Shown here: one piece after another, positions 1-64,000 of the stretch | Layout of the letters: every line of letters starts with the position of its first letter | How positions within the stretch are numbered: position 1 is the first letter of the stretch | Assembly (NCBI RefSeq): GCF_000018605.1 | Contig: NC_010003.1 | Span: forward strand, 62,001-126,000 | Direction of reading: 5' to 3' | DNA length: 64,000 nt | Origin: Petrotoga mobilis SJ95 | GTDB lineage: Bacteria; Thermotogota; Thermotogae; Petrotogales; Petrotogaceae | Position numbers and translations under genes: made by a program | Notes under the pieces: generated by a model | What the model saw: the letters and a program-made list of their open reading frames with translations, nothing else | What the model was told of the DNA's origin: nothing | The model's database searches: none

Positions 1-903
1 GGAAGTTGTGGGGCATGCAAGGTAAAAGTTTTATCAGATATAGGACCAATTTTACCCACGGAAGCGCCACTTTTAGACGAGGAAGAAATGAAACAAAATA
101 TAAGATTATCATGTCAAGTGAAAGTAAAATCTGACATAGCGATAGAAATTCCAGAAGAGTTATTTTCTGCAAAAATTTTTAAAGGTGTGGTTGAAAAAAT
201 AAATGATTTGACATATGATATAAAAGAAGTTAAAATTAAACTTGTCGAGCCCAATGAAATCGAGTTTAAAGCTGGACAGTATATGCAATTGGTTATACCT
301 CCCTACGAGAAAATAAACGAATATACACAAAGGGCATATTCCATTGCATCGTCGCCAAGTCAAAAAGATTCCATAGAATTTTTTATCAGACTTGTTCCAG
401 GTGGAATTGCGACAACTTATGTTCACAAATATCTAAAAGAAAATGATCAAATGGAATTGGTTGGTCCTTTCGGTGAATTTTATATGAGAGATACGGATGC
501 AGATATGATATGTGTTGCAGGAGGTTCAGGGTTAGCTCCGATAAAATCTATCGTTGCAGATATGTTCGAAAGGGAAATAACCAACAGAAACGTCTGGTTG
601 TTTTTCGGGGCAAGAAGCTTGAAAGATCTTTATTATCTGGATTTCTTTCAAGACATGGAAAAGAAATGGGACAGATTCCATTTTGTTCCTGCACTTTCAG
701 AACCACAACCTGAAGATAATTGGAAAGGAGAAACGGGACTTATAACAGATGTATTGGGAAAATATTTTAAAGAAAAAATGGACCAAAATACCCAAAAGGA
801 AGGATATTTATGTGGAAGCCCCGGTATGATAAATGCCTGTGTTAAAGTAATGACAGCGAACGGCATATCCGAGGATAAAATATATTATGACAAGTTCGCG
901 TAA
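1..903 (+). CDS. nqrF: NqrF-like NADH oxidoreductase, 2Fe-2S/FAD subunit (5' partial)
   Basis: The open frame continues to the first base of the window, so the ATG at 88 is internal and the true start lies upstream. The visible 300 residues begin inside a plant-type 2Fe-2S ferredoxin domain (Cys 3, Cys 6 and Cys 38, motif GSCGACK). A ferredoxin-reductase module follows, with the FAD-binding RAYSIASS motif near residue 112, the NAD-binding GGSGLAPIKSIV and a C-terminal YLCGSPGM. This domain order is that of subunit F of Na+-translocating NADH:quinone reductase and its Rnf-cluster relatives, which takes electrons from NADH at the membrane. The N-terminal membrane anchor is outside the window. 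The other nqr/rnf subunits would be expected upstream but cannot be seen. A stand-alone methane-monooxygenase-type reductase is the main alternative. Confidence 0.8.
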   Translation, partial: GSCGACKVKVLSDIGPILPTEAPLLDEEEMKQNIRLSCQVKVKSDIAIEIPEELFSAKIFKGVVEKINDLTYDIKEVKIKLVEPNEIEFKAGQYMQLVIPPYEKINEYTQRAYSIASSPSQKDSIEFFIRLVPGGIATTYVHKYLKENDQMELVGPFGEFYMRDTDADMICVAGGSGLAPIKSIVADMFEREITNRNVWLFFGARSLKDLYYLDFFQDMEKKWDRFHFVPALSEPQPEDNWKGETGLITDVLGKYFKEKMDQNTQKEGYLCGSPGMINACVKVMTANGISEDKIYYDKFA

Positions 904-908
904 TTAAA

Positions 909-925
909 AGGAGGTGTTTTTCCTC
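909..925 (+). promoter_or_regulatory. Ribosome binding site that can fold into a small hairpin
   Basis: AGGAGG (909-914) precedes the ATG at 927. GAGG (911-914) can pair with CCTC (922-925) across a 7-nt loop, which would partly hide the site. The stem has only four base pairs and may be weak at the growth temperature. Confidence 0.3.
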
Positions 926-926
926 A

Positions 927-1379
927 ATGAAAATGACTGAAGATTTAAAGAAAGCCTATGAAAACATGAAGCCCGGAGTTATAACCGCTGATGGATTTTT
1001 AGGTGATGATGAAAGACTTTTGGTTGACATAATTGAAAGTGATGAAGAAAAAATTAGGGCTTTAAACATAAATTTACAAGATGACCTTAAAAAGATTAGA
1101 TACCTTTTTGAAAAAGGGAAAGAAACCTTTGAAGAACCTGTAACCGTTGACAATAAATGGCTTATAAAAGTGGATGAAGCTAGAGGACATTTACCTTGTC
1201 CCTTTGAAGACGGTATTTTTAGGAAAGTTAATTTAAGAATTAAAAATTTAGATAACAAAGAAGAACTTCTTATCACAGAATTATCGCTTCACTTGATAGA
1301 AAAACATCATTTTTTCCAAGGTAAGGGGTCACCATTCAGGGTAGACCCTGAAAAACTCAAAAAAGTCTTAGAAGGATAA
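927..1379 (+). CDS. Conserved hypothetical protein, 150 aa
   Basis: I do not recognise a family. The protein is soluble, acidic and helix-rich in the first half, followed by a beta-rich stretch containing DEARGHLPCPFEDG and LHLIEKHHFFQGKGSPFR. The conserved-looking His, Cys and aromatic residues hint at a small ligand- or metal-binding domain. It starts 23 nt after the reductase gene with a strong AGGAGG ribosome binding site, and ornithine carbamoyltransferase follows after 20 nt. It is therefore co-transcribed with both, but no function follows from this. Confidence 0.6.
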   Translation: MKMTEDLKKAYENMKPGVITADGFLGDDERLLVDIIESDEEKIRALNINLQDDLKKIRYLFEKGKETFEEPVTVDNKWLIKVDEARGHLPCPFEDGIFRKVNLRIKNLDNKEELLITELSLHLIEKHHFFQGKGSPFRVDPEKLKKVLEG

Positions 1380-1399
1380 AAAGGAGGAATTAAAGAAGC

Positions 1400-2389
1400 A
1401 TGCCTATCAATTTAAGAGGAAGAAGCCTTTTAACGTTGAAAGATTTCACACCAGAAGAGATAAAGTATCTTTTGGAGCTTTCAAAAGATCTAAAAGCCAA
1501 AAAGCGAATGGGTATTAAGGGGGATTTGTTAAAGGGTAAGAACATAGTTTTGCTATTTGAAAAAACATCAACAAGAACAAGATGCGCCTTTGAAGTAGCT
1601 GCTTTCGATGAAGGGGCAAACGTTACATTTCTAACTAACAGTCAAATGGGAAAGAAAGAGTCAATAGAAGATACGGCAAGAGTTTTAGGAAGATTTTACG
1701 ATGGTATAGAATTTAGAGGCTTCAAGCAAGAAACGGTAGAAATTTTAGCAAAATATTCAGGTGTTCCCGTGTGGAATGGTTTAACAGATGAAGATCATCC
1801 CACCCAAGTTTTGGCAGATTTCTTAACTATTATGGAAAATTTTGAAAAACCTCTTAATAAGATCAAGTTTGTGTACGTTGGTGATGGAAGAAACAATATG
1901 GCAAACGCCCTCATGATTGGTGCCTCTAAAATGGGTATGGATTTTGTAATTATTTCTCCAAAAGAACTTTTCCCAAGTAAAGAACTGATAAGTGAAATGG
2001 AAACGACAGCTAACGAAAACGGTGGAAAAATTACCATCACAGACAAACTTGATGCCGTTGCTAATGCAGATGTAATTTATACTGATGTCTGGATTTCTAT
2101 GGGAGAAGAAAGTAAAGTTGAAGAGAGGATCAAATTACTTAAACCTTACCAAGTAAATATGGATTTGATAAAAAAGACAAACAATCCTGAAGTTATTTTC
2201 CTTCATTGTTTGCCTTCTTTTCACGACACAAAAACCGATATGGGATACGATATTTATCAGAAATACGGCCTTACAGAAATGGAAGTTACGGATGAAGTGT
2301 TTCAAAGTAAGTACTCAAAAGTTTTTGATGAAGCAGAAAATAGAATGCATACCATAAAAGCAGTTATGGTAGCAACGTTGGTAGGTTGA
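1400..2389 (+). CDS. argF: Ornithine carbamoyltransferase
   Basis: A 329-residue cytosolic enzyme of the aspartate/ornithine carbamoyltransferase family, interconverting carbamoyl phosphate plus ornithine with citrulline plus phosphate. The carbamoyl-phosphate motif STRTR sits at residues 57-61, HPTQ near 134, and the ornithine-side HCLP loop at about 269-272, so the active site is complete. The length is normal. The carbamate kinase gene overlaps or abuts the stop codon. This pairing usually means the catabolic direction, in which citrulline phosphorolysis feeds ATP formation. No arginine deiminase gene is in view, so whether the enzyme is anabolic or catabolic remains inference. Confidence 0.93.
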
Positions 2390-2394
2390 TAGGA

Positions 2395-3336
2395 ATGGCT
2401 GAAAAACTTGCAATTGTAGCAATAGGAGGAAATGCCTTATCCCAACCAAAAGAATCTCCAACCGCTGAAAATATGCTAAAAAACTTAGAGAACACGGCAA
2501 AATGCCTAGTTGAGCTAGTAAAAAAAAATTATAAAATAGTTATAACTCACGGAAATGGCCCTCAAGTAGGAAACATTCTAGTTCAACAAGATATAGCCAA
2601 AGAGGTCATTCCTCCATTTCCTTTAGATGTTAACGGGGCTATGACTCAGGGATATATAGGATACATGATTTCCCAAATGTTAAAAAATGTTTTAACAGCA
2701 GAACATATTGAAAAAGATGTTTCAAGTATCGTTACCCAAGTACTTGTTGATAAGAATGATCCAGCCTTTAACAACCCTTCAAAACCTATTGGACCCTTTT
2801 ACACCGAAGAAGAAGCTAACACTTTCATTAAAGAAAAAGGATGGAGCATGGTAGAAGACGCCGGAAGAGGTTGGCGAAGGGTAGTACCTTCTCCAGAACC
2901 GTTAGAGATTATAGAAATAAGAGCTATTAAACAATTGGTAAGGGACAACAATATAACCATAGCAGCGGGTGGTGGGGGTATCCCAGTAGTAAAAGAAGAG
3001 AACAAATTAAAAGGCGTGGAAGGTGTTATAGACAAGGATAGAGCCTCTGCTTTGTTAGCTATAGAATTGGACGCCGATGAGTTCATAATTCTAACCGCTG
3101 TAGAAAAGGTATTTATAAATTTCAATAAACCCAATCAACAAGCTATATCTTCAATGACTGTGAACCAAGCAATACAATATATGAAAGAAGGGCATTTCTC
3201 AAAAGGGAGTATGTTGCCGAAGATAGAGGCATGCACAAATTTTGTTCTCAAGACTGGAAGATCAGCTTTAATTACAGATTTAACGAAATTGGTTGATGCT
3301 TTGGAAGGAAAAACGGGAACTATTATAACTAAATAA
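2395..3336 (+). CDS. arcC: Carbamate kinase
   Basis: An amino-acid-kinase-fold enzyme of 313 residues making ATP and carbamate from carbamoyl phosphate and ADP. The N-terminal AIGGNALSQP, HGNGPQVGN near residue 55, the AAGGGGIPV loop and DKDRASALLA are hallmark carbamate kinase segments. I chose the ATG at 2395, which gives the usual MAEKLAIVAIGGNAL beginning. A TTG at 2386 overlapping the argF stop is possible but less likely. The gene is translationally close to argF and is the last of its transcript, followed at once by a strong terminator. The argF-arcC pair could support energy conservation from citrulline or carbamoyl phosphate. Confidence 0.93.
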   Translation: MAEKLAIVAIGGNALSQPKESPTAENMLKNLENTAKCLVELVKKNYKIVITHGNGPQVGNILVQQDIAKEVIPPFPLDVNGAMTQGYIGYMISQMLKNVLTAEHIEKDVSSIVTQVLVDKNDPAFNNPSKPIGPFYTEEEANTFIKEKGWSMVEDAGRGWRRVVPSPEPLEIIEIRAIKQLVRDNNITIAAGGGGIPVVKEENKLKGVEGVIDKDRASALLAIELDADEFIILTAVEKVFINFNKPNQQAISSMTVNQAIQYMKEGHFSKGSMLPKIEACTNFVLKTGRSALITDLTKLVDALEGKTGTIITK

Positions 3337-3358
3337 GGGGGGATTACCCCCTTTTTTG
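3337..3358 (+). terminator. Rho-independent terminator after arcC
   Basis: A GGGGG/CCCCC stem with an ATTA loop is followed directly by six T residues. It closes the argF-arcC transcript and separates it from the convergent regulator gene, whose stop codon begins at 3359-3361. Confidence 0.85.
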
Positions 3359-4177
3359 TTAATTGAATTTTTTTGTCTTCATCGCTTGACTTATTCTACT
3401 TTCTTTGTTTTTGAGGGACATCTTAGAAGCAACTGAATTGTACAAAAGTTCCACCATGAACATTTCTCCGATTCTGCTAACGGTAAATTCGCTTTCTTGA
3501 GGCATTTCAGCTGAGGTATATAAAACTAGATTAACTATTTTTGATAAAGGTGAGTTAACCCCTGCAGTCATGCCTATGGTGAAAGCACCAGCTTCCTTGG
3601 CTACTTGGGCGGATTTATAAGTATCTCTGATAACTCCAGAATGACTGATAGCAATTACTACGTCATCTTTTTCAAGATTGGAAGCCACGATAACTTGCAT
3701 ATGTGGATCAGAATATGCAGTGGAGGCAAATCCTAAGGCAGCAAACTTCAAAGAAGCATCTAAAGCAATAGGAAAAGATCTTCCTACCGCATAGAATAGT
3801 AGTTTTTTACTGTTCATAATTATTTCGGAGGCATGAGTAATTTTATCTCTATCCACTTGCCTTAGAATATCGGTCAAGGCGTTTACAGTCCTATTGTAAA
3901 TCATATCAAAAAGATCTTTTGACTCTTTTGAGTCAAGTGTAGGGGTGCTCAATTCCCTTGCCAATTCCAACTTAAATTTTTGATATCCCGAGTAACCAAC
4001 CTTTTTTAAAACTCTGTATATAGTAGTTTCACTAGTTCCGGCCCAATTGGATAATTCTGTGATGCTGTAGTGTATTACATCGCCAGGCCTTTCGATTATA
4101 TACTGAGCTGCCTGCTTTTCTTTATTAGTTAAAGAATTGTATATCCCTTTGATTTTGGAAGTTACCAACTTCCTCAC
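3359..4177 (-). CDS. RpiR-family transcriptional regulator (HTH + SIS)
   Basis: A 272-residue regulator. The N-terminal 75 residues form the RpiR helix-turn-helix (SITELSNWAGTSETTIYRVL), and the remainder is a sugar-isomerase (SIS) domain that normally binds a phosphosugar (for example AISHSGVIRDTYKSA). It is the last gene of the five-gene minus-strand sugar operon, 10 nt after the glycosyltransferase. The simplest reading is a local regulator responding to a phosphorylated sugar connected with this transporter and glycosyltransferase. A possible target is the phased ATTA array near the operon promoter at 8697-8774, but nothing in the sequence proves this. Confidence 0.88.
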   Translation of the reverse strand: MRKLVTSKIKGIYNSLTNKEKQAAQYIIERPGDVIHYSITELSNWAGTSETTIYRVLKKVGYSGYQKFKLELARELSTPTLDSKESKDLFDMIYNRTVNALTDILRQVDRDKITHASEIIMNSKKLLFYAVGRSFPIALDASLKFAALGFASTAYSDPHMQVIVASNLEKDDVVIAISHSGVIRDTYKSAQVAKEAGAFTIGMTAGVNSPLSKIVNLVLYTSAEMPQESEFTVSRIGEMFMVELLYNSVASKMSLKNKESRISQAMKTKKFN

Positions 4178-4187
4178 CTCTTATCGA

Positions 4188-5369
4188 CTATAACTTTTCT
4201 ATCAATTCGTCTTTTTTATTAGCAAAAAGATTTATTTGATCTTTGATAACTTTTTCAGCTTCTACTTCGTTCATATCTTTTGTCAATTCAGCGAAATCAG
4301 CTACTCTCCCAAAATAGAGAGGTACTAAGGATTCCACCAACTTTTTGTCTTTGTTTTTTGAATACTCTATTAATGCATTGAATAAGATATCCACCCAGAT
4401 TTGAAGTGGTACTTTCTTCTTTTCCATTATGAATCCTAAATGATCATTTGCCAATATTTTGGATTCTTCGTTTTTTAAACCTTCTAAAAGTTGCATTTTC
4501 AAATTTTCTATGTTGATGTTGATAGGTTCAACAGCAATTTGGGGTATTTCACCATATATTGGGGCTTCTTCAATAGAACCGATATCTTTCCATTTGGAAG
4601 CGCTATCTACAATAATATCGAATAAGGTCCCAACTACCTGCTTAAACATAGGGGATAAATCGGCCCCTGGATCTTTAGGATCGTGAACTTTTGCACCTAA
4701 AGCAGCCTGATAAACCTTCTTGTTGGAGTTGAGTATGGCATTTATAGTCATCCAAATATCTATCCCAAACCTTGCAACCTCTGTTTTGGCAACACTTGAG
4801 GCAGCTTTCAAATAAACATCTATCATATTTTTACCTACTCCGAAATCTCCCCCTATTGGTTGCCTGATGGCTTGCCCAAATAAAGAAGAAACCAAAGGAT
4901 AACATACTTGGTTTGTGATCGTACCGTCGTACTTGTGCCTCACATAATAAGGCGTAACATAATCGGAAAGTCCCTTCATTATAGGTCCAGTTAATCTTTC
5001 AATCCACCATGGTCGAACACTTTTTAAATCAGAATCTAAAAATACAATCGCTTCTGCGTCTAAGTTTTTAGCAAGTTCTATGACAGAAAGCATTGCACTT
5101 CCTTTACCTGGCAAACCTATATAATCGTAAGCGATTTTTGGGACGCTTTTTGTGTCTGTTTTCATAAAAACTTCTTTTGTTCCATCTTTTGAACCCCCAT
5201 CAGCGTTAACAATTATCCCATCTGAATCAAAATATTCAACTATACCTTCTGCAGCGGTTTTAGAAACAAAGGAAATCGTTTCAGCATTATTATAGCTGGG
5301 AATACCAACAACTACTTTTACCTTTTTTGGTAAATTTTGTAAAATTTTATCATCGAAAAATATTGACAT
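4188..5369 (-). CDS. PGKG-type family 2-like glycosyltransferase, possible glucosylglycerate synthase
   Basis: A 393-residue GT-A fold glycosyltransferase. The nucleotide-binding start [14 protein letters not shown] is at about 19-32, [10 protein letters not shown] at 55-64, the PGKG loop at 87-90 and a DSD metal-binding motif at 112-114. The C-terminal half is helical. The PGKG plus DxD pattern recalls glucosyl-3-phosphoglycerate and glucosylglycerate synthases. Petrotoga mobilis is known to make mannosylglucosylglycerate as a compatible solute and to possess an ADP-glucose-dependent glucosylglycerate synthase (Ggs). I infer, without a database search, that this could be that enzyme. A lipid or wall glycosyltransferase cannot be excluded. 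The gene lies between ABC permeases and an RpiR regulator in one operon. Confidence 0.6.
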
Positions 5370-5402
5370 TTCAACTTCCTCCCTTTTGTCACCTTTTCAC
5401 TT

Positions 5403-6377
5403 TTATTCTTTGACTCCACCAGCAGTTAAACCTGCTGTTAGATATTTTTCTACGGTCATAAACAATACAATGACTGGAACGGCCGTCAATACTGAAGCTG
5501 CCATCATTTTAGCCCATACGGCATGTTCAGAAAAGAAAATCTCCCTCAAACCTACGGGCAGCGTATAAGCTGAAGGATAAGGCCTTATGAAAATAGAAGC
5601 AAACAGATACTCATTCCATCCTATCATAAAGGCATATATGAAAACTGTTATTATAGCCGGCATTGATAGAGGAATAATTATCCTCATAATAGTTCCAATT
5701 CTTGTACTACCATCAATTAAGGCGGCTTCTTCAATTGATTCAGGAATCGTTCTGAAATAATTACCAAGCATGTACATCGAAACAGGCAACGTCTGAATTA
5801 TATATATTATATACAAAGCAAACATTGAGGTTCCTCCTGAATTAGTTAATCCTATTCTTACAAACAAATCATACAAAGGAACAGATAATATCACTCCACC
5901 GACTAGGTATACCAGCAATACCCCTCTTTGAACAAGAGTTCTTCCAGGATACCAAACTCTGCTGAAAGAATAGGCACCAAATATACCTATTATCAAACTT
6001 GTCAAAGCGCTTAATCCAGCCAATAATAAACTATTACCAAACCACCTTAAAAAAGGAAATGATTCACGCCTTCTTGATGATTGTATATTCTGAAGAACTT
6101 GCTCTCTTTGTTCTTCTGGAAGAGATTCTAATAGTTTCATGAGTTGTTGCTCTTCTTCACTCATCTGTTGCCTAATTGACTCCTGAAATCCTAATAGTTG
6201 AGCATACTGTGTCAATGTTGGATTCTCAGGAATCAATCCTGGATCAAATGCGTCGGAATCATACCTGAAGGAAACCGAAACCATATATGCAAAAGGATAG
6301 GCAACAAATATTACAACTAAAGCTATAAAAAACCAAAATAAAAATGTTTTTATGAAAGATCTTTTTCTTACTACCAT
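5403..6377 (-). CDS. Carbohydrate ABC transporter permease, MalG type
   Basis: A 324-residue inner-membrane permease with six predicted helices and the EAA loop (EAALIDGSTRIGTIMRIIIP) that contacts the ATPase. The C-terminus TAGLTAGGVKE is typical of MalG/CUT1 permeases. There is an unusual hydrophilic segment of about 55 residues (50-108, rich in Glu, Gln and Arg) between the first and second helices, on the outside of the membrane. The start overlaps the partner permease by 7 nt. No ATPase gene is present in the operon, so a shared MsmK/UgpC-like ATPase encoded elsewhere must energise it. Confidence 0.88.
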   Translation of the reverse strand: MVVRKRSFIKTFLFWFFIALVVIFVAYPFAYMVSVSFRYDSDAFDPGLIPENPTLTQYAQLLGFQESIRQQMSEEEQQLMKLLESLPEEQREQVLQNIQSSRRRESFPFLRWFGNSLLLAGLSALTSLIIGIFGAYSFSRVWYPGRTLVQRGVLLVYLVGGVILSVPLYDLFVRIGLTNSGGTSMFALYIIYIIQTLPVSMYMLGNYFRTIPESIEEAALIDGSTRIGTIMRIIIPLSMPAIITVFIYAFMIGWNEYLFASIFIRPYPSAYTLPVGLREIFFSEHAVWAKMMAASVLTAVPVIVLFMTVEKYLTAGLTAGGVKE

Positions 6378-7255
6378 TTTAACACCTTCCTCACATAGAT
6401 GGATATGAGCACCATCATAACTACAAAGAGGACAGTTGCTATCGCCGCTGCAACTCCAAGTTCTGGCAAGCCTGTGAAGGCTTTTTCATATAGGTATATA
6501 GGCAGAGTCCTAGCCTCTTTAGACAACAAATATACCTCTTCAAATTTGTAAAAATTCCATATTCCTCTCAAAAGAACTAAAGAGCCTATTACATAATATA
6601 ATTCAGGTAAAGTTATATGATGGAATTTTTGCCAACCATTGGCACCATCAATATCAGCTGCCTCATAATAATCTTGAGGTATTGATTGTAACCTCGATAA
6701 AATCATCAAATAAATAAAAGGAAAATTCTTCCAAATACTATAAAATGAAACAACTATGAAGGCGTTATTTGGATCATTAACTAGGTCTTTTGTCACATCC
6801 ATGATACCTAAATTACTTAAAAGTATTGTTAAAGGACCATTTAAAGGCATTAAAACATATTGCCATGCAAAAACAGTTGAAATAACCGGTGCAACATATG
6901 GAAACAGTATAAGGGCTCTGACTATACCTCTGCCGGGAAATTCTTTATTCATAAGCAAAGCAACCCCTAAACCAACTAAAATACTTCCAACGACAGTAAT
7001 CAAAACATACAAAATAGTTATACCAAAGGAATTCCAAAAGGTAGGATCGGTTAACAGTTCTCTATAATTTTGAAAACCCACAAACTTGTTTGGTGCTCCG
7101 GGTGTCAAAGATACTTCAAAAAAACTCAAGTAAATATTGTATAAAACTGGATACATAATAAAAAGACCTATCAAAATAACCGCAGGTGATACTAACTTCC
7201 ATCCAAAGGTTGCTTCTTTCTTCTTTAAAGGAGATAAATCTCGAAATCGTTGCAT
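6371..7255 (-). CDS. Carbohydrate ABC transporter permease, MalF type
   Basis: A 294-residue CUT1-family permease with six hydrophobic segments and the EAA motif EAADIDGANGWQKFHHITLP near residue 200. It is translated just before the MalG-type partner, with overlapping ends. The two would form the membrane channel served by the binding protein encoded upstream. A terminator-like hairpin separates it from the binding-protein gene, so it is probably expressed at a lower level. The substrate cannot be read from the sequence. The neighbouring glycosyltransferase suggests a sugar or glucosylglycerate-like solute. Confidence 0.88.
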   Translation of the reverse strand: MQRFRDLSPLKKKEATFGWKLVSPAVILIGLFIMYPVLYNIYLSFFEVSLTPGAPNKFVGFQNYRELLTDPTFWNSFGITILYVLITVVGSILVGLGVALLMNKEFPGRGIVRALILFPYVAPVISTVFAWQYVLMPLNGPLTILLSNLGIMDVTKDLVNDPNNAFIVVSFYSIWKNFPFIYLMILSRLQSIPQDYYEAADIDGANGWQKFHHITLPELYYVIGSLVLLRGIWNFYKFEEVYLLSKEARTLPIYLYEKAFTGLPELGVAAAIATVLFVVMMVLISIYVRKVLKW

Positions 7256-7279
7256 ATCTCTCTCCTCCCCATTTTTAGT

Positions 7280-7307
7280 AAAAAAGGGGAATAAAGCATT
7301 CCCCTTT
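7280..7307 (-). terminator. Attenuator-type hairpin between binding protein and permeases
   Basis: On the minus strand a 10-bp stem (AAAGGGGAAT/ATTCCCCTTT, 5-nt loop) is followed by six T residues. It lies between the stop of the binding-protein gene and the first permease. Such partial terminators commonly keep binding-protein mRNA in excess over permease mRNA. Confidence 0.75.
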
Positions 7308-7324
7308 CAATAGCTAAGACGCAT

Positions 7325-8614
7325 TTAATCACTTAGCAATCTTTCCGCTTCTTCTTGTGCCCATTGAGCGGTTTGCTGTGGTGTCCAATCGTTAGCAAAC
7401 ATCCTGTTGATTGCTCTACCAATTACAAAGTTACCAGACAGGATACTCATTTCTTCAATGATTTCTCCTTCCATGAACTCAAATCTTTCTACAGTATCTA
7501 AGGCAGAAATAATAGTAGTTATTTGATCTTTCCCATATCTTTCTAAAACAGGATTATCTAAAAATTCGTCCATCTGTGCTATAGAACTTCTGGTTGGATT
7601 CATTCCGCCAGGTGCCATGTGTAACCAGTAAATATAATTGCTGCCACTCATAAGAAATTTTACCCACTGTTCTGCCGCATTTTTATTTTCGGACGTGTTA
7701 AGTATACCCAATCCAACGACTTCCCCAAATGAAGAAGGTCTTATGTTAACCATAAAATTTGCAAAACCTGTATTCTCAACAAGTTTAGGATCAAACTGTT
7801 CCACTCTTTGTTTTTGTACCTCTTCCACCGCAATATCGTCCATTATATAAGTGGAATAGAATACCATAGCGGCTTCATTGTTCAAATAACCATTCAATGC
7901 TTCTGGAACAGCAGTAAAACCAGGTCTGGAGTATTTGCCCAGTTCTTTATAAAATCTAAATGATTCGATCATCTCGGGAGTATTAAAAAGAATATTTCCG
8001 TCTTTATCAATTGGTCTTGCACCATTTGATAGAGCAATTTGTGAAAATACCTGTTCAGTATAAGCGTCAGCTTTCTTAGGCAATATTATACCGTAGAAAC
8101 CATTAGCAGGATCGTTTAATGCTTTTGCAGCTGTAAGTATATTGTACCAAGATGTTGGAGCTCCTAGGTCTCTTTCTTCAAACAAATTCGCCTTATACCA
8201 AATCCCTTGAACCCAAGCATGGAAAGGTACACCATAATATCCTCCATCTGGTGCCTGCATCAATCTTGAAACACCGTCATAAACATCACCAAAATCTTCG
8301 ATAATTTTTGCATTCAGTTCTGTATCCATAAAGCCCTGGCTCCCCAGCAAGAGTATAGGAGAGATACCGCCTTCTACAACGTCTGGTAAAGTTCCAGCTT
8401 GAACTGCTCTTGGAATCTGTTCTAAGATCTCATTTTCCTCAATAGGGACTAAGTTTACCTTTATACCAGTTTGTGCTTCAAAAATCTGTGCTAAGGCTCT
8501 TATCCTTTGTTGCCTATCTGTTTCTACCTGAGTGTGCCAAAACGTAATCGTTTGAGTGAACACCATCGCACTAACCAACACTGCTAAAATAACCACTGTA
8601 AGTTTCTTCACCAT
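7325..8614 (-). CDS. Sugar ABC transporter substrate-binding protein
   Basis: A CUT1-type periplasmic binding protein of about 429 residues. The signal peptide MVKKLTVVILAVLVSAMVFTQ is followed by ITFWHTQVETDRQQRIRAL, the usual first strand and helix of this fold. The ATG at 8614 is preferred over an upstream TTG (8629) because GGAGGAGGTG lies 5 nt before it. There is no lipobox cysteine, so the protein is probably soluble in the periplasm rather than lipid-anchored. It is the first gene of the operon, behind a good promoter. The ligand is unknown. Confidence 0.9.
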   Translation of the reverse strand: MVKKLTVVILAVLVSAMVFTQTITFWHTQVETDRQQRIRALAQIFEAQTGIKVNLVPIEENEILEQIPRAVQAGTLPDVVEGGISPILLLGSQGFMDTELNAKIIEDFGDVYDGVSRLMQAPDGGYYGVPFHAWVQGIWYKANLFEERDLGAPTSWYNILTAAKALNDPANGFYGIILPKKADAYTEQVFSQIALSNGARPIDKDGNILFNTPEMIESFRFYKELGKYSRPGFTAVPEALNGYLNNEAAMVFYSTYIMDDIAVEEVQKQRVEQFDPKLVENTGFANFMVNIRPSSFGEVVGLGILNTSENKNAAEQWVKFLMSGSNYIYWLHMAPGGMNPTRSSIAQMDEFLDNPVLERYGKDQITTIISALDTVERFEFMEGEIIEEMSILSGNFVIGRAINRMFANDWTPQQTAQWAQEEAERLLSD

Positions 8615-8696
8615 ACACACCTCCTCCAATTTAGGTTCTTATTGTGAATAAAAAATTTTTTCAAAGATATAAGATAAAAAGAAAATTTTCGTTTTT

Positions 8697-8724
8697 ATTA
8701 TACAGAAAAAAATATTATTTTCAA
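8697..8724 (-). promoter_or_regulatory. Promoter of the sugar ABC operon
   Basis: On the minus strand, -35 TTGAAA (8719-8724) and -10 TATAAT (8697-8702) are separated by 16 nt. They lie about 80 nt upstream of the binding-protein start. The match to the housekeeping consensus is strong. Confidence 0.75.
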
Positions 8725-8729
8725 AATCT

Positions 8730-8774
8730 GATTATTCGTGATTAGAATCGATTATAGGTAATTATTTGCGATTA
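8730..8774. repeat. Five ATTA direct repeats with exact 10-bp period
   Basis: GATTA occurs at 8730, 8740, 8750 and 8770, and AATTA at 8760, so ATTA falls every 10 bp. A degenerate GATTT at 8790 keeps the phase. The array sits just upstream of the -35 box of the minus-strand sugar operon and about 60 bp upstream of the macro-gene -10 box. It looks like a multi-site operator bound on one DNA face, or a phased bend. Confidence 0.7.
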
Positions 8775-8834
8775 TAACCAAAAATCTTTGATTTTCTCAT
8801 TATTGGATTTTGTTTGGGTTGGTCTACTAACTTT

Positions 8835-8843
8835 TGATATAAT
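8835..8843 (+). promoter_or_regulatory. Extended -10 promoter before the macro gene
   Basis: TGATATAAT provides an extended -10 element. The -35 region is weak (TTGGGT at 8814-8819, 18-nt spacer). The same TGATATAAT string occurs before rimO, the ABC exporter, wecB and the gene at 28363, so it may be the common strong promoter form here. Confidence 0.6.
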
Positions 8844-8882
8844 AAAAGAAACATCAACTATAATGACTGAAAAGACCCTTTT

Positions 8883-8990
8883 CCTTATGGGTGGGGGAGT
8901 GTTTGCTGCATTGTGCAAACTATGTTTTTAAATGATTTTGACCTTGATTTGGGGTTTTTAAGGGGGTTCCCCTTAACGATCGGCGCTAAA
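8883..8990 (+). repeat. Dispersed leader repeat, long form (copy 1)
   Basis: It starts with CCTTATGGGTGGGGGAG, then a TTTGC/GCAAA hairpin (8902-8919), a conserved AT-rich stretch, a TTAAGGGG/CCCCTTAA hairpin (8958-8976), and ends with GGCGCTAA (8982-8989). From about 8912 to 8965 it is nearly identical to the copy before wecB, with one mismatch in about 54 bases. It lies between the promoter and the macro-domain gene. The remaining bases of the 8615-9050 gap hold the two promoters and the ATTA array. Confidence 0.8.
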
Positions 8991-9050
8991 ACAAGTTTTA
9001 GATCTTCTTCTAAAGAGAGTAAATCAAAAATTAAACGGAGGCGTTAATGT

Positions 9051-9599
9051 ATGAACAAAATTATAAAACAACTAAAAGTCAACAACGTTGAAATTAAATT
9101 GGTATCCGGTGATATAACTACCGAAGAAACAGATGCTATTGTAAATGCTGCTAATTCGCATTTGCAACATGGTGGTGGAGTGGCTGGAGCAATATCCAGA
9201 AAAGGAGGACCAGGTATTCAAAAAGAATCGAACGAATATATCCAAAAATACGGTAAAGTCGAAACGGGAAATGTTGCAGTTACATCTGGAGGAAAGTTAA
9301 AATGTAAATACATAATCCATGCAGTTGGACCTATTTGGAGGAGAGGCAGTCAACAAGAAGAAAAGTTATTGTATGATGCAGTTTTCAATGCTTTGAAAAA
9401 AGCAGAAGAATTAAAATTGAATTCAATAGCCTTACCTGCTATAAGTGCAGGTATATACGGTTATCCAATAGAAAAAGCGGTTCTCGTTTACAAAAAAGCA
9501 GTCTATGATTTTATTAATTCCAATCCACAATTTGTAAAAGAAATCAGATTTGTAATATATGACGAAGCCCATTTAGATTATTTTTTGAAAGAATTTTGA
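9051..9599 (+). CDS. Macro-domain ADP-ribose hydrolase family protein
   Basis: A 182-residue single macro domain. The motifs are SGDITTEETDAIVNAANS at about 19-36, the GGGVAGAI ADP-ribose loop near 43-50, and the second phosphate-binding segment PAISAGIYGYP near 140. This pattern is that of the YmdB/Af1521 group, which hydrolyses O-acetyl-ADP-ribose or removes ADP-ribose from proteins or nucleic acids in the cytosol. The ATG is preceded by GGAGGCG. The gene is followed 4 nt later by a PaaK-like ligase gene and then polA, and the link between these is unclear. Confidence 0.92.
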   Translation: MNKIIKQLKVNNVEIKLVSGDITTEETDAIVNAANSHLQHGGGVAGAISRKGGPGIQKESNEYIQKYGKVETGNVAVTSGGKLKCKYIIHAVGPIWRRGSQQEEKLLYDAVFNALKKAEELKLNSIALPAISAGIYGYPIEKAVLVYKKAVYDFINSNPQFVKEIRFVIYDEAHLDYFLKEF

Positions 9600-9603
9600 G
9601 AGT

Positions 9604-10932
9604 ATGAGTTTTCTAACAACTGTACACTATTATTATTCTCTACGAAAAAATCTTAATTATTCAAGAAAAAAGATATTAGCATTAAGGGAAAAGAAATTTA
9701 GAAAGCTATTAAAGTACGCATATAAAAAAATACCGTTTTATAAAGATTTTTATACTTCTAACGGGATAAAAGAAAGCATGCTGGAAGAGATCCCCATATA
9801 CGAATTACCAACGATCAATAAAAATCTTATGGTTGCTAATTTTGATAAGTTCTTTAAAGATAACCAAATTACTAAAAACAAAGTTGAAGATTTTTTAAAA
9901 AATAACCCGAATCCAACTTCTTTGCTTTTTAACAAGTATCATGTGATACACAGTTCTGGATCAACAGGCACGGTAGGATATTATTTATATAGTGAAAGAG
10001 AATGGGATTTCATAAAAGCTATTTCAACAAGGATGTTTTCAAATTTTACTCTCAAAAGAAAGAAATATGTCTTTATAGGCGCAGTTGATGGACATTATGC
10101 TGCCATAAGTTTGTTCTTTTCTCCACTAAATCAACCTGAGAAGTTTTTCTATAAAGGTTATATGGTAATGGATATAAACAAACCTATCAAATCTTACTTA
10201 AAAGACCTAAACGATTTTCAACCTGATAATCTCACAGGGTATCCCTTTGGTATTAGATCTTTGGCACAGTTTCAAAATGAAGGCATTTTGAATATTCACC
10301 CAGAAGTAATAGTTTGTGGCGGAGAGCCTTTATTAAAAAATGTAAAACAGTTTTTAAAAGATGTTTGGAAAGATACTGAAATAGTAGATAGTTATGCAAC
10401 ATCTGAGTCTTTGGCGATGGGTGTTTCTAGGGAAGATTTAAAAGGTATGTACATATACGATGATGCGGTTTATCTTGAAATTCAAGAGGATAAAACAATT
10501 TTGACGAACTTGTACAATTACACTCAACCTATAATAAGGTATGAATTAACAGATATCCTTAAAAAATCAAAAGATAACAAAGGGAAATGGCCCTTTACAA
10601 AGATCGAACAAATTACGGGAAGAAACGAGTTAATTCCTTTTTTTATTAACGAAAACGGTGAAAAAGATTTCATTCACCCCATAGTAATTGCTGAATTTTT
10701 TGTTAAAGGAGTGGCTAAGTTTCAATTTGTTCAAAAAGATCAATCATCTTTTGTCTTTAAAATAGTCGTTTCACAAAAAGAGCGTTTAGATGAAATTGTA
10801 AAAGAAGTTAGAAACAAACTTAACGATATTTTAGAAAAGAAAAAAATGCAAAACGTCAATTTTGATGTAAAAATCGTGGAAGATATCAAGCCAGATGAAA
10901 AAACCGGAAAATATAAATTAATTGTAATTTAG
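9604..10932 (+). CDS. PaaK/CapK-like AMP-dependent ligase family protein
   Basis: A 442-residue adenylate-forming enzyme related to phenylacetate-CoA ligase and the CapK group. The AMP-binding P-loop HSSGSTGT lies near residues 117-124, followed by the GGEPLLKN and DSYATSE (A5-like) segments, and a C-terminal domain with the VEDIKPDEKTGKYKLI lysine motif. The substrate is unknown. Members outside phenylacetate pathways often act in surface polysaccharide or acyl modification. It starts 4 nt after the macro gene and ends 31 nt before polA, so all three may share a transcript. Confidence 0.8.
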   Translation: MSFLTTVHYYYSLRKNLNYSRKKILALREKKFRKLLKYAYKKIPFYKDFYTSNGIKESMLEEIPIYELPTINKNLMVANFDKFFKDNQITKNKVEDFLKNNPNPTSLLFNKYHVIHSSGSTGTVGYYLYSEREWDFIKAISTRMFSNFTLKRKKYVFIGAVDGHYAAISLFFSPLNQPEKFFYKGYMVMDINKPIKSYLKDLNDFQPDNLTGYPFGIRSLAQFQNEGILNIHPEVIVCGGEPLLKNVKQFLKDVWKDTEIVDSYATSESLAMGVSREDLKGMYIYDDAVYLEIQEDKTILTNLYNYTQPIIRYELTDILKKSKDNKGKWPFTKIEQITGRNELIPFFINENGEKDFIHPIVIAEFFVKGVAKFQFVQKDQSSFVFKIVVSQKERLDEIVKEVRNKLNDILEKKKMQNVNFDVKIVEDIKPDEKTGKYKLIVI

Positions 10933-10963
10933 TAAAAAATCAAAAGAAAAGAAGGTGCTTCAC

Positions 10964-13654
10964 ATGGCAAATTTATACTTAATAGACGGCTCAGGAATTG
11001 CATATAGAGCCTTTTTTGCACTCGGGGACTGGATGAGTACTTCTGATGGTTTGCCGACAAACGCCATTTATGGTGTAGCTAGAATGCTTCTAAAGTTACT
11101 CAAAGAGTACGTTAAAAAAGGTGAAGATTCAATAATATTTGTTATGGACAAAAAAACCACCACATATAGACATGAATTATTAGAAAGCTATAAAGCCCAG
11201 AGACCCGAAACACCCGAAAAATATATACAACAGATCCCATACATATACGAAATGGTTGAAAAATTAGGCATAAAATTAGTTGCCATGGATAATTACGAAG
11301 CAGACGATGTTATAGCCACGATAGTGTCCAAAAAGAAAAGAAACTACGATAATGTTTATATAATTACCTCGGATAAAGATATGATGCAACTTGTTAAGGA
11401 TAACGTATATATCTTAAGACCAGAACAAGGAATAACAGAAATGGTGAAATACGATGCACAGCAAGTAGAAAAAAAGATGGGAGTCCCTCCAGAAAAAATT
11501 GCAGATTTACTAGCTTTAATGGGGGATAGTTCTGACAATATCCCAGGTGTAAAAGGTATTGGAATAAAAACAGCCCAAAAATTGCTGCAAGATTACGATA
11601 ACATAGACGATCTTTATCAACATTTGGATGAGATTAAAGGTTCAACAAAAAACAAGCTAAAAAATGAAAAGGAAACCGCATATCTGAGTAAAAAACTAGT
11701 CCAATTGATGGTAGATGCCCCCATAGAAGAAATTTTTGAAGACAAAGAAATTATATATCAAGGATTCAGAAACAATCTACGAGATTTTCTCAAGAAATTA
11801 GATTTCAATTCAATATTAAAAGAGTTAGATATGCCTGATACAACTACTAACTCAACTAAAGTTGCAGCAGAGACAAAAGCAGAAAAAAAAGATTATTCGA
11901 CGAAAGGTAAGTATTACGAATACAACGCACAAGATTACAAAGAACTATTAAAAATCTTAGAGAAATACGAAATTATATCTTTTGACCTTGAAACTTCTTC
12001 TCTTGATCCATATCAAGCAGATATAGTGGGAATCGCTTTAAGCTGCAAACCATTTGAAGGATATTTTTTGTATCTATACAAAGAAAAAGACAGGTGGGAA
12101 ATAACGAAAGAGATAGTCGATCTTTTAAACAATAAAAAGGTCATTGGTCAAAATTTAAAATACGATATCACCGTTTTGAAAGTAAATGGAATTGAATTAA
12201 GCAAAGTACATTTTGACAGTATGATAGCCGCTTATTTGTTGAATCCAGATAGTAGAAGGTTCAATATGGATGATCTTGCCAAAGAATATTTGGATTATAA
12301 AACAATTAAATACAAAGAAGTGATGGGAAAAGATATCAAGCTGTTAACCCTTGGAGACATCGATAAAAAAAGGGTCGTTGAGTACGCTGGAGAAGATGCT
12401 GATATTGCTTATCGATTATTTGAAGTATTAAAGCCTAAATTAGAAGAATTTGAACTATTTGAATTGTTTGAAAAAATCGAAATGTCAACTATAAATGTTT
12501 TATCAGAAATGGAAATGAACGGCGTGTATTTTGATTTAAAAGAACTACAAAAATTGGAAGAAGAATACAACAAAAAGCTAAGTTCGTTAATGTATGAAAT
12601 GAAAAAAATCGTCGGTTATGACTTCAATCCAAATTCGCCAAAACAAGTTGGAGAACTACTTTTTGAAAACTTAGGATTGAAAGGAAAAAGAAAAACTAAG
12701 AGTGGATCATATTCAACAGATGCAGATTCTTTAGAAGCCCTAAGAGATGAACATCCAATAATAGAAAAGCTCTTAGAATACAGAAAATACCAAAAACTTC
12801 TATCTACATACATAATCGCTATACCAAAACTAGTTAACAAAAAAACTGGAAGGGTTCACACATCTTTCAACCAAACTGGAACAGCTACCGGTAGATTAAG
12901 TAGCAGCGAACCGAATCTTCAAAATCTCCCCATACGAGAAGAAGATGGAGAAAGAATAAGGAGCACCGTTAAGGCACAAAAAGATGATTATGTGCTACTG
13001 AGTGCCGATTATTCTCAAATTGAATTGAGGGTTTTAGCTCATCTAACTAACGATGAAACTTTAATAAATGCTTTTAACAATGGTGAAGACATACATGCTT
13101 TAACCGCAGCTGCAATATTCGGTGTAAAAATCGACGATGTTGACTACAACATGAGAAGGGTAGGAAAAGTAGTTAATTTTTCCCTGGTGTATGGATCATC
13201 TCCGTATGGATTAGCCGAGAATTTAAAGATACCTGTCGAAGATGCAAAAGATTTCATGAACAGATACTTTAAAACTTACCAAAAAGTCAAAGAATATCAA
13301 GAATCAAGTTTAAAGATTGCAACGCAAAAAGGCTACGTTGAAACCATATTTGGAAGGAAAAGATTTTTGAAAAACATAAAAACAGGTAAATCAGAGTTGA
13401 AACGAATAGTCATAAATACCCCTATCCAAGGTAGTGCTGCAGATATCATGAAATTGGCGATGATCAATTTATACAAAAAACTTCCAAAAGAAGCAAAATT
13501 GATACTTCAGGTGCACGATGAAGTTGTAATAGAATTACCTGAAAAAATCGTAGAAGAAACCAAAAAAATGGTTCAAGATTGTATGGAAAATGCGGTCAAA
13601 TTGAATATACCTTTAAAAGTAGATATCAGTGTCGGAAAAAATTGGCAAAAATGA
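10964..13654 (+). CDS. polA: DNA polymerase I
   Basis: A 896-residue family A polymerase with three domains. The N-terminal 5' nuclease contains NYEADDVIAT. The 3'-5' exonuclease keeps all three motifs (DLETSSLDP, GQNLKYDITVL, YAGEDADIAY), unlike Taq polymerase, so proofreading should be active. The polymerase domain has motif A DYSQIELRVLAHL, motif B RRVGKVVNFSLVYG and motif C VHDE. It acts in Okazaki fragment maturation and repair. I prefer the ATG at 10964 with GAAGGTG 6 nt upstream over the GTG at 10955. Confidence 0.96.
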   Translation: MANLYLIDGSGIAYRAFFALGDWMSTSDGLPTNAIYGVARMLLKLLKEYVKKGEDSIIFVMDKKTTTYRHELLESYKAQRPETPEKYIQQIPYIYEMVEKLGIKLVAMDNYEADDVIATIVSKKKRNYDNVYIITSDKDMMQLVKDNVYILRPEQGITEMVKYDAQQVEKKMGVPPEKIADLLALMGDSSDNIPGVKGIGIKTAQKLLQDYDNIDDLYQHLDEIKGSTKNKLKNEKETAYLSKKLVQLMVDAPIEEIFEDKEIIYQGFRNNLRDFLKKLDFNSILKELDMPDTTTNSTKVAAETKAEKKDYSTKGKYYEYNAQDYKELLKILEKYEIISFDLETSSLDPYQADIVGIALSCKPFEGYFLYLYKEKDRWEITKEIVDLLNNKKVIGQNLKYDITVLKVNGIELSKVHFDSMIAAYLLNPDSRRFNMDDLAKEYLDYKTIKYKEVMGKDIKLLTLGDIDKKRVVEYAGEDADIAYRLFEVLKPKLEEFELFELFEKIEMSTINVLSEMEMNGVYFDLKELQKLEEEYNKKLSSLMYEMKKIVGYDFNPNSPKQVGELLFENLGLKGKRKTKSGSYSTDADSLEALRDEHPIIEKLLEYRKYQKLLSTYIIAIPKLVNKKTGRVHTSFNQTGTATGRLSSSEPNLQNLPIREEDGERIRSTVKAQKDDYVLLSADYSQIELRVLAHLTNDETLINAFNNGEDIHALTAAAIFGVKIDDVDYNMRRVGKVVNFSLVYGSSPYGLAENLKIPVEDAKDFMNRYFKTYQKVKEYQESSLKIATQKGYVETIFGRKRFLKNIKTGKSELKRIVINTPIQGSAADIMKLAMINLYKKLPKEAKLILQVHDEVVIELPEKIVEETKKMVQDCMENAVKLNIPLKVDISVGKNWQK

Positions 13655-13711
13655 TAATTATAATTATGTATAATTAAATTATTAAAATTTTTTCATTTTT
13701 TCAAGAAAATC

Positions 13712-13720
13712 TGATATAAT
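13712..13720 (+). promoter_or_regulatory. Extended -10 promoter of the rimO-recA operon
   Basis: TGATATAAT with a poor -35 region. It lies about 200 nt upstream of rimO, leaving a long leader that contains the dispersed repeat. Confidence 0.55.
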
Positions 13721-13840
13721 CTAAATAACTATTTAAACATTCATAGATAAAAAGAAAGTGCAGAACACGGGTGAAGCTTTAATCCTCTTTCCTTCCTTAG
13801 ATGGGTGGGCTTCGGGTCAAATGGGTTAAAATTCTTTTAT

Positions 13841-13874
13841 CCTTATGGGTGGGGAGCGGGGCGAAGGGGCGCTA
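13841..13874 (+). repeat. Dispersed leader repeat, short form (copy 2)
   Basis: CCTTATGGGTGGGGAGCGGGG runs directly into GCGAAGGGGCGCTA, without the hairpin module seen before the macro and wecB genes. AGCG and CGCT can pair across the gap. A decayed second copy (ATGGGTGGGCTTCGGG) lies at about 13801-13816. The repeat sits in the untranslated leader of rimO. Confidence 0.7.
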
Positions 13875-13927
13875 TATAATTAGATTTTAAAAGAAATATA
13901 TTATAATGAAATCATCGGAGGAAGCGA

Positions 13928-15235
13928 ATGAAAAAGTTTCACATCGTAAAATTAGGGTGTCCAAAAAATGATGCAGATATGGAAATATTCAAAGGGTTGC
14001 TCCAAAGCAAGGGGTATAAATACGAGAGTAATCCTCAATTAGCTAATTATATTTTCATCGATACATGTGGTTTCATCGAAGAAGCTAAAAAAGAAAGCAT
14101 CGAAACCATATTTGAATATGTATCCCTAAAAGATAATAACAAAAACCTAAAAGTTATACCAATAGGTTGTCTAACTCAAAGATATTTCGACGATATTCTT
14201 AAAGACATCCCTGAGATTGATGGATTATATGGTGTGTTATCTCCAAAAACCATAGTTGAAAAAATTGAAAATGGTGAATATTTTTTTAAAAGGGATATTC
14301 CTGAAACTCTGTACGATTGTAAAATTAGAGCGATTCCAGACTCACACTACGCATACGTAAAAATCGGAGATGGATGTAGTAGAAATTGTGCTTTTTGCTC
14401 TATACCCACTTTCAAAGGGAAACCAAAAAGCAGAAGTATCGAAGAAATAAACGAAGAAGTTGAATTTTTGGTATCCAAAGGTGTAAAAGAAATCATTCTC
14501 GTATCCCAAGACAATACCTTGTACGGCATAGACAATTACCAAAAGCAGGCATTACCGGATTTACTAGACAAACTTAACAATATAAAAGGAAAATTTTGGA
14601 TCAGGGTGATGTACTTACATCCGGATTTTTTAAGTGAAGAAATCATAGAAAGCATACATAGAAATGAAAAAGTATTAAACTATTTCGATGTTCCAATTCA
14701 ACATATCTCTGATAAAATTTTGCAAAGTATGGGTAGACATAAGAAAAGAAATGAATTAATTAAACTATTTGAGAAAATCAGAAAAGAACCATCTGCCATA
14801 AGAACCACGTTAATGGTAGGGTTCCCAGGAGAAAAAGCTGAAGATTTTGAAGAATTAGTAGATTTTGTAAAAGAGATAAAATTTGAAAGAATGGGCAGTT
14901 TTATTTTCTCAAAAGAAGAAAACACCAAGTCATTCACATTACCAGAACAAATTGATGAACAAATAAAAAAACAAAGGCAAAATGAACTAATGACTGTTCA
15001 AAGTGAAATTTCTAAAAACATCATGGAAAAATATATAGGTGAAACTTTAGAAGTTCTTTTGGAAGAAAAAGAAGACAACGTTTATGTCGGAAGAAGCTAT
15101 TTAGACGCTCCAGAGATTGATGGGAATGTATATATAAAAAATTTTGGTGACAAAGAACTAACTTTTGGGAATTTTGTCAAGGTGACAATTACTGGTTCAT
15201 ACGAATATGATCTGGAAGGAGAAATAGTTGAATGA
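13928..15235 (+). CDS. rimO: Ribosomal protein S12 methylthiotransferase
   Basis: A 435-residue radical-SAM methylthiotransferase. The N-terminal UPF0004 domain begins KLGCPKNDADME, a RimO-type signature. The radical-SAM cluster cysteines are C150, C154 and C157 (CSRNCAFC), and the C-terminal 65 residues are a TRAM RNA-binding domain. The enzyme adds a methylthio group to an aspartate of S12. The ATG has GGAGGAAG upstream. The stop overlaps the pgsA start in ATGA, so the two are translationally coupled. Confidence 0.94.
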   Translation: MKKFHIVKLGCPKNDADMEIFKGLLQSKGYKYESNPQLANYIFIDTCGFIEEAKKESIETIFEYVSLKDNNKNLKVIPIGCLTQRYFDDILKDIPEIDGLYGVLSPKTIVEKIENGEYFFKRDIPETLYDCKIRAIPDSHYAYVKIGDGCSRNCAFCSIPTFKGKPKSRSIEEINEEVEFLVSKGVKEIILVSQDNTLYGIDNYQKQALPDLLDKLNNIKGKFWIRVMYLHPDFLSEEIIESIHRNEKVLNYFDVPIQHISDKILQSMGRHKKRNELIKLFEKIRKEPSAIRTTLMVGFPGEKAEDFEELVDFVKEIKFERMGSFIFSKEENTKSFTLPEQIDEQIKKQRQNELMTVQSEISKNIMEKYIGETLEVLLEEKEDNVYVGRSYLDAPEIDGNVYIKNFGDKELTFGNFVKVTITGSYEYDLEGEIVE

Positions 15236-15741
15236 ACATACCAAATTTATTGAGTTTTTCTAGGATAATATTAGCCATTCCAATATTCATCCTAACTGTC
15301 TTTGGAGAACAGTTTTATACCGCAGCCTTGGTTTTGTTTATTATAGCTTCCTTAACCGATTGGTTAGACGGTTATGTCGCCAGAAAGACTGGTCAGGTTA
15401 CCGATATCGGCAAATTTTTTGATCAAATATCTGACAAAATACTTATAAACTCGGTTTTTATTGCGATGTTGGGTGTAGGAATTTTGCCTGCCTGGTTTGT
15501 TGCAATAATTGTATCAAGAGACACCTTTGTCAGCGGTTTAAGGATGGCAGCTGCAAATAAAAACATCGTTGTCCCTGCTGATAAGTTTGGTAAACTAAAA
15601 ACCGTCTTAGAAATCGCTTTAATTATTGTAATATATTTGATGCTATGGAATTTTCTAATTACTACTTTGATCTATTTGACCGTTATAATCAGTCTATTAT
15701 CGGGAGTTAATTATACTGTCAAAACCGCCAAACAATTCTAA
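15232..15741 (+). CDS. pgsA: CDP-diacylglycerol-glycerol-3-phosphate 3-phosphatidyltransferase
   Basis: A 169-residue integral membrane enzyme with the complete CDP-alcohol phosphatidyltransferase motif: DG-x2-AR-x8-G-x3-D-x3-D within DWLDGYVARKTGQ and its continuation (residues about 43-68). It makes phosphatidylglycerol phosphate, the first committed step to anionic phospholipids. At least four hydrophobic segments are visible. Its position between rimO and thpR-recA matches the gene order I know from Thermotogota. Confidence 0.9.
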   Translation: MNIPNLLSFSRIILAIPIFILTVFGEQFYTAALVLFIIASLTDWLDGYVARKTGQVTDIGKFFDQISDKILINSVFIAMLGVGILPAWFVAIIVSRDTFVSGLRMAAANKNIVVPADKFGKLKTVLEIALIIVIYLMLWNFLITTLIYLTVIISLLSGVNYTVKTAKQF

Positions 15742-15762
15742 AAAAGAAAGGAGTCCTAGTAT

Positions 15763-16371
15763 ATGACACAGCTAAAAAATGTAAATAACCACAATACCGA
15801 CAAATTAAGATCCTTCATCGCCATCGAAACTAATGAAAAATTAGAAGGGTTGTTGACTGATTTAATCGAAAGGTTTCAAAGGATGGGATTTAAAGCAAAT
15901 TGGACAAATGCGAAAAATGTCCATTTAACCTTGTTTTTCCTTGGGGATCAAAAGATGGAAAAGATAGCTCAATTAGCTTATAAAATTGGCGAAAGAGTAT
16001 CCGGATTTCCTACTTTTCATTTTAATATCCACAAGATGGGCTTCTTTGAAAATGATTCTCAGCCAAAGGTCTTATGGCTGGGAATAGAAGAAGACAATAC
16101 CTTAATCGGTTTGTACGAAGAAATAAAGAAGGTACTAAAGATTTCAGAATTAGAGGTTAAAGATACCAATTTTTTACCTCATATTACAGTCGGAAGAGTT
16201 AAATCGTTCCCTAACCACTGGAAAGAACTAATTAATTCTGTCACTTTTGATCAAATCCAAGTATACGTAAATTCTATCGGAATATACTCTTCTGAACTCA
16301 CAAGAAAAGGTCCAATATATAAAAAACTTTACACTATCGACTTTGAAGGAGGCGTCATCATTAATGGCTAA
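15763..16371 (+). CDS. thpR: RNA 2',3'-cyclic phosphodiesterase (2H family)
   Basis: A 202-residue 2H phosphoesterase with both catalytic HxTx motifs, HLTL in the [11 protein letters not shown] segment and HITV in LPHITVGR. The family was first called 2'-5' RNA ligase, but the cyclic phosphodiesterase activity is better supported. The gene has an AAAGGAG ribosome binding site, and its 3' end overlaps the recA start by 8 nt, indicating coupled translation. Confidence 0.9.
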
Positions 16372-17470
16372 AAATGATTCTAAAGACGCAAATAAAGAAG
16401 AATTGTTAGAAAAGCTTGTTAAAGAGTTAGAAAAAAATCATGGAACAGGATCAGTCATGTTAATGGGTAAGGGATTGGATAATAGCAACCTAGCCGTTGT
16501 CCCAAGTGGATGTTTATCGCTGGATATAGCTTTAGGAGTTGGTGGATATCCAAGAGGAAGAATTATAGAAATATACGGAAACGAATCATCAGGTAAAACT
16601 ACTCTCGCTCTTCATTCCTTAGCAGAAGTTCAAAAATTGAATGGGATAGTGGCTTTTGTTGATGCCGAACATGCTTTAGATGTTGAATATGCAAGAAAGT
16701 TAGGTGTAGATGTCGACAAATTGATAGTTTCTCAACCGGATTATGGTGAACAAGCTCTTGAAATTGTAGACTCGCTGGTAAGATCTAACATAGTAGACCT
16801 AATTGTAGTAGACTCTGTAGCAGCTTTGGTACCGAAAGCAGAAATAGAAGGAGCTATGGGAGATTCTCACATGGGACTTCAGGCAAGGTTGATGTCTCAA
16901 GCTCTAAGAAAACTAGCTGGAAGTATAAACAAATCCAAATCTATAGTAATATTTATAAACCAGGTAAGGATGAAAATAGGGGTAGTGTATGGTAACCCAG
17001 AAACTACCACTGGAGGAATTGCACTAAAATTTTATGCTACTATAAGGGTAGAAGTAAGAAAGGGCAATCCAATAAGAGAAGGAAAAGATCAAATAGGGAA
17101 TGAAACAACCTTAAAAGTCGTAAAAAATAAAGTTGCTCCACCATTTAAACAGGCAAATGTAGACATGATCTTTGGACGAGGTATCCCAAAAGAAAATGAC
17201 ATCTTTAACATAGCGGTAGAGGAAGAATTAATTCAAAGAAAAGGTGCTTGGTTCTCTTTTATCAACGAAAATGGTGAAGAAATTAGTTTAGGACAGGGTA
17301 AAACCAATTCAGTTAGTTATCTCATGGAAAATCCTGACATACTTGATTATTTAGAATATACGATTCGTAAGAAACACAATTTAATTATTCCAGATTATTT
17401 GATAGAAAAGTTCGAGTCTAATTCATCAAAAGGGAAAAAAGTAAAAAGTGAAGAATTACAAGAAAATTGA
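16364..17470 (+). CDS. recA: Recombinase RecA
   Basis: A 368-residue RecA with Walker [10 protein letters not shown], Walker [13 protein letters not shown], the L1/L2 region around SMQARLMSQ-like [13 protein letters not shown], and [11 protein letters not shown]. It forms nucleoprotein filaments for strand exchange and SOS signalling. The ATG at 16364 is preceded by AAGGAGG, so an in-frame TTG at 16343 is rejected. The C-terminal tail is lysine-rich rather than strongly acidic. No LexA box was recognised in the region, as expected if recA is transcribed from the rimO promoter. Confidence 0.97.
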
Positions 17471-17918
17471 TCCAAAAGATGAGAAAGCAGCCGAAAAATC
17501 TGCGTTGAATTTAATAAAGTACCGTGCCAGGTCAGAAAAAGAGCTCTCAAGCCGTCTAAAAGAAAAAGGCTTTGATGAAGAAGTTATTGCTAAAGTAGTA
17601 GAAAAATGCAAGAAGAGCGGTTTGATAGATGATAAACTTTTTGCATATTTATATGCATATGACAAGTTAACTTTAGACAATAAAGGTCCCATGTTTATAC
17701 AGTATGAATTAAAACGGTTGGGAGTAGATGAAAGATTAATTCTCGAGGCACTCGAAAAAGTAAAAAGCGAAGTAGATATAAATACAATTGCTTTAGAATT
17801 GGCAAAAAATTATTATGAAAAAACACAAGACACTCTCAAAACTAAAGCTTACTTGTATAGAAGAGGTTTTGAGCCAGACATTATAAACTGTGTTATTGAA
17901 GACATACGAGGTGATTAA
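17448..17918 (+). CDS. recX: Regulatory protein RecX
   Basis: A 156-residue, mostly helical protein with the RecX tandem three-helix pattern ([45 protein letters not shown]). It modulates RecA filaments. The GTG start lies 23 nt inside recA. No alternative start exists before the conserved region, so the overlap is real. Coupled translation would tie RecX to RecA levels. Confidence 0.88.
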
Positions 17919-17920
17919 AA

Positions 17921-19474
17921 TTGGAAATTCTGGTATATATAATTATAGGAATAGCTATATTTATCTTATCTCTGCTTGTTGGAATTAATATTGGAAATAG
18001 AAGGATGATCTCCACACTAGCAACCAAAAAAGAAGAATTGGAAGTTGAAATAAAAAACAAACAAAAAGAAATAGAAAAGATGTTAAAAAATGCAGAAGAA
18101 GAAGCTAAGGCATTAAAACAAAAAGAATTACTTGAGGCAAAAGAAGAGATACATAGGCTCAGGCAAGAATTTGATTCAGAAGCAAAGCAACAAAGAGAAG
18201 AACTTAAAGCCAATGAAGAGAGATTAATTAGAAAAGAAGAAAGCTTAGCAAAAAAAGAAGAGAATTTAGAAAAACTAAAAGAAAAATTGGAAGTCCAGCA
18301 TGAAAACGTCTTGAAATTGGAGAAAGAATTAGAAACTAAATTAAATGAAATTGCAAAAATGACCGAAGAAGAAGCACGTCAAGTAGTAATAAACGAAGCA
18401 AGGGATAAATATGAAAGAGAAATTGCCCAAAAGTTCAAAGAAATAAAAGATCATTACGAAGAAGAATCAAAAAAATACGCCAGATGGGTTATCACTACTG
18501 CTATTCAAAGATATGCATCAGATGTCACCAACGAAATAACAACCTCAACCGTAGCTTTGCCCACAGATGACATGAAAGGAAGAATAATAGGTAGAGAGGG
18601 AAGAAACATCAGAACTTTTGAAAAACTCACAGGTACCGATTTGATAATTGATGATACCCCAGAGATAGTTGTAATCTCATCGTTCAACCCATTACGAAGA
18701 GAAATAGCAAAAAGAACACTTGAAATGCTTGTAGCCGATGGAAGAATACATCCTGCTAGAATAGAAGAGCTCTATGAGAAATCAAAAAATGAAATCCAAG
18801 AATACATAAAAGAAGTAGGAAAAGAAGCGGTAATGAGAGTAGGTATAAAACAGCCGCACCTTGAAATAATTAAACTTCTAGGTAGATTAAAATTTAGAAC
18901 CAGTTATGGACAAGATGTATTGGAACATTCAATAGAAGTAGCACAATTTGCTGGAATGATGGCAAGTGAATTAGGATTGAACGTTGAACTAGCTAAAAGA
19001 GCGGCTTTATTACATGATTTAGGAAAGGCTGTGGATCATGAAGTTGAAGGATCACACGCTATTGTTGGAGGGCAAATTGCTAAGAGATACGGAGAAAAAT
19101 TGGAAGTTGTTAATGCTATACAGTATCACCACAATGAAGTTGACCCAATGACACCCGAAGCTGTTTTAGTTGCTGCAAGTGATGCGTTATCGGCATCCAG
19201 GCCTGGTGCACGTAAAGAAACTCTGGAAAATTACATTCGAAGAATCGAGCAACTTGAGGAGATCGCAAAATCATTCAGATACGTTGATAAAGCTTATGCA
19301 ATACAAGCAGGAAGAGAATTGAGAATAATAGTTCAACCAGATAAAGTTGAAGATGAAATCGCAGAAAAATTGGCACACGATATATCTGTTCAAATAGAGG
19401 AAAAGGTTCAATATCCTGGTGTAATCAAAGTAACCGTAATTAGAGAAAAAAGAAGCATATCTTATGCAAGTTAG
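17921..19474 (+). CDS. rny: Ribonuclease Y
   Basis: A 517-residue membrane-anchored endoribonuclease. One N-terminal transmembrane helix (residues about 3-22) is followed by a long charged coiled coil to about residue 190, a KH RNA-binding domain (GRIIGREGRNIRTFEKLTG) and an HD phosphohydrolase domain (LLHDLGKAVDHE, then HHNE). It initiates mRNA decay in bacteria lacking RNase E. The start is TTG at 17921 with GAGGTGA upstream. It is the last gene of the rimO operon. Confidence 0.95.
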   Translation: MEILVYIIIGIAIFILSLLVGINIGNRRMISTLATKKEELEVEIKNKQKEIEKMLKNAEEEAKALKQKELLEAKEEIHRLRQEFDSEAKQQREELKANEERLIRKEESLAKKEENLEKLKEKLEVQHENVLKLEKELETKLNEIAKMTEEEARQVVINEARDKYEREIAQKFKEIKDHYEEESKKYARWVITTAIQRYASDVTNEITTSTVALPTDDMKGRIIGREGRNIRTFEKLTGTDLIIDDTPEIVVISSFNPLRREIAKRTLEMLVADGRIHPARIEELYEKSKNEIQEYIKEVGKEAVMRVGIKQPHLEIIKLLGRLKFRTSYGQDVLEHSIEVAQFAGMMASELGLNVELAKRAALLHDLGKAVDHEVEGSHAIVGGQIAKRYGEKLEVVNAIQYHHNEVDPMTPEAVLVAASDALSASRPGARKETLENYIRRIEQLEEIAKSFRYVDKAYAIQAGRELRIIVQPDKVEDEIAEKLAHDISVQIEEKVQYPGVIKVTVIREKRSISYAS

Positions 19475-19483
19475 AAATCTTAG

Positions 19484-19513
19484 ACGCCCTTTAAAGTTAA
19501 AGGGCGTTTTTTT
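19484..19513. terminator. Terminator between rny and sbcC
   Basis: A 10- to 11-bp stem (ACGCCCTTTA/TAAAGGGCGT) is followed by seven T residues on the plus strand. The minus-strand side lacks a good T run, so it mainly ends the rny transcript, although the stem serves both convergent genes. Confidence 0.85.
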
Positions 19514-22500
19514 CAAAACTTTATGTAGCTACCAGTTTTTCCTGGTATTACCTCGATTTTTGATTTAATTCTTTCTTTCAATTCACTTACATGAGATATT
19601 ATACCCACCATTCTCCCAGTGCTGTTTAGCTCCGTTAATACTTCGATTGCACTATCAAGAGAGTTTGTATCAAGGCTGCCAAATCCTTCATCTATGAAAA
19701 TCGTATCTAAAGAAATACCACCAGCTTCGCTTTGCACCACATCGGCTAATCCTAAAGCAAGAGCTAGTGCAGCTTTAAAACTTTCTCCTCCTGAAAGTGT
19801 TTTTATTTCTCTTTCTTTTCCAGTGTAGATATCAAAAACCATGATTTCTAAACCTTCGCTCTTCCTTGCATCAAGTACCTTAGAAGATCTATGCAAATGA
19901 TATCTCCCATCTGTTAATTTGTTTAATCTTAGATTCGCTTGAGCTAATATTTCTTCGAAATAATAGGCTAGCACGTATTTACTAAGGCTGATCCTTGTAT
20001 TGTTGTCACCTTTACTGACATCTCTTAAGTTCTTTATGGTTGAGTATTCTTTTTCTTGTTTTTCTATCTCTTTTATGACAGTTTCTAAATTAGTTTTTGT
20101 GCCTTTAAGATGCTTTATTTCATATTCTAAATTTGTTTCATTTTTGATTAATTCTTCAATTTCCTTTTGTAATTGATCTATTTCATTTGCTATAGGAGTT
20201 TCATCAATTTTTTTAAGGTTTTTAGTGGATTCTTCTAAATCGATGAGAAGAGTCTGCTTATTCTTTAATTCTTCTTTATATTTTTGAACTTCATCTTCTA
20301 AAGTTTCTATTAAGTTAATTTGTTCTTTCAGTATTTTATATTCTTGTTGATTCTTAAATCCCATTTTTTCTACCATTTGATCGAATTTTTGTTCAGCATT
20401 TTTTACTTGGTCGTCTAATTTAGTTATGTCTTCGGTTAATGTTTTTATTGTTCCTTTTGAAGAGTTTATTATTTCTGAGATTCTGTTAGCTTCTTCTCTT
20501 TTTTGTTCGTAAGTAGTTTTGATATTATGGATAAATTTTCTTTTTTCTTGTATCTCGCTTTTTATTTCATTTTCAGTTTTGTTCTCTAATTGTTCTTTGA
20601 GATTTGTGATTTTAGTTTCTAGTTCTATAATTTTTGATCTCGATTCATCAATAATTTTTCTCAAATTTTCTCTTTGTTCTTCTAGCTCTTTAATTTCTTC
20701 TTTGATCTTTTTATTATCGTTTTTTAGGGATTTGACTTTATTGTATATTTTTATTTTTTGGCCATATTCTTGTTTTTGTTGGTTTAATCTATCTTCGAGT
20801 ATTTTTATTAAATTTTGTATATGAGTGTATATATACTCGCTTTCTTGGGGGATTTGTAGTTCTTCACAGATTCTTTTGTATTCCGATTTAAATAAAGATA
20901 CCTCTTGTGAATATTTGTTTGATACATCTTCGTAATTTCTTAGTATCATTGCCTTTTCTTTCTCTTTTTCATTTAATTTTTGATTGATTTCCTCTAGTTC
21001 TTTTTCTGTTATTAATTTTCCACTACTTTTGGCAGGAGAAGGGTGAACAAGAGATCCACAAACGGGACACGGTTCTCCTTCTTTTAAAGTAGTTGCGAGA
21101 TGATATGCCTGTGATTTTATAAAATCGGTAGTCTTTTTATTTTGTTCTTCCCTTAAGTTCTGGATTTCTATCTCTATTTCTTCTTTTTGCTTCTTTACTT
21201 TTTTATAATCTTTGTGTAAGAGTGCCAATTCTTCGTAGTTTTTGGATAATTCGTTGGCTGCAGATAATAATTTTTCATTTGTATTAATTTCGTTTTTAAG
21301 TATTTCAACGTTTATATCTTCGTTTTCTGATATATATTTTTCGTTTTGTTCCAATTTTCCTTGAGTTTCCGAAAGTTCCTTGTCCTTTTCTTGGCTTTCT
21401 TTAACCTTTTCATCCAAGAGTTTCTTTTTGGTATTGTATTCTTTTATTAAGTTTTTGTACTCAACGTATTTATCTAATTTTTGATTGAGATCTTCAATTT
21501 CTTTTTCAACTGCGGATATCTTTTGATATTGCTTTTCAATTTCTGGTAATTTTTCGTCTATTCGTTGCTTTTCTTCCATACTTTTATCTAATATATCTTG
21601 TTGATCTTTGAGTTGGTTCTTTTTATCGTTTAATTCTTTCAAATACTCTACGTATCTTTCTTCGTATGGAAGTATCTCTTTTGCCTTTTTTAACCTGTTA
21701 AGGAGTTCTTCTCTTTCTTGGATATACTTGGAATTTTGTTGGAGTTCTTCAATCTCTTTTTTAAGGGTCTCTTTCTTTTCGATTAGTTCATTGGTTTTTT
21801 TTATCTTTTCAAGATTTGTATTTAGTTTTTGCAGTTTGTCTTGTTTTTGAGATTTTTGTTTTTCGGTTTCTTCTTTTGAAGTTTCCCTTTTCTTAATTTC
21901 CTTTGTTAATTGATCGATTAGATTTTCAGGATCGATATTTTCTTCTTTCAACAATTGTTTGTATTCTTCTGATTCAAGGTTTATTGTTTCTAATATGTTT
22001 CTGACTTTTTGTTGTTGTTCTTTTAATCCTTTTTCTATATTTTTAAAAATCTCGTCTATTTTTTGTTCGAAGCGCTCATATATACTTATGTCAAATATCT
22101 TCTTAAAGATCTCCGCTCTTTCATTTGAATTGGCTGTTATAAACTTTCTGAATTCTCCTTGGGGAATCATCACTATTTGCTTGAATTGTTCATAGTTAAG
22201 GCCTAAATATTCTTCTACCTTACTATTTACTTTTTTAACCCCAGTTTCGTGTAATATCAATTCACCATTTTGATATATTTTTATACTAGCTTGACTGTTT
22301 TGCTTTGTGGTACCCTCACCATCTTTTTTGGATCTTTCGTAAGAAGGGGTTCTTGAGACTTCGATTATTTTATCTTTAAATTGAAATTCAAATTCCACGT
22401 ATGTGTCGGTGTTTTCATCTGCAAAATGAGACCTGGCTATCGCATCTCCTCTTTCATCCATCGAACCATTTCCGTATAAGGCATAACAGATAGCGTCGAA

Positions 22501-22632
22501 AATAGTAGTTTTTCCTGCACCTGTTGGACCTGTAATTAAGAATAAAGTATCGTTTCTTAATTTGTTAAAATCTATTTCTTGCTCTTCCAAAAAAGGTCCA
22601 AATGCCTGGAATTTTAATTTTATTGGTTTCAT
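19513..22632 (-). CDS. sbcC: Exonuclease subunit SbcC (Rad50-like)
   Basis: A 1039-residue SMC-like ATPase with Walker A GPTGAGKTTIFD near residue 35 and a long heptad coiled coil. The zinc hook CPVC near residue 522 sits in the middle, followed by a second coiled coil, the signature LSGGESFKAALALALG and Walker B TIFIDEGFGSLD. With SbcD it opens hairpins and trims blocked DNA ends. Its ATG overlaps the sbcD stop (ATGA). Apparent plus-strand reading frames across the coiled coil are shadows of its lysine and glutamate codons. Confidence 0.95.
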   Translation of the reverse strand: MKPIKLKFQAFGPFLEEQEIDFNKLRNDTLFLITGPTGAGKTTIFDAICYALYGNGSMDERGDAIARSHFADENTDTYVEFEFQFKDKIIEVSRTPSYERSKKDGEGTTKQNSQASIKIYQNGELILHETGVKKVNSKVEEYLGLNYEQFKQIVMIPQGEFRKFITANSNERAEIFKKIFDISIYERFEQKIDEIFKNIEKGLKEQQQKVRNILETINLESEEYKQLLKEENIDPENLIDQLTKEIKKRETSKEETEKQKSQKQDKLQKLNTNLEKIKKTNELIEKKETLKKEIEELQQNSKYIQEREELLNRLKKAKEILPYEERYVEYLKELNDKKNQLKDQQDILDKSMEEKQRIDEKLPEIEKQYQKISAVEKEIEDLNQKLDKYVEYKNLIKEYNTKKKLLDEKVKESQEKDKELSETQGKLEQNEKYISENEDINVEILKNEINTNEKLLSAANELSKNYEELALLHKDYKKVKKQKEEIEIEIQNLREEQNKKTTDFIKSQAYHLATTLKEGEPCPVCGSLVHPSPAKSSGKLITEKELEEINQKLNEKEKEKAMILRNYEDVSNKYSQEVSLFKSEYKRICEELQIPQESEYIYTHIQNLIKILEDRLNQQKQEYGQKIKIYNKVKSLKNDNKKIKEEIKELEEQRENLRKIIDESRSKIIELETKITNLKEQLENKTENEIKSEIQEKRKFIHNIKTTYEQKREEANRISEIINSSKGTIKTLTEDITKLDDQVKNAEQKFDQMVEKMGFKNQQEYKILKEQINLIETLEDEVQKYKEELKNKQTLLIDLEESTKNLKKIDETPIANEIDQLQKEIEELIKNETNLEYEIKHLKGTKTNLETVIKEIEKQEKEYSTIKNLRDVSKGDNNTRISLSKYVLAYYFEEILAQANLRLNKLTDGRYHLHRSSKVLDARKSEGLEIMVFDIYTGKEREIKTLSGGESFKAALALALGLADVVQSEAGGISLDTIFIDEGFGSLDTNSLDSAIEVLTELNSTGRMVGIISHVSELKERIKSKIEVIPGKTGSYIKF

Positions 22633-23753
22633 ATATCATCACCGCTTGTTTTTTGTAGCCCGTTGAAAATGCTTGTCACTATCTGTTTTTCTTCAAAAGA
22701 GAGTTCTTGGTTTTTGACTTCTTGGTAAAACAATTTGAAAAGATCCACTGGCGATATTTTCCTTATATTATAATCCCTTGTTTTTATTTCATCGTTTGTT
22801 TTTAAATTGGGGAAATCAAGGGATAGAACATTTGGGAATTTTGCTCTCAATTTGTTTATAGCGTCATAAACGGGTTTGGTGTTTTCTAATATGATTTGAA
22901 GATAATCTTCTGAACTCTCCATTTTCATTATGTCATCAAATGATCCTCTTATTATTTTCATATCTTTAGCGGTCTTAAAGCTCAATTTTTCAACTTTTAT
23001 ATTTCCCTTTTCTTTCATTTCTACTAAGTTCATTCCTTTTATATGGTCTGCTTCACTGAAGGAGTACTTTAAAAGAGAACCGGAATAATAAATATTTTTG
23101 ATCTTTTGAGGTCTGTGAAGATGTCCAAGGGCAACGTAATCAAATTTTTCAAAGATATCTGGATCCACATATTCACTTCCTCCAATTGTCAGAGGTCTTT
23201 CGGATTCACTATTCAATCCACCCTTTATGTATTCGTGGGCTATTAATACGTTCCTTTCATCTTCATCCAAATCGATACTGTCTAAGTAGTGCTTTAAAAG
23301 CTGGGTTTTATCCTCAAAATTTGTCTCGAATATATCACCGGCTTTTTGAGAATCAACGTATGGAAGCATAAAAAAATTAACGGGACCATACTCGTCATTA
23401 AAGGTGATTTTTTTAACTTCTTTTTTCAAAGTACCTTCGATATGAAGATTCATATTAGAGAGTATACCATTCAAGAACTCAAGTCTCTCATCGCTATCGT
23501 GATTTCCTGAGATTATGAGTGTGGGAATTTTTAATCCGAGTACAATTTTGGAGAGTACTTCGTTCAGTAGATTAACTGCCTCTGATGGAGGAATGCCTCT
23601 ATCGTATAAATCTCCTGCTATCAATAATACATCCGGTGGAGTTTTGGATAAATATGCCAAAAAGTTATCTAAAATATATTTTTGATCCAAAGTCATATAG
23701 TTGGAATATATTATCTTTCCAAGATGCCAATCCGCAGTATGAACAAATTTCAT
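22629..23753 (-). CDS. sbcD: Exonuclease subunit SbcD (Mre11-like)
   Basis: A calcineurin-like phosphoesterase of 374 residues with the metal-binding motifs HTADWHLGK, AGDLYDRG, SGNHDS and ALGHLHRPQ. These carry the D/H/N ligands for two Mn ions expected in Mre11-type nucleases. The ATG at 23753 lies behind GGAGGAAG, so a longer TTG start at 23768 is not used. It is the promoter-proximal partner of sbcC. Confidence 0.95.
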   Translation of the reverse strand: MKFVHTADWHLGKIIYSNYMTLDQKYILDNFLAYLSKTPPDVLLIAGDLYDRGIPPSEAVNLLNEVLSKIVLGLKIPTLIISGNHDSDERLEFLNGILSNMNLHIEGTLKKEVKKITFNDEYGPVNFFMLPYVDSQKAGDIFETNFEDKTQLLKHYLDSIDLDEDERNVLIAHEYIKGGLNSESERPLTIGGSEYVDPDIFEKFDYVALGHLHRPQKIKNIYYSGSLLKYSFSEADHIKGMNLVEMKEKGNIKVEKLSFKTAKDMKIIRGSFDDIMKMESSEDYLQIILENTKPVYDAINKLRAKFPNVLSLDFPNLKTNDEIKTRDYNIRKISPVDLFKLFYQEVKNQELSFEEKQIVTSIFNGLQKTSGDDI

Positions 23754-23773
23754 AATAGCTTCCTCCAAATTCT

Positions 23774-23800
23774 AAAAAAGGGATGCAAGTTGCATCCCTT
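23774..23800 (-). terminator. Terminator after the ferritin-like gene
   Basis: On the minus strand a near-perfect inverted repeat (AAGGGATGCAA/TTGCATCCCTT) is followed by six T residues, just before the sbcD ribosome binding site. Confidence 0.85.
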
Positions 23801-23815
23801 ATCTTTCAACTTTTT

Positions 23816-24322
23816 TTAATACAATGGTTCTACATCCATATGTTCCCAATAATCTTTGGATAATTTTTGATAGAGCGTATAAATTCTATCTCTATGTTCT
23901 TTTTCCCATTCTGCTAGATGATTCAATATCTTTTTCAACTCTTCATCTTCAACACTTTCAGCAGCTTTGTTATAGAAATTCATGAAATCTTCTTCGATAA
24001 GATACGCCATTCTTAATACAGGAATATCGGATTTTACTGCTGTAAAATCACCCTGGTAAGCTATTTCTTGGGTAGCTCTTTTGGAAAAAGATTTGCCCAC
24101 ATCAGTGGGTTGTGAGAAATGTCCATAATCATGACTTTTTACATCTTTTATTAGGCTACTTATATAATCTGCGTGACCTTTCTCCATGCTGCTTAAATCT
24201 TCAAAGGTTTCCTTAACTTGTTTAATTTTTACTGTTTTTGCTTTTGATTCGTAAAATTGCATTCCTTCTAATTCCTTAGATAAAGAATATTCTAATATAC
24301 CAAGAGCCTTTTTTTCATTCAA
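23816..24322 (-). CDS. Rubrerythrin-like ferritin-fold diiron protein
   Basis: About 168 residues forming a four-helix bundle with paired glutamates (EYSLSKELEGMQFYE, SSMEKGHADYI, YLIEEDFMNFYNKAAE, LAEWEKEHRDRIY). This is the diiron pattern of rubrerythrin. The C-terminal rubredoxin domain is absent. It may remove peroxide or handle iron in an anaerobe. I place the start at the TTG at 24322, about 8 nt after GGAGGTG; a TTG at 24337 lies upstream of that site and is unlikely. It is a single-gene transcript ending in a strong terminator. Confidence 0.8.
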   Translation of the reverse strand: MNEKKALGILEYSLSKELEGMQFYESKAKTVKIKQVKETFEDLSSMEKGHADYISSLIKDVKSHDYGHFSQPTDVGKSFSKRATQEIAYQGDFTAVKSDIPVLRMAYLIEEDFMNFYNKAAESVEDEELKKILNHLAEWEKEHRDRIYTLYQKLSKDYWEHMDVEPLY

Positions 24323-24411
24323 AGAAAACACCTCCAACTATTTGTTTTATATTGCCTATAGAAACTTTAACATTTGATTTAGAAACCCTTTGCCACACAA
24401 CCAACAGTCAA

Positions 24412-24999
24412 CTATTTTGAATATTCTACATAAATGTAAGGTAAAAGAATAAATTCTAAAATAATTGATAAGTAAAGTCCAACAACAGGTATCATTCCCA
24501 AAAGAAAAATAACAAGTAAAAGCAGAAATATTTGTAAGAAGTTTTCTCCGTTAAAAACGAAAGAAAAACTCCTTTTTAGAGAATCGGTAACCGAAAGCTT
24601 GTCAACCACCAATGCAGACGGAGAAAAAATTAAGAAAAGGGCTAATATTAAACCCGGGATAACATAAGCTAAAGTTCCAAGAGATATAAGAAAACCTACC
24701 ACAATAGAAAGCACGATTATATCTAATAGAAGTTGATTAACTTGAGAGAAACTATTTTTAAGATCAATTTTTTCCCCTTTTTTATATTGATCAAATAATA
24801 TAGCGATCCAAGCGATTAAGAACATTGTACTTATACCTATAACAATAGAAGATAAAAAATTAGCAATGGGTCCTATAAATCTTATAGCATCGAAAAGTAA
24901 AGTAAGTATAATCCCTATAAAGACTGGTATGAGAATGATTGGATTTTTACCGACTATTTTAAACGGTTCGGTAAAAACATCACCTAGTTTTATTCTCAT
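24412..24999 (-). CDS. Multi-pass membrane protein, 195 aa
   Basis: I recognise no specific function. Five or six hydrophobic segments (about 20-40, 45-70, 90-120, 122-145, 150-185) and the SPSALVVDKLSVTDSLKRSF segment resemble the YciC/DUF975-like group of inner-membrane proteins with an amphipathic helix before the last helices. It has an ATG start behind GGGGGG-type Shine-Dalgarno sequence and lies 30 nt after the cation efflux gene on the same strand. Confidence 0.65.
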   Translation of the reverse strand: MRIKLGDVFTEPFKIVGKNPIILIPVFIGIILTLLFDAIRFIGPIANFLSSIVIGISTMFLIAWIAILFDQYKKGEKIDLKNSFSQVNQLLLDIIVLSIVVGFLISLGTLAYVIPGLILALFLIFSPSALVVDKLSVTDSLKRSFSFVFNGENFLQIFLLLLVIFLLGMIPVVGLYLSIILEFILLPYIYVEYSK

Positions 25000-25029
25000 G
25001 CATATTCCCCCCTCTAATTTTTAAGACAC

Positions 25030-25932
25030 TCATGTGACTTTTTCTCCTTCCAAACATCTATTTTTTTCAAATTGCAAAGTAGTATGATCGATTTCAAAAT
25101 CTTCTTTTAAAACTTTGTTTAATTTATCTATGCAATTATCTAAATCATAATTATTTTGGTCCAAACTTTCTTGAAGTCTTATATGAGCTTCCATGTATTT
25201 GTCTTTTCCGTCGGTTGTCCAAATGTGGATATGGTGAACATCTTTTACGAAATCAAACTTCTCCAATTTTGCTTTTATTTTTTCAATTTCAATATCCGTT
25301 GGAGTTCCTTGTAGTAATATATTTACAGTGTTCTTAAGTAGTGGTACACTTTCTACAAATATATACCCGCTTATCATAAGAGTGAATATAGCATCAACGA
25401 TATAAAGTTTTTGATAAATGATCAAAAATGCCCCAATGATAACGAATATAGACGAAAAGGTATCACTAAGGATATGAACAAAAGTAGCTCTGACATTTAG
25501 ATTTGTTTTTGAACCAGAATGCAGTAAATATGCAGTTGCTAAATTACCTGCTAAACCAATGAAAGCAACTATTAACATAATGTTACCTTGTATGATCGAT
25601 GGATTTGATAATTTATTTATACCTTCAATAAGTAAATAAACAGCAATAACCATTAATATTTCTGTATTTACAAAAGCGGCAAGTGTCTCCACCCTTTTAT
25701 AGCCGTATGTCCTTTTTGAGTCTCGTTTCTTTTTTGACAAAACTCTTGCTATATAACTTATAAGAATTGCGGTAGTATCGTTAAGATTATGTATGGCATC
25801 GGATAATAAAGCTAAACTATTAGAAAAGATTCCACCTAATATCTCTGTTATAGTTATTCCAAAATTTAGTATAACTGAAAAAAGAAGTCTAAAATCTAGA
25901 GCCCTTTCTTTTTCTTCATGATTTAGATCCAT
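25030..25932 (-). CDS. Cation diffusion facilitator (CDF) metal exporter
   Basis: A 300-residue CDF transporter with six transmembrane helices. The metal site is formed by SDAIHNLND in helix 2 and HILSD in helix 5, and the C-terminal cytosolic domain (HHIHIWTTDGKDKYMEAHI) is intact. The HxxxD pairs are typical of Zn2+ (and Co/Cd) exporters using a proton antiport mechanism. It lies 11 nt after the methyltransferase gene in the same minus-strand run. Confidence 0.9.
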   Translation of the reverse strand: MDLNHEEKERALDFRLLFSVILNFGITITEILGGIFSNSLALLSDAIHNLNDTTAILISYIARVLSKKKRDSKRTYGYKRVETLAAFVNTEILMVIAVYLLIEGINKLSNPSIIQGNIMLIVAFIGLAGNLATAYLLHSGSKTNLNVRATFVHILSDTFSSIFVIIGAFLIIYQKLYIVDAIFTLMISGYIFVESVPLLKNTVNILLQGTPTDIEIEKIKAKLEKFDFVKDVHHIHIWTTDGKDKYMEAHIRLQESLDQNNYDLDNCIDKLNKVLKEDFEIDHTTLQFEKNRCLEGEKVT

Positions 25933-25943
25933 AAAACCATCCT

Positions 25944-26468
25944 TTATTTTATTGGCAATTCACTTGAATCATAAACATAGATACCATTTTCATATTTTGA
26001 ATATTTCCATTTCGGGAAAGTCCATTGATTTGAAATTACTTTTGCACCCGGCTTGAGTTCTTTTTTTAACTTGTTTTCTAATTCATTCATCGCAAAATCC
26101 ACTTGAAAAACTGTTATAATATCGAATTTAGATAAATCCGCTTTCCAAAAGTTTTTCCAATGAATGAATGCCTTTCCTTTTAGCCCGGCTCTTCTAATAT
26201 TTATCCTTGAAATCAAAACTAAAAAAGGATTTATCTCAAAACCATGAGCTTGTGCACCTTTTTCAGCAAAGGCTATAACAACACGGCCATCTCCCGATCC
26301 TAAATCTACCGATATCTCGTCCCCCTTTATTTCTGCTATGTCAACCATTTTTTTAACGTCTCTTTTTCTACTTGGATCAAAGATTGCACCCTTCAACGAA
26401 AAAGGAATTATCCAGAAAAAAAGTAAATATAATATTAATAAAGCTAAAATTGTAAAAAATATCCACAT
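25944..26468 (-). CDS. Membrane-anchored SAM-dependent methyltransferase
   Basis: A 174-residue protein with an N-terminal hydrophobic helix (about 2-20) and a compact Rossmann methyltransferase domain carrying DLGSGDGRVVIAFA (motif I) and GFEINP (acidic loop). Its size and arrangement resemble the FAM173/ATPSCKMT-like lysine methyltransferases. The substrate is unknown, and a membrane-associated protein target is only inferred. Confidence 0.72.
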   Translation of the reverse strand: MWIFFTILALLILYLLFFWIIPFSLKGAIFDPSRKRDVKKMVDIAEIKGDEISVDLGSGDGRVVIAFAEKGAQAHGFEINPFLVLISRINIRRAGLKGKAFIHWKNFWKADLSKFDIITVFQVDFAMNELENKLKKELKPGAKVISNQWTFPKWKYSKYENGIYVYDSSELPIK

Positions 26469-26505
26469 ATTTTCTCCCTAGTTATGAATAGAATATATTG
26501 TGATC

Positions 26506-27000
26506 TTACCATCTTTTGTATTTTGTTACTTCTCGCAAGAAGGTCTTTCTTTTTTCTTTGTCGCTTTCTTTTTCTACATCTAACGGGGGATATCCGTCTA
26601 TTACTCCTAATATACCTCTTCCCTGATCACTTTCAGCTACAATTATTTGTAAAGGGTTTGCTGTGGCAGCAAAAATATTGAGTACTTCTTGCACATTCAA
26701 TAGTTGATTTTTTATGTTTATTGGGAACCCGTTTTTAATAATTAACACAAAGCAATGACCTGCTCCTATCTTTTGAGCGTTATCGATAGCTACTTTAATC
26801 AACTCATCATCGTTCCCATCGTATCTTACAAGGCGTGGACCAGACGCTTCGTTGAAAGCTAAGCCAAATTTTAAAGAAGGATTCGTTGTAACTATACTTT
26901 CATAGATATCTTCGACGGTTTTTATGAAATGCGATTGCCCCACTATTATATTCGTATCTTCGGGAATATCTAACTGTACAACATCGAGATTTAAATCCAT
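26506..27000 (-). CDS. Adenosine-specific kinase family protein
   Basis: A 164-residue single-domain protein of the DUF355/adenosine-specific kinase family (structurally known from Pyrobaculum and Thermotoga relatives). Diagnostic segments are [44 protein letters not shown] and [14 protein letters not shown]. It is cytosolic and probably binds or phosphorylates adenosine. It is followed by a PEBP-type gene on the same strand. Confidence 0.85.
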
Positions 27001-27064
27001 CTTTCGCCTCCTGATTATTTTTTTTGAAATAGTATCTTTAGGAATTGCTAAAAATTTCTAAAAA

Positions 27065-27535
27065 TCAATCTCTTTTATACAATCCTACAATTTCAGCTTT
27101 TTCTATTATATGCCCTTCCATAGCTTTCAATAAATCTTCTTTTGTTGTGTTTTGAGGTAAATCTAAAGTTGTATCTAATGCATAAAGTTTGAAATGGTAA
27201 TGGTGAACTCCATGCCCAACAGGAGGGCAAGGGCCCATGTATCCAGTTTGATGAGCACTGTTTTTCCCTTGATTTAATGAAAGCGGATTAGTTACAGAGT
27301 ATTCTTTTGGGATCCTTTCAGGAATCTCTTCAACTAACTCAATGTTCCATGCTACCCAATGCACAAAGGTCCCCATCGGAGCATCTGGATCGTCCATTAT
27401 CAACGCCAAAGATTTCGCTTTTTCGGGAATTCCTTCGATTAACAATATAGGGCTGATATCCCTACCCTCGCAAGTATAAGTACTTGGAATATAATCGTTG
27501 TTTTTAAAAACTGGTGAGGAAATTTTTAAAGCCAT
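27065..27535 (-). CDS. YbhB/YbcL-family PEBP-like protein
   Basis: A 156-residue phosphatidylethanolamine-binding-protein fold with the conserved MDDPDAPMGTFVHWVAWNI and the anion-binding GPCPPVGHGVHHYHF segments. The family is called Raf-kinase-inhibitor-like, but its bacterial role is unknown. There is no signal peptide, so it is cytosolic. The ATG is preceded by GGAGGGAA. Confidence 0.9.
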   Translation of the reverse strand: MALKISSPVFKNNDYIPSTYTCEGRDISPILLIEGIPEKAKSLALIMDDPDAPMGTFVHWVAWNIELVEEIPERIPKEYSVTNPLSLNQGKNSAHQTGYMGPCPPVGHGVHHYHFKLYALDTTLDLPQNTTKEDLLKAMEGHIIEKAEIVGLYKRD

Positions 27536-27657
27536 ATAGATTTCCCTCCTTCTACCGATAATTTAAAAGCAACTAACAACTAAAAAATGTACATTATAAT
27601 TATACCATAAAAAAACTATACTTCTGATGTCTTTAATCAAACTACTACTTTTATCAG

Positions 27658-28248
27658 TTATTTCCCTTTTCTAGTGAGTTTATTTCTAAATTTGAAATTA
27701 ACGTTTTGTGGAGGAAAAATTCCCTTGTTGATACCACGAACTTCTTCGATTGAATAAAATGCATTTGGATTGAACTCATTAACTATATCGATAATCTTTT
27801 TTAAATCTTTCCTCCTAACCACACTGTAGATAATTTTTACAGGTCCTTTAGATCCTTCCGCATCTATACTCGTCACTCCAAAACCCTCTTTATTCAAATA
27901 ATCAACTAAAGGTTGGGCTTCTTTATTGGTTATGACACGTACTAAATTTACTCCAATAGCTATTTTCTCTTCCAAAAAAGCCCCCAGATAGTTTCCAGTA
28001 GCGAATCCCAAGGCATAGGCAATCGCATAAAGAGGTTTATCCAAATTATTCATAACTTGAGAAATAGCTATAAGCCATACCGTTATTTCAAAAAATCCTA
28101 GTACCGATGCCCAAAACTTAATCCCTTTTGAGACGAAGATGATTCTTATCGTCATCAGACTTACATCACAAAGCCTCATGGCAAAAATTATAATGGGAAA
28201 GATTACCAGGGAAAAAAAGGTAGAATCCACAAAAGAAGAAACTTCCAC
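27658..28248 (-). CDS. UPF0316 family membrane protein (DUF5698-DUF2179)
   Basis: A 196-residue protein. About 110 residues of transmembrane helices (with MRLCDVSLMTIRIIFVSKG) are followed by a cytosolic DUF2179 ferredoxin-like domain (VYSVVRRKDLKKIIDIV-type segment). The DUF2179 domain is shared with YitT-type proteins, and the function is unknown. The start is GTG at 28248 with AAAGGAGTG upstream, so the long ATG-less beginning is real. It is divergent from the secreted-protein gene at 28363. Confidence 0.85.
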   Translation of the reverse strand: MEVSSFVDSTFFSLVIFPIIIFAMRLCDVSLMTIRIIFVSKGIKFWASVLGFFEITVWLIAISQVMNNLDKPLYAIAYALGFATGNYLGAFLEEKIAIGVNLVRVITNKEAQPLVDYLNKEGFGVTSIDAEGSKGPVKIIYSVVRRKDLKKIIDIVNEFNPNAFYSIEEVRGINKGIFPPQNVNFKFRNKLTRKGK

Positions 28249-28313
28249 TATATCTTCACTCCTTTTAATGTTGATTATTTTTTGTCATTCCAAAATATCT
28301 TATCATATTTAAG

Positions 28314-28322
28314 TGATATAAT
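28314..28322 (+). promoter_or_regulatory. Extended -10 promoter before the secreted-protein operon
   Basis: TGATATAAT lies about 40 nt upstream of the TTG start at 28363. No clear -35 box is visible. Confidence 0.55.
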
Positions 28323-28362
28323 ATAGAGAAATATAAATAAAATTAGGAAAGGAGATAATCTC

Positions 28363-29865
28363 TTGCGAAAAATAATTCTACTTTTTATTTTTTTGAATAT
28401 CTTTAACTTGTTGTTTTCTTTGAATCTTGATTCATTCTTTAAGACTATCGAGCTAGTCAACAGCAAAGAAGAGATTGTGTCATTTTATTTCACTAACAAC
28501 TCCGACAGTAAAATTATTGTACATATTAGTTCGTTTTTAGAAAATTCACTCTTTGAAGTATCTTATCCAAATGAAATTAGTTTACTGCCCTATGAAACAA
28601 AAAAAGCCGATTTTTTAGTCAAAGGTTCGAAATCTACAGAAGGTACTCATATTATTACTTTTTCTGTATCGGTTGAGGATAATTTACCAATCGATTCGAA
28701 GGTATCTAAAATTAGCTTCCCAATTATTATAAAAATTGTAGATTTGAATACTTCGAATATGCAAATTTCTTTAGATATGTATTGTGATTCCCCCTTTATT
28801 TCAAATAAAGAGAACTTAGGTACTTTTTTCCCGATACGATTATCTAACAATAGCAATTGGGAAATTGATGTTTGGGGAACATTTTCTTTGTATAAATTAA
28901 GTAATAATCATTTGATTTTTCAAAAATCCCTTTTTCAGGACCAATCTATAAATCTTTTACCTCATACTAGCAAAGAAGGCGATATTTTTATCGAAAAATA
29001 TTTAGTTCCCGAAGAATACAAGATTAGAGCAGAGTTATATTATGGATATAAAGATTATTTTCAAGAAAAATACGTTTATGAGAAAGAATTCAAAATATCA
29101 GAGGATACGTACAAAGAAAGAAAAATGGTTAACATAACTACATATCCTGATCAAATTTATATAAAAATACCTAAACAAATGAGCCCACGGGAGTATATCA
29201 CTACTCCGGTAGAATTTTCTTTGGATATACTTAATAATGATTTTTTAGATATAAACGTTTTTTTGGATTTTGAAAAGCAAGAAAACTTTTTTAATAGAAA
29301 TACTAACTATAAGTATTTATCTATTACATCTAACAAATTATCAATACCTAAATACCAAAAAGTAGAAGCAAATCTAATAGCAGATTACAGAAGATCAAAT
29401 TTGGTAGAATTAAGGGGCGAATACTACGCTAACTTAAGCCTAATAGGAGAAAACAACGATGAAACTCAAGTGGTGCAAAGTAAAATCAATATTCCAGTGA
29501 TAATAGATTTTGGAGATAATGTATATAATTCGGAATTAAACGTATACATAAAAGAGAATAATATTTTAAACGACTTCTATAACAATATAACAATCGGTTT
29601 TGAAATAAAAAATACGGGAAACTCATCTATTAATTATGATATCTACATGAAAAAATGGAACTCTACCACAAATAACCAGATAGGAAACAAAATTATAGTA
29701 AAATCCCAACAACCTCTCTTAGCTAATCAAACAGATGAATTCACAGAAAAATTAGTTACTGAATTAGGAGTGGATGAAATTTTAATAGAGGTTGTTACAA
29801 GTTCAGGTACTGATCCCAGTGAAATAATTAAAGTTGAGAATTATGCACTAAAAATTGATAGATAA
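28363..29865 (+). CDS. Secreted protein with Ig-like beta domains, 500 aa
   Basis: I do not recognise a named family. A signal peptide (hydrophobic residues 5-18, IILLFIFLNIFNLLFS) is followed by about 480 residues of beta-rich sequence. Repeated patterns such as FYFTNNSDSKIIVHI, FSLDILNNDFLDINVF and FEIKNTGNSSINYDI resemble Ig-like/NEW3-type domains seen in exported proteins. The TTG start has AAAGGAGA upstream. It is followed 20 nt later by an outer-membrane-type protein, then by a two-component system, which suggests an envelope function. Confidence 0.7.
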   Translation: MRKIILLFIFLNIFNLLFSLNLDSFFKTIELVNSKEEIVSFYFTNNSDSKIIVHISSFLENSLFEVSYPNEISLLPYETKKADFLVKGSKSTEGTHIITFSVSVEDNLPIDSKVSKISFPIIIKIVDLNTSNMQISLDMYCDSPFISNKENLGTFFPIRLSNNSNWEIDVWGTFSLYKLSNNHLIFQKSLFQDQSINLLPHTSKEGDIFIEKYLVPEEYKIRAELYYGYKDYFQEKYVYEKEFKISEDTYKERKMVNITTYPDQIYIKIPKQMSPREYITTPVEFSLDILNNDFLDINVFLDFEKQENFFNRNTNYKYLSITSNKLSIPKYQKVEANLIADYRRSNLVELRGEYYANLSLIGENNDETQVVQSKINIPVIIDFGDNVYNSELNVYIKENNILNDFYNNITIGFEIKNTGNSSINYDIYMKKWNSTTNNQIGNKIIVKSQQPLLANQTDEFTEKLVTELGVDEILIEVVTSSGTDPSEIIKVENYALKIDR

Positions 29866-29885
29866 AATAAGAAAGGTGACAAAAG

Positions 29886-31232
29886 TTGAAAAAAGTTCTA
29901 ATATTAATAATAGTCGTCTTTTCAGCCTCTTTTTACTTTTCAAATATTCACTTAAGTTTTAATGAAACCCTTCTTCAAGAAGTACTACAAAAAATTGAGG
30001 AAGCTAGTGGAAGCATTATTTTAACAAAAGCCAATACTTTAGGGAAAATTACAAAGGAAATAAATACTTTAGATTTGGAAAGCGCTTTAGATATTGTCTT
30101 ATACTCTACCGACTATGAATACAAAAAAATAGGACATAATTTGTATTTGGTGGGAGATTTCGATTTAATAATTCAAGGATCAGTACAAAATGCTACAGAG
30201 ATTAACTTTGATAGTTTAGAAATAGCAAAAATATCTAATATACTGATGCTTTTAAATCAGAGGGTTAGAAGAGTCCCTAACTCGAATAGTATAATCTTGT
30301 TTGGTAAAGACGAATTATCGTATGAAATATTAGATTTTTTCAACTTCTTGGATGACAACGTAGGAGAAAACAAAGTGATCACATATTCATCTTCACATAA
30401 AATTTCAAAAAATGTCTATGATTATTTAATCTTTTTAGAAAAAAACCATAAAAGTCCCCCGCTTGAAAATCAAGATGCTATCGGATTTCTAGAATCAAAC
30501 TTTTCATTTCTTACGGATCTAGAAAAAGTTGAATTTTATGAAAGCTTTGGTGTGAATGAAACAGATGTTAACCTTAATGAAAATATAAACAATTATTATT
30601 TGGCAGAAAAAGACGGAGAATACAGAGTTTTAGTTACTTCAAGGTTTAATCTAGAAAATCTAATAAACAATGAAAAAACAAAAAATGTCTCACATATAAA
30701 AACCTCATTTGGAGTAAGTTACCAATTCTATTCTAACGAAATTATGTCTAATATTTCTTTGCAATTCAACAAATCTTACTTTGATATCTCTTTTGACTTT
30801 AATAACAACTTTAAATTTGCATATGCAACGGAATTGAAAGATAAGGTAAGAATTGGAGCGATCCTGAAAAATGAAGAAGATCAGATAAATATATCTTTTT
30901 TATTAGACGATTACGAAGATTTCAATAATTTTGGTCTATACGGTATTCTTCAGATAAACAGTCAGATAGAAAATCTTAGAAGTATTTTAGTAGATTTAAA
31001 TCAACTAACCTACGATTTAGTGGCTGCAAAAACTTATACCTTTGGAGATAAACAAAAAAACGAATTGTCTTTATACCCTGGAATTGGCCTCTCAATAAGT
31101 AAGAAAGATCAAGCAACTTTATATTTTAATTTCGGTGCGCAGTATGCTTTCCCTTTTCAAAAAAGCGCGGCTTTGTTTTCTTACTTATACCATCAAAGCT
31201 TACACACTATCAGTTTATCAATTGAATTTTAA
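29886..31232 (+). CDS. STN/secretin-N-like domain plus C-terminal beta-barrel protein
   Basis: 448 residues with a signal peptide (1-18). Residues about 22-95 have the STN/secretin N0 pattern (LSFNETLLQEVLQKIEEASG, then LESALDIVLYSTDYEYKKIG, then LYLVGD). Residues 100-160 resemble a secretin N1 domain (IAKISNILMLLNQRV, then SIILFGKD). The final 200 residues alternate like beta-strands and end in Phe, a typical outer-membrane barrel signal. I see no classical secretin core. The start is TTG behind AAAGGTGA. It may be an envelope or toga component paired with the preceding gene. Confidence 0.6.
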   Translation: MKKVLILIIVVFSASFYFSNIHLSFNETLLQEVLQKIEEASGSIILTKANTLGKITKEINTLDLESALDIVLYSTDYEYKKIGHNLYLVGDFDLIIQGSVQNATEINFDSLEIAKISNILMLLNQRVRRVPNSNSIILFGKDELSYEILDFFNFLDDNVGENKVITYSSSHKISKNVYDYLIFLEKNHKSPPLENQDAIGFLESNFSFLTDLEKVEFYESFGVNETDVNLNENINNYYLAEKDGEYRVLVTSRFNLENLINNEKTKNVSHIKTSFGVSYQFYSNEIMSNISLQFNKSYFDISFDFNNNFKFAYATELKDKVRIGAILKNEEDQINISFLLDDYEDFNNFGLYGILQINSQIENLRSILVDLNQLTYDLVAAKTYTFGDKQKNELSLYPGIGLSISKKDQATLYFNFGAQYAFPFQKSAALFSYLYHQSLHTISLSIEF

Positions 31233-31235
31233 CTA

Positions 31236-31244
31236 GGGGCGCTA
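31236..31244 (+). repeat. Leader motif GGGGCGCTA before the response regulator
   Basis: This matches the 3' end of the dispersed leader repeat. Its 5' half is missing here. It lies 47 nt before the start codon at 31291. Confidence 0.45.
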
Positions 31245-31290
31245 TTAAAGTTTTTAAAGACATTAATTTTAATTTTGGGGAGGATTACAA

Positions 31291-31965
31291 ATGTTTAGAA
31301 TTCTAGTGGTAGAAGATGATAAAGCAATCTCAAGGCTTTTAGAGTTGGAATTAACTCATGTCGGCTACAACGTAAAAATAGCAAAAGATGGAGATGAGGC
31401 TTTAAAATTCTATGAAAATTTTAAGCCTGATATAATATTATTGGATATAATGTTGCCTATAAGAGATGGATTTGAAGTTGCTGAGGCAATTAGAGACTAT
31501 GACAGTGATATTGGAATAATAATGATCACAGCCAAAGGAGAGTTGGAAAGTAAGGTTAAAGGTTTAAAAAATGCTGATGATTATGTCGTTAAACCTTTTG
31601 AAATAGAAGAAATATTGGCAAGAATAGAGGCTTTATTAAAAAGAATGGGGAAAACTAAAGAACTAATAAAAGTAGGAGACATAGAGATTTATCCTCAAAA
31701 CATGGAAGTTCTTGTAAACAAAAAAAATGTTCATTTGAGCCTCACGGAATTTAACATACTAAAGTTACTGGCTATCAATAAAAATATAGTTGTCTCAAAA
31801 GAAAAAATCTTAGAAGAGATTTGGGGATACTACGATGAAGAGAACAACAACTTAGTTGAAGTATACATCAATTATTTAAGAAAAAAATTGAAAGATTCCA
31901 CACAAAATATAGAAACTGTGCGAGGTGTTGGTTACGTTATTAGGGAGAAAGAAAGTAAAACATAG
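31291..31965 (+). CDS. OmpR-family response regulator
   Basis: A 224-residue regulator with a receiver domain carrying acidic residues VVEDD (9-10), the phosphoacceptor D52 in LLDIMLP and the conserved KPFE lysine near 101. A winged-helix DNA-binding domain follows (LTEFNILKLLA, then VEVYINYLRKKL, then VRGVGYVI). It is encoded directly before, and overlapping, its sensor kinase. Being downstream of two envelope genes, it may respond to envelope state, but this is inferred from position only. Confidence 0.93.
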   Translation: MFRILVVEDDKAISRLLELELTHVGYNVKIAKDGDEALKFYENFKPDIILLDIMLPIRDGFEVAEAIRDYDSDIGIIMITAKGELESKVKGLKNADDYVVKPFEIEEILARIEALLKRMGKTKELIKVGDIEIYPQNMEVLVNKKNVHLSLTEFNILKLLAINKNIVVSKEKILEEIWGYYDEENNNLVEVYINYLRKKLKDSTQNIETVRGVGYVIREKESKT

Positions 31966-33283
31966 TGCAATTTTTAGACAAACAATAGTTTTTACAGCCA
32001 TTACTATGAGTATAGTATTGACAATTGTTGGCATAGTGAGGATCGTTTTTGTACAATTCACACTTCAAAGTTACAACGACATGTATATTGCACAATTGAA
32101 TGTAAGTGGACTGAATAGGGGAAATGCTAACAATCCTCAGGAACCTCTAGATTTGCTTTACCAAATTATGCAAGATTCAAGTGTATTGAGAAGAAGTTTA
32201 TTATCAAACAGGATCGTCATTCTAGACGGACAGTTGATTTCAGACCCTTATGGTTTGATAAAGGAGAATTTCAAAATTCCTAGGTTACCGTATCTTTATG
32301 AATCTGATGGAATGTACTACATCTTTGCAGGTGTTCCTATATTTGGTTCATCTCTTTTAATAGTCGGCGGACCATCTCTTGAGCTAACAGCTCTTTTGAG
32401 AAACTTTGAAAAAGCCGTTTTTGTCATAATAACGACTGGTCTTTTTATATCACTATTGGTATCTTATTTTTTAGCAAAAAGCACACTAAAACCAGTAGTC
32501 AAAATGGCAGAACAAATATCTGAAATAGATGCCAATACCATAGATAAGAGGATATCAGAACAAAAATCACAAGAATTCGATATCTTCGCACAAAAATTAA
32601 ATTCTATGTTGGATAGAATTGAAAATGCTTTTGAAATACAAAATCAATTCGTTTCCGATGTTTCTCATGAGCTGAGAACACCTTTAACTTCTATAAATGG
32701 TTACATTAAAATGCTGAAAAGATGGGGGAAAAACGATCCCAAAATTATGGAAGAATCACTGAACAGTATAGAAGCATCCAGCGAATATTTAAGGGATCTA
32801 GTTGAACAGCTCTTGCTTCTGACTAAAAACGATTACCAAATCAAAAAAGAAAATATTGATATTAAAAACGTAGTAAAAGAAACTTTGAACCTTTTTAAAT
32901 TAGAATTGAACGAATTCAATATAGATATACAAGGAAAAAGTTTTACAGTGAACAGCTCTAACGAATATCTCTCTTTAATCCTCAAAATTTTCATTGAAAA
33001 CGCAATAAAATACTCATCAAATCAAAAAGAGATAACAATAAAATTAGACCCAGATCAAAAGAGCATAAGTATACAAGACCATGGTATCGGTATTGAACAA
33101 ACTAAATTAAAAAATATCTTTGAAAGGTTCTACAAAGTGGACTCTTCTCGAAGCGATAAAGGCCATGGATTAGGATTATCAATAGCAAAAAAACTAGCTG
33201 ATGCGTTAGATATTGAATTAAAAGCCTATTCTGAATTAGGTAAAGGTAGTACTTTTACCTTGATCTTTTTGAATCAACTGTGA
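31925..33283 (+). CDS. Sensor histidine kinase
   Basis: About 452 residues: a transmembrane helix near 20-45, an extracytoplasmic sensor region of about 90 residues, a second helix near 150-175, HAMP, HisKA with VSDVSHELRTPLTSI, and a HATPase domain (IENAIKYSSN, DHGIGI, GHGLGLSIAKKL). The start is uncertain. The GTG at 31925 gives a 41-nt overlap with the regulator gene. AGGGAG at 31942-31947 could instead serve a non-ATG start slightly downstream, because no ATG occurs before about residue 28. Confidence 0.9.
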   Translation: MLVTLLGRKKVKHSAIFRQTIVFTAITMSIVLTIVGIVRIVFVQFTLQSYNDMYIAQLNVSGLNRGNANNPQEPLDLLYQIMQDSSVLRRSLLSNRIVILDGQLISDPYGLIKENFKIPRLPYLYESDGMYYIFAGVPIFGSSLLIVGGPSLELTALLRNFEKAVFVIITTGLFISLLVSYFLAKSTLKPVVKMAEQISEIDANTIDKRISEQKSQEFDIFAQKLNSMLDRIENAFEIQNQFVSDVSHELRTPLTSINGYIKMLKRWGKNDPKIMEESLNSIEASSEYLRDLVEQLLLLTKNDYQIKKENIDIKNVVKETLNLFKLELNEFNIDIQGKSFTVNSSNEYLSLILKIFIENAIKYSSNQKEITIKLDPDQKSISIQDHGIGIEQTKLKNIFERFYKVDSSRSDKGHGLGLSIAKKLADALDIELKAYSELGKGSTFTLIFLNQL

Positions 33284-33296
33284 GGAGGAAGCTAAC

Positions 33297-34430
33297 GTGG
33301 TTTATTTCGACAACAACGCAACTACCCAAGTTGATAGAGAGGTTGCTGATTTGATTTTGAAATATATGACAGAATACTATGCAAATCCCAACTCTATTCA
33401 TCAATTTGGAGTAAATGTTGAAAACGATTTAGAAGAAGCACGAGAGCAAATTTCCGAGGTACTTAAAGTTTTACCCACGGAGATCTTTTTCACCTCTTGT
33501 GCTACTGAATCAATAAATTGGGTTATAAAAGGAGTTGCTAAAGCCAACAAAAATAGAGGAAAACATATTGTAACCTCTACCATAGAGCATTCCGCTGTTA
33601 TTAACACACTCAAGCAACTAGAAAGGGATGGCTTCGAAGTATCCTATATAAATGTGAATGATAAAGGAGTAATAGATCCAAATGAATTGTCAAAAAATAT
33701 AAGACAAGATACCATACTAGTGAGCTTAATGGCTGCAAATAATGAAGTCGGTACCTTGCAACCTGTTGATGATGCCTACAAAATCATAAAAGAAAAAAAT
33801 GAAGAAACATACTTTCACATTGATGCTGTACAAGCTATTGGTAAAATTCCCTTTGATTTGTACAAATATAAATGTGATTTCGCTTCCTTTTCTGCACATA
33901 AATTTCATGGTCCAAAAGGTGTAGGTATTCTTTACAAACGTAGAGGAACAAGAATATTCCCCTTCATAACAGGAGGTTCTCAAGAAAATGGGATGAGAGC
34001 AGGAACGCAAAATGTTCCAGGAATCATAGGTACGGCTATGGCTTTGAAAAAATCTATTGAAAATCTTGACATAATGAATTCGAATATAAAAAATATTAGG
34101 GATCATCTAGCCGAAGAATTACTAAAAATGGGAGCAAAGATAGTTACTCCCCTAGAAAACTCCGTTCCAAATACATTAGCTTTTTTCTTTCCTAATATAC
34201 GAGGAGATATTATTGTAAACGCCCTCTCAGAAGAAGAAATTTATGTATCAACCACTTCTGCATGCTCAAGTAAGATTAAATCCTTCAGTAGAGTTATGGA
34301 AAGTATGGGATACAAAAATGACGAGGCAAGTGGTATGATACGAATTAGCTTATCTCACCTGAATAACGACGATGAGGCCGAATTATTCGTGATTAAGTTA
34401 AAAAATGTCTTAAAATTTTTGAATTATTGA
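33297..34430 (+). CDS. Cysteine desulfurase (NifS/IscS family)
   Basis: A 377-residue PLP enzyme that moves sulfur from cysteine to Fe-S cluster or thiolation pathways. ATESINWVIKG, HIDAVQAIGKI, the PLP lysine in SFSAHKFHGPKGVGILY and the catalytic cysteine in STTSACSSK are all present. The start is GTG behind GAGGAGGAA. It follows the sensor kinase by 13 nt, although a function shared with it is doubtful. No IscU gene is adjacent. Confidence 0.92.
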   Translation: MVYFDNNATTQVDREVADLILKYMTEYYANPNSIHQFGVNVENDLEEAREQISEVLKVLPTEIFFTSCATESINWVIKGVAKANKNRGKHIVTSTIEHSAVINTLKQLERDGFEVSYINVNDKGVIDPNELSKNIRQDTILVSLMAANNEVGTLQPVDDAYKIIKEKNEETYFHIDAVQAIGKIPFDLYKYKCDFASFSAHKFHGPKGVGILYKRRGTRIFPFITGGSQENGMRAGTQNVPGIIGTAMALKKSIENLDIMNSNIKNIRDHLAEELLKMGAKIVTPLENSVPNTLAFFFPNIRGDIIVNALSEEEIYVSTTSACSSKIKSFSRVMESMGYKNDEASGMIRISLSHLNNDDEAELFVIKLKNVLKFLNY

Positions 34431-34446
34431 CTTTTTAATGTATAAT
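34419..34446 (+). promoter_or_regulatory. Promoter of the yicC-remA-gmk operon
   Basis: -35 TTGAAT (34419-34424) and -10 TATAAT (34441-34446) with a 16-nt spacer, overlapping the end of the desulfurase gene and 22 nt before the yicC start. Confidence 0.65.
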
Positions 34447-34467
34447 AAACATAAAGGGGGCGAAATT

Positions 34468-35352
34468 ATGCGAAGTATGACCGGTTATGGGAGATTAACA
34501 AAAAATATTGGCGATTATAGCTATAATGTAGAAATAAAATCTCTCAACTCCAAAAATCTAAACATCAACACTTCAATCTCACCTTTGTTTTCTCCATTAG
34601 AATTACATATTCAAAATCTTGTGAAAAAATACTTCAAAAGAGGAACCTTGCGAATTTCTGTAGATATAAAATTATTGAAAACAGACGACATAATCGATGT
34701 TGACTTAGGGCTAGCTAAAGCCTATTACAACGCCCTCAACAGTTTGATCAACGAACTGCATTTAGCAGATGATGTTAATTTAGAAGATCTGTTAAAATTT
34801 AAAGATATTGTTAAAATTTCCATTGATGAAAAAACTATCGATGATATTTGGGAAGGTGCGAAAGAAGTTTTAAAAGAGGTTATCGAAACCGTATTGAAAT
34901 ATCAAAAGGAAGAAGGGAAAGATCTAAAAGACTTTCTTGATGGCTATTTGACTGAACTTGAAGATATCATTATTAAAATAGAGGAAAATGCTCAGCAAAT
35001 GAAAGAAAAATATAGAGAACAGTTAAAACACAACGTTAATTCTTTGATTAGTAATATAGATAGCATCGATGAAAATAGGTTAGAAATGGAAATAGTCTTA
35101 TTAGCAGAAAGAGCCGACATTAGCGAAGAAATGGATAGATTAAAAAGTCACACTAGAAGGTTTAAAAATTTTCTAGAAAATGAAAATAATAACGACAGTA
35201 TAGGGCAAGAACTAGATTTTATCTGTCAAGAAATGCATAGGGAATTAAACACGATCGCCTCCAAGTCAAAAATTTTAGATATAACTAACCTTTCCTTGGA
35301 AGGGAGAACCCTGGTTAATAAAATTCGAGAGCAAGTTCAAAATCTTCATTGA
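34468..35352 (+). CDS. YicC family endoribonuclease-type protein
   Basis: A 294-residue protein beginning MRSMTGYGRL, the invariant YicC N-terminus, and ending with the DUF1732 segment (RLEMEIVLLAERADISEEMDRL, then ELDFICQEMHRELNTIASKS). E. coli YicC has been reported to be an endoribonuclease. The ATG at 34468 has GGGGGCG upstream, so the frame-extending ATG at 34438 is rejected. The order yicC-remA-gmk-rpoZ is common in Firmicutes and Thermotogota. Confidence 0.9.
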   Translation: MRSMTGYGRLTKNIGDYSYNVEIKSLNSKNLNINTSISPLFSPLELHIQNLVKKYFKRGTLRISVDIKLLKTDDIIDVDLGLAKAYYNALNSLINELHLADDVNLEDLLKFKDIVKISIDEKTIDDIWEGAKEVLKEVIETVLKYQKEEGKDLKDFLDGYLTELEDIIIKIEENAQQMKEKYREQLKHNVNSLISNIDSIDENRLEMEIVLLAERADISEEMDRLKSHTRRFKNFLENENNNDSIGQELDFICQEMHRELNTIASKSKILDITNLSLEGRTLVNKIREQVQNLH

Positions 35353-35466
35353 ATTATGGTAAGTGATCAAAAATATCGCATTGAAGTACGCATAATTTGC
35401 ATTTTAAAGGTGTTTAAGGCAAGGATGAATCTTAGCTAAATCTTTTTGTTGGTGGAGGTGTTCTTC

Positions 35467-35754
35467 ATGTATGGATTAATTAACATAGGTTTTGGAAATA
35501 TCGTTGTTGGTGATAGGGTTATAGCCATTGTTTCTCCTACTTCTCAACCTTTAAAAAGATTAAAAGAAATCGCCGAACAGCAAGGAAAGTTATTAGAAGT
35601 AAACCACGGAAGAAAAACTAGAGCATTTATAATAACCGACTCTGGCCATGTTATAGCCAGCGCAATCCAACCAGAAACAATTACCAATAGATTTTTGCAG
35701 AACTATTATGACATAGAAAAAGTTTTGGATAAAATACGCAAGGAAGTACTATAA
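35467..35754 (+). CDS. remA: RemA-like DUF370 regulatory protein
   Basis: A 95-residue protein of the DUF370/RemA family ([40 protein letters not shown]). In Bacillus subtilis RemA is a ring-forming DNA-binding activator of matrix and osmoprotection genes. The ATG at 35467 has GGTGGAGGTG 6-7 nt upstream. The stop precedes the gmk start by 2 nt. Confidence 0.88.
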
Positions 35755-35756
35755 AA

Positions 35757-36365
35757 ATGGAGGGTTTACTTTACATCGTTAGTGGACCATCAGGTGCAGG
35801 AAAATCTACATTGATAAAAAATGTTTTAGACAAAATTATTGGCTTTTCATTTTCTGTTTCCTATACCACAAGAGAAAAAAGACCAGGAGAGATTGACGGA
35901 AAAGATTATTTTTTTGTTGATAAAAGCACCTTTTTTAAAATGAAAGAAGATGGAGAATTTCTCGAGTGGGCTGAGGTTCATGGAAATTATTATGCAACTT
36001 CCAAAAAATTTATTGAGGAAAAGTTAAAAGAAAGTCGAGGCCTTGTTTTAGATGTCGATGTTCAAGGAGCTTTAAATATTAAAAAAATTTATAAGAACGC
36101 CATATACATTTTTATTTTACCTCCCTCAAATGAGGATCTAGAAAAAAGACTAAAAAAAAGGGGTACCGAATCAAAAGATTCTTTGGAAATAAGGCTAAAA
36201 GATGCACAGTGGGAGATTTCTCATATGAAAGATTTCGATTACGTTATTGTCAACCAGGAAATTGAAGAATCAACAAATCAACTCATATCAGTTCTCGTGG
36301 CAGAACAACTTAAGAGAGAAAGGTTCGATGACAAAACTCCGTTTTTTTTTAAAAAACAACTATGA
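35757..36365 (+). CDS. gmk: Guanylate kinase
   Basis: A 202-residue nucleoside monophosphate kinase phosphorylating GMP/dGMP. The P-loop GPSGAGKST is at residues 9-17, and the GMP-binding SYTTREKRPGEIDGKDYFF is near 38-57. The length is normal. It is translated immediately after remA and before rpoZ, a widely conserved order. Confidence 0.95.
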   Translation: MEGLLYIVSGPSGAGKSTLIKNVLDKIIGFSFSVSYTTREKRPGEIDGKDYFFVDKSTFFKMKEDGEFLEWAEVHGNYYATSKKFIEEKLKESRGLVLDVDVQGALNIKKIYKNAIYIFILPPSNEDLEKRLKKRGTESKDSLEIRLKDAQWEISHMKDFDYVIVNQEIEESTNQLISVLVAEQLKRERFDDKTPFFFKKQL

Positions 36366-36390
36366 ATTTTAAATTAAGAGGTGAAATCAA

Positions 36391-36609
36391 ATGAATTTGG
36401 GAATAAATTACGATAGAATATTAAATAAAGCGAAGTATAAATATGTAATTCCTATTATTGCAGCTAAAAGGGCTGAAACTCTAAAAAACTTAGATGAATT
36501 GAAAGGGATTACTGAGAAAAAAGACTACGTAAGCATCGCCTTAAAAGAATTAGAAAACGGTAAAATACAAGTCAAAAATTCAGCTTTATTAGATAGTTTA
36601 AGTAAATAG
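36391..36609 (+). CDS. rpoZ: RNA polymerase omega subunit
   Basis: A 72-residue omega subunit, with YVIPIIAAKRAETL carrying the conserved AAKRA helix and YVSIALKELENGKI the C-terminal part. It assists assembly of the beta' subunit. It lies 25 nt after gmk, as in most bacteria, and has a TAAGAGGTG ribosome binding site. Confidence 0.88.
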   Translation: MNLGINYDRILNKAKYKYVIPIIAAKRAETLKNLDELKGITEKKDYVSIALKELENGKIQVKNSALLDSLSK

Positions 36610-36662
36610 TCTAATTATAACTTTCATAATACTTTTAAAAACATTCACTTCGGGAGGGTAAA

Positions 36663-37937
36663 ATGTTAGACTTAAAGTATATCAGAGAAAATCCACAAGA
36701 AATAAAAGAAGCTTTAACAAAAAGAAACAACGAAACTTCTATAATAGATGAAATTATCTCTTTCGATGAAGAGAGAAGAAAATTGTTGCAACAAATCGAA
36801 ACTCTTAGAGCCCAAAGAAATCAAAATTCAAAATTAGTTGCTAAATTAAAAGCCCAAAAGAAAAATGATGAGGCCGAAGAAATAATTATCCAGGGAAAGG
36901 AAATCTCTGAACAAATAAAAAATCTGGAATCAGATTTGAAAAATATTGAAGACAATTTAAATTATAAATTATTATGTGTGCCTAACATTCCTGACAGCGG
37001 TGTACCCGTTGGAAAGGATGAGAACGAAAATCTCGAAGTAAGAAGATGGGGAAAACCACGAGAATTTGATTTTGAACCAAAAGCTCATTGGGATTTAGGC
37101 ACAGAATTAAACCTCTTAGATTTTGACAGAGCAGCTAAACTAAGCGGATCTCGATTCACCATCTTAAAAGGTGACATAGCCCGTTTAGAGTTGGCTTTAA
37201 TCAACTTTATGATCGATTTACATACAAAAGATCACGGTTACACCTTTATACTGCCTCCACATCTAGTTACAAAAGAAACTATAACCTCTTCAGGTCAACT
37301 GCCGAAATTCGAAGACGATTTATATAAAACTTCTTTGGATCAAATGTACCTTATTTCTACCGCCGAAGTTTCTCTGGCTGGTTTACATAGAAACGAAACC
37401 TTAGAATTTAATTCACTCCCCTTAAAATACGTTGCTTATACACCTTGTTACAGAAGAGAAGCAGGTAGTTATGGAAAAGATGTAAGAGGAATGATCAGAC
37501 AACACCAATTCGATAAAGTAGAATTATTTTGGTATACAACTCCTGAAGAATCCTCTCAAGCGTTGGAAGAATTAACAAGTCACGCAGAAAAGGTGCTGCA
37601 ACTTTTGAATTTACCTTATAGAGTTGTTGCTCTCTGTACCGGAGATTTAGGTTTTGCAGCAGCCAAGACTTATGATTTGGAAGTATGGTTACCTAGCTAC
37701 AATGATTATAAAGAAATATCGTCATGTTCTAATACAAAAGATTTTCAAGGAAGAAGAGGAAACATAAGGTACAGGGATAGAGAAAATAAGTTAAATTTTG
37801 TTCACACACTAAATGGTTCAGGATTAGCAGTTGGAAGAACTTTAGTAGCTATAATGGAAAATTATCAAACGGCTAATGGCAAGATAGAAATTCCTGAAAA
37901 ACTCATTCCTTACATGGGAAAAGAGTTCATAGGTTGA
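36663..37937 (+). CDS. serS: Seryl-tRNA synthetase
   Basis: A 424-residue class II synthetase. An N-terminal helical arm (about 1-105) binds the long tRNA-Ser variable arm. The catalytic core includes motif 2 in CYRREAGSYGKDVRGMIRQH and motif 3 in LNGSGLAVGRTLVAIMENYQ. The ATG is preceded by GGGAGG. The gap after rpoZ is only 53 nt, too short for a T-box leader. Confidence 0.97.
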   Translation: MLDLKYIRENPQEIKEALTKRNNETSIIDEIISFDEERRKLLQQIETLRAQRNQNSKLVAKLKAQKKNDEAEEIIIQGKEISEQIKNLESDLKNIEDNLNYKLLCVPNIPDSGVPVGKDENENLEVRRWGKPREFDFEPKAHWDLGTELNLLDFDRAAKLSGSRFTILKGDIARLELALINFMIDLHTKDHGYTFILPPHLVTKETITSSGQLPKFEDDLYKTSLDQMYLISTAEVSLAGLHRNETLEFNSLPLKYVAYTPCYRREAGSYGKDVRGMIRQHQFDKVELFWYTTPEESSQALEELTSHAEKVLQLLNLPYRVVALCTGDLGFAAAKTYDLEVWLPSYNDYKEISSCSNTKDFQGRRGNIRYRDRENKLNFVHTLNGSGLAVGRTLVAIMENYQTANGKIEIPEKLIPYMGKEFIG

Positions 37938-37943
37938 TTATAG

Positions 37944-38642
37944 ATGCCAAATACGTTTTACGGGAAAAAAGTAAATGAAGAAATTATTCTAAACGAAGAA
38001 GAAACTGCACACTTAAAAATAACAAAAAAAGTCGAGGGAGAAACAATAAAAGTAATAACAGGTGATGGGTTATTATTCACGGCAACAATAGTAAAAATAG
38101 GTAAAAAAGAAACAGTTCTTGAAATTATAGACAAAGAAAAACCTCAAGAAGATTACAAACCATATGTATCAGTATATTTTGGTATGAGTAAATGGGATAG
38201 AATGCACTTACTATTAGAAAAAATGATTGAATTAAGGGCAAATAGTTTTTACCTTTACCGCGGGGAAAAATCGGATATAAATTATACAAATTTGAATAAA
38301 TTCCAAAGAACTATAATAGAAACATCCAAACAAACTGTTTTTGCCCATATCCCTCAAATTAATTTTGTACAATTTGAGGAAATTCCCAAGAAAGACACGA
38401 TAGTACTAGACTTAGATGGAACAAATGACAATTTAGGAAAAGTCTTAAAAGAGTTAAAGGGTGCACAGAAAATAAACTTAGTTGTTGGCCCAGAATATGG
38501 ATTTTCAAAAAGAGAAAAAGACTTTTTTTCTACAAACGAATTCAAAACTGTTAATTTGGGTAAAAGTATCTTTCGTTTTGAAACTTCTGCTATATATGCA
38601 ATGAGTATCATTAACTATGAATACAACAGGTTATTTATTTAA
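37944..38642 (+). CDS. rsmE: 16S rRNA (uracil1498-N3)-methyltransferase
   Basis: A 232-residue SPOUT methyltransferase. The N-terminal PUA-like part (residues 1-70) is followed by the knotted SAM-binding region with LVVGPEYGFSKREKDFF and NLGKSIFRFETSAIYA. It methylates U1498 of 16S rRNA. It starts 6 nt after serS, in one transcript. Confidence 0.9.
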   Translation: MPNTFYGKKVNEEIILNEEETAHLKITKKVEGETIKVITGDGLLFTATIVKIGKKETVLEIIDKEKPQEDYKPYVSVYFGMSKWDRMHLLLEKMIELRANSFYLYRGEKSDINYTNLNKFQRTIIETSKQTVFAHIPQINFVQFEEIPKKDTIVLDLDGTNDNLGKVLKELKGAQKINLVVGPEYGFSKREKDFFSTNEFKTVNLGKSIFRFETSAIYAMSIINYEYNRLFI

Positions 38643-38659
38643 TAAGGGGGGGGTTCAAA

Positions 38660-39496
38660 ATGCCAGAATGGCTCCAAACAACTATCAATTATCTAATAAG
38701 AATTGGTATCAGTGTTGCAATTCTCTTTATCGCGAGGTATTTAGCAAAATTTATCTATAGAATCATAATAAACACAGCAGAAAAAAGCGGAAGAGTAACG
38801 CTTCAATACAAGAAATCTTTAATGACGATATTGAACATAGCTATGTATACCTTAGGTGGTTTTATCATTATTTCTGTAATTTTTACCAACCTTAGCGCAT
38901 TTCTTGCTGGATTAGGAATAGGTGGTATAATAGTCGCTTTTGCAGTACAAGAACCTCTTGGTAATTTAATATGTGGATTTTTAATAATGTTGAACCATCT
39001 TGTAGTAGATGGTGAAGCTGTCGAAATAAATGGAATATCTGGATCAGTAGAAGAGATAAACGTTAATCATGTGGTCATAAGAACATGGGATGGAAGAAGA
39101 GTCAACCTTCCCAGTAGAGAAGTTTGGTCAAGCAAGATCATTCATTATTGGCCTACAAACATAAGAAGAAACGAGGTAAAAGTTGGAGTATCTTACTCAT
39201 CCGATCTAAACAAGGTAATAAACGTAATAGATGAAGCAGTACGATCAGCCGAATTAGTGCACATAGATGATGACCATCAACCGCTAATCGTTTTTGATGG
39301 TTACGCCGATTCTTCAATAAACTTCATTGTAAGGTTCTGGGCAAAACAAGAAAATTTTATAAATTCGTCGATGGATGTAGCAAAATCAATTAAACAAAAA
39401 TTCGAAGAAAATAAAGTTGAAATACCTTTTAACCAATTAGACCTTCACATAAAAGAAGTCCCCAATGAAATAACACAAAACAAAGAAAATATTTAA
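38660..39496 (+). CDS. Small-conductance mechanosensitive channel (MscS family)
   Basis: A 278-residue MscS channel with three N-terminal transmembrane helices. The third is the Gly/Ala-rich pore helix (FLAGLGIGGIIVAFAVQEPLG), followed by the beta-domain (VVDGEAVEINGISGSVEEIN, NLPSREVWSSKIIHYW) and the C-terminal alpha/beta cage. It releases solutes on hypo-osmotic shock. It is the last gene of the yicC-led run and is followed by a terminator. Confidence 0.93.
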   Translation: MPEWLQTTINYLIRIGISVAILFIARYLAKFIYRIIINTAEKSGRVTLQYKKSLMTILNIAMYTLGGFIIISVIFTNLSAFLAGLGIGGIIVAFAVQEPLGNLICGFLIMLNHLVVDGEAVEINGISGSVEEINVNHVVIRTWDGRRVNLPSREVWSSKIIHYWPTNIRRNEVKVGVSYSSDLNKVINVIDEAVRSAELVHIDDDHQPLIVFDGYADSSINFIVRFWAKQENFINSSMDVAKSIKQKFEENKVEIPFNQLDLHIKEVPNEITQNKENI

Positions 39497-39513
39497 ATTA
39501 TAGAAATTTTCAA

Positions 39514-39540
39514 AAAGGCGGTGTAAACCGCCTTTCTTAA
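39514..39540 (+). terminator. Terminator after mscS
   Basis: A 9-bp stem (AAAGGCGGT/ACCGCCTTT) with loop GTAA is followed by a T-rich tail interrupted by C and AA. Confidence 0.75.
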
Positions 39541-39597
39541 TTTTACTGTACTGTGCAAAAGTTTTTTCATAATGCTTTGAAATAACTTCCAAATTCT

Positions 39598-39614
39598 CAT
39601 TTGCGAAGCAAATG
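39598..39614. repeat. Hairpin CATTTGC/GCAAATG upstream of the flagellar operon
   Basis: A perfect 7-bp inverted repeat with a GAA loop. A related TGTGCAAAAG string lies 50 nt upstream (39553-39562), recalling the TTTGC/GCAAA hairpins of the dispersed repeats. It lies just before the promoter at 39619. Confidence 0.4.
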
Positions 39615-39618
39615 ATGT

Positions 39619-39647
39619 TTGTGTTTAGGAAAATTGACTATTATAAA
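39619..39647 (+). promoter_or_regulatory. Candidate promoter of the flagellar operon
   Basis: -35 TTGTGT (39619-39624), a 17-nt spacer and -10 TATAAA (39642-39647), ending 31 nt before the first start codon. It resembles a housekeeping rather than a sigma-28 promoter. Confidence 0.45.
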
Positions 39648-39678
39648 GAAAAATATTAGTGTAAGGAGGAAATTTCCA

Positions 39679-40356
39679 ATGCAAAAAAAACAAGAAGAAA
39701 ATCCGAAACCAAAAAAAAGATCGGGGAAAAAATTCTTAAGAATTATTCTAATTTCCTTGATTGTGGCTATTTTTCTACTTGGAGTTGGTTACATCTACTT
39801 CGAATATAATAGGCTTTCGTATCTCAATTTGAATCTTCAAAACAGTTGGAGAAGTTATATGGCATATTTAATCGATTTTATACCAGGATTAAGAAATTTA
39901 TCTAATTATGAATATCTGGAGATTTCAGATCCTTTCTATTTGCAAAAGGAACTGTTAGATAGCAAACTCAAAGCTATACAAGACGAAAGAGAAAAATTAA
40001 TTGCCGAACAAAATGAATTACAAAAACTTTTAGACCAAATTTCACAAGAAAGTGCAAATTTAATGGCTCAAAGAGAAGAATTAGAAAAGTTAAATCAAGA
40101 ATATCAACAAAAAATTGACCAATACAACGATTACAATGCCAGAATAAATACCCTAGCCAATTGGCTGGCTAGATCAACCCCTCAACAAATTGCTAACGCT
40201 TTAAGTAGAGAAGAAGTAAGCGTGGAATTATTAGTAGATGCACTCGCAACGCTTGAATCAAAATCAGCCGCTGAAATACTGCAAGCTCTTGCGCTTGTTA
40301 ACCCACAAAAAGCTGCTGAAGTGATAGCCAAAATGGGAGAAAAAAGGAGCGAATAA
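39679..40356 (+). CDS. MotE-like flagellar protein
   Basis: A 225-residue protein with a lysine-rich N-terminus, one transmembrane helix (about 20-40), a periplasmic coiled coil (about 95-160) and a C-terminal MgtE-N-like domain (ANALSREEVSVELLVDALATL, ILQALALVNPQKAAEVIAKMG). This layout matches MotE/FlbB-type stator or basal-body chaperones. I chose the ATG at 39679, which follows TAAGGAGGAAA. It is the first gene of the flagellar run and ends 2 nt before fliK. Confidence 0.75.
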   Translation: MQKKQEENPKPKKRSGKKFLRIILISLIVAIFLLGVGYIYFEYNRLSYLNLNLQNSWRSYMAYLIDFIPGLRNLSNYEYLEISDPFYLQKELLDSKLKAIQDEREKLIAEQNELQKLLDQISQESANLMAQREELEKLNQEYQQKIDQYNDYNARINTLANWLARSTPQQIANALSREEVSVELLVDALATLESKSAAEILQALALVNPQKAAEVIAKMGEKRSE

Positions 40357-40358
40357 TT

Positions 40359-42263
40359 TTGAACATTGCCTTAACTGATCTTACAACTAATTTACCCAAA
40401 TCAAAAAACATTAATCACTTTACTGCGAATGCATCTAATGCTAAATTAGAATCCTTTGATCAAAAATTTCAAGATATTTTTAACAATGTAGAAGAAGACA
40501 GCCTTGGTTTTAAAAAATCTCCTATGCCAGAAAAAGAAGTGACAAATAATAAGTTATCGGTCACACTGAATACTATTGATTCGAAAGATTTATTAATTTC
40601 AAATACTAAAAAAACAAAAAATATCCATTTGGACGTCGATCAATTACTCCTACTCATAGAAGTTTCTACCAAAAACGCCAAAGGCATCGATGAAAAGGAA
40701 TTATTAATTCAAGCTCAAAAAATTTTGTCTTCCCCTAAAACAGAGTTTACAAAGAATGACATAGAAGTATTACAAAAAGCTTTTAGCGTTATTATAAAAG
40801 AAAGAAAGGGTAGTAATAGTGAAATACCTTTAAAAGGTTTAATCAAGTATTCTAATTCCATAGAAGAAAGTCCCAATATTATGTTACAAAACAGCCTCCA
40901 TTCAAAAGGTTCACAAGAAGTCAATCAGATTGTCAACTCTGATATCCAAAAATTATCTTCTAGAATAGAAGAAATCTTAAAAAGTACAAAAAACAAAAAT
41001 GAAATCAATACATTAGAGCAAGCAAAGAAAATATTATCTTCTTCTAAAACCCAACTCACAGAAGAAGATAAAGAGATATTACAAAAAGCTTTTAACATTA
41101 TCATAAAAGAAAGCCAAGAGAATAAAGAGAGTACAAGTGAAATATCTTCAGAAGGTTTGATTAAGCATTCTAAACCCACAGAAAAAAGTCCCTCCACTCT
41201 GTCACAAAACAATCTGCATTCAAAAGATTCACAAGGAACGAATCAGATTGTTCAAGCTGATATTCAAAAATTATTACAATTAATAGAAAAAGGCTCAAAA
41301 AGTATAGAAAGCAAAGATGAAATCAATACATTAGAGCAAGCTCAAAAAATACTCTCATCTTTTAAAACAGAATTTACACCTGACGAATTAAATATAATTA
41401 AAACTGCTATGGATATAATTAACACCAATAATTCAAAGATGGGAAACTCTTTATCAAGCATAATTGAAGAAACAAATCTCATAACCAATTCCTTGATTAA
41501 GGGAAACATCGATAAAACAAAGAATAATAAAAATGAGAATAATGATTCTATAAAAGCAATGCAATTTGATCCAAAAGCGGATCTTTTAAATACAAAAAAC
41601 AACTTTGGTAAGAATGTGTATTTTGACCCTTATGAAACCAGAAAAAACAACATAAACAAAGATAAAAACTCTGAATTACAAAAAAATAATACTGTTAAAC
41701 TGGCACCAACCAGTAATTTAGGAGACATTAGCAAAAATTTAAATATCGAACAATTAAAAACCGATCCAAGCACTAATGAAATAGATTTAAAATCCTTACA
41801 AATCAACAAAAATAATATACAAGATGGTATCCCTACAACCAATCTAAAAGATTTAAACGCTCAAATAAAGGAAGTAGTTATTTCTAAAAACACTCAAACC
41901 TTTCTAAACGAAAGTTTCTCAGTAAAAATATCTCCTCCTGACTTAGGAAAAGTCGATATTCAGATATTAAAAAACGGGCAAGCCGTAACTGTTAACATAT
42001 CAACAGAAACCGAAAATGCAAAAAATATTATATCAAAAACATTACAGTCTTTAGTTGGAAATTTAAGGGATGAAGGATACCAACCCATCAGTATAAAAGT
42101 GAATGTCACACAAGAAGAACATTATTTAGCCGATCAAAATCAACAACATCAACAAGAGCAAGAGCAGAAAAAATACAGTGAAGAAGATCAGAATGACGAT
42201 CAGCCAGAAGAAGGAACTTACTACACCTTTGATGATTATTTAAGGAGTGATTTGAATGCTTAA
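40359..42263 (+). CDS. fliK: Flagellar hook-length control protein FliK
   Basis: A 634-residue secreted ruler protein. The C-terminal hook domain (FSVKISPPDLGKVDIQILKNG to SIKVNV, about 515-590) is the conserved substrate-specificity switch. The N-terminal part is low-complexity, rich in Asn, Lys and Ser. It contains three related units of about 103-106 codons, starting with KILSS-K-T at nucleotides 40719, 41028 and 41346; the third is incomplete. The tail is Gln/Glu-rich. The start is TTG behind AAAAAGGAG. It overlaps flgD by 8 nt. Confidence 0.9.
   Translation: MNIALTDLTTNLPKSKNINHFTANASNAKLESFDQKFQDIFNNVEEDSLGFKKSPMPEKEVTNNKLSVTLNTIDSKDLLISNTKKTKNIHLDVDQLLLLIEVSTKNAKGIDEKELLIQAQKILSSPKTEFTKNDIEVLQKAFSVIIKERKGSNSEIPLKGLIKYSNSIEESPNIMLQNSLHSKGSQEVNQIVNSDIQKLSSRIEEILKSTKNKNEINTLEQAKKILSSSKTQLTEEDKEILQKAFNIIIKESQENKESTSEISSEGLIKHSKPTEKSPSTLSQNNLHSKDSQGTNQIVQADIQKLLQLIEKGSKSIESKDEINTLEQAQKILSSFKTEFTPDELNIIKTAMDIINTNNSKMGNSLSSIIEETNLITNSLIKGNIDKTKNNKNENNDSIKAMQFDPKADLLNTKNNFGKNVYFDPYETRKNNINKDKNSELQKNNTVKLAPTSNLGDISKNLNIEQLKTDPSTNEIDLKSLQINKNNIQDGIPTTNLKDLNAQIKEVVISKNTQTFLNESFSVKISPPDLGKVDIQILKNGQAVTVNISTETENAKNIISKTLQSLVGNLRDEGYQPISIKVNVTQEEHYLADQNQQHQQEQEQKKYSEEDQNDDQPEEGTYYTFDDYLRSDLNA
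40719..41380 (+). repeat. Internal tandem duplication within fliK
   Basis: Three in-frame units begin at 40719, 41028 and 41346 (spacing 309 and 318 nt). Shared segments include KILSS, LQKAF-IIIKE, EGLIK(H/Y)S, LHSK-SQ--NQIV and INTLEQA. Their divergence shows an old duplication within the ruler region. Confidence 0.75.
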
Positions 42264-42918
42264 CTCAGTATCGATGGATTCTATATATCAAAGTACGTAT
42301 GATGCAAAAAAAGACAGAGAAATAAAAAAAGAATTAGACAAAGAAGCTTTTTTAGAACTGTTGGTTACAGAATTACAAAACCAAGATCCGACTCAACCGA
42401 TGGAAAACAAAGATCTTGTAGCTCAGCTTTCTCAACTATCTTCCACTGAACAAATAACCAATATGAGCCAAGCAATTCAAGAAATGGTTAACTCCCAAAT
42501 GTCGCTCAATAAATTGCAAGCTGCAAGCTTGATAGGAAAAACCGTTGTGGTGAATGACAACACCATTGACTTGCAAAGTGGGGTAGCAGAAGGACTAAAC
42601 TATGGATTAGACAACGGCTCCCAAGTATATTTAGAGATTTATGATTCAAAGGGACAAGTAGTTTATACAGAAGATTTGGGTGTGCAGGAAGCAGGGTTAC
42701 ACTCATATGTTTGGAGCGGAAGAAACAACGATGGAACTATGATGCCTGATGGAGAGTATCTCTATGGAATTTACACCGTAGAAAATGGCCAAATGGTAGC
42801 AAATACCGGTGTAAAAAGTGGAACTGTCGAAGCAGTGAAGTTCTTAGACAACGAACTTTACCTACTTATCAATGGTGAAATGTATCCTTATTCAGTAGTG
42901 AATGAAATTAGCACCTAA
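42256..42918 (+). CDS. flgD: Flagellar hook capping protein FlgD
   Basis: A 220-residue hook scaffold protein. The N-terminal export and capping segment contains FLELLVTELQNQDPTQPMENKDLVAQL-type sequence, with the hallmark QDPTQPM. Ig-like and Tudor-like domains follow (YVWSGRNNDGTMMPDGEYLYGI). It caps the growing hook and is absent from the final flagellum. The gene overlaps fliK and precedes flgE by 40 nt. Confidence 0.94.
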   Translation: MLNSVSMDSIYQSTYDAKKDREIKKELDKEAFLELLVTELQNQDPTQPMENKDLVAQLSQLSSTEQITNMSQAIQEMVNSQMSLNKLQAASLIGKTVVVNDNTIDLQSGVAEGLNYGLDNGSQVYLEIYDSKGQVVYTEDLGVQEAGLHSYVWSGRNNDGTMMPDGEYLYGIYTVENGQMVANTGVKSGTVEAVKFLDNELYLLINGEMYPYSVVNEIST

Positions 42919-42958
42919 ATTCTGATTATCAATACGATCTAGATAGGAGGAGTATAAC

Positions 42959-45067
42959 ATGCTCAGATCAATGTACTCTGGAATCACAGGTTTAAGGAAC
43001 TTTCAGGATCAACTCGACATAGTTGCAAACAATATCGCTAACGTTAATACCGTAGGTTACAAAGGTTCAAGGGCAACATTTCAAACAACTCTTTTTCAAA
43101 CATTAAGTGCAGGAAATGCACCACAAAACCAACTAGGTGGAACAAATCCTATGCAAATTGGATTAGGATCTCAATTAGCTTCTATAGACAAATTAATGAC
43201 ACAAGGTTCTCCTATGTCTACAGGTAAAGCTACAGATCTTATGATTCAAGGAGAAGGGTTTTTTATTCTCTCAGATGGAATAGGTCAATACTATACACGG
43301 GCTGGCAATTTCACTAGAGATTACAACGGATTCTTTGTAGATCCTGCATCTGGTATGAAATTGCAAGGTTGGACAGCAAAAATTGATCAAGAAGGAAATA
43401 GGACCATTGACACCAACGATCCTATAGGAGATATCCAAATATCAAGCGGACAAGTAATGGCGGCAAAACAAACCTCCTTTGTAAGACTTGCACATAATTT
43501 AAACGCAGGTGCGGGTATTCAAGACACAACAATTGTGGTCAAGAGTACAACAGGTGAAAATATACCCGTAAAATTCTCTTTCAAAAGGGATATGAGCGAA
43601 GAAAACAAGGATAAAAATGTTTATAATTGGACGGCAAGTGTAGTTGGTTCTGAGTACAAATTTGCAGTTGACGATGGTTCAGGTAATTTAACTTCAACTA
43701 ACCAAATTAGTGGAAAAGTAGAGCTTGACGATACGGGAAATGTAATTAGTTGGGTTAATTACGATGAAGACGGTGATCCTTTAGCAGAAAGTAAGATTTC
43801 TATATACGACATAAACGGTGAAATAGTGGATCAATATGGTGATTCTGTTCCTGTAGATATCAATGCAGGGGCAGGTACTGCTACCCTCACAGGAAGCATT
43901 AGGGTTACAGACTCAGCGGGAGAAGCAGTTTATTATGATCCGGAAGATATTGATATTAGTTTTGATGCTTCCGGAAATCCAACAATAACTTTGAATATCG
44001 ATGGTACACCAGTAAATTTTACTGGACCTGCAAGTACAGTTGGTGAATTCAACGATTTACTAACAACGGGAATTACATCTGGAGATTATACCCTCACGGG
44101 TTTGCGTTTAACCGGTGCCTCTGATGCTGATACTATTGATGGGCAGGGGTTTACCGGCTTAAAATCCGTTAGAGAGATGATTCAACCACCTTCAGGTGGA
44201 GCTATAAGATTCACCGATCTCAACAATCCTACCAACTTTTCAGAAGCTAACTATATCAGCCCATCTGTAACAACATCAACAGTAGTATACGATTCTCTAG
44301 GTAACCCTTACAATACTTATTTAAAATTCACAAAAATAGATGCTAACACTTGGTATTGGAAGGCAGAGTTAGAAGACGGAACTCCATTGTATAAAAGTAC
44401 CGCTGATGGTCAATTACTCGATGATTCCGCCGAAGGAGTAATAGCTTTTGACTCAAATGGTAACATAGCTGCAACTCAATGGAAAATTAACCCTGACGGC
44501 ACCATAGATCAAACTATCGGGGACGGTGACGATGGAGCAGCGGGTTTCTGGTTCGACCCAGCTGAGTTGGGCGCTGCTTTAAATCCAAGCGTGGACCCTC
44601 AATCAGCAGCTGGTGCAGGTCCTGTTAACGTTTCGATTAATTTTCAAGAACTTTCTCAGTTTTTTGCAGAAAATTCTATAGCGGTTACTGAACAAGATGG
44701 AAACGCTCAAGGAACTTTGGAGTCTTTCGCTATAAACACCAATGGACAGATTATAGGATCTTTCACAAACGGTTTAACAGCTCCATTGGGGCAAGTAGCT
44801 CTAGCCACTTTTAACAACCCCGAAGGTTTATCAGCTACAGGTAACTCTATGTACGCTATGAGTTCAAACAGTGGACTTCCACAAATAGGTGTCTCTGGGG
44901 TTGGAGGAAGGGGAAGTATTAATCCAGGGGCTTTAGAAATGTCAAATGTGGATTTAGCAGAAGAATTCACCAACATGATCATAGCTCAAAGAGGATTCCA
45001 AGCAAATTCAAGAAGTATAACCACTGCAGATGCAATCCTTAACGAACTTGTAAACATCAAGAGATGA
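42959..45067 (+). CDS. flgE: Flagellar hook protein FlgE
   Basis: A 702-residue hook subunit, longer than the roughly 400 residues of enteric FlgE. The N-terminal rod-like motif MYSGITGLRNFQDQLDIVANN and C-terminal FTNMIIAQRGFQANSRSI are typical. The extra length is in the central surface-exposed domains (about 200-480), which are Gly, Asp and Thr rich. AGGAGGAG precedes the ATG. Confidence 0.95.
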   Translation: MLRSMYSGITGLRNFQDQLDIVANNIANVNTVGYKGSRATFQTTLFQTLSAGNAPQNQLGGTNPMQIGLGSQLASIDKLMTQGSPMSTGKATDLMIQGEGFFILSDGIGQYYTRAGNFTRDYNGFFVDPASGMKLQGWTAKIDQEGNRTIDTNDPIGDIQISSGQVMAAKQTSFVRLAHNLNAGAGIQDTTIVVKSTTGENIPVKFSFKRDMSEENKDKNVYNWTASVVGSEYKFAVDDGSGNLTSTNQISGKVELDDTGNVISWVNYDEDGDPLAESKISIYDINGEIVDQYGDSVPVDINAGAGTATLTGSIRVTDSAGEAVYYDPEDIDISFDASGNPTITLNIDGTPVNFTGPASTVGEFNDLLTTGITSGDYTLTGLRLTGASDADTIDGQGFTGLKSVREMIQPPSGGAIRFTDLNNPTNFSEANYISPSVTTSTVVYDSLGNPYNTYLKFTKIDANTWYWKAELEDGTPLYKSTADGQLLDDSAEGVIAFDSNGNIAATQWKINPDGTIDQTIGDGDDGAAGFWFDPAELGAALNPSVDPQSAAGAGPVNVSINFQELSQFFAENSIAVTEQDGNAQGTLESFAINTNGQIIGSFTNGLTAPLGQVALATFNNPEGLSATGNSMYAMSSNSGLPQIGVSGVGGRGSINPGALEMSNVDLAEEFTNMIIAQRGFQANSRSITTADAILNELVNIKR

Positions 45068-45074
45068 TTATGTT

Positions 45075-45108
45075 CCTTATGGGTGGACTGAGCACGAAGG
45101 GGTGCTAA
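45075..45108 (+). repeat. Dispersed leader repeat, short form (copy 3)
   Basis: CCTTATGGGTGG followed by ACTGAGCACGAAGGGGTGCTAA. AGCAC and GTGCT pair perfectly around GAAGGG, whereas copy 2 uses AGCG/CGCT at the same place, which suggests a conserved stem. It lies between flgE and flbD, 44 nt before the flbD start. Confidence 0.65.
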
Positions 45109-45151
45109 CAGGTTTTAGAGTTTCTAAAGTGAATAATATTTGGAGGTTAAG

Positions 45152-45337
45152 ATGATTAAACTCACAAAATTAAACAATGAAGAATTTTATATTAACCCTT
45201 ATCAAATTGAAAAGATAGAGTGCCACCCTGATACGACCATAACGATGATGAACGGGCATGTTTACGTCGTTAAAGAAAGTATTGAAGAAGTTAAGAAAAA
45301 AGTGGTAGAATTGAATAAAGAGATTTTTGGCAAATAA
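45152..45337 (+). CDS. flbD: Flagellar protein FlbD
   Basis: A 61-residue protein with the FlbD pattern (MIKLTKLNNEEFYINPYQIE, TITMMNGHVYVVKESIEEV). It occurs between flgE and motA in many Firmicutes and Thermotogota, but its role is poorly defined. The ATG at 45152 has TTGGAGGTT upstream. Confidence 0.88.
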   Translation: MIKLTKLNNEEFYINPYQIEKIECHPDTTITMMNGHVYVVKESIEEVKKKVVELNKEIFGK

Positions 45338-45406
45338 GGTAAGTATTATAATTTTTGAGCAAACTTTTTATGATTGAATTAGCGCAAAACAAGAGGTGGG
45401 ATAGTT

Positions 45407-46186
45407 GTGGATATATCAACAATAATTGGTTTAGCCTTAGCGATAGCTGCAATAGTTGTGGGTGCAGGAAGTGAATTTACAACTTTAATAGATATACCTT
45501 CTTTTTTTATAACCGTGGTAGGATCTGTTGGCGCAACTTTCATCGCCCATCCAAGTTCAAACTCTTTCAAAATGTTTAACATGATCCTTGAAGCATTCAA
45601 AAATCCTAAGATAGACAACCTTGAAACTTTGAGGACCTTGTACTCGTTCTCTGAAAAAGCAAGACGAGATGGAATGATATCTTTAGAAGAAGATATACCA
45701 AGTGTTAAAAGTGATTTTTTACGAGATGGATTGAGAGCTGCCGTCGATGGAACGGATCCTGAAGAGATTAAAAAGATATTGGAAGTGAAGATGGACATGT
45801 ACCAAGAAACAGAGGAAGATAAGATCTCAGTTTTAGATACTTGGGGAGCCATGGCTCCAGCCTGGGGGATGGTAGGAACTTTGATAGGACTAGTTTTGTT
45901 GTTGGATACTCTTAGCGATCCAACAACTATTGGGCCGAGGATGTCCCTTGCTCTGATTACAACCTTATACGGTGCTCTTATTGCATACATATTTGCTCTT
46001 CCCCCTGCTGAAAAACTAAAAAAAAGGGTGGATAAAAATATTAACCAGATGCGAATGATGTTGGAAGGTATATTATCGATAGTACAAGGTGAAAATCCAC
46101 ATTTGATGGAAGAAAAGCTAAAGGCGTTTCTCAGTGAAGAAGAAAGACGTGCCTATGAGGCAGAAAAAGGTGAAGCTGTTTTGTAA
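45407..46186 (+). CDS. motA: Flagellar stator protein MotA
   Basis: A 259-residue, four-helix stator protein. The loop with charged residues between helices 2 and 3 and the proline-containing GAMAPAWGMVGTLIGLVLLL segment are typical. Together with MotB it forms the ion channel driving rotation. The start is GTG behind AGAGGTGG. The coupling ion (H+ or Na+) cannot be settled from inspection. Confidence 0.93.
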   Translation: MDISTIIGLALAIAAIVVGAGSEFTTLIDIPSFFITVVGSVGATFIAHPSSNSFKMFNMILEAFKNPKIDNLETLRTLYSFSEKARRDGMISLEEDIPSVKSDFLRDGLRAAVDGTDPEEIKKILEVKMDMYQETEEDKISVLDTWGAMAPAWGMVGTLIGLVLLLDTLSDPTTIGPRMSLALITTLYGALIAYIFALPPAEKLKKRVDKNINQMRMMLEGILSIVQGENPHLMEEKLKAFLSEEERRAYEAEKGEAVL

Positions 46187-46204
46187 TCGTGAGGTGATAT
46201 TTTT

Positions 46205-47077
46205 ATGCCTAGAAAGAAAAGAGAAAAAACTGGTGATGCTAAATGGATGCAGACTTTCAGCGATATGACTACCTTGTTGCTGACTATGTTTATTGCATTG
46301 TTTTCTATGGCTACTATATCACCGGGAAAATTTCAACAGGCGGTTGTTAGTTTACAAAATGTGTTCGAAGGACAACCAATTGGGGTACTAGTTGGAGGCA
46401 GAAGCATTTCCGACGAACCCTTGATCACTTCTAATCCTGGAATTAGGCAAGAATTATTAAAAATTATTGAAGACGAAAAGTATAAAGGGAAAATCACTAT
46501 TGAGGAAACTGATAAAGGGACGATAATATCTATGAGGGATATTGCCTTTTTCAGACCAGGGAGCGCTGAATTAACCGCCGAAGCTAAAGACCTGCTTTAT
46601 AGGATAGGTACAATAATATTAGAGCACACATCTAACGCTATTGAAGTTTATGGTTTTACGGATGATCAACCAGTTTTACCCTCAAGTGTATACCCTTCTA
46701 ATTGGCATTTGAGTGCAGCTAGAGCGGCAAGTGTTGTTAATTTTTTTACCATAGAATTAAAAAATAGAAGGTTAGTGGAAAAGATGGCTGAGATCAATTC
46801 TGGGCAATTTGATATAGATTATTTTTACAATTCAGACAGATTCTTTCCCATTGGTGAAGGAGATAGCGAAATTGCTAAGGAAATTTCCCTATTAAGGTCG
46901 GAGATTGATTCTCGAAAATCCATCGCCTTTGATCATTTTACTGAAGGAGAATTAAACTCCGCACAGTTACAGCAAATTGAAAGGGAACTAGAAAATGAAT
47001 ATAATACAAGATTGAATGAATTAAGGCAAAAATACAGAAGGATAGATATTCTTATACTAAGGCAAAGAGTAAGATAA
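46205..47077 (+). CDS. motB: Flagellar stator protein MotB
   Basis: A 290-residue protein with one N-terminal transmembrane helix (MQTFSDMTTLLLTMFIALF, with the conserved channel Asp of the FSDM motif) and a periplasmic OmpA-type peptidoglycan-binding domain (FRPGSAEL, IEVYGFTDDQP, NWHLSAARAASV). It starts 18 nt after motA. An additional helical region follows the OmpA part. Confidence 0.93.
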   Translation: MPRKKREKTGDAKWMQTFSDMTTLLLTMFIALFSMATISPGKFQQAVVSLQNVFEGQPIGVLVGGRSISDEPLITSNPGIRQELLKIIEDEKYKGKITIEETDKGTIISMRDIAFFRPGSAELTAEAKDLLYRIGTIILEHTSNAIEVYGFTDDQPVLPSSVYPSNWHLSAARAASVVNFFTIELKNRRLVEKMAEINSGQFDIDYFYNSDRFFPIGEGDSEIAKEISLLRSEIDSRKSIAFDHFTEGELNSAQLQQIERELENEYNTRLNELRQKYRRIDILILRQRVR

Positions 47078-47103
47078 GTGCAAGACCGTGGAGGCGAAAG
47101 ATT

Positions 47104-47631
47104 TTGGAAAATGAAAATATAACTTCAGAAGAGGGAAAAACCAGAAAGTCAAAGCCATCTTTTTTAATGACTTTAATAATAGTCATAGTTGTTGCTTTAA
47201 TAATATCAGGAATTACGTCTTTTTTTATAGTGAGAATCTTGACATCCAATGTTTCTTCAAGTTCTGATCAATCTTCGCAAGTATCCGCTACTGCACCTGC
47301 TAAAGTATTATTGATCATGGAAGGTTCCAGATATACTATGATGTTAAAAGGAGGATACGACATTGCTGTAATAGATTCTTTACAGCTAGATGTTGGAAGC
47401 AGCCAGGCAAGAGATTTAATAACTTCCAACAAATTGGAAGTTTTAGAGGCTATAAGAATGATATTTATGAATAAAACAAGAGGTGAGCTTTCAACTCCAC
47501 AAGGCATAGAATTAACTAAGAAACAAATAAAAGATTCTTTAAATGAAATGCTGGGATTTACTGGTGAAAGGGAAAGCTTGGGTGTTGTAAAAGTGACAAT
47601 GATTATAATGACTATAACAACGAGTCAATAA
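47104..47631 (+). CDS. fliL: Flagellar basal body-associated protein FliL
   Basis: A 175-residue single-pass membrane protein with a transmembrane helix at about 20-42 and a periplasmic stomatin-like FliL domain (ARDLITSNKLEVLEAIRMIF, LTKKQIKDSLNEML). It surrounds and stabilises stators. The start is TTG behind GGAGGCG. It is separated from fliM by the 71-bp tandem array. Confidence 0.88.
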   Translation: MENENITSEEGKTRKSKPSFLMTLIIVIVVALIISGITSFFIVRILTSNVSSSSDQSSQVSATAPAKVLLIMEGSRYTMMLKGGYDIAVIDSLQLDVGSSQARDLITSNKLEVLEAIRMIFMNKTRGELSTPQGIELTKKQIKDSLNEMLGFTGERESLGVVKVTMIIMTITTSQ

Positions 47632-47640
47632 TGATACATT

Positions 47641-47883
47641 AAGGGGCAAGCCCCTTAAAATCCCCAAAACCTAATTTCGTTTAAACAAAGGCATTTTGCA
47701 CAAAACAGCAAAAGGGGCAAGCCCCTTAAAATCCCCAAAACCTAATTTCGTTTAAACAAAGGCATTTTGCACAAAACAGCAAAAGGGGCAAGCCCCTTAA
47801 AATCCCCAAAACCTATTTCAATTAAAAAAACTTTTTGCACAATGCGGCAAACTTAAAAAAGCTTTTTGCACAAGGCTGCAAAA
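47641..47883. repeat. 71-bp tandem array between fliL and fliM
   Basis: Two identical 71-bp units (47641-47711, 47712-47782) and a third that diverges after about 30 bp, then two short TTTTTGCACAA-type remnants to 47883. Each unit has an AAGGGGC/GCCCCTT hairpin and a TTTGC/GCAAA-type hairpin (read on the minus strand). Read in reverse complement, the unit resembles the hairpin module of the leader repeats at 8901-8976 and 61139-61213. The 270-bp gap holds nothing else. Confidence 0.88.
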
Positions 47884-47901
47884 TGAAAAAGAGGTGTTTT
47901 T

Positions 47902-48981
47902 ATGCCTGAAGATGAGACCCTTACACAGGAAGAAATAGATAGTATTTTAAAATCAATGAGTTCTGGAGAGAGCCCCGAAGAAGTTCTTGAAGAGTATCAG
48001 GAAGAAGAAAGAAGAATCAAAGATTACGATTTTAGAAGACCCATGAAGTTTTCACGGGAGCAACTAAGAACTCTCCAGTTAATCCATGAAAGCTTTGCAA
48101 GAGAGCTATCTACTTATCTTTCAGGCAGAAGCAGAACATTCGTCGATGTTAAATATGCTAGTATCGATCAAATCACCTTTTCAGAATTCCAAAAATCATT
48201 GAACTCCCCAACATTTATCGTTATCTTTTCGTCCGAAGCTTTTTCAGGAAGCGCTATTCTACAAATGGGCTTAGATTTAGGATACGTCATAATAGATAGA
48301 CTTTTAGGAGGGCCAGGAAACACTCTTGAAGAGATTAGACCTCCCACCGAGATAGAAATGAACATTTTGAGAAAAGAATCTGCAGTTATGTTGAGAATGC
48401 TATCAAAATCATGGTCGAATATTGAAGAATTTGACGCCAACTTGGAGAATTTAGAAACCAATCCCCAATTTGTTCAAGTTGCCCCTCCAAATGAGATGAC
48501 AATTCTTATAACACTTTCTGTTACTATAAAAAACGTACAAGGTTTTGTCAATCTTTGTTTTCCATCTTCTTCGTTGGAACCTTTGAACGATAAATTGACA
48601 ACAAGAATGTGGACAACCTCTTACAGACATACTGAAGAATTTAAAGAAAATCTAAGACAATCGTTGTTGCTTTCAAAATTAAATTTGTCTGCTATACTTG
48701 GCAAAACAGAGATATATTTAAATGATTTTTTGAATCTTGAAGTCGGGGATGTAATCCGCTTAGATTCTTTTTACGATGAGCCCATAGATCTAGAAATTGA
48801 AGAAAGACCGATATTCAAAGTAAATGTGGGTAAGAGTAAAGGTTTTTACAGTGTAAAGATCGTTGAGAAAAACAAAGAACTTTTAGAAAGACTTCTTGTT
48901 GAAGAGAGTATGAAAAAAAAGACGAAAAAGCTTGATTCTTCTGAAAAAGATGAAGATACAGAAAAAACAGGAGATGAATAA
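47902..48981 (+). CDS. fliM: Flagellar motor switch protein FliM
   Basis: A 359-residue C-ring protein. The N-terminal CheY-P binding peptide LTQEEIDSILKSM is followed by a CheC-like middle domain and a C-terminal SpoA domain (LSAILGKTEIYLNDFLNLEVG, then VIRLDS). A charged lysine-rich tail follows. RBS GAGGTG lies after the repeat array. FliM sets the direction of rotation. Confidence 0.95.
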   Translation: MPEDETLTQEEIDSILKSMSSGESPEEVLEEYQEEERRIKDYDFRRPMKFSREQLRTLQLIHESFARELSTYLSGRSRTFVDVKYASIDQITFSEFQKSLNSPTFIVIFSSEAFSGSAILQMGLDLGYVIIDRLLGGPGNTLEEIRPPTEIEMNILRKESAVMLRMLSKSWSNIEEFDANLENLETNPQFVQVAPPNEMTILITLSVTIKNVQGFVNLCFPSSSLEPLNDKLTTRMWTTSYRHTEEFKENLRQSLLLSKLNLSAILGKTEIYLNDFLNLEVGDVIRLDSFYDEPIDLEIEERPIFKVNVGKSKGFYSVKIVEKNKELLERLLVEESMKKKTKKLDSSEKDEDTEKTGDE

Positions 48982-48982
48982 A

Positions 48983-50101
48983 ATGCCTGAAAACGAAGAC
49001 CGTATTCTAAATCAAAGTGAATTGGATTCATTATTAAAAGGGTTAAATAACACCGATGATCCAAAGGAAAGCGAAGAAACCTCAACAGTAGATGAAAAAC
49101 TAGACGCACTTTTGGATATGATTGGTGAAATTGCAAATATCACTATGGGTTCAGGAGCAACAACCCTTTCAACTTTACTAAGAAGAAAGATAGAAATCCA
49201 ATATCCTCAAACAGATATTATTAAATTTAAAAATATCATTACCAATTTTGAAGGAGAAAATGTTGTTGTTACAGTAGAGTACAAAAAAGGTTTGTATGGC
49301 TTGAACACCTTGGTATTACCTTTGAATTTAACTAATATAATAGCAGATTTAATGCTGGGAAAAGACCTAGAGAATATCGAAGAGAGGGAATTAGATGATA
49401 TTAGTTTAAGCGCAGTTTCTGAAGCAATGAATCAAATGATGGGTACAGCTTCAACCGCCTTATCAGATTTTCTAAAAACCAATATTGATATCTCCCCGCC
49501 TAGCAGTCGAGTTGTGAATTTTTCAGAAGCCAATATCGAGTTTCCTCCCATAGAAACAGACAAAGAAGCTTATGTTATCTCTATAAAGTTCAACGTGAAG
49601 ATCAACGGAATAGCCGAAACAACGTTCTGGCAATTTATACCCATGAAATTTGCTCAAAAGATTAGAGAACTTGTGGAAAAAACTTTTGGTAAAACTACAG
49701 AAGACGAAGAAAGCTCAAAAAATTCAAATACACAGAAAAGAAGCAATTCCAACGTGATCAAAGAAAAAAAGGTCAAAGTTCAACCTGTAGAATTTGGTGA
49801 ATTTGAAAAAAAGGAGGAGCCTATTTCCCCAAATATAGATCTATCAAAGTTGGAACTTTTGCTTGATGTCCCCTTAGAACTAAAAGTTGAGTTAGGATCA
49901 ACCAAATTAAATCTTAGAGAGATTTTAGAATTACACGAAGGGTCTATGATACAGTTAAACAAATTGGCAGGTGAGCCTTTGGATATATATGCCAATGGAA
50001 GATTAATTGCTAGAGGCGAAGTTGTTGTTATCGATGAGAATTTTGGAATTAGGGTTACAGAGATCGTCTCATTGAGAGAAAGGATGAAAACTCTGAAATG
50101 A
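48983..50101 (+). CDS. fliY: Flagellar motor switch phosphatase FliY
   Basis: About 372 residues combining an N-terminal CheY-binding-like peptide (LNQSELDSLLKGL), two CheC phosphatase half-sites (MIGEIANITMGSG and LSAVSEAMNQMMG, each with E and N), a linker, and a C-terminal FliN/SpoA domain (LDVPLELKVELGSTKLNLRE). FliY-type proteins dephosphorylate CheY-P at the switch. The ATG at 48983 follows GGAG at a normal distance. The stop overlaps the next gene in ATGA. Confidence 0.92.
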   Translation: MPENEDRILNQSELDSLLKGLNNTDDPKESEETSTVDEKLDALLDMIGEIANITMGSGATTLSTLLRRKIEIQYPQTDIIKFKNIITNFEGENVVVTVEYKKGLYGLNTLVLPLNLTNIIADLMLGKDLENIEERELDDISLSAVSEAMNQMMGTASTALSDFLKTNIDISPPSSRVVNFSEANIEFPPIETDKEAYVISIKFNVKINGIAETTFWQFIPMKFAQKIRELVEKTFGKTTEDEESSKNSNTQKRSNSNVIKEKKVKVQPVEFGEFEKKEEPISPNIDLSKLELLLDVPLELKVELGSTKLNLREILELHEGSMIQLNKLAGEPLDIYANGRLIARGEVVVIDENFGIRVTEIVSLRERMKTLK

Positions 50102-50739
50102 TAATTAAGAAATATTTCCTTTTATCCTTCCTTGCTTTTTCCACATTCATTTTTGCTCAACCAAGCTTAGAAAGCCTTTTAGAGAGTTATTTGGGTTACA
50201 AAAAATTAAGATTTGATATTAATATTCAGTTTCAAATAACTGAGAATAAAGAAATTTCTGCTGAAGTAAGTTATATTGATAACAGATATTTAATTTTTAC
50301 CTTTAAAAAACCATCTTTATTTGAAGATATTTATTATTGTTACGATTTTTTCGAGTCAGTTTTTTACACAAATGTTCATGAGGAAGTAGATGAATACGGT
50401 CAAATATCCATACTTACAGCCACTATTCCTGATTTGCTTTCATCTTTTTTACCTTTTTTTGATCCGGAAAATTTTGATGTCGTTGCCACAGAAGTAGGTG
50501 AATATGAAATCCAGCAATATATTCCGAAAACCCGAAACTTCTTAAGATTGCTTAATATAGATTTTACTAAATTCAATATTTACTATTTTAAACCTTATGA
50601 AAATATAAAGGTTTTAGAAAAGTTAGAAATTTTGAATTCTCAAGAGAGTAAAAAGGTCATTATAGAAATTAAAGAAATCGCACCTCTACCTAATGAAGAA
50701 GCAGATATCGAATTGAAAAAAGTTCTGTTGTCTTCATAG
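50098..50739 (+). CDS. Secreted protein, LolA-like size and pattern, 213 aa
   Basis: It has a signal peptide (residues 1-21, ending FAQ) and a beta-rich body with YLGYKKLRFDINIQFQI, FTFKKPSLFEDIYYCYD and LNIDFTKFNIYYFKPYENI. The size and strand pattern resemble LolA/RseB-like lipoprotein carriers, but I see no decisive motif. It is translationally coupled to fliY (ATGA), so it may have a flagellum- or envelope-linked role. It ends 5 bp from the convergent MBL gene. Confidence 0.6.
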   Translation: MIIKKYFLLSFLAFSTFIFAQPSLESLLESYLGYKKLRFDINIQFQITENKEISAEVSYIDNRYLIFTFKKPSLFEDIYYCYDFFESVFYTNVHEEVDEYGQISILTATIPDLLSSFLPFFDPENFDVVATEVGEYEIQQYIPKTRNFLRLLNIDFTKFNIYYFKPYENIKVLEKLEILNSQESKKVIIEIKEIAPLPNEEADIELKKVLLSS

Positions 50740-50744
50740 TTTTG

Positions 50745-51473
50745 TTATAAATGAGCTAAATCTGGCAGGGAGTAATCTGCGTACCTTTTTTCCAAATTCT
50801 CTCCGTTTTTCTTCCTTTTTAAATAGGTCAATTGTTCTTTTAGGATCTTTTTGCTTTCTGGCTTCCCATGTCCTGGAAAAACCGTTTCTATATCTAAGGA
50901 AGATAAGTTATTTAATCTAGATATCCACTCATCAACATTCGAATTGAGTATTTCTGCATGTACCTTAGAAAATACGAGATCACCACTTATTAAATATCCT
51001 TGCGGTTTAAGGATATAGATTGTTGAATCTAAAGTATGTCCACCAATATTTTCTGCTGACAAAATTTGGTCTCTTAGGAGAAGAAAAATAGAATTTTCGA
51101 AAATGATGATATCTTTTTCCCTTAAAGCCTCTTTGAAATTGTTAAAATTATAGTCAGCTATTTTTGAACTTTCTTTTAGAAACGTAGGATCCAAGGTATC
51201 AAGAAACTCCAATGTTTTTTTGTTCATATACAGATCAAATTTGCGTTTGCTAAAAACAGCTCCAAAGGTGTGGTCAGGGTGAAAATGAGTGAAAAAAACC
51301 TTTTTTAATTTTTTTGAAGTACGCTCTTCAACTATTTTGACCATATCTTCAAATTTTCTTGGATAAAGAGAGCTATCAAAGGCTGTCAATCCATCATCAT
51401 ACTCTAAAAATGTAACAGAGCTTGCGCCATTCTCGAACCAAAAATTGTAAACGTTATCGTAACTTTCAAACAT
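50745..51473 (-). CDS. MBL-fold metallohydrolase
   Basis: About 242 residues with the metallo-beta-lactamase motif THFHPDH near residue 75, GGHTLDSTIYI, and PGHGKPES, giving a complete two-metal site. It belongs to the general hydrolase group (glyoxalase II-like or AHL-lactonase-like), and the substrate is unknown. The ATG at 51473 follows AGAGGTGA. The GTG at 51482 is part of that ribosome binding site. Confidence 0.85.
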   Translation of the reverse strand: MFESYDNVYNFWFENGASSVTFLEYDDGLTAFDSSLYPRKFEDMVKIVEERTSKKLKKVFFTHFHPDHTFGAVFSKRKFDLYMNKKTLEFLDTLDPTFLKESSKIADYNFNNFKEALREKDIIIFENSIFLLLRDQILSAENIGGHTLDSTIYILKPQGYLISGDLVFSKVHAEILNSNVDEWISRLNNLSSLDIETVFPGHGKPESKKILKEQLTYLKRKKNGENLEKRYADYSLPDLAHL

Positions 51474-51497
51474 ACAAATCACCTCTAAAAATATATA

Positions 51498-51508
51498 GTT
51501 AGCGCCTC
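51498..51508 (-). repeat. Leader motif GAGGCGCTAAC before the MBL gene
   Basis: On the minus strand this matches the 3' end of the dispersed leader repeat, 25 nt before the MBL start. The 5' half is absent, so it may be a chance or decayed copy. Confidence 0.35.
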
Positions 51509-51550
51509 TTATTATTTTTAAGTTCTAATATATTTTTTCGATAAAAACAA

Positions 51551-51579
51551 TTGATATTCCTCGAACCAAGTGATATAAT
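51551..51579 (+). promoter_or_regulatory. Promoter of the ABC exporter operon
   Basis: -35 TTGATA (51551-51556), 17-nt spacer and -10 TATAAT (51574-51579) preceded by TGA, so it is also an extended -10. It ends about 30 nt before the start at 51610. Confidence 0.8.
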
Positions 51580-51609
51580 TTTGTTAGGAATACTAATCAA
51601 TTTGGGACG

Positions 51610-53340
51610 GTGAATCTTTTGATCAAAGAGTTTCTAAAAAAATATTGGTGGAGATATCTCATTGGGATTCTCTTTCTTGTAACCGTTGACATTATTCAAC
51701 TATTTATTCCAAGAGAAATTGGAAGCATAGTCGATATACTAAACACACAATCTCCGAACCTTAATCAAGTTAAAACGCTAATCTTCGGAATAATCATGTT
51801 AGCTTTAGGATTAGGAATTGGTAGAGTTTTTTGGAGAATTTCAATTATTGGAGCCGCTAGGCTTTTTGAATATCAAACATGGAAAAATATGTTCGACCAT
51901 ATCATCGGATTAGACCAAGATTTTTTCGACAAATGGAGAACTGGAGATTTGATGACTAGGTTCACTTCTGATGTTTCTACGTTGATGCGTATGCTAGGAA
52001 TTCTGGTTATAATGCTCGTTGATACAATAGTATTGACGACCTTGACCGTTTTTGCAATGGGTACTTTTGTGAATTGGAGATTGACCTTTATATCGGTACT
52101 GCCTCTTCCTTTAATAGCAATTATATCACTCTTTTTTGGAAGATTCATTCACAGAAGATTCAGAGAATTACAAGAAAAAACTTCTGAGTTATCTAATATA
52201 ACCGAAGAAAACGTCTCTGGTGTGGATGTTGTAAAGTTGTATTCTAACTATGATACCATGCAAGAGATATTTGACAACAAGTCTCAAGAGTTCTATAATT
52301 CTTACATTCGCTTGGTAAAAGTTTGGGGATTGATGTTTCCCTTAGCCATGTTAGTAGGACAATTAGCAACTATTTTTGTTTTCAATTTTGGTGGGCCCAT
52401 GGTAATAAACAATCAGATAACCCTTGGAGACTTCATAATGACAAATCAATATATCGGAATGTTGATATGGCCAATGATGGCGGTTGGAAACCTAATCAAC
52501 CTAATACAAAGAGGAAGAGCTTCTTTAAAAAGGGTTAATGAAGTTTTAGAGCAAAAAAATTCCATTCAAGAACCCGCAAGAGAAGATTTTGAATTTCAGG
52601 GACACTATCAAATCAACCATCTAACTTTCAAATATCCAGGTTCACAAAGAGAAGTTTTGAAGGATATAAACATGAATATAAACCCTGGAGAAATGGTAGC
52701 CTTTGTTGGAAGAATAGGTTCAGGAAAATCTACATTAGCAAAGCTCCTTGTAAAACTATACCCAGTTGAAAGAGGACAGATATTTTTAGACGGAAAAGAT
52801 ATTAACGATGTGAATGGTGAATTTATAAGAGACTATGTTTCTTATGTACCACAAGATAGTTTCTTATTTTCAATGACGATAAGAGAAAATATAGCTTTTG
52901 CTAATGAAAAAATGGAAGACAAAGTGGAAGAATTTGCAAAACTTTCTCATGTACACGATGACATAATGAGCTTCGAAAATAAATATGACACAATAGTTGG
53001 AGAAAGAGGAGCCACACTTTCTGGTGGCCAAAGGCAGAGGGTTACCATTGCAAGAGCTCTAGCCAAAAGATCAAAATGGATAATACTAGACGATTGTCTT
53101 TCCGCTGTAGATACCGAGACGGAAGAAGAAATAATCAAAACACTTAGACAACAAGCGGAAGGCAAAACAATTCTTGTTATATCCCACAGGCTCAAAGCGG
53201 TTAAAAATGCCGACCAAATCTATGTGTTCGACAATGGACAAATCGTTGAAAGCGGTAATCACAATCAGTTAATCTCACAAGAAGGTATTTACTATTCTAT
53301 GTACATGAAACAATTAATAGAAAAAAATTTGGAGGAGTAG
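51610..53340 (+). CDS. Heterodimeric ABC exporter subunit with non-catalytic Walker B
   Basis: A 576-residue half-transporter, with six transmembrane helices (about 15-300) and a nucleotide-binding domain with Walker A GRIGSGKST, signature LSGGQRQR and Walker B IILDD. The catalytic Glu after Walker B is Asp here. This is the arrangement of TM287 in the Thermotoga TM287/288 multidrug exporter, which has one degenerate site. Substrates are probably hydrophobic compounds or lipids. The start is GTG at 51610 or TTG at 51619. Confidence 0.92.
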   Translation: MNLLIKEFLKKYWWRYLIGILFLVTVDIIQLFIPREIGSIVDILNTQSPNLNQVKTLIFGIIMLALGLGIGRVFWRISIIGAARLFEYQTWKNMFDHIIGLDQDFFDKWRTGDLMTRFTSDVSTLMRMLGILVIMLVDTIVLTTLTVFAMGTFVNWRLTFISVLPLPLIAIISLFFGRFIHRRFRELQEKTSELSNITEENVSGVDVVKLYSNYDTMQEIFDNKSQEFYNSYIRLVKVWGLMFPLAMLVGQLATIFVFNFGGPMVINNQITLGDFIMTNQYIGMLIWPMMAVGNLINLIQRGRASLKRVNEVLEQKNSIQEPAREDFEFQGHYQINHLTFKYPGSQREVLKDINMNINPGEMVAFVGRIGSGKSTLAKLLVKLYPVERGQIFLDGKDINDVNGEFIRDYVSYVPQDSFLFSMTIRENIAFANEKMEDKVEEFAKLSHVHDDIMSFENKYDTIVGERGATLSGGQRQRVTIARALAKRSKWIILDDCLSAVDTETEEEIIKTLRQQAEGKTILVISHRLKAVKNADQIYVFDNGQIVESGNHNQLISQEGIYYSMYMKQLIEKNLEE

Positions 53341-53344
53341 AGTA

Positions 53345-55282
53345 ATGGCTTCTGTTCATGAGGAAATATTTTTAGAAGAAAAAGAAAAAAGCGAAGGCGA
53401 TCTCAAAACTTTCCTGAGACTGTGGGTGTATATAAAAAAATACAAGTTACTACTTTTTTTGACCTTTTTAACTTTGGCTATAGCAACGATAATAGAGTTA
53501 GCGTTGCCAGTTTTCATACGATATGGGATTGATAATGTAATTAATGTGAATTATTCGTTTGATCTAGTCCCTGAAAACGAAACACAATTTGTTGAACAGG
53601 AGAATGGAGCTTATAATCTAGAAAAAAGAGACAACAACTATTATATGGTTAACAATCAAACAGGCGAAAGAATACAAGTCTCAGGCGAGCAATATTCCCA
53701 ATACTTTGACTTAGCTATTCGAAAAATACAGATTTTTAGCCTTATTTTTATATCAGTGCTTGTGGGACAATTTCTTTTAAATTACGGCCAAGTTTTCTTT
53801 GCCAACGTAGTTGGCCAAAAAGTTATTTTTCACCTGAGGAAAGACTTATTCAGCCATATATTAAAACTCAAATATACATATTTTGAAAAAAATCCTCCAG
53901 GCAAAGTTACCACACGTGTGGTTAATGATACCCAAAATTTATCGGATTTCTTCAGTGATGTTGTAACAAGTTTGCTTAAAGATATAGCTATAATAATTGG
54001 GGTGATCATTTTAATGATGGTCCTAGACTTTGAACTTAGTTTGTATACAATGTCTATGTTCCCAGTTATTGTAGTTTCAGTTGTGTTATTCAGACATTTT
54101 GATAGAAAAGCCTACGACAAAGTCAGAACTAGAATATCTGCCTTAAATTCCTACTTAGCCGAAAATTTAGCTGGAAGTAATGTTACAAGATTATTCAATC
54201 AAGAAGAAAGAAAGAAAAAGGAATTCGATTACATGAGTACAAAGGTATATCGTGCTAATTTGCAACAAATGTATGTATTTGCGATCTTTAGACCTTTGAT
54301 GAGTCTATTACAGTATTTTACGATTAGTATTTTGCTTTGGTTTGGTTCCTTGCAGTTAACAGATGGGCAAACAACCTTTGGAACCATCTATGCTTTCACT
54401 TCTTACATAGATATGTTTTTTAGACCCTTGTTTGACCTAGCAGAAAAGTATGACATAATGCAAAACGCATTTGCATCGGCTGGAAAAATTTTTAAGATAT
54501 TTGATCAAGAACAGGAAAATTTTGGGAGGAAAAAATATACTACTATTCAAGAAGGAAAAGTTGAATTTCAAAACGTTAAATTCTCCTACGATGGAAATAA
54601 AGAAGTTTTAAAAGGTGTAAGTTTCAAAATAAATCCCAACGAAAGAGTAGCCATAGTTGGGGAAACAGGTTCAGGAAAAACTACGATAATTAAATTGATA
54701 AGTGGACTTTACAAATATCAAAGTGGTAAAATACTATTAGACGATAAAGAATTATACGACTACGATCTCAACGAATTACGCAAAAAAATCGCTGTTGTAC
54801 CTCAAGACGTATTCCTGTTCTCGGGAACTATTTTAGACAACATGAGATTATTTAACCAAGACATTCCGGATGAAGAAGTAAAAAAGGTTGCAAAATCCGT
54901 ATATGCCGATGAAATTATCTCGCGGTTGCCCCAAAATTACTACACAGTCATTACAGAAAGAGGCGGAACTTTATCATCTGGTGAAAGACAATTGGTAGCC
55001 TTAACGAGGGCGGTACTTTTTAATTCAAAGATTATAATTTTAGACGAAGCTACAGCAAATGTTGATGTAGAAACTGAATTTTTAATACAACAAGCTTTGA
55101 ATAAAATATCTGAACGTTCAACTATAATTTCCATTGCCCACAGACTTTCGACTGTGAAAAGCTCCAACAGGATAATAGTTGTGCATAAAGGGCTAGTTGT
55201 TGAAGAAGGAAGGCACGAAGAACTTATCAACAACCACGGAATTTATTACGATCTTTACAGACTTCAGTTCGAAAATAGCTAA
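53345..55282 (+). CDS. Heterodimeric ABC exporter subunit with catalytic Walker B
   Basis: A 645-residue half-transporter, 69 residues longer than its partner. A hydrophilic insertion (about residues 75-125) lies after the first transmembrane helix on the outer side. The nucleotide-binding domain has Walker A GETGSGKTT, a degenerate signature LSSGERQL and canonical Walker B IILDEATA. Its altered signature faces the partner's altered Walker B, giving one consistently degenerate site, as in TM288. It starts 4 nt after the first subunit. Confidence 0.92.
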   Translation: MASVHEEIFLEEKEKSEGDLKTFLRLWVYIKKYKLLLFLTFLTLAIATIIELALPVFIRYGIDNVINVNYSFDLVPENETQFVEQENGAYNLEKRDNNYYMVNNQTGERIQVSGEQYSQYFDLAIRKIQIFSLIFISVLVGQFLLNYGQVFFANVVGQKVIFHLRKDLFSHILKLKYTYFEKNPPGKVTTRVVNDTQNLSDFFSDVVTSLLKDIAIIIGVIILMMVLDFELSLYTMSMFPVIVVSVVLFRHFDRKAYDKVRTRISALNSYLAENLAGSNVTRLFNQEERKKKEFDYMSTKVYRANLQQMYVFAIFRPLMSLLQYFTISILLWFGSLQLTDGQTTFGTIYAFTSYIDMFFRPLFDLAEKYDIMQNAFASAGKIFKIFDQEQENFGRKKYTTIQEGKVEFQNVKFSYDGNKEVLKGVSFKINPNERVAIVGETGSGKTTIIKLISGLYKYQSGKILLDDKELYDYDLNELRKKIAVVPQDVFLFSGTILDNMRLFNQDIPDEEVKKVAKSVYADEIISRLPQNYYTVITERGGTLSSGERQLVALTRAVLFNSKIIILDEATANVDVETEFLIQQALNKISERSTIISIAHRLSTVKSSNRIIVVHKGLVVEEGRHEELINNHGIYYDLYRLQFENS

Positions 55283-55313
55283 TAATTACCAGACTATGAA
55301 GGGGGTCTATATC

Positions 55314-56090
55314 TTGAATTTCTTCGATAACATACCACCAAGCACATCTGTTTCACCAATATCAAAGGAGCTTTATTTAAAAAATGATTCAAATATTGCG
55401 GTATTGATTCTACATGGTTACACGGGTTCTCCTCATGATATGTACTACATAGGTAGACAGATTCACAAATCTGGTTTTTCTATATACATACCTCGACTCC
55501 CCGGGCACGGAACCAATTCCAACGATTTTTTAAACTCTAATTGGAGAGATTGGCTGAGAAAATCTATAGACTCTTATATTAATTTAAAAACCTACCATGA
55601 AAAAGTCTACATTTTAGGCCTTTCTATGGGTGGTGTAATAGCAACTCTCTTAGCAAGTAAATTTCATCCAGAAAAAATTGTCTTAGCTGCTCCTGCACTA
55701 AAAGCAAAAGATTGGAGAATAAATTTAACTCCATTCTTTGGCCTTATCGTTAAGAAAATAAAAAGAAAAAATCCTCAGACATTCGATGACGAAAAGCTTG
55801 CTTATCTAGCTAGCCAATACTGGAATTATGACTGGCCTTCAAAGGCAGCTGATCTTTACAAACTGCAAAAAATGGCTCTTAAAAACCTTTCAAAAGTCAC
55901 ATCTAACACTTATGTGATACTTTCAAAAAAAGACGAAGCCGTTCCTTTTTCGGTAAAGGAAATTATAGAAAATAATATTAAAGGAAAAACCGAATTTCTG
56001 ATATTAGAAGAAAGCGGGCACGTAGTTGTAAACGATATCGAAAAAGAAAAAGTGGCAGAACAGACTATAAATTGGCTTAAAAAAGAATAG
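55314..56090 (+). CDS. Alpha/beta hydrolase (monoglyceride-lipase/carboxylesterase type)
   Basis: About 258 residues with the oxyanion-hole HGYTGSP, nucleophile elbow GLSMGG (Ser), catalytic Asp in KKDEAVP and His in ESGHVVV, as in Est30-type carboxylesterases. The TTG at 55314 lies 8 nt after AAGGGGG; longer starts would overlap the exporter gene. It probably cleaves short acyl or monoacylglycerol esters in the cytosol. The link to the exporter is only positional. Confidence 0.85.
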   Translation: MNFFDNIPPSTSVSPISKELYLKNDSNIAVLILHGYTGSPHDMYYIGRQIHKSGFSIYIPRLPGHGTNSNDFLNSNWRDWLRKSIDSYINLKTYHEKVYILGLSMGGVIATLLASKFHPEKIVLAAPALKAKDWRINLTPFFGLIVKKIKRKNPQTFDDEKLAYLASQYWNYDWPSKAADLYKLQKMALKNLSKVTSNTYVILSKKDEAVPFSVKEIIENNIKGKTEFLILEESGHVVVNDIEKEKVAEQTINWLKKE

Positions 56091-56116
56091 TCAACGTAAA
56101 AATAATTTAATTATTT

Positions 56117-58963
56117 CTACTTTGAAATTCTTTCTTTTGATAAAACCTCTTGCAAGTAGTACCCGGTGTAAGTACCGCTCTCAGCTACTTCTTCTGGGGT
56201 GCCTGTAGCCACAATGTAACCCCCATTTTCTCCGCCTTCTGGTCCTAAGTCTATAATGTAATCTGCGTTTTTTACAATGTCCATCTCGTGTTCTATTACT
56301 ATAACGGTATTACCCTTTTCAACGAGAATATTGAGAACTTTTATTAATTTCTTTATATCTTCAAAATGAAGACCCGTAGTAGGTTCATCGAGTATATAAA
56401 CGGTATTCCCCGTTGCTTTTTTCCTTAGCTCGGAAGTTAATTTGATCCTTTGAGCTTCTCCACCAGAAAGGGTGGTTGCGGATTGACCCAATCTTATGTA
56501 TCCCAAACCCACATCTTGCAGCAGTTCTAGAACATTTTTTATTAAAGGTAAGTTCTTGAAAAAGTCCAAAGCCTCATCCACAGTCATATCTAAAACATCA
56601 GAAATATTTTTACCTTTATAAGTGACCTTTAACGTTTCTTTGTTGTATCTCTTACCTTTACATACGTCACAGGTTACATACACATCAGGTAGAAATTGCA
56701 TCTCAATCTTCAAAACTCCATGGCCTTTACAGGCTTCACACCTTCCGCCCTTAACGTTGAAGGAAAATCTTCCCTTGTCGTATCCTCTAATCTTAGCCTC
56801 AGGTGTTGCAGCGAACAGTTCACGAATATAATCAAATACTCCTGTATATGTAGCTGGGTTACTTCTTGGAGTTCTACCAATAGGACTTTGATCGATAGAG
56901 ATCACGCTATCTATATATTCTAAACCTTCGATCTTTTCATACTCTCCGGGTCTCACCCTGGAATTATAAAGCTCCTTTTGCAAAGCCGGATACAACGTAT
57001 CCATAATCAACGAAGATTTACCTGAGCCTGAAACTCCTGTTATAACCACAAATTTCCCCAAGGGAATCTCAACCGTGACATTTTTCAAATTGTTGTGTTT
57101 GGCACCGATTATCTTTAAACTAGCGTTCTTTTCTACTCGTTTTTTATCAATTATTTCTATTCTTGTTTCTCCCCTTAAATACTTCCCTGTAAGGGACCCA
57201 TTAGAATTCTCTAACAACTTACTAGTAGGACCTTGAAAGATGACTTTTCCCCCATTGACACCTGCGCCGAGCCCAAGATCTATAATATAATCTGAGGCTC
57301 TAATAACGTTCTCGTCATGTTCGACAACTATTACCGTATTATCGAGGTCTCTCAACTTTTTCAAAGTATTTATAAGCCTGTCGTTATCTCTTTGGTGAAG
57401 ACCTATAGTTGGCTCATCCAAAACATATGTCACTCCTGTTAACCCCGATCCAATCTGTGTAGCCAATCTAACCCTCTGGGACTCTCCACCAGAAAGAGTT
57501 GTCGCATTTCTTCCAAGTGTCAAATAATCAAGTCCTACATCGATCAAAAAAGTTAACCTTCTCTTTATTTCTCTAAGAAGTTCGTGGGCAATTTCCATTT
57601 CAAAATCACTCAGTTTTAAAGCATCAAAGAAAAGTTTTAGTTCACTAATTGGCATTTCTGTCAAATCATATATATTGTATCCATCTATCCTAACGCTGAG
57701 GGCTTCTTCCCTCAACCTTTTGCCATTACAGGCTTGACATGTCTTTTGAATCATGAAATTTCTTTCGATCCATTCCTTTATTTCCCGGGAATCCGTTTGC
57801 TTGTACCTTCTTTCGTACCAATTCACCATTCCTTCAAACCCTCTAGTAAACTCATAACTGTCTCCGTTCTTTTTTGAAAAGGAAAAATCTATTTCTTTGT
57901 CAGTCCCATACAGCAAGGTATTTAAAACTTTTGAAGGCATACTTTTTAAAGGTTTTGATGGATCCTCACCCAAACTTCGAACAACATCTTTCATCATGCT
58001 CACCATAAAAGTATCTTTCCCCATATTCAAAGCAGCGCCATCTTCCAAAGACTTGTTTATATCAAATATATATTCAGGCTCAACCTCCAACTTAAAACCT
58101 AATCCATGGCATTCCGAACATGCCCCATAAGGACTATTAAATGAAAACAATTTGGGATTAATTTCTGGAAAGCTGTAACCACATTTAGGGCAAGCTAAAT
58201 TCTCAGAATAAGTTTGAGAAGAAATAACGTTCTCATCATTATCCATTTCCCTAATTTCTACAAAGCCATCTCCTTCTTTAAGGCACAATTCAACGGCTTC
58301 GAAGATTCTCTCAAAATTATCTTTTCTCAACTTAACTCTGTCAACAAGTAGGTTTATATTATGCCTGTAGGTCTTTTCAAGTGAGTCTATCTCATCTAAA
58401 TCGTATATCACTCCATCGATTTCCACCCTTTTAAAACCTGACAGCTTCATACTATGTAGTTCCTTTTTAAACTCACCTTTCTTTTCCTTGGCAATTGGAG
58501 CAAAGATATACAATCTTGCATCCTCATTAAAATTCTTAAAAATATTATCCACAATTTCATCTACAGTAGAACTTTGCAGTGGGATATTGCACTTTGGGCA
58601 GTAAGCCTTACCAACCCTTGCAAACAACACCCTAATATAATCATAAATCTCTGTGATGGTACCTACCGTTGACCTTGGATTATGACTTACAGATTTTTGT
58701 TCAATAGCAATTGAAGGTGAGAGCCCCTCGATAAATTCTACATCGGGTTTTTTCAAATTTCCTAAAAACTGTCTTGCATAGGAAGAAACAGACTCTAAAT
58801 ACCTTCTTTGACCTTCCGCATATATAGTATCAAGTGCTAAAGTTGATTTTCCTGAACCAGATAAGCCGGTAATGACTGAAAGGGTATTCTTAGGTATCTC
58901 AACATCTATATTTTTTAAATTATGCTCTCGAGCACCTTTTATTCTAATCCATTTGTTATCCAT
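56117..58963 (-). CDS. uvrA: Excinuclease ABC subunit A
   Basis: A 948-residue damage-recognition ATPase of nucleotide excision repair. It has two ABC modules (Walker [10 protein letters not shown] and GVSGSGKSS, signatures [12 protein letters not shown] and [11 protein letters not shown]). Zinc modules are CPKC/CSEC, and CEAC/CDVC near 735-760. The ATG at 58963 follows GGCAGGATG; the longer reading frame from 58996 begins inside the insertion-sequence remnant. The promoter was not located and may lie in IS-derived DNA. Confidence 0.96.
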
Positions 58964-58995
58964 ACACATCCTGCCACTGAAAACATAGACAAACA

Positions 58996-59119
58996 TGCCT
59001 ATATCCAGAAGTTTCCTGCTTCAACGTGTCCCGCCTCGATATATATCTACTACGGTTTGTTTGACACTCCACAGGCGTGAATTCCCGACTGGCCATCGGT
59101 ACACATATGCAAAGCAATT
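58996..59119 (-). ncRNA. Candidate omega-RNA 3' region, truncated
   Basis: Downstream of the tnpB stop, the minus strand reads GGACACGTTGAAGCAGGAAA followed by CTTCTGGATATAGGC. The first string resembles the conserved 3' scaffold of IS200/IS605/IS607 right ends, from which TnpB guide RNAs are made. The short GAAG/CTTC hairpin (59008-59022) is intact, but a complementary arm for CTTCTGGATATAGGC is missing, and uvrA leader sequence follows directly. Confidence 0.5.
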
Positions 59120-60310
59120 TCAACAAGCTATCGCATATTCTTTGGCATTCTTCAGATTAATTGCTGCGTTCAAATCTCTATCTATTTTCGATCCACATTC
59201 TTCGCAAATGTAAACTCTGTCTGATAATCTTAGGTCTTTCTTGATATTACCACAATGAGAACATATTTTACTTGATGGATAAAATCTTGAAACTATCCTC
59301 AATTGAATTCCTAAATGTTTACATTTGTTTTCGAGTCTAATCTTGAAATAGTGGAAATTCTGTTTTGCAATTGCTTTTGATAAATGCCTATTCTTCATCA
59401 TTCCTTTAACATTCAAATCTTCGATAGTGAAATATTCTGGTTTGGTTTTCACCAGTTCACAAACTACTTTATTCACATAGTCATGACGTTTGTTTTTAAG
59501 TTTTTGATGAAGTTTCTGGACCTTTAATACTTGTTTGTCTATATTTTTTGCAGAATTTGTGGCAGTACCTCCTTTCTTTTTATTTTCGTATTTTTTTGAT
59601 AACCGTCTCTGCTCACGCTTAAGTTTTTTTTCGAGTTTTTTAATTTCTTTGCTTTTATTTATATTTTTCTTCTTAATACCGTTACTAGCTACTACAAATT
59701 CTCTTATACCTACATCGATACCAATCCCTTCGGAGAATGATATATTGTCTTGCTTTATTCCTTTTTCAACTGCCGTGAGGCTGTCTTCTTCTACAAGAAC
59801 GCTAACATAATATCTACCTGCTTCAAAAGAAACTGAACCACTTCCAACTTTAGCATTTGTAGGGATGTAGCCTTTTTCTTTTAGTCGAACAAATCCCAAT
59901 GTTGGTATTTTTACTCTATGTCTTTCAATCGTCCAATCAGTTTTATTATTTCTAGGAAAGTAGGCTTTAACGTCATTATTCTTTTTCTTTTTGAATCTAG
60001 GAAATTTTGATTTACCTTTAAAAAACTTTTTAAAAGCTCTTTCACCATTCATAATTGATTGTTTAACAGCTTTACTCGATACATCTTTTATCCAATTGAA
60101 TTCTTGACTGTTCGGTATAAACTCGTTATTTAACCATACTGAAAACTCCATACCCGAAACAAATCGCCTTTCTTTTTCATAAATCTCCTTGTTATGTGCA
60201 ATGTAGAAATTGTATATAAACCTACAAACACCTAGTGTTTTTTTAATTTGTTGTTCTTGTTCAAGCGTCGGATTTATCTCTGTTTTGTAGCTCTTTAGCA
60301 ATCTCATCAT
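59120..60310 (-). CDS. tnpB: RNA-guided nuclease TnpB (IS607 OrfB)
   Basis: A 396-residue TnpB with an N-terminal helix-turn-helix-like domain (MRLLKSYKTEINPT), a wedge/REC region, and a split RuvC with Asp in GIDVGIREFV, Glu in FTIEDLNVKGMM and Asp in DRDLNAAINL. The four-cysteine zinc finger CSHC/CEEC is complete. Nothing in the reading frame is broken. Family members cut DNA matching an omega-RNA guide and help the element persist. It overlaps the 3' remnant of tnpA. Confidence 0.93.
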   Translation of the reverse strand: MMRLLKSYKTEINPTLEQEQQIKKTLGVCRFIYNFYIAHNKEIYEKERRFVSGMEFSVWLNNEFIPNSQEFNWIKDVSSKAVKQSIMNGERAFKKFFKGKSKFPRFKKKKNNDVKAYFPRNNKTDWTIERHRVKIPTLGFVRLKEKGYIPTNAKVGSGSVSFEAGRYYVSVLVEEDSLTAVEKGIKQDNISFSEGIGIDVGIREFVVASNGIKKKNINKSKEIKKLEKKLKREQRRLSKKYENKKKGGTATNSAKNIDKQVLKVQKLHQKLKNKRHDYVNKVVCELVKTKPEYFTIEDLNVKGMMKNRHLSKAIAKQNFHYFKIRLENKCKHLGIQLRIVSRFYPSSKICSHCGNIKKDLRLSDRVYICEECGSKIDRDLNAAINLKNAKEYAIAC

Positions 60311-60862
60311 CGCCCTTTATTTGCTTTTTATACTTTCTAAGTCCGTCGATTTTACACGAAAAAACATGAATAGGGTTGATAGTTTCTCATTGTTTACTAC
60401 AATAATTTCTACACCATTAGATTTTAAAAATCTTTCAAACCAATCGTAACCACTACAAATAAATCTGTCTTTGTGTGCAATTAATATTGTTTTTACTAAA
60501 CCTAACCTACAATTTCCTATTAATTTATTCCACTTTTTACGATTGTAATTTAATCCAGAGCCAATATCTTCAAATATTTCATCAACAATAATTCCTTTTG
60601 CGTTAGTATATTGTGTTAAAAATTCCACTTGATTTTTTAAATCATCTTTCTGGTTATTTGCTAAAACTCTTGCGTAAATTATTGTTTTCCTATGTTTAGA
60701 ATTACTTTCACCTATATAATCTACGTACTGCTTATGAGTATAATAGCGTCAATTGGTTGGACTTCGAAACGCCTTAAGTATCCCTTTTCTGTCCCACCTG
60801 TGCAATGTTTTGACCGATACACCGATCATTTCAGCAAATTCATGTAGTTTATATGCATTCAT
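60261..60862 (-). pseudogene. tnpA: IS607 TnpA serine recombinase, broken
   Basis: From the ATG at 60862 the frame reads a MerR-like HTH (MNAYKLHEFAEMIGVSVKTL to SPTN), then an in-frame TGA at codon 38 (60749-60751) where IS607 proteins have Arg (PTNRRYYT). Past it, the frame continues with YARVLANNQ, in which the nucleophilic Ser of YARVS is Leu, then EDIGSGLNYNRKKWNKLIG and HKDRF. Near 60365-60372 an internal deletion shifts the frame; the expected end (HVFSC, then GLRKYKKQIK) continues in another frame to a stop at 60261. Confidence 0.88.
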
Positions 60863-61096
60863 ATGCTATCACCTCTTACAGGTATATTTCATCACATACA
60901 AACACATTTGTCAATATATTTTTTAACTATTTTCGCCCTTCTGGAAAGGCAAAAATTCACACCTTTTTTATACATTTATATTATACAATCAAAAAATTAA
61001 CGCTAAAAGAATTTTATTTATCTTTTAACAAAGAAACCTCAAAACATCTTCATTGTTGGTTTTACCATCAAAAAACCATGGACCTAAAAACATATA

Positions 61097-61105
61097 TGAT
61101 ATAAT
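61097..61105 (+). promoter_or_regulatory. Extended -10 promoter of wecB
   Basis: TGATATAAT with no clear -35. It precedes the long-form leader repeat, and wecB starts about 190 nt downstream. The rest of the 60863-61296 gap contains the IS left flank and AT-rich sequence. Confidence 0.55.
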
Positions 61106-61126
61106 TACATTATGTGATTGGCAACT

Positions 61127-61235
61127 GGGTGGGGAGTATTTGCCGCAGTGTGCAAACAATGTTTTTAAATGATTTTGACCTTGATTTGGGGTTTTTAAGG
61201 GGAACCCCCTTAACGTTCGGCGAAGGGGCGCTAAC
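61127..61235 (+). repeat. Dispersed leader repeat, long form (copy 4)
   Basis: The order is GGGTGGGGAG, TTTGC/GCAAA hairpin (61139-61156), conserved AT-rich stretch, TTAAGGGG/CCCCTTAA hairpin (61195-61213), then CGAAGGGGCGCTAAC. It is nearly identical to copy 1 over the middle 54 bases. The hairpin loop is GTT in copy 1 and AAC here, so the 19-mer is the exact reverse complement. Confidence 0.82.
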
Positions 61236-61296
61236 AAAGACTAAACGCAGCTTACATAAAAAAACTAAAAACATTACCATAACAAGGAGTCCTCGA

Positions 61297-62400
61297 ATGA
61301 AAATAGCGATGATATTTGGAACACGGCCAGAAGCAATAAAAATGGCACCATTATACAAAAAGCTGAAAGAAGAAAATATGGAGGTAAAAGTAATAGCAAC
61401 CGCTCAGCACAGAGAAATGCTCGATCAAGTGTTGAATCTTTTCGAAATAAAACCAGACTACGACTTAAATATAATGACAAAAAATCAAACTCTACCACAA
61501 CTAACTTCAAAACTAGTTACAGAGATAGATAAAATACTAAAAATTGAACCATTCGATTACATACTAGTACAAGGGGATACAACCTCCACTTTTGTTGGAA
61601 GTCTCGCTGCTTTTTACAACAAAATATTTGTTGGGCACGTGGAAGCGGGTTTAAGAACGAACGACATATACAACCCCTTCCCAGAAGAAATGAACAGAAG
61701 ACTAACAGGTACAATTGCAAAGCATCACTTTGCTTCTACCCAAAAGGCAAAAGATAACCTACTAAAAGAAGGTGTAGAAGAAAAAAACATAATAGTAACA
61801 GGGAACACGGTTATAGATGCATTACTATGGGTAAAAGAAAATAAAAACAAAGATATAGAAAAGATAAAAGAAAAGTACAACATAAAGAACAAAAAGTTTA
61901 TCTTAGTAACCATGCATAGAAGGGAGAACTGGGGAAAACCGATAGAAAACGTGATGAAAGCGATAAAAAGGTATCTACACGAAAACGAAGAAATGCATAT
62001 AGTATTTCCAGTTCACTTAAATCCGATAGTGAGAGAAAGTGTGTATAAAATACTTGGGAATGAGGAAAAAGCGATATTGATAGATCCTGTTGAATACTTA
62101 GAATTCATCGCGTTAATGGACGAAAGTCATTACATAATGACAGATTCAGGAGGGATACAAGAAGAAGCACCCACATTGGGCAAACCAACGTTGGTATTAA
62201 GAGAAACAACGGAAAGGCCTGAAGCAATAGAAGCGGGAACAGCAAAATTAATAGGAACACAAGAAGAACAAGTGTATCAAGCCATGAAAGAACTAGAAAC
62301 AGAAAAATATGCTCAAATGAGCAAAGCGAGCAACCCTTTTGGGGATGGCAAGGCATCTCAAAGAATCGTTGAATTTTTGAAAAAAAGATATTACTCTTGA
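61297..62400 (+). CDS. wecB: UDP-N-acetylglucosamine 2-epimerase (non-hydrolysing)
   Basis: A 367-residue GT-B-like epimerase interconverting UDP-GlcNAc and UDP-ManNAc for surface polysaccharides. Motifs are IFGTRPEAIKMAPL at the start, QGDTTSTFVGSLAAFY near 95, VEAGLRT, ERMNRRLT-like EEMNRRLTG, and TDSGGIQEEAPTLGKPTLVLR near 285. The ATG at 61297 follows AAGGAGTCC. Its last 10 bp overlap the end of the convergent kwaB-like gene. Confidence 0.95.
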   Translation: MKIAMIFGTRPEAIKMAPLYKKLKEENMEVKVIATAQHREMLDQVLNLFEIKPDYDLNIMTKNQTLPQLTSKLVTEIDKILKIEPFDYILVQGDTTSTFVGSLAAFYNKIFVGHVEAGLRTNDIYNPFPEEMNRRLTGTIAKHHFASTQKAKDNLLKEGVEEKNIIVTGNTVIDALLWVKENKNKDIEKIKEKYNIKNKKFILVTMHRRENWGKPIENVMKAIKRYLHENEEMHIVFPVHLNPIVRESVYKILGNEEKAILIDPVEYLEFIALMDESHYIMTDSGGIQEEAPTLGKPTLVLRETTERPEAIEAGTAKLIGTQEEQVYQAMKELETEKYAQMSKASNPFGDGKASQRIVEFLKKRYYS

Positions 62401-63392
62401 TAAGGGCTATTTTCACTTGCCACCATTCTATTCCCTGACAACTCAGATCTATAATACAGTTCGTCGTAGAGTTGTAAAAAATCTTTAATAGAAGTCTCTT
62501 CGCCCAAATCAATACATTTATTACCCTCATCTAGTTTAACTTTTAGATTGAAATCATCTATTATCTCCTTAACCTTAGAAAACTCAAATTTCTTATAATT
62601 ACCTTTTTTGATAACCTTATAAAACCTCTTCAAATACAAAGGTTTATTTTTGATTTTCTCACTAAAATAATCGATACTTTTTAATTTAATATCCTTACCA
62701 AATAGATTTCCCTTTTTCTTTATTTCCTCGATAACTTCATCTTTAGCCTCTTCATATTTCTTGTAAAACCCGAAATCTCTTTCAAAATAAGTCAGATTTC
62801 TAATTAAGACGGTATCTCCAACAACCATGTAATCAAAACTATTTTTTGGAATTAAGTAAAACTGTTCCTTTAAAGGTTGAATTTTACGTGCAGTAAGGGC
62901 TAAAATCCTTTTATCTTTAAAGATTTTGGAAGCTGTTAAATATTGAATACCCAACAAAAAATCATTCAACTCATTACTGTACAATTTTACTATCAGTTTG
63001 AACTTCTTAATTGTTTCCAAGTCTTTATTAGAATAATTTTTTATATACTTACCTTCACGAATAATCTCAACAATATCCCCAATATCGCTTACATTCTCTT
63101 TGACATCTTTTAGATACAAAAAGCTCCTATCATCAATGACTGTCTCGTATTCATCTACCTTGTTTGATTCTTTGACGCGTAAATCATTTAAAAACTCGTC
63201 AGTAGAAGTGAGAAAAATTCCCTTGAAAAAAGAGGGATCTTCATTTTTCAACCAAAATATCTGGTTGTTCTCATTTTGGATAAAAACATCCATTGTGAAA
63301 TCTGTTGAAGTAGCGATTAGCTCCCTAAGAGATTCTAAATTTTCTTTTAAAAAGATATTCTTTAAAATCTCATCCCAATTAACTTTATTCAT
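62391..63392 (-). CDS. kwaB: Kiwa anti-phage protein KwaB-like (DUF4868)
   Basis: A 333-residue soluble protein. The region around residues 130-250 (LLGIQYLTASKIFKDKRILA, then NSFDYMVVGDTVLIRNLTYF, then FERDFGF) has the DUF4868 pattern found in KwaB. The remainder is helical and lysine/glutamate rich. It overlaps the preceding four-helix membrane protein gene by 4 nt (ATGA), the kwaA-kwaB order of the Kiwa defence system. In E. coli, Kiwa is a membrane-associated complex acting against infecting phage DNA. The assignment rests on remembered family patterns and gene context. Confidence 0.72.
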   Translation of the reverse strand: MNKVNWDEILKNIFLKENLESLRELIATSTDFTMDVFIQNENNQIFWLKNEDPSFFKGIFLTSTDEFLNDLRVKESNKVDEYETVIDDRSFLYLKDVKENVSDIGDIVEIIREGKYIKNYSNKDLETIKKFKLIVKLYSNELNDFLLGIQYLTASKIFKDKRILALTARKIQPLKEQFYLIPKNSFDYMVVGDTVLIRNLTYFERDFGFYKKYEEAKDEVIEEIKKKGNLFGKDIKLKSIDYFSEKIKNKPLYLKRFYKVIKKGNYKKFEFSKVKEIIDDFNLKVKLDEGNKCIDLGEETSIKDFLQLYDELYYRSELSGNRMVASENSPYQE

Positions 63393-63904
63393 TTCTTGTC
63401 AGCCATCCCCAAATAAAAATCTTTGGAAAACTCTTTAACTTTCATTCCTTCGGTTATTGATTTTGAAATCAACCAAGCGGACCGGATACTCTTTTCACGT
63501 CCGTCCATAAGACAAACTCTGTAAATATTATAGCCAAACAAAGAAAGGACAGGGTTTATAGCTATCAAATCCGTTTTTACATAAATATTGCCTACAATAA
63601 AAACGATTATAGCAAAAGAAATCAATTCTTTTATGCCACCCATATTGATAAAAGGCAAGATATAAACAAAAATATAATCCAGCAGCCTCACATTCTGCGA
63701 TTCTACTTTCTCAAATTTAATGAACTTTTCCTCGGCATTCGTCTTAGCAGAAATAAAAAGAACCAAAGAAACAACAAAAACAAAAATCGAAAAAAAACTA
63801 AAAAATAAGAACAAAACGTTCCCAAAATTATTAATGGCAAAGATAACAAAAAGAGGCAGATACGAAAGCAAAAACAAAAAAGATTTAAACAATGTATTGA
63901 TCAT
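63389..63904 (-). CDS. kwaA: Kiwa anti-phage membrane protein KwaA-like
   Basis: A 171-residue membrane protein with hydrophobic segments at about 6-24, 29-52, 74-88, 92-108 and perhaps 113-128, and a basic C-terminal tail (MADKK). Size, topology and direct coupling to a DUF4868 gene match KwaA of Kiwa systems. The ATG at 63904 follows GGGGAGG. Taken alone the protein would be unassignable; the call depends on its neighbour. Confidence 0.65.
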   Translation of the reverse strand: MINTLFKSFLFLLSYLPLFVIFAINNFGNVLFLFFSFFSIFVFVVSLVLFISAKTNAEEKFIKFEKVESQNVRLLDYIFVYILPFINMGGIKELISFAIIVFIVGNIYVKTDLIAINPVLSLFGYNIYRVCLMDGREKSIRSAWLISKSITEGMKVKEFSKDFYLGMADKK

Positions 63905-63911
63905 ACAAAAA

Positions 63912-63925
63912 CCTCCCCAATGAGG
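63912..63925 (-). promoter_or_regulatory. kwaA ribosome binding site within a small hairpin
   Basis: On the minus strand CCTC (63922-63925) can pair with the GAGG of the ribosome binding site (63912-63915) around ATTGGG. The stem has only four base pairs. Confidence 0.3.
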
Positions 63926-63959
63926 AAATCTATTAATCTTAATAAATCACATATTCATA

Positions 63960-63968
63960 ATTATAACA
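63960..63968 (-). promoter_or_regulatory. Candidate -10 of the Kiwa operon
   Basis: The minus strand reads TGTTATAAT, an extended -10, with TATAAT at 63960-63965, about 56 nt before the kwaA start. No convincing -35 is seen. Confidence 0.45.
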
Positions 63969-64000
63969 TTAAACCCAACTTTTAATTCTATATCACCCTT

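Follow-up and report, generated by a model that had tools for sequence, protein, structure and literature searches.

The gene pair examined here, P1 and P2, is a type A copy of an operon that is widespread in Thermotogota, and belongs to a lineage that has lost the adjacent mini-secretin and subunit genes. The preliminary description of this DNA saw the two genes as a hybrid machine standing on its own, with an unfamiliar domain order. That view is abandoned, as is the idea of the pair as an isolated novelty, because relatives of P1 and P2 sit in the widespread operon, of which the pair is a reduced version and whose centre is a separate mini-secretin. As to function, we give a probability of about one half to the reading that the pair, as a reduced type A copy, represents a module for assembly or tethering in the outer membrane, with a tie to envelope signalling.

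The gene pair in the window

The window is the whole 64,000-nucleotide stretch of DNA that was analysed, positions 62001-126000 of a single-contig genome of 2,169,548 bases. Two open reading frames were found on the + strand at exactly the coordinates first proposed for the pair. They are separated by 20 nt, and both have TTG starts with a good ribosome-binding site before each. The two-component system said to follow them is also present, as a response regulator gene and a histidine kinase gene downstream. The features are:

28363-29865, + strand: P1, ORF of 500 aa, secreted, with four predicted Ig-like beta-sandwich domains
29886-31232, + strand: P2, ORF of 448 aa, with signal peptide, N0, N1, a further domain and a barrel-like C-terminal region
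29946-30158, + strand: P2 N0 (STN-like) domain, residues 21-91, from the family profile and the AF2 fold match
30192-30359, + strand: P2 N1-like domain, residues about 103-158, from the AF2 model, profile comparison and fold match
Residues 163-255 of P2, + strand: third domain, between N1 and the barrel-like region
30672-31229, + strand: barrel-like C-terminal region of P2, residues 263-448, with Phe as last residue and AF2 pLDDT of 22-40
31291-31965, + strand: OmpR-type response regulator, starting 58 nt past P2, with linkage to P2 within the family
31925-33283, + strand: sensor histidine kinase, with sensor-region orthologues in the family genomes

The divergent neighbour of P1 (27658-28248 of the window) encodes a DUF5698/DUF2179 protein (NCBIfam NF003191). 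Promoter and terminator predictions were at chance level, with 31 promoter-like sites against 28.0 expected and 1 terminator-like site against 2.0.

The complete operon in Thermotogota

Within the family, P2 is matched in 13 of 21 genomes and P1 in 12 of 21. In G018-G020 P1 and P2 are separated by the gene for a protein of 385-391 aa with N0 and a secretin core, and upstream of this P1-mini-secretin-P2 arrangement there is a gene for a small secreted protein. The P2 profile matched 59 of the 103 Thermotogota genomes, partly through the mini-secretin. When loci from eight families, part of them chosen by hand from the search matches, were classified with iterated profiles, a recurring gene order emerged: small secreted proteins, P1, a mini-secretin of 360-412 aa, and a barrel-like protein. 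By Pfam (PF00263, E about 5e-10) and by PDB profile matches (to E=3e-37) the mini-secretin is a genuine secretin of short length. Directly downstream of it, in all 33 of the classified loci, lies a gene for either an N0 protein (19 loci) or a barrel-like protein of non-N0 type (14 loci).

A strong P1 is present in 57 of the 103 genomes (76 of 87 listed matches were kept, the 11 with E above 1e-50 being dropped), and every one of these 57 also has a mini-secretin. Mini-secretins occur in at least 59 genomes, a count based on 72 copies hand-picked among the matches listed, with P2 heads and long secretins excluded; in the two genomes with a mini-secretin and no strong P1 (G055 and G061), the secretin gene lies at the edge of a contig. 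P1 lies directly upstream and on the same strand for 63 of the 72 copies among the matches listed. The Fisher p-value for these counts takes no account of relatedness among the genomes. Nine of the 13 P1 copies that have no adjacent secretin are window-type loci in genera g1-g3, while the other four are rearranged (G040, G041) or affected by a contig break or broken reading frame (G087, G075). P2 is kept without P1 in G004, and a 408-aa form of P2 occurs without an adjacent P1 in G012, so that P1 is not obligatory beside P2. Broken P1 or mini-secretin genes, with internal stops or split frames, were seen in G044, G049, L097:9799-11196 and G066:C5, which suggests that the operon has been lost repeatedly.

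The proposal that the pair is specific to Thermotogota stands in part. The operon is present across the phylum, which is the only one that was searched systematically, but a remote relative of P1 is found on two Deinococcus plasmids. This relative (within L118:4910-10656 and L119:4869-10554) corresponds to the first two domains of P1 only; on one side it has a hypothetical protein some 290 aa long, and on the other a small protein and an Ig-rich protein of roughly 1060-1090 aa. Secretin-like matches outside the phylum, including Haliovirga and Persicobacter, were also returned by the plasmid search; the annotated neighbourhood in Haliovirga is a type II secretion-like cluster, and the Persicobacter record is unannotated. 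A text search of the literature, covering mainly papers outside subscription journals, returned no experiment on any member and no description of the operon, which is apparently undescribed so far and may be a surface-assembly system.

Two ancient operon types

In a maximum-likelihood tree of 33 P1 proteins, a single branch parts the operons whose barrel protein carries N0 (type A, 19) from the remainder (type B, 14), with support of 100/99 and presence in 100% of 200 bootstrap trees. The two operon types are ancient. P1 of the window falls among complete type A operons from the same family (support 100/100), on a long lineage branch of 1.13. In four within-genus pairs for each gene, dN/dS was 0.23-0.35 for P2 and 0.25-0.43 for P1; both genes are under purifying selection and hence are maintained without an adjacent secretin.

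A type B operon is also present in full in the genome of the window, at about 2.0215-2.0285 Mb (L040:7477-14488). It encodes four small beta-rich proteins of 150, 150, 403 and 168 aa (the gene of the last being on the opposite strand), a P1 paralogue, a mini-secretin and a barrel-like protein. In an alignment of eight type B barrel proteins, residues 22-195 matched the mini-secretin core with an hhalign probability of 95% and a score of 66.5, against a maximum of 24.5 in 60 column shuffles and 14.8 for the reversed profile. Since this region stands above the shuffles, the type B barrel protein seems to consist of a decayed secretin core with a barrel-like C-terminal half attached to it. In the type B proteins of L101, L105, L107 and L091-L093 the degenerate core makes up the N-terminal half, which gives a second kind of secretin-barrel fusion.

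P2 has a secretin head and no secretin core

Taken alone, P2 of the window gives a weak PilQ match over residues 21-88 (NCBIfam, E=0.0012), and in Pfam there is no STN match, the sole match being to DUF5655 at chance level (E=0.096). The family profile, built from 12 relatives, reaches PilQ N0 in the PDB (4AR0, E=3e-7), and the Pfam STN cut-off of 28.4 bits is exceeded by relatives in L041 (31.4), L100 (38.9) and L096 (32.9). An AF2 model built from a four-sequence alignment has a mean pLDDT of 55.8, with values of about 80 across most of residues 21-262. Its head superposes on the N0 domain of FecA and on those of secretins and anti-sigma regulators (Z 8-10.8); for residues 97-160 the structural match is a GspD periplasmic domain (Z 4.5-4.9). 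The STN/secretin N0-N1-like domains originally ascribed to P2 are thus borne out by both profile and model. Residues 1-188 also align with N0-N1 of the mini-secretin (hhalign 99.5%, E=5e-23; 99.9%, E=5e-35 with a larger alignment), and the alignment of the two profiles ends at the first strand of the secretin core. Judged from these profile alignments, the P2 head is paralogous to the N0-N1 head of the mini-secretin.

No secretin core (PF00263, C-terminal lip motif) was found in P2 by Pfam, and the PDB profile matches stop at N0. The middle domain was considered as a possible core; residues 158-265 scored 15.3 against the mini-secretin, not clearly above the maximum of 15.2 reached in 60 column shuffles. 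On these three grounds P2 as a true secretin is rejected, in keeping with the preliminary description, in which P2 was held to be without a secretin core.

The C-terminal region of P2

A C-terminal beta-signal pattern is found in 24 P2 relatives, two of which are cut by contig ends. Among these 24 tails the last residue is aromatic in 67%, and positions -1, -3 and -5 are hydrophobic in 88-92%, against 8-42% for the even positions to -10. The C-terminal part of P2 has 7.0 amphipathic strands per sequence, compared with 3.7 after shuffling; this ratio of 1.88 may be set beside 1.08 for the P2 head, 1.31 for secretins and 1.36 for P1. Comparison of the C-terminal parts of type A (P2) and of four Petrotogaceae type B proteins gave an hhalign score of 41.8 at 71.6% probability, with a maximum of 16.5 in 80 shuffles and 22.8 for the reversed profile, a moderate resemblance. 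Residues 263-448 have no confident fold in the AF2 model (pLDDT 22-40), and the VIA-align matches of the P2 model list no outer-membrane barrel, although absence from that list is no evidence. Of the Phe-terminated, barrel-like end first proposed for P2, the beta signal and the strand density agree with expectation; the model, at its low confidence over this region, does not show a closed barrel. The sequence pattern suggests that the tail is probably a small beta-barrel.

The Ig-like partner P1

The description of P1 as a long Ig-like secreted protein is supported by its AF2 model (built from four sequences; mean pLDDT 69.7, weak around residues 292-332), which shows four beta-sandwich domains at about 20-127, 137-244, 257-382 and 390-497. 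No C-terminal membrane helix was seen, and the sequence finishes in a predicted beta strand. In Pfam, P1 of the window has no match, whether to WxLIP_PGBD or WxLIP_HBD or to SLH or any other wall-binding domain. Residues 17-247 superpose on the WxLIP protein of E. faecium (Z 12.9, rmsd 9.2, 211 residues) and on the PapD/FimC chaperones (Z 11-12, 174-187 residues). Against P1, however, Ig-like proteins of a generic kind reach Z 11-12 too, and the fold alone is therefore not decisive.

An earlier PDB search with a profile of P1's own family returned nothing useful. With a 20-member P1 profile the top PDB match was again E. faecium WxLIP (E=8e-8), and in Pfam 14 of the 20 members match WxLIP_PGBD and two match WxLIP_HBD, at E up to 0.1, the WxLIP match of one member exceeding the curated cut-off. 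In both profile and fold P1 is like WxLIP, and it has a likeness to the PapD/FimC pilus chaperones as well.

The small secreted proteins

The small proteins of type A and type B operons have in common a region with a Q-W motif (hhalign 95.2%, the signal peptide being included in the alignment). This pattern, chosen after the sequences had been viewed, occurs in 24 of 56 small proteins and in 3 of 581 other ORFs; a further pattern near the C-terminus, [PA]A[GDS]xY, also chosen post hoc, occurs in 11 of 56 and 1 of 581, respectively. There was no convincing Pfam family or solved structure for these proteins (one PDB match, E=0.99), nor any Pfam WxL match among those scanned elsewhere. None is encoded beside the window pair. 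From gene position, we would guess that they are cargo.

Linkage to the two-component system

All 21 family genomes hold an orthologue of the kinase sensor region, which is unmatched in the remaining 82 Thermotogota genomes searched. Immediately before the response regulator gene stands P2 in the window and in L041, L042, L044, L045, L075 and L115, and the 408-aa form of P2 in L114. In genus g5 the place is taken by a different secreted protein of 149 aa, 10-13 nt upstream of the response regulator in all six genomes inspected of the seven. In every family locus inspected, the gene before the response regulator is one for an envelope protein, so the early suggestion that the pair is coupled to the two-component system holds good for these loci.

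The 149-aa protein of g5 (L108:3033-3482, with equivalents in L109-L113) ends in an aromatic residue and occupies the place of P2. It was considered as a shrunken P2 and rejected, there being no detectable homology (hhalign 14.5%, N-terminal alignment). Its strand count is weakly above shuffles, the same count being reached by 12 to 80 of 500 shuffles.

Possible functions of the pair

Under our preferred reading, that of an assembly or tether module, the small beta-rich proteins of the full operon would be exported to the periplasm and then bound by P1, which would act as a WxLIP-like, chaperone-like Ig rod. The channel through the outer membrane would be the mini-secretin; P2 would be seated next to it in the same membrane, where it could dock P1 or the secretin ring and so help in placing subunits at the surface. 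In the window lineage, P2 would most probably serve instead as an outer-membrane anchor whose periplasmic N0-N1 head engages P1, and possibly also the secretin of the type B operon at 2.02 Mb, with the pair either under the control of the adjacent two-component system or feeding it. A narrower proposal, which we advance only tentatively, is a distinct chaperone-secretin pathway of Thermotogota, parallel to that of chaperone and usher, in which P1 hands small beta-rich subunits to the mini-secretin, with the help of a barrel protein derived from a secretin; in the window lineage P1 and P2 would have been retained and rewired to the two-component system. The helper would then consist of N0-N1 (type A) or a decayed core (type B) fused to a single-chain beta-barrel.

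It is also conceivable, if rather doubtful, that P2 acts as a receptor in the outer membrane and signals to the histidine kinase next to it, its N0 working as an STN domain of the FecA type. The place of an envelope gene before the response regulator in the inspected family loci would fit such a role, as would the likeness of the P2 N0 fold to domains of FecA and anti-sigma regulators besides those of secretins, and in G004 P2 and the two-component system are found where neither P1 nor a full mini-secretin is among the matches listed. However, the P2 profile is nearest to PilQ N0, the head appears paralogous to that of the mini-secretin, and no plug domain was detected. Outside the family P2 occurs without the kinase, its sensor region being unmatched in the other 82 genomes, and shared promoter control could account for the linkage.

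A purely structural role, in which the Ig rod of P1 acts as a spacer and tethers the outer membrane, through P2, to the wall or inner membrane and no transport takes place, seems unlikely to us. The four-domain rod, its WxLIP similarity and the lack of a secretin adjoining the pair are what such a tether would predict, but P1 has no SLH or other wall-binding Pfam domain and its relatives adjoin a channel protein and secreted proteins. That the pair is merely a decaying remnant of the complete operon is highly improbable. Secretin and subunits are absent, the window branch is long, and P1 remnants with internal stops do exist in G044 and G049, yet both genes are open in 9 of 9 genomes of g1-g3 and their dN/dS in the tested pairs is that of maintained genes.

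Recognition of the operon changes how Thermotogota genomes are read. Table 6 of the RQ7 genome paper (PMC5637354) gives TM1117, CTN_1450 and CTN_1933 as pilQ beside TM0088/CTN_0604. By their position and gene order in G091 (L100, L101), the three genes are likely to be mini-secretins; as far as that table goes, Thermotoga mini-secretins thus seem to have been counted among the competence pilQ genes, and the operon context suggests another role. The operon brings together, in a deep-branching diderm phylum, secretin and WxLIP/chaperone-like parts that elsewhere belong to separate systems. Were it to assemble surface subunits, the operon would provide a new route across the outer membrane; it also bears on how the WxL systems of Firmicutes are related by evolution to the surface structures of diderms. 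Secretin parts fused to barrel-like regions offer a testable case of the remodelling of an outer-membrane machine.

Comparison with known systems

The preliminary description raised a possible connection with the toga. The known toga proteins given in PMC3387000 are OmpA1 and OmpB, an SLH/coiled-coil anchor and the OmpB porin forming the background described there and in PMC9388160. They belong to the envelope of the same phylum; from the literature, on which the comparison was based, no domain in common with the pair was identified, and nothing found ties the pair to them, so that a toga link is not supported.

P2 shares its N0-N1 head with secretins of the PilQ/GspD type, among them the short secretins of phages (7ofh, virion export protein). 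Unlike these, it has no detectable core and its C-terminus is like that of an outer-membrane barrel, and the operons examined are without the secretin of 1000+ aa that is present elsewhere in the same genomes. In FecA/FpvA transducers, as in P2, the N0/STN fold stands at the N-terminus of a barrel-like protein, but P2 has no Pfam plug or TonB-receptor match and the pair is followed by a two-component system, not by sigma and anti-sigma factors.

The WxLIP (DUF916-DUF3324)/WxL clusters of Firmicutes are matched by the first two domains of P1 and by the small secreted proteins that adjoin it in full operons. WxLIP has been proposed to bind WxL and to stabilise it at the surface of the peptidoglycan (PMC10599100), a paper in which the portions covered by a term search hold no mention of Thermotogota. 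In contrast to WxLIP, P1 has two extra Ig-like domains, no membrane helix that could be seen, and a secretin and a barrel protein as partners; nor were the two or more WxL-domain proteins expected of a WxL cluster found, either beside the window pair or among the small proteins scanned elsewhere. Chaperone-usher pili offer a further parallel, in that domains 1-2 of P1 superpose on PapD/FimC and small secreted proteins are candidate subunits, although no usher was matched by Pfam in the operon proteins scanned, a secretin and a barrel-like protein being found in its place. The operon is best read as resembling a WxL cluster, a chaperone-usher system and a secretin machine, and as identical to none of them.

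Follow-up and report, generated by a model that had tools for sequence, protein, structure and literature searches.

Two adjacent genes at positions 62391-63904 of the window (the whole 64,000-nucleotide stretch of Petrotoga mobilis SJ95 DNA analysed here, positions 62001-126000 of its single 2,169,548-base chromosome) very probably make up a complete, apparently functional and divergent two-gene Kiwa system. Both open reading frames lie on the minus strand, exactly where the original prediction had placed them. The upstream gene, kwaA (63389..63904), starts with ATG and encodes a 171-aa four-helix membrane protein with a C-terminal beta domain, and the second gene, kwaB (62391..63392), also with an ATG start, encodes a 333-aa DUF4868/KwaB protein. 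The start of kwaB and the stop of kwaA share a 4-nt ATGA overlap (63389..63392, minus strand), placing the genes next to each other in one operon, and through this overlap the two may be translationally coupled. The kwaA start codon is preceded at 7 nt by GGGGAGG (63912..63918, minus strand), apparently a good Shine-Dalgarno sequence. Farther upstream lies a possible -10 hexamer of a kwaAB promoter, TATAAT (63960..63965, minus strand), without a good -35; it was not called in a promoter scan, whose matches were no more numerous than in shuffled sequences.

The identity of the second gene product is established by several lines of evidence. The 333-aa protein matches the Pfam family PF16162 (KwaB, DUF4868 family) with an E-value of 5.3e-16 and 59.6 bits, well past the cut-off of 26.3, so the DUF4868 match on which the original prediction hinged is indeed there. 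Four KwaB models of PADLOC match it as well (2e-6). A phmmer search with the single sequence found no relative in the PDB; a profile built from its relatives did reach solved KwaB (9mrx/9mtn) at 1e-8, aligning over nearly the full length. The AlphaFold model has intermediate confidence (pLDDT 69.7), and in a Foldseek search of the PDB all of its matches with E < 0.001 are KwaB chains (9mtn/9nyu/9mrx; E 3e-9 to 2e-8), at a TM-score of about 0.45 and about 15% identity in the structural alignment. We take these structures, as well as those of KwaA (9mrg, 9mrr and 9mrx), to be those of E. coli Kiwa.

For the membrane partner, the Pfam search returned no matching family, and every family that it does match is a KwaA family. 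Fourteen KwaA models of PADLOC recognize the 171-aa protein, the best at 1.1e-20, and the plain sequence finds solved KwaA (9mrg/9mrr/9mrx) with phmmer at 7.6e-10, a value that falls to 8.9e-22 with a KwaA profile derived from relatives. Its AlphaFold model (pLDDT 79.6) shows four helical regions that span the membrane, followed by a beta domain at the C-terminus, the same arrangement as in solved KwaA, and the only PDB matches of this model with E < 0.001 are KwaA chains (9mrx_A: E 6.4e-10, TM 0.76/0.68, 22% identity). In other words, when each protein is modelled singly, Kiwa chains are the only significant structural matches for both, and the kwaA-kwaB identification made by the original prediction holds. 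One difference from the solved protein that matters is in length, 171 versus 195 aa. The window's KwaA is thus 24 residues shorter; in the profile alignment the solved protein carries about 17 extra residues between TM1 and TM2, and in our model only four residues (26-29) connect helices 1 and 2. Judging from the cytosolic C-terminal domain, this loop would face outward. The short size class of KwaA is not new, since PADLOC already includes KwaA models of 169-173 positions.

Neither protein reaches the equivalog-level NCBIfam cut-offs for Kiwa (NF041622, NF041623). KwaA has an E-value of 3.6e-19 but scores 69.3 bits against a cut-off of 100, and KwaB scores 25.9 bits against 200. Such a cut-off decides on naming and says nothing about the features of the system, and so it does not exclude membership in Kiwa. 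The shortfall does mean that the pair is a divergent member and that equal function is not guaranteed.

To follow the distribution of the pair, 103 genomes of the phylum were considered, of which 13 have KwaB and 12 have KwaA, representing at least three lineages. All six searched members of the window's genus carry Kiwa, and in five of them (G000 and G047-G050) it occupies the same site directly after wecB. At this site uvrA is found upstream of the pair in every genome except G048, where a contig edge intervenes. Three of the five then continue with the same glycosyltransferase gene; insertions of other genes precede or replace it in G047 and G050. The proteins encoded at this site are 87-92% identical to those of the window's pair, with dN/dS of 0.18-0.23, and dS of kwaA and kwaB resembles that of wecB, the glycosyltransferase and GH4. 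Flank-like dS together with these dN/dS values indicates vertical inheritance under purifying selection, the proteins changing faster than their housekeeping neighbours. Kiwa in this genus is a resident locus inherited vertically, and not a recently acquired island gene. In the sixth member of the genus, G051, KwaB is 55% identical and kwaA appears to be disrupted by a frameshift. Its pair lies at the start or edge of an exopolysaccharide cluster, as do those of G036 and G037 from another genus. The frameshift in this kwaA (L033:2772-3302) falls after about 28 codons and, the genome being a draft, might stem from misassembly. Upstream of the gene, at about L033:3340-3600, there are also repeats with hairpin-like sequence.

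Beyond the genus, the order of the two genes is kept in other members of the family, in Thermosipho, in a Spirochaetes MAG, in Glaciecola and in Wenyingzhuangia, just as it is among the genus relatives, and wherever kwaA was found on an unbroken contig it adjoins a kwaB gene. Chance does not account for the pairing, since homologues with this gene order recur from genome to genome and show purifying selection (dN/dS about 0.2). Although long branches were flagged in the KwaB tree, the KwaA and KwaB trees mostly recover the same groups, agreeing on at least three within the phylum. One joins the window's genus to its two nearest Kiwa-bearing genera, another unites G045 and G082 (Thermosipho), and a third places G046 beside Glaciecola and Wenyingzhuangia. 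Scanning genome contigs with KwaA alone gave nothing, and scanning them with an alignment gave only six loci, a poor yield explained by sequence divergence too fast for that kind of search. Two further observations concern individual genomes. G035 has a second, solitary kwaB (331 aa, L034:6955-7950), with no kwaA detectable within the surrounding 16 kb; the nearest gene upstream, which lies on the other strand, encodes a dynamin-like GTPase. In G045, the Kiwa pair is followed about 0.9 kb downstream by a gene for a PemK/MazF-like toxin (L038:5722-6312).

The surroundings of the pair only partly agree with the initial description, which had a surface polysaccharide gene tail-to-tail with kwaB and an IS element next to the pair. 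The former is convergent as described, and we can specify it as wecB, encoding UDP-GlcNAc 2-epimerase (61297..62400, plus strand; PF02350, 4e-122), a neighbour that is not part of Kiwa; the stop ends of wecB and kwaB overlap by 10 nt (62391-62400). Since its orthologues have 367-368 aa, the real start of wecB is probably near 61297 and not at the GTG that would give a 428-aa protein. The IS element is not adjacent, as wecB intervenes. It is an IS607-type remnant (59120-60628) consisting of a TnpB-like 396-aa open reading frame and a truncated 103-aa serine recombinase (Resolvase, PF00239). Three of the four other same-site genomes (G047, G049 and G050) lack the insertion here, and the fourth, G048, has a TnpB-like fragment at the contig edge. 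We considered the element as a carrier of Kiwa and rejected it, since wecB-kwaB-kwaA is found at the same place without it in those three genomes. The neighbours that were examined (a hydrolase, uvrA, wecB, the glycosyltransferase, GH4, an aldolase, LarA and ETF) also gave no sign of a defence island. The wecB product near Kiwa shares 98.9% amino acid identity with that of a second wecB at 1,384,092, within an exopolysaccharide cluster at 1.38 Mb of the same genome, and the two copies reflect recent duplication or gene conversion. No Kiwa was seen in that cluster. A simple reading would have Kiwa leave an exopolysaccharide cluster of this kind together with a copy of wecB.

It could be argued that the genes merely resemble Kiwa, one encoding an unrelated membrane protein and the other a DUF4868 protein, given that the equivalog scores fall short of the cut-offs. 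However, KwaA independently matches 14 KwaA models and agrees with solved KwaA in sequence, profile and fold, and its gene keeps the company of kwaB on every unbroken contig, so that this reading is in effect refuted. A subtler alternative is that the pair descends from Kiwa and has been recruited in this genus to another membrane-linked role, for example in surface polysaccharide, defence being no longer its main task. Such a role would suit the presence of the pair in all six genus members searched, at odds with the patchy distribution usual for defence genes, but most of the phylum lacks the pair, and in G051 kwaA looks frameshifted and so seems dispensable. The location between wecB and, in most cases, a glycosyltransferase, and the adjoining exopolysaccharide cluster in G051, G036 and G037 also favour recruitment, as do the scores of both proteins below the equivalog cut-offs; no functional tie between Kiwa and the convergent wecB was found. 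Against it, both proteins retain the whole Kiwa architecture, and the dN/dS of kwaA and kwaB, about 0.2, exceeds that of wecB, uvrA and GH4 (0.04-0.09) and is about that of the glycosyltransferase. We regard recruitment as improbable.

According to a 2026 review (PMC12904381, citing Zhang et al., Cell 2025), inner-membrane KwaA tetramers of E. coli and the KwaB dimers that they bind make up a fence-like supercomplex; KwaA detects infection at the membrane through a mechanism described as unknown. In the same account, KwaB attaches to DNA as it enters and, without cutting it, stops replication and late transcription. Both parts of such a mechanism, KwaA and KwaB, are present in the window's pair. 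KwaA here is a four-helix protein of the inner membrane, its beta domain being cytosolic. By homology with the E. coli complex, its tetramer would hold KwaB dimers beneath the membrane and sense phage attack there, and KwaB would attach to phage DNA on its entry and stop both the replication and the late transcription of that DNA, thereby protecting the cell. An earlier preprint, to the extent that it is quoted in PMC11514479, linked RecBCD to the action of E. coli Kiwa. In the host genome of the window, unlike in E. coli, no RecC was found, and RecB was not above the cut-off; AddA-like and AddB-like proteins are present instead. With RecC lacking, any cooperation with RecBCD of the E. coli kind must differ, be replaced or be absent. 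We do not count host RecBCD as a defining property of Kiwa, because the two-gene Kiwa of Streptococcus thermophilus 90730 was active, by measurement, against lactococcal and streptococcal phages (PMC11514479). One may speculate, quite tentatively, that Petrotoga-type Kiwa, resident and vertically kept, has a KwaA which, being nearly loopless between helices 1 and 2 on the outside, senses membrane disturbance within the bilayer and not by means of an external loop, and that it works without RecBCD at raised temperature.

The suggestion that the pair extends the host range of Kiwa turned out to be weak. Kiwa was already reported by both DefenseFinder and PADLOC in Oceanotoga teriensis, likewise a moderately thermophilic member of Petrotogaceae with a kwaA-kwaB pair (PMC11326445), the only relevant report returned by a literature search combining Kiwa with Thermotog-. 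The pair of G046, which is perhaps an Oceanotoga, differs in that its KwaA is above the NCBI cut-off and groups with Glaciecola and Wenyingzhuangia; it is not an orthologue of the window's pair. Moreover, Kiwa of the Gram-positive S. thermophilus has been cloned and tested (PMC11514479; PMC12322248), demonstrating activity of a two-gene system outside Proteobacteria. The window's pair is a new, divergent Kiwa whose host-range novelty is small, the family being already included. Its value lies elsewhere: it offers a compact Kiwa homologue that is probably heat-stable, its short KwaA could help to locate the infection-sensing part of KwaA, and it reveals a genus that has kept Kiwa over the long term as a resident and not as a passing island gene.
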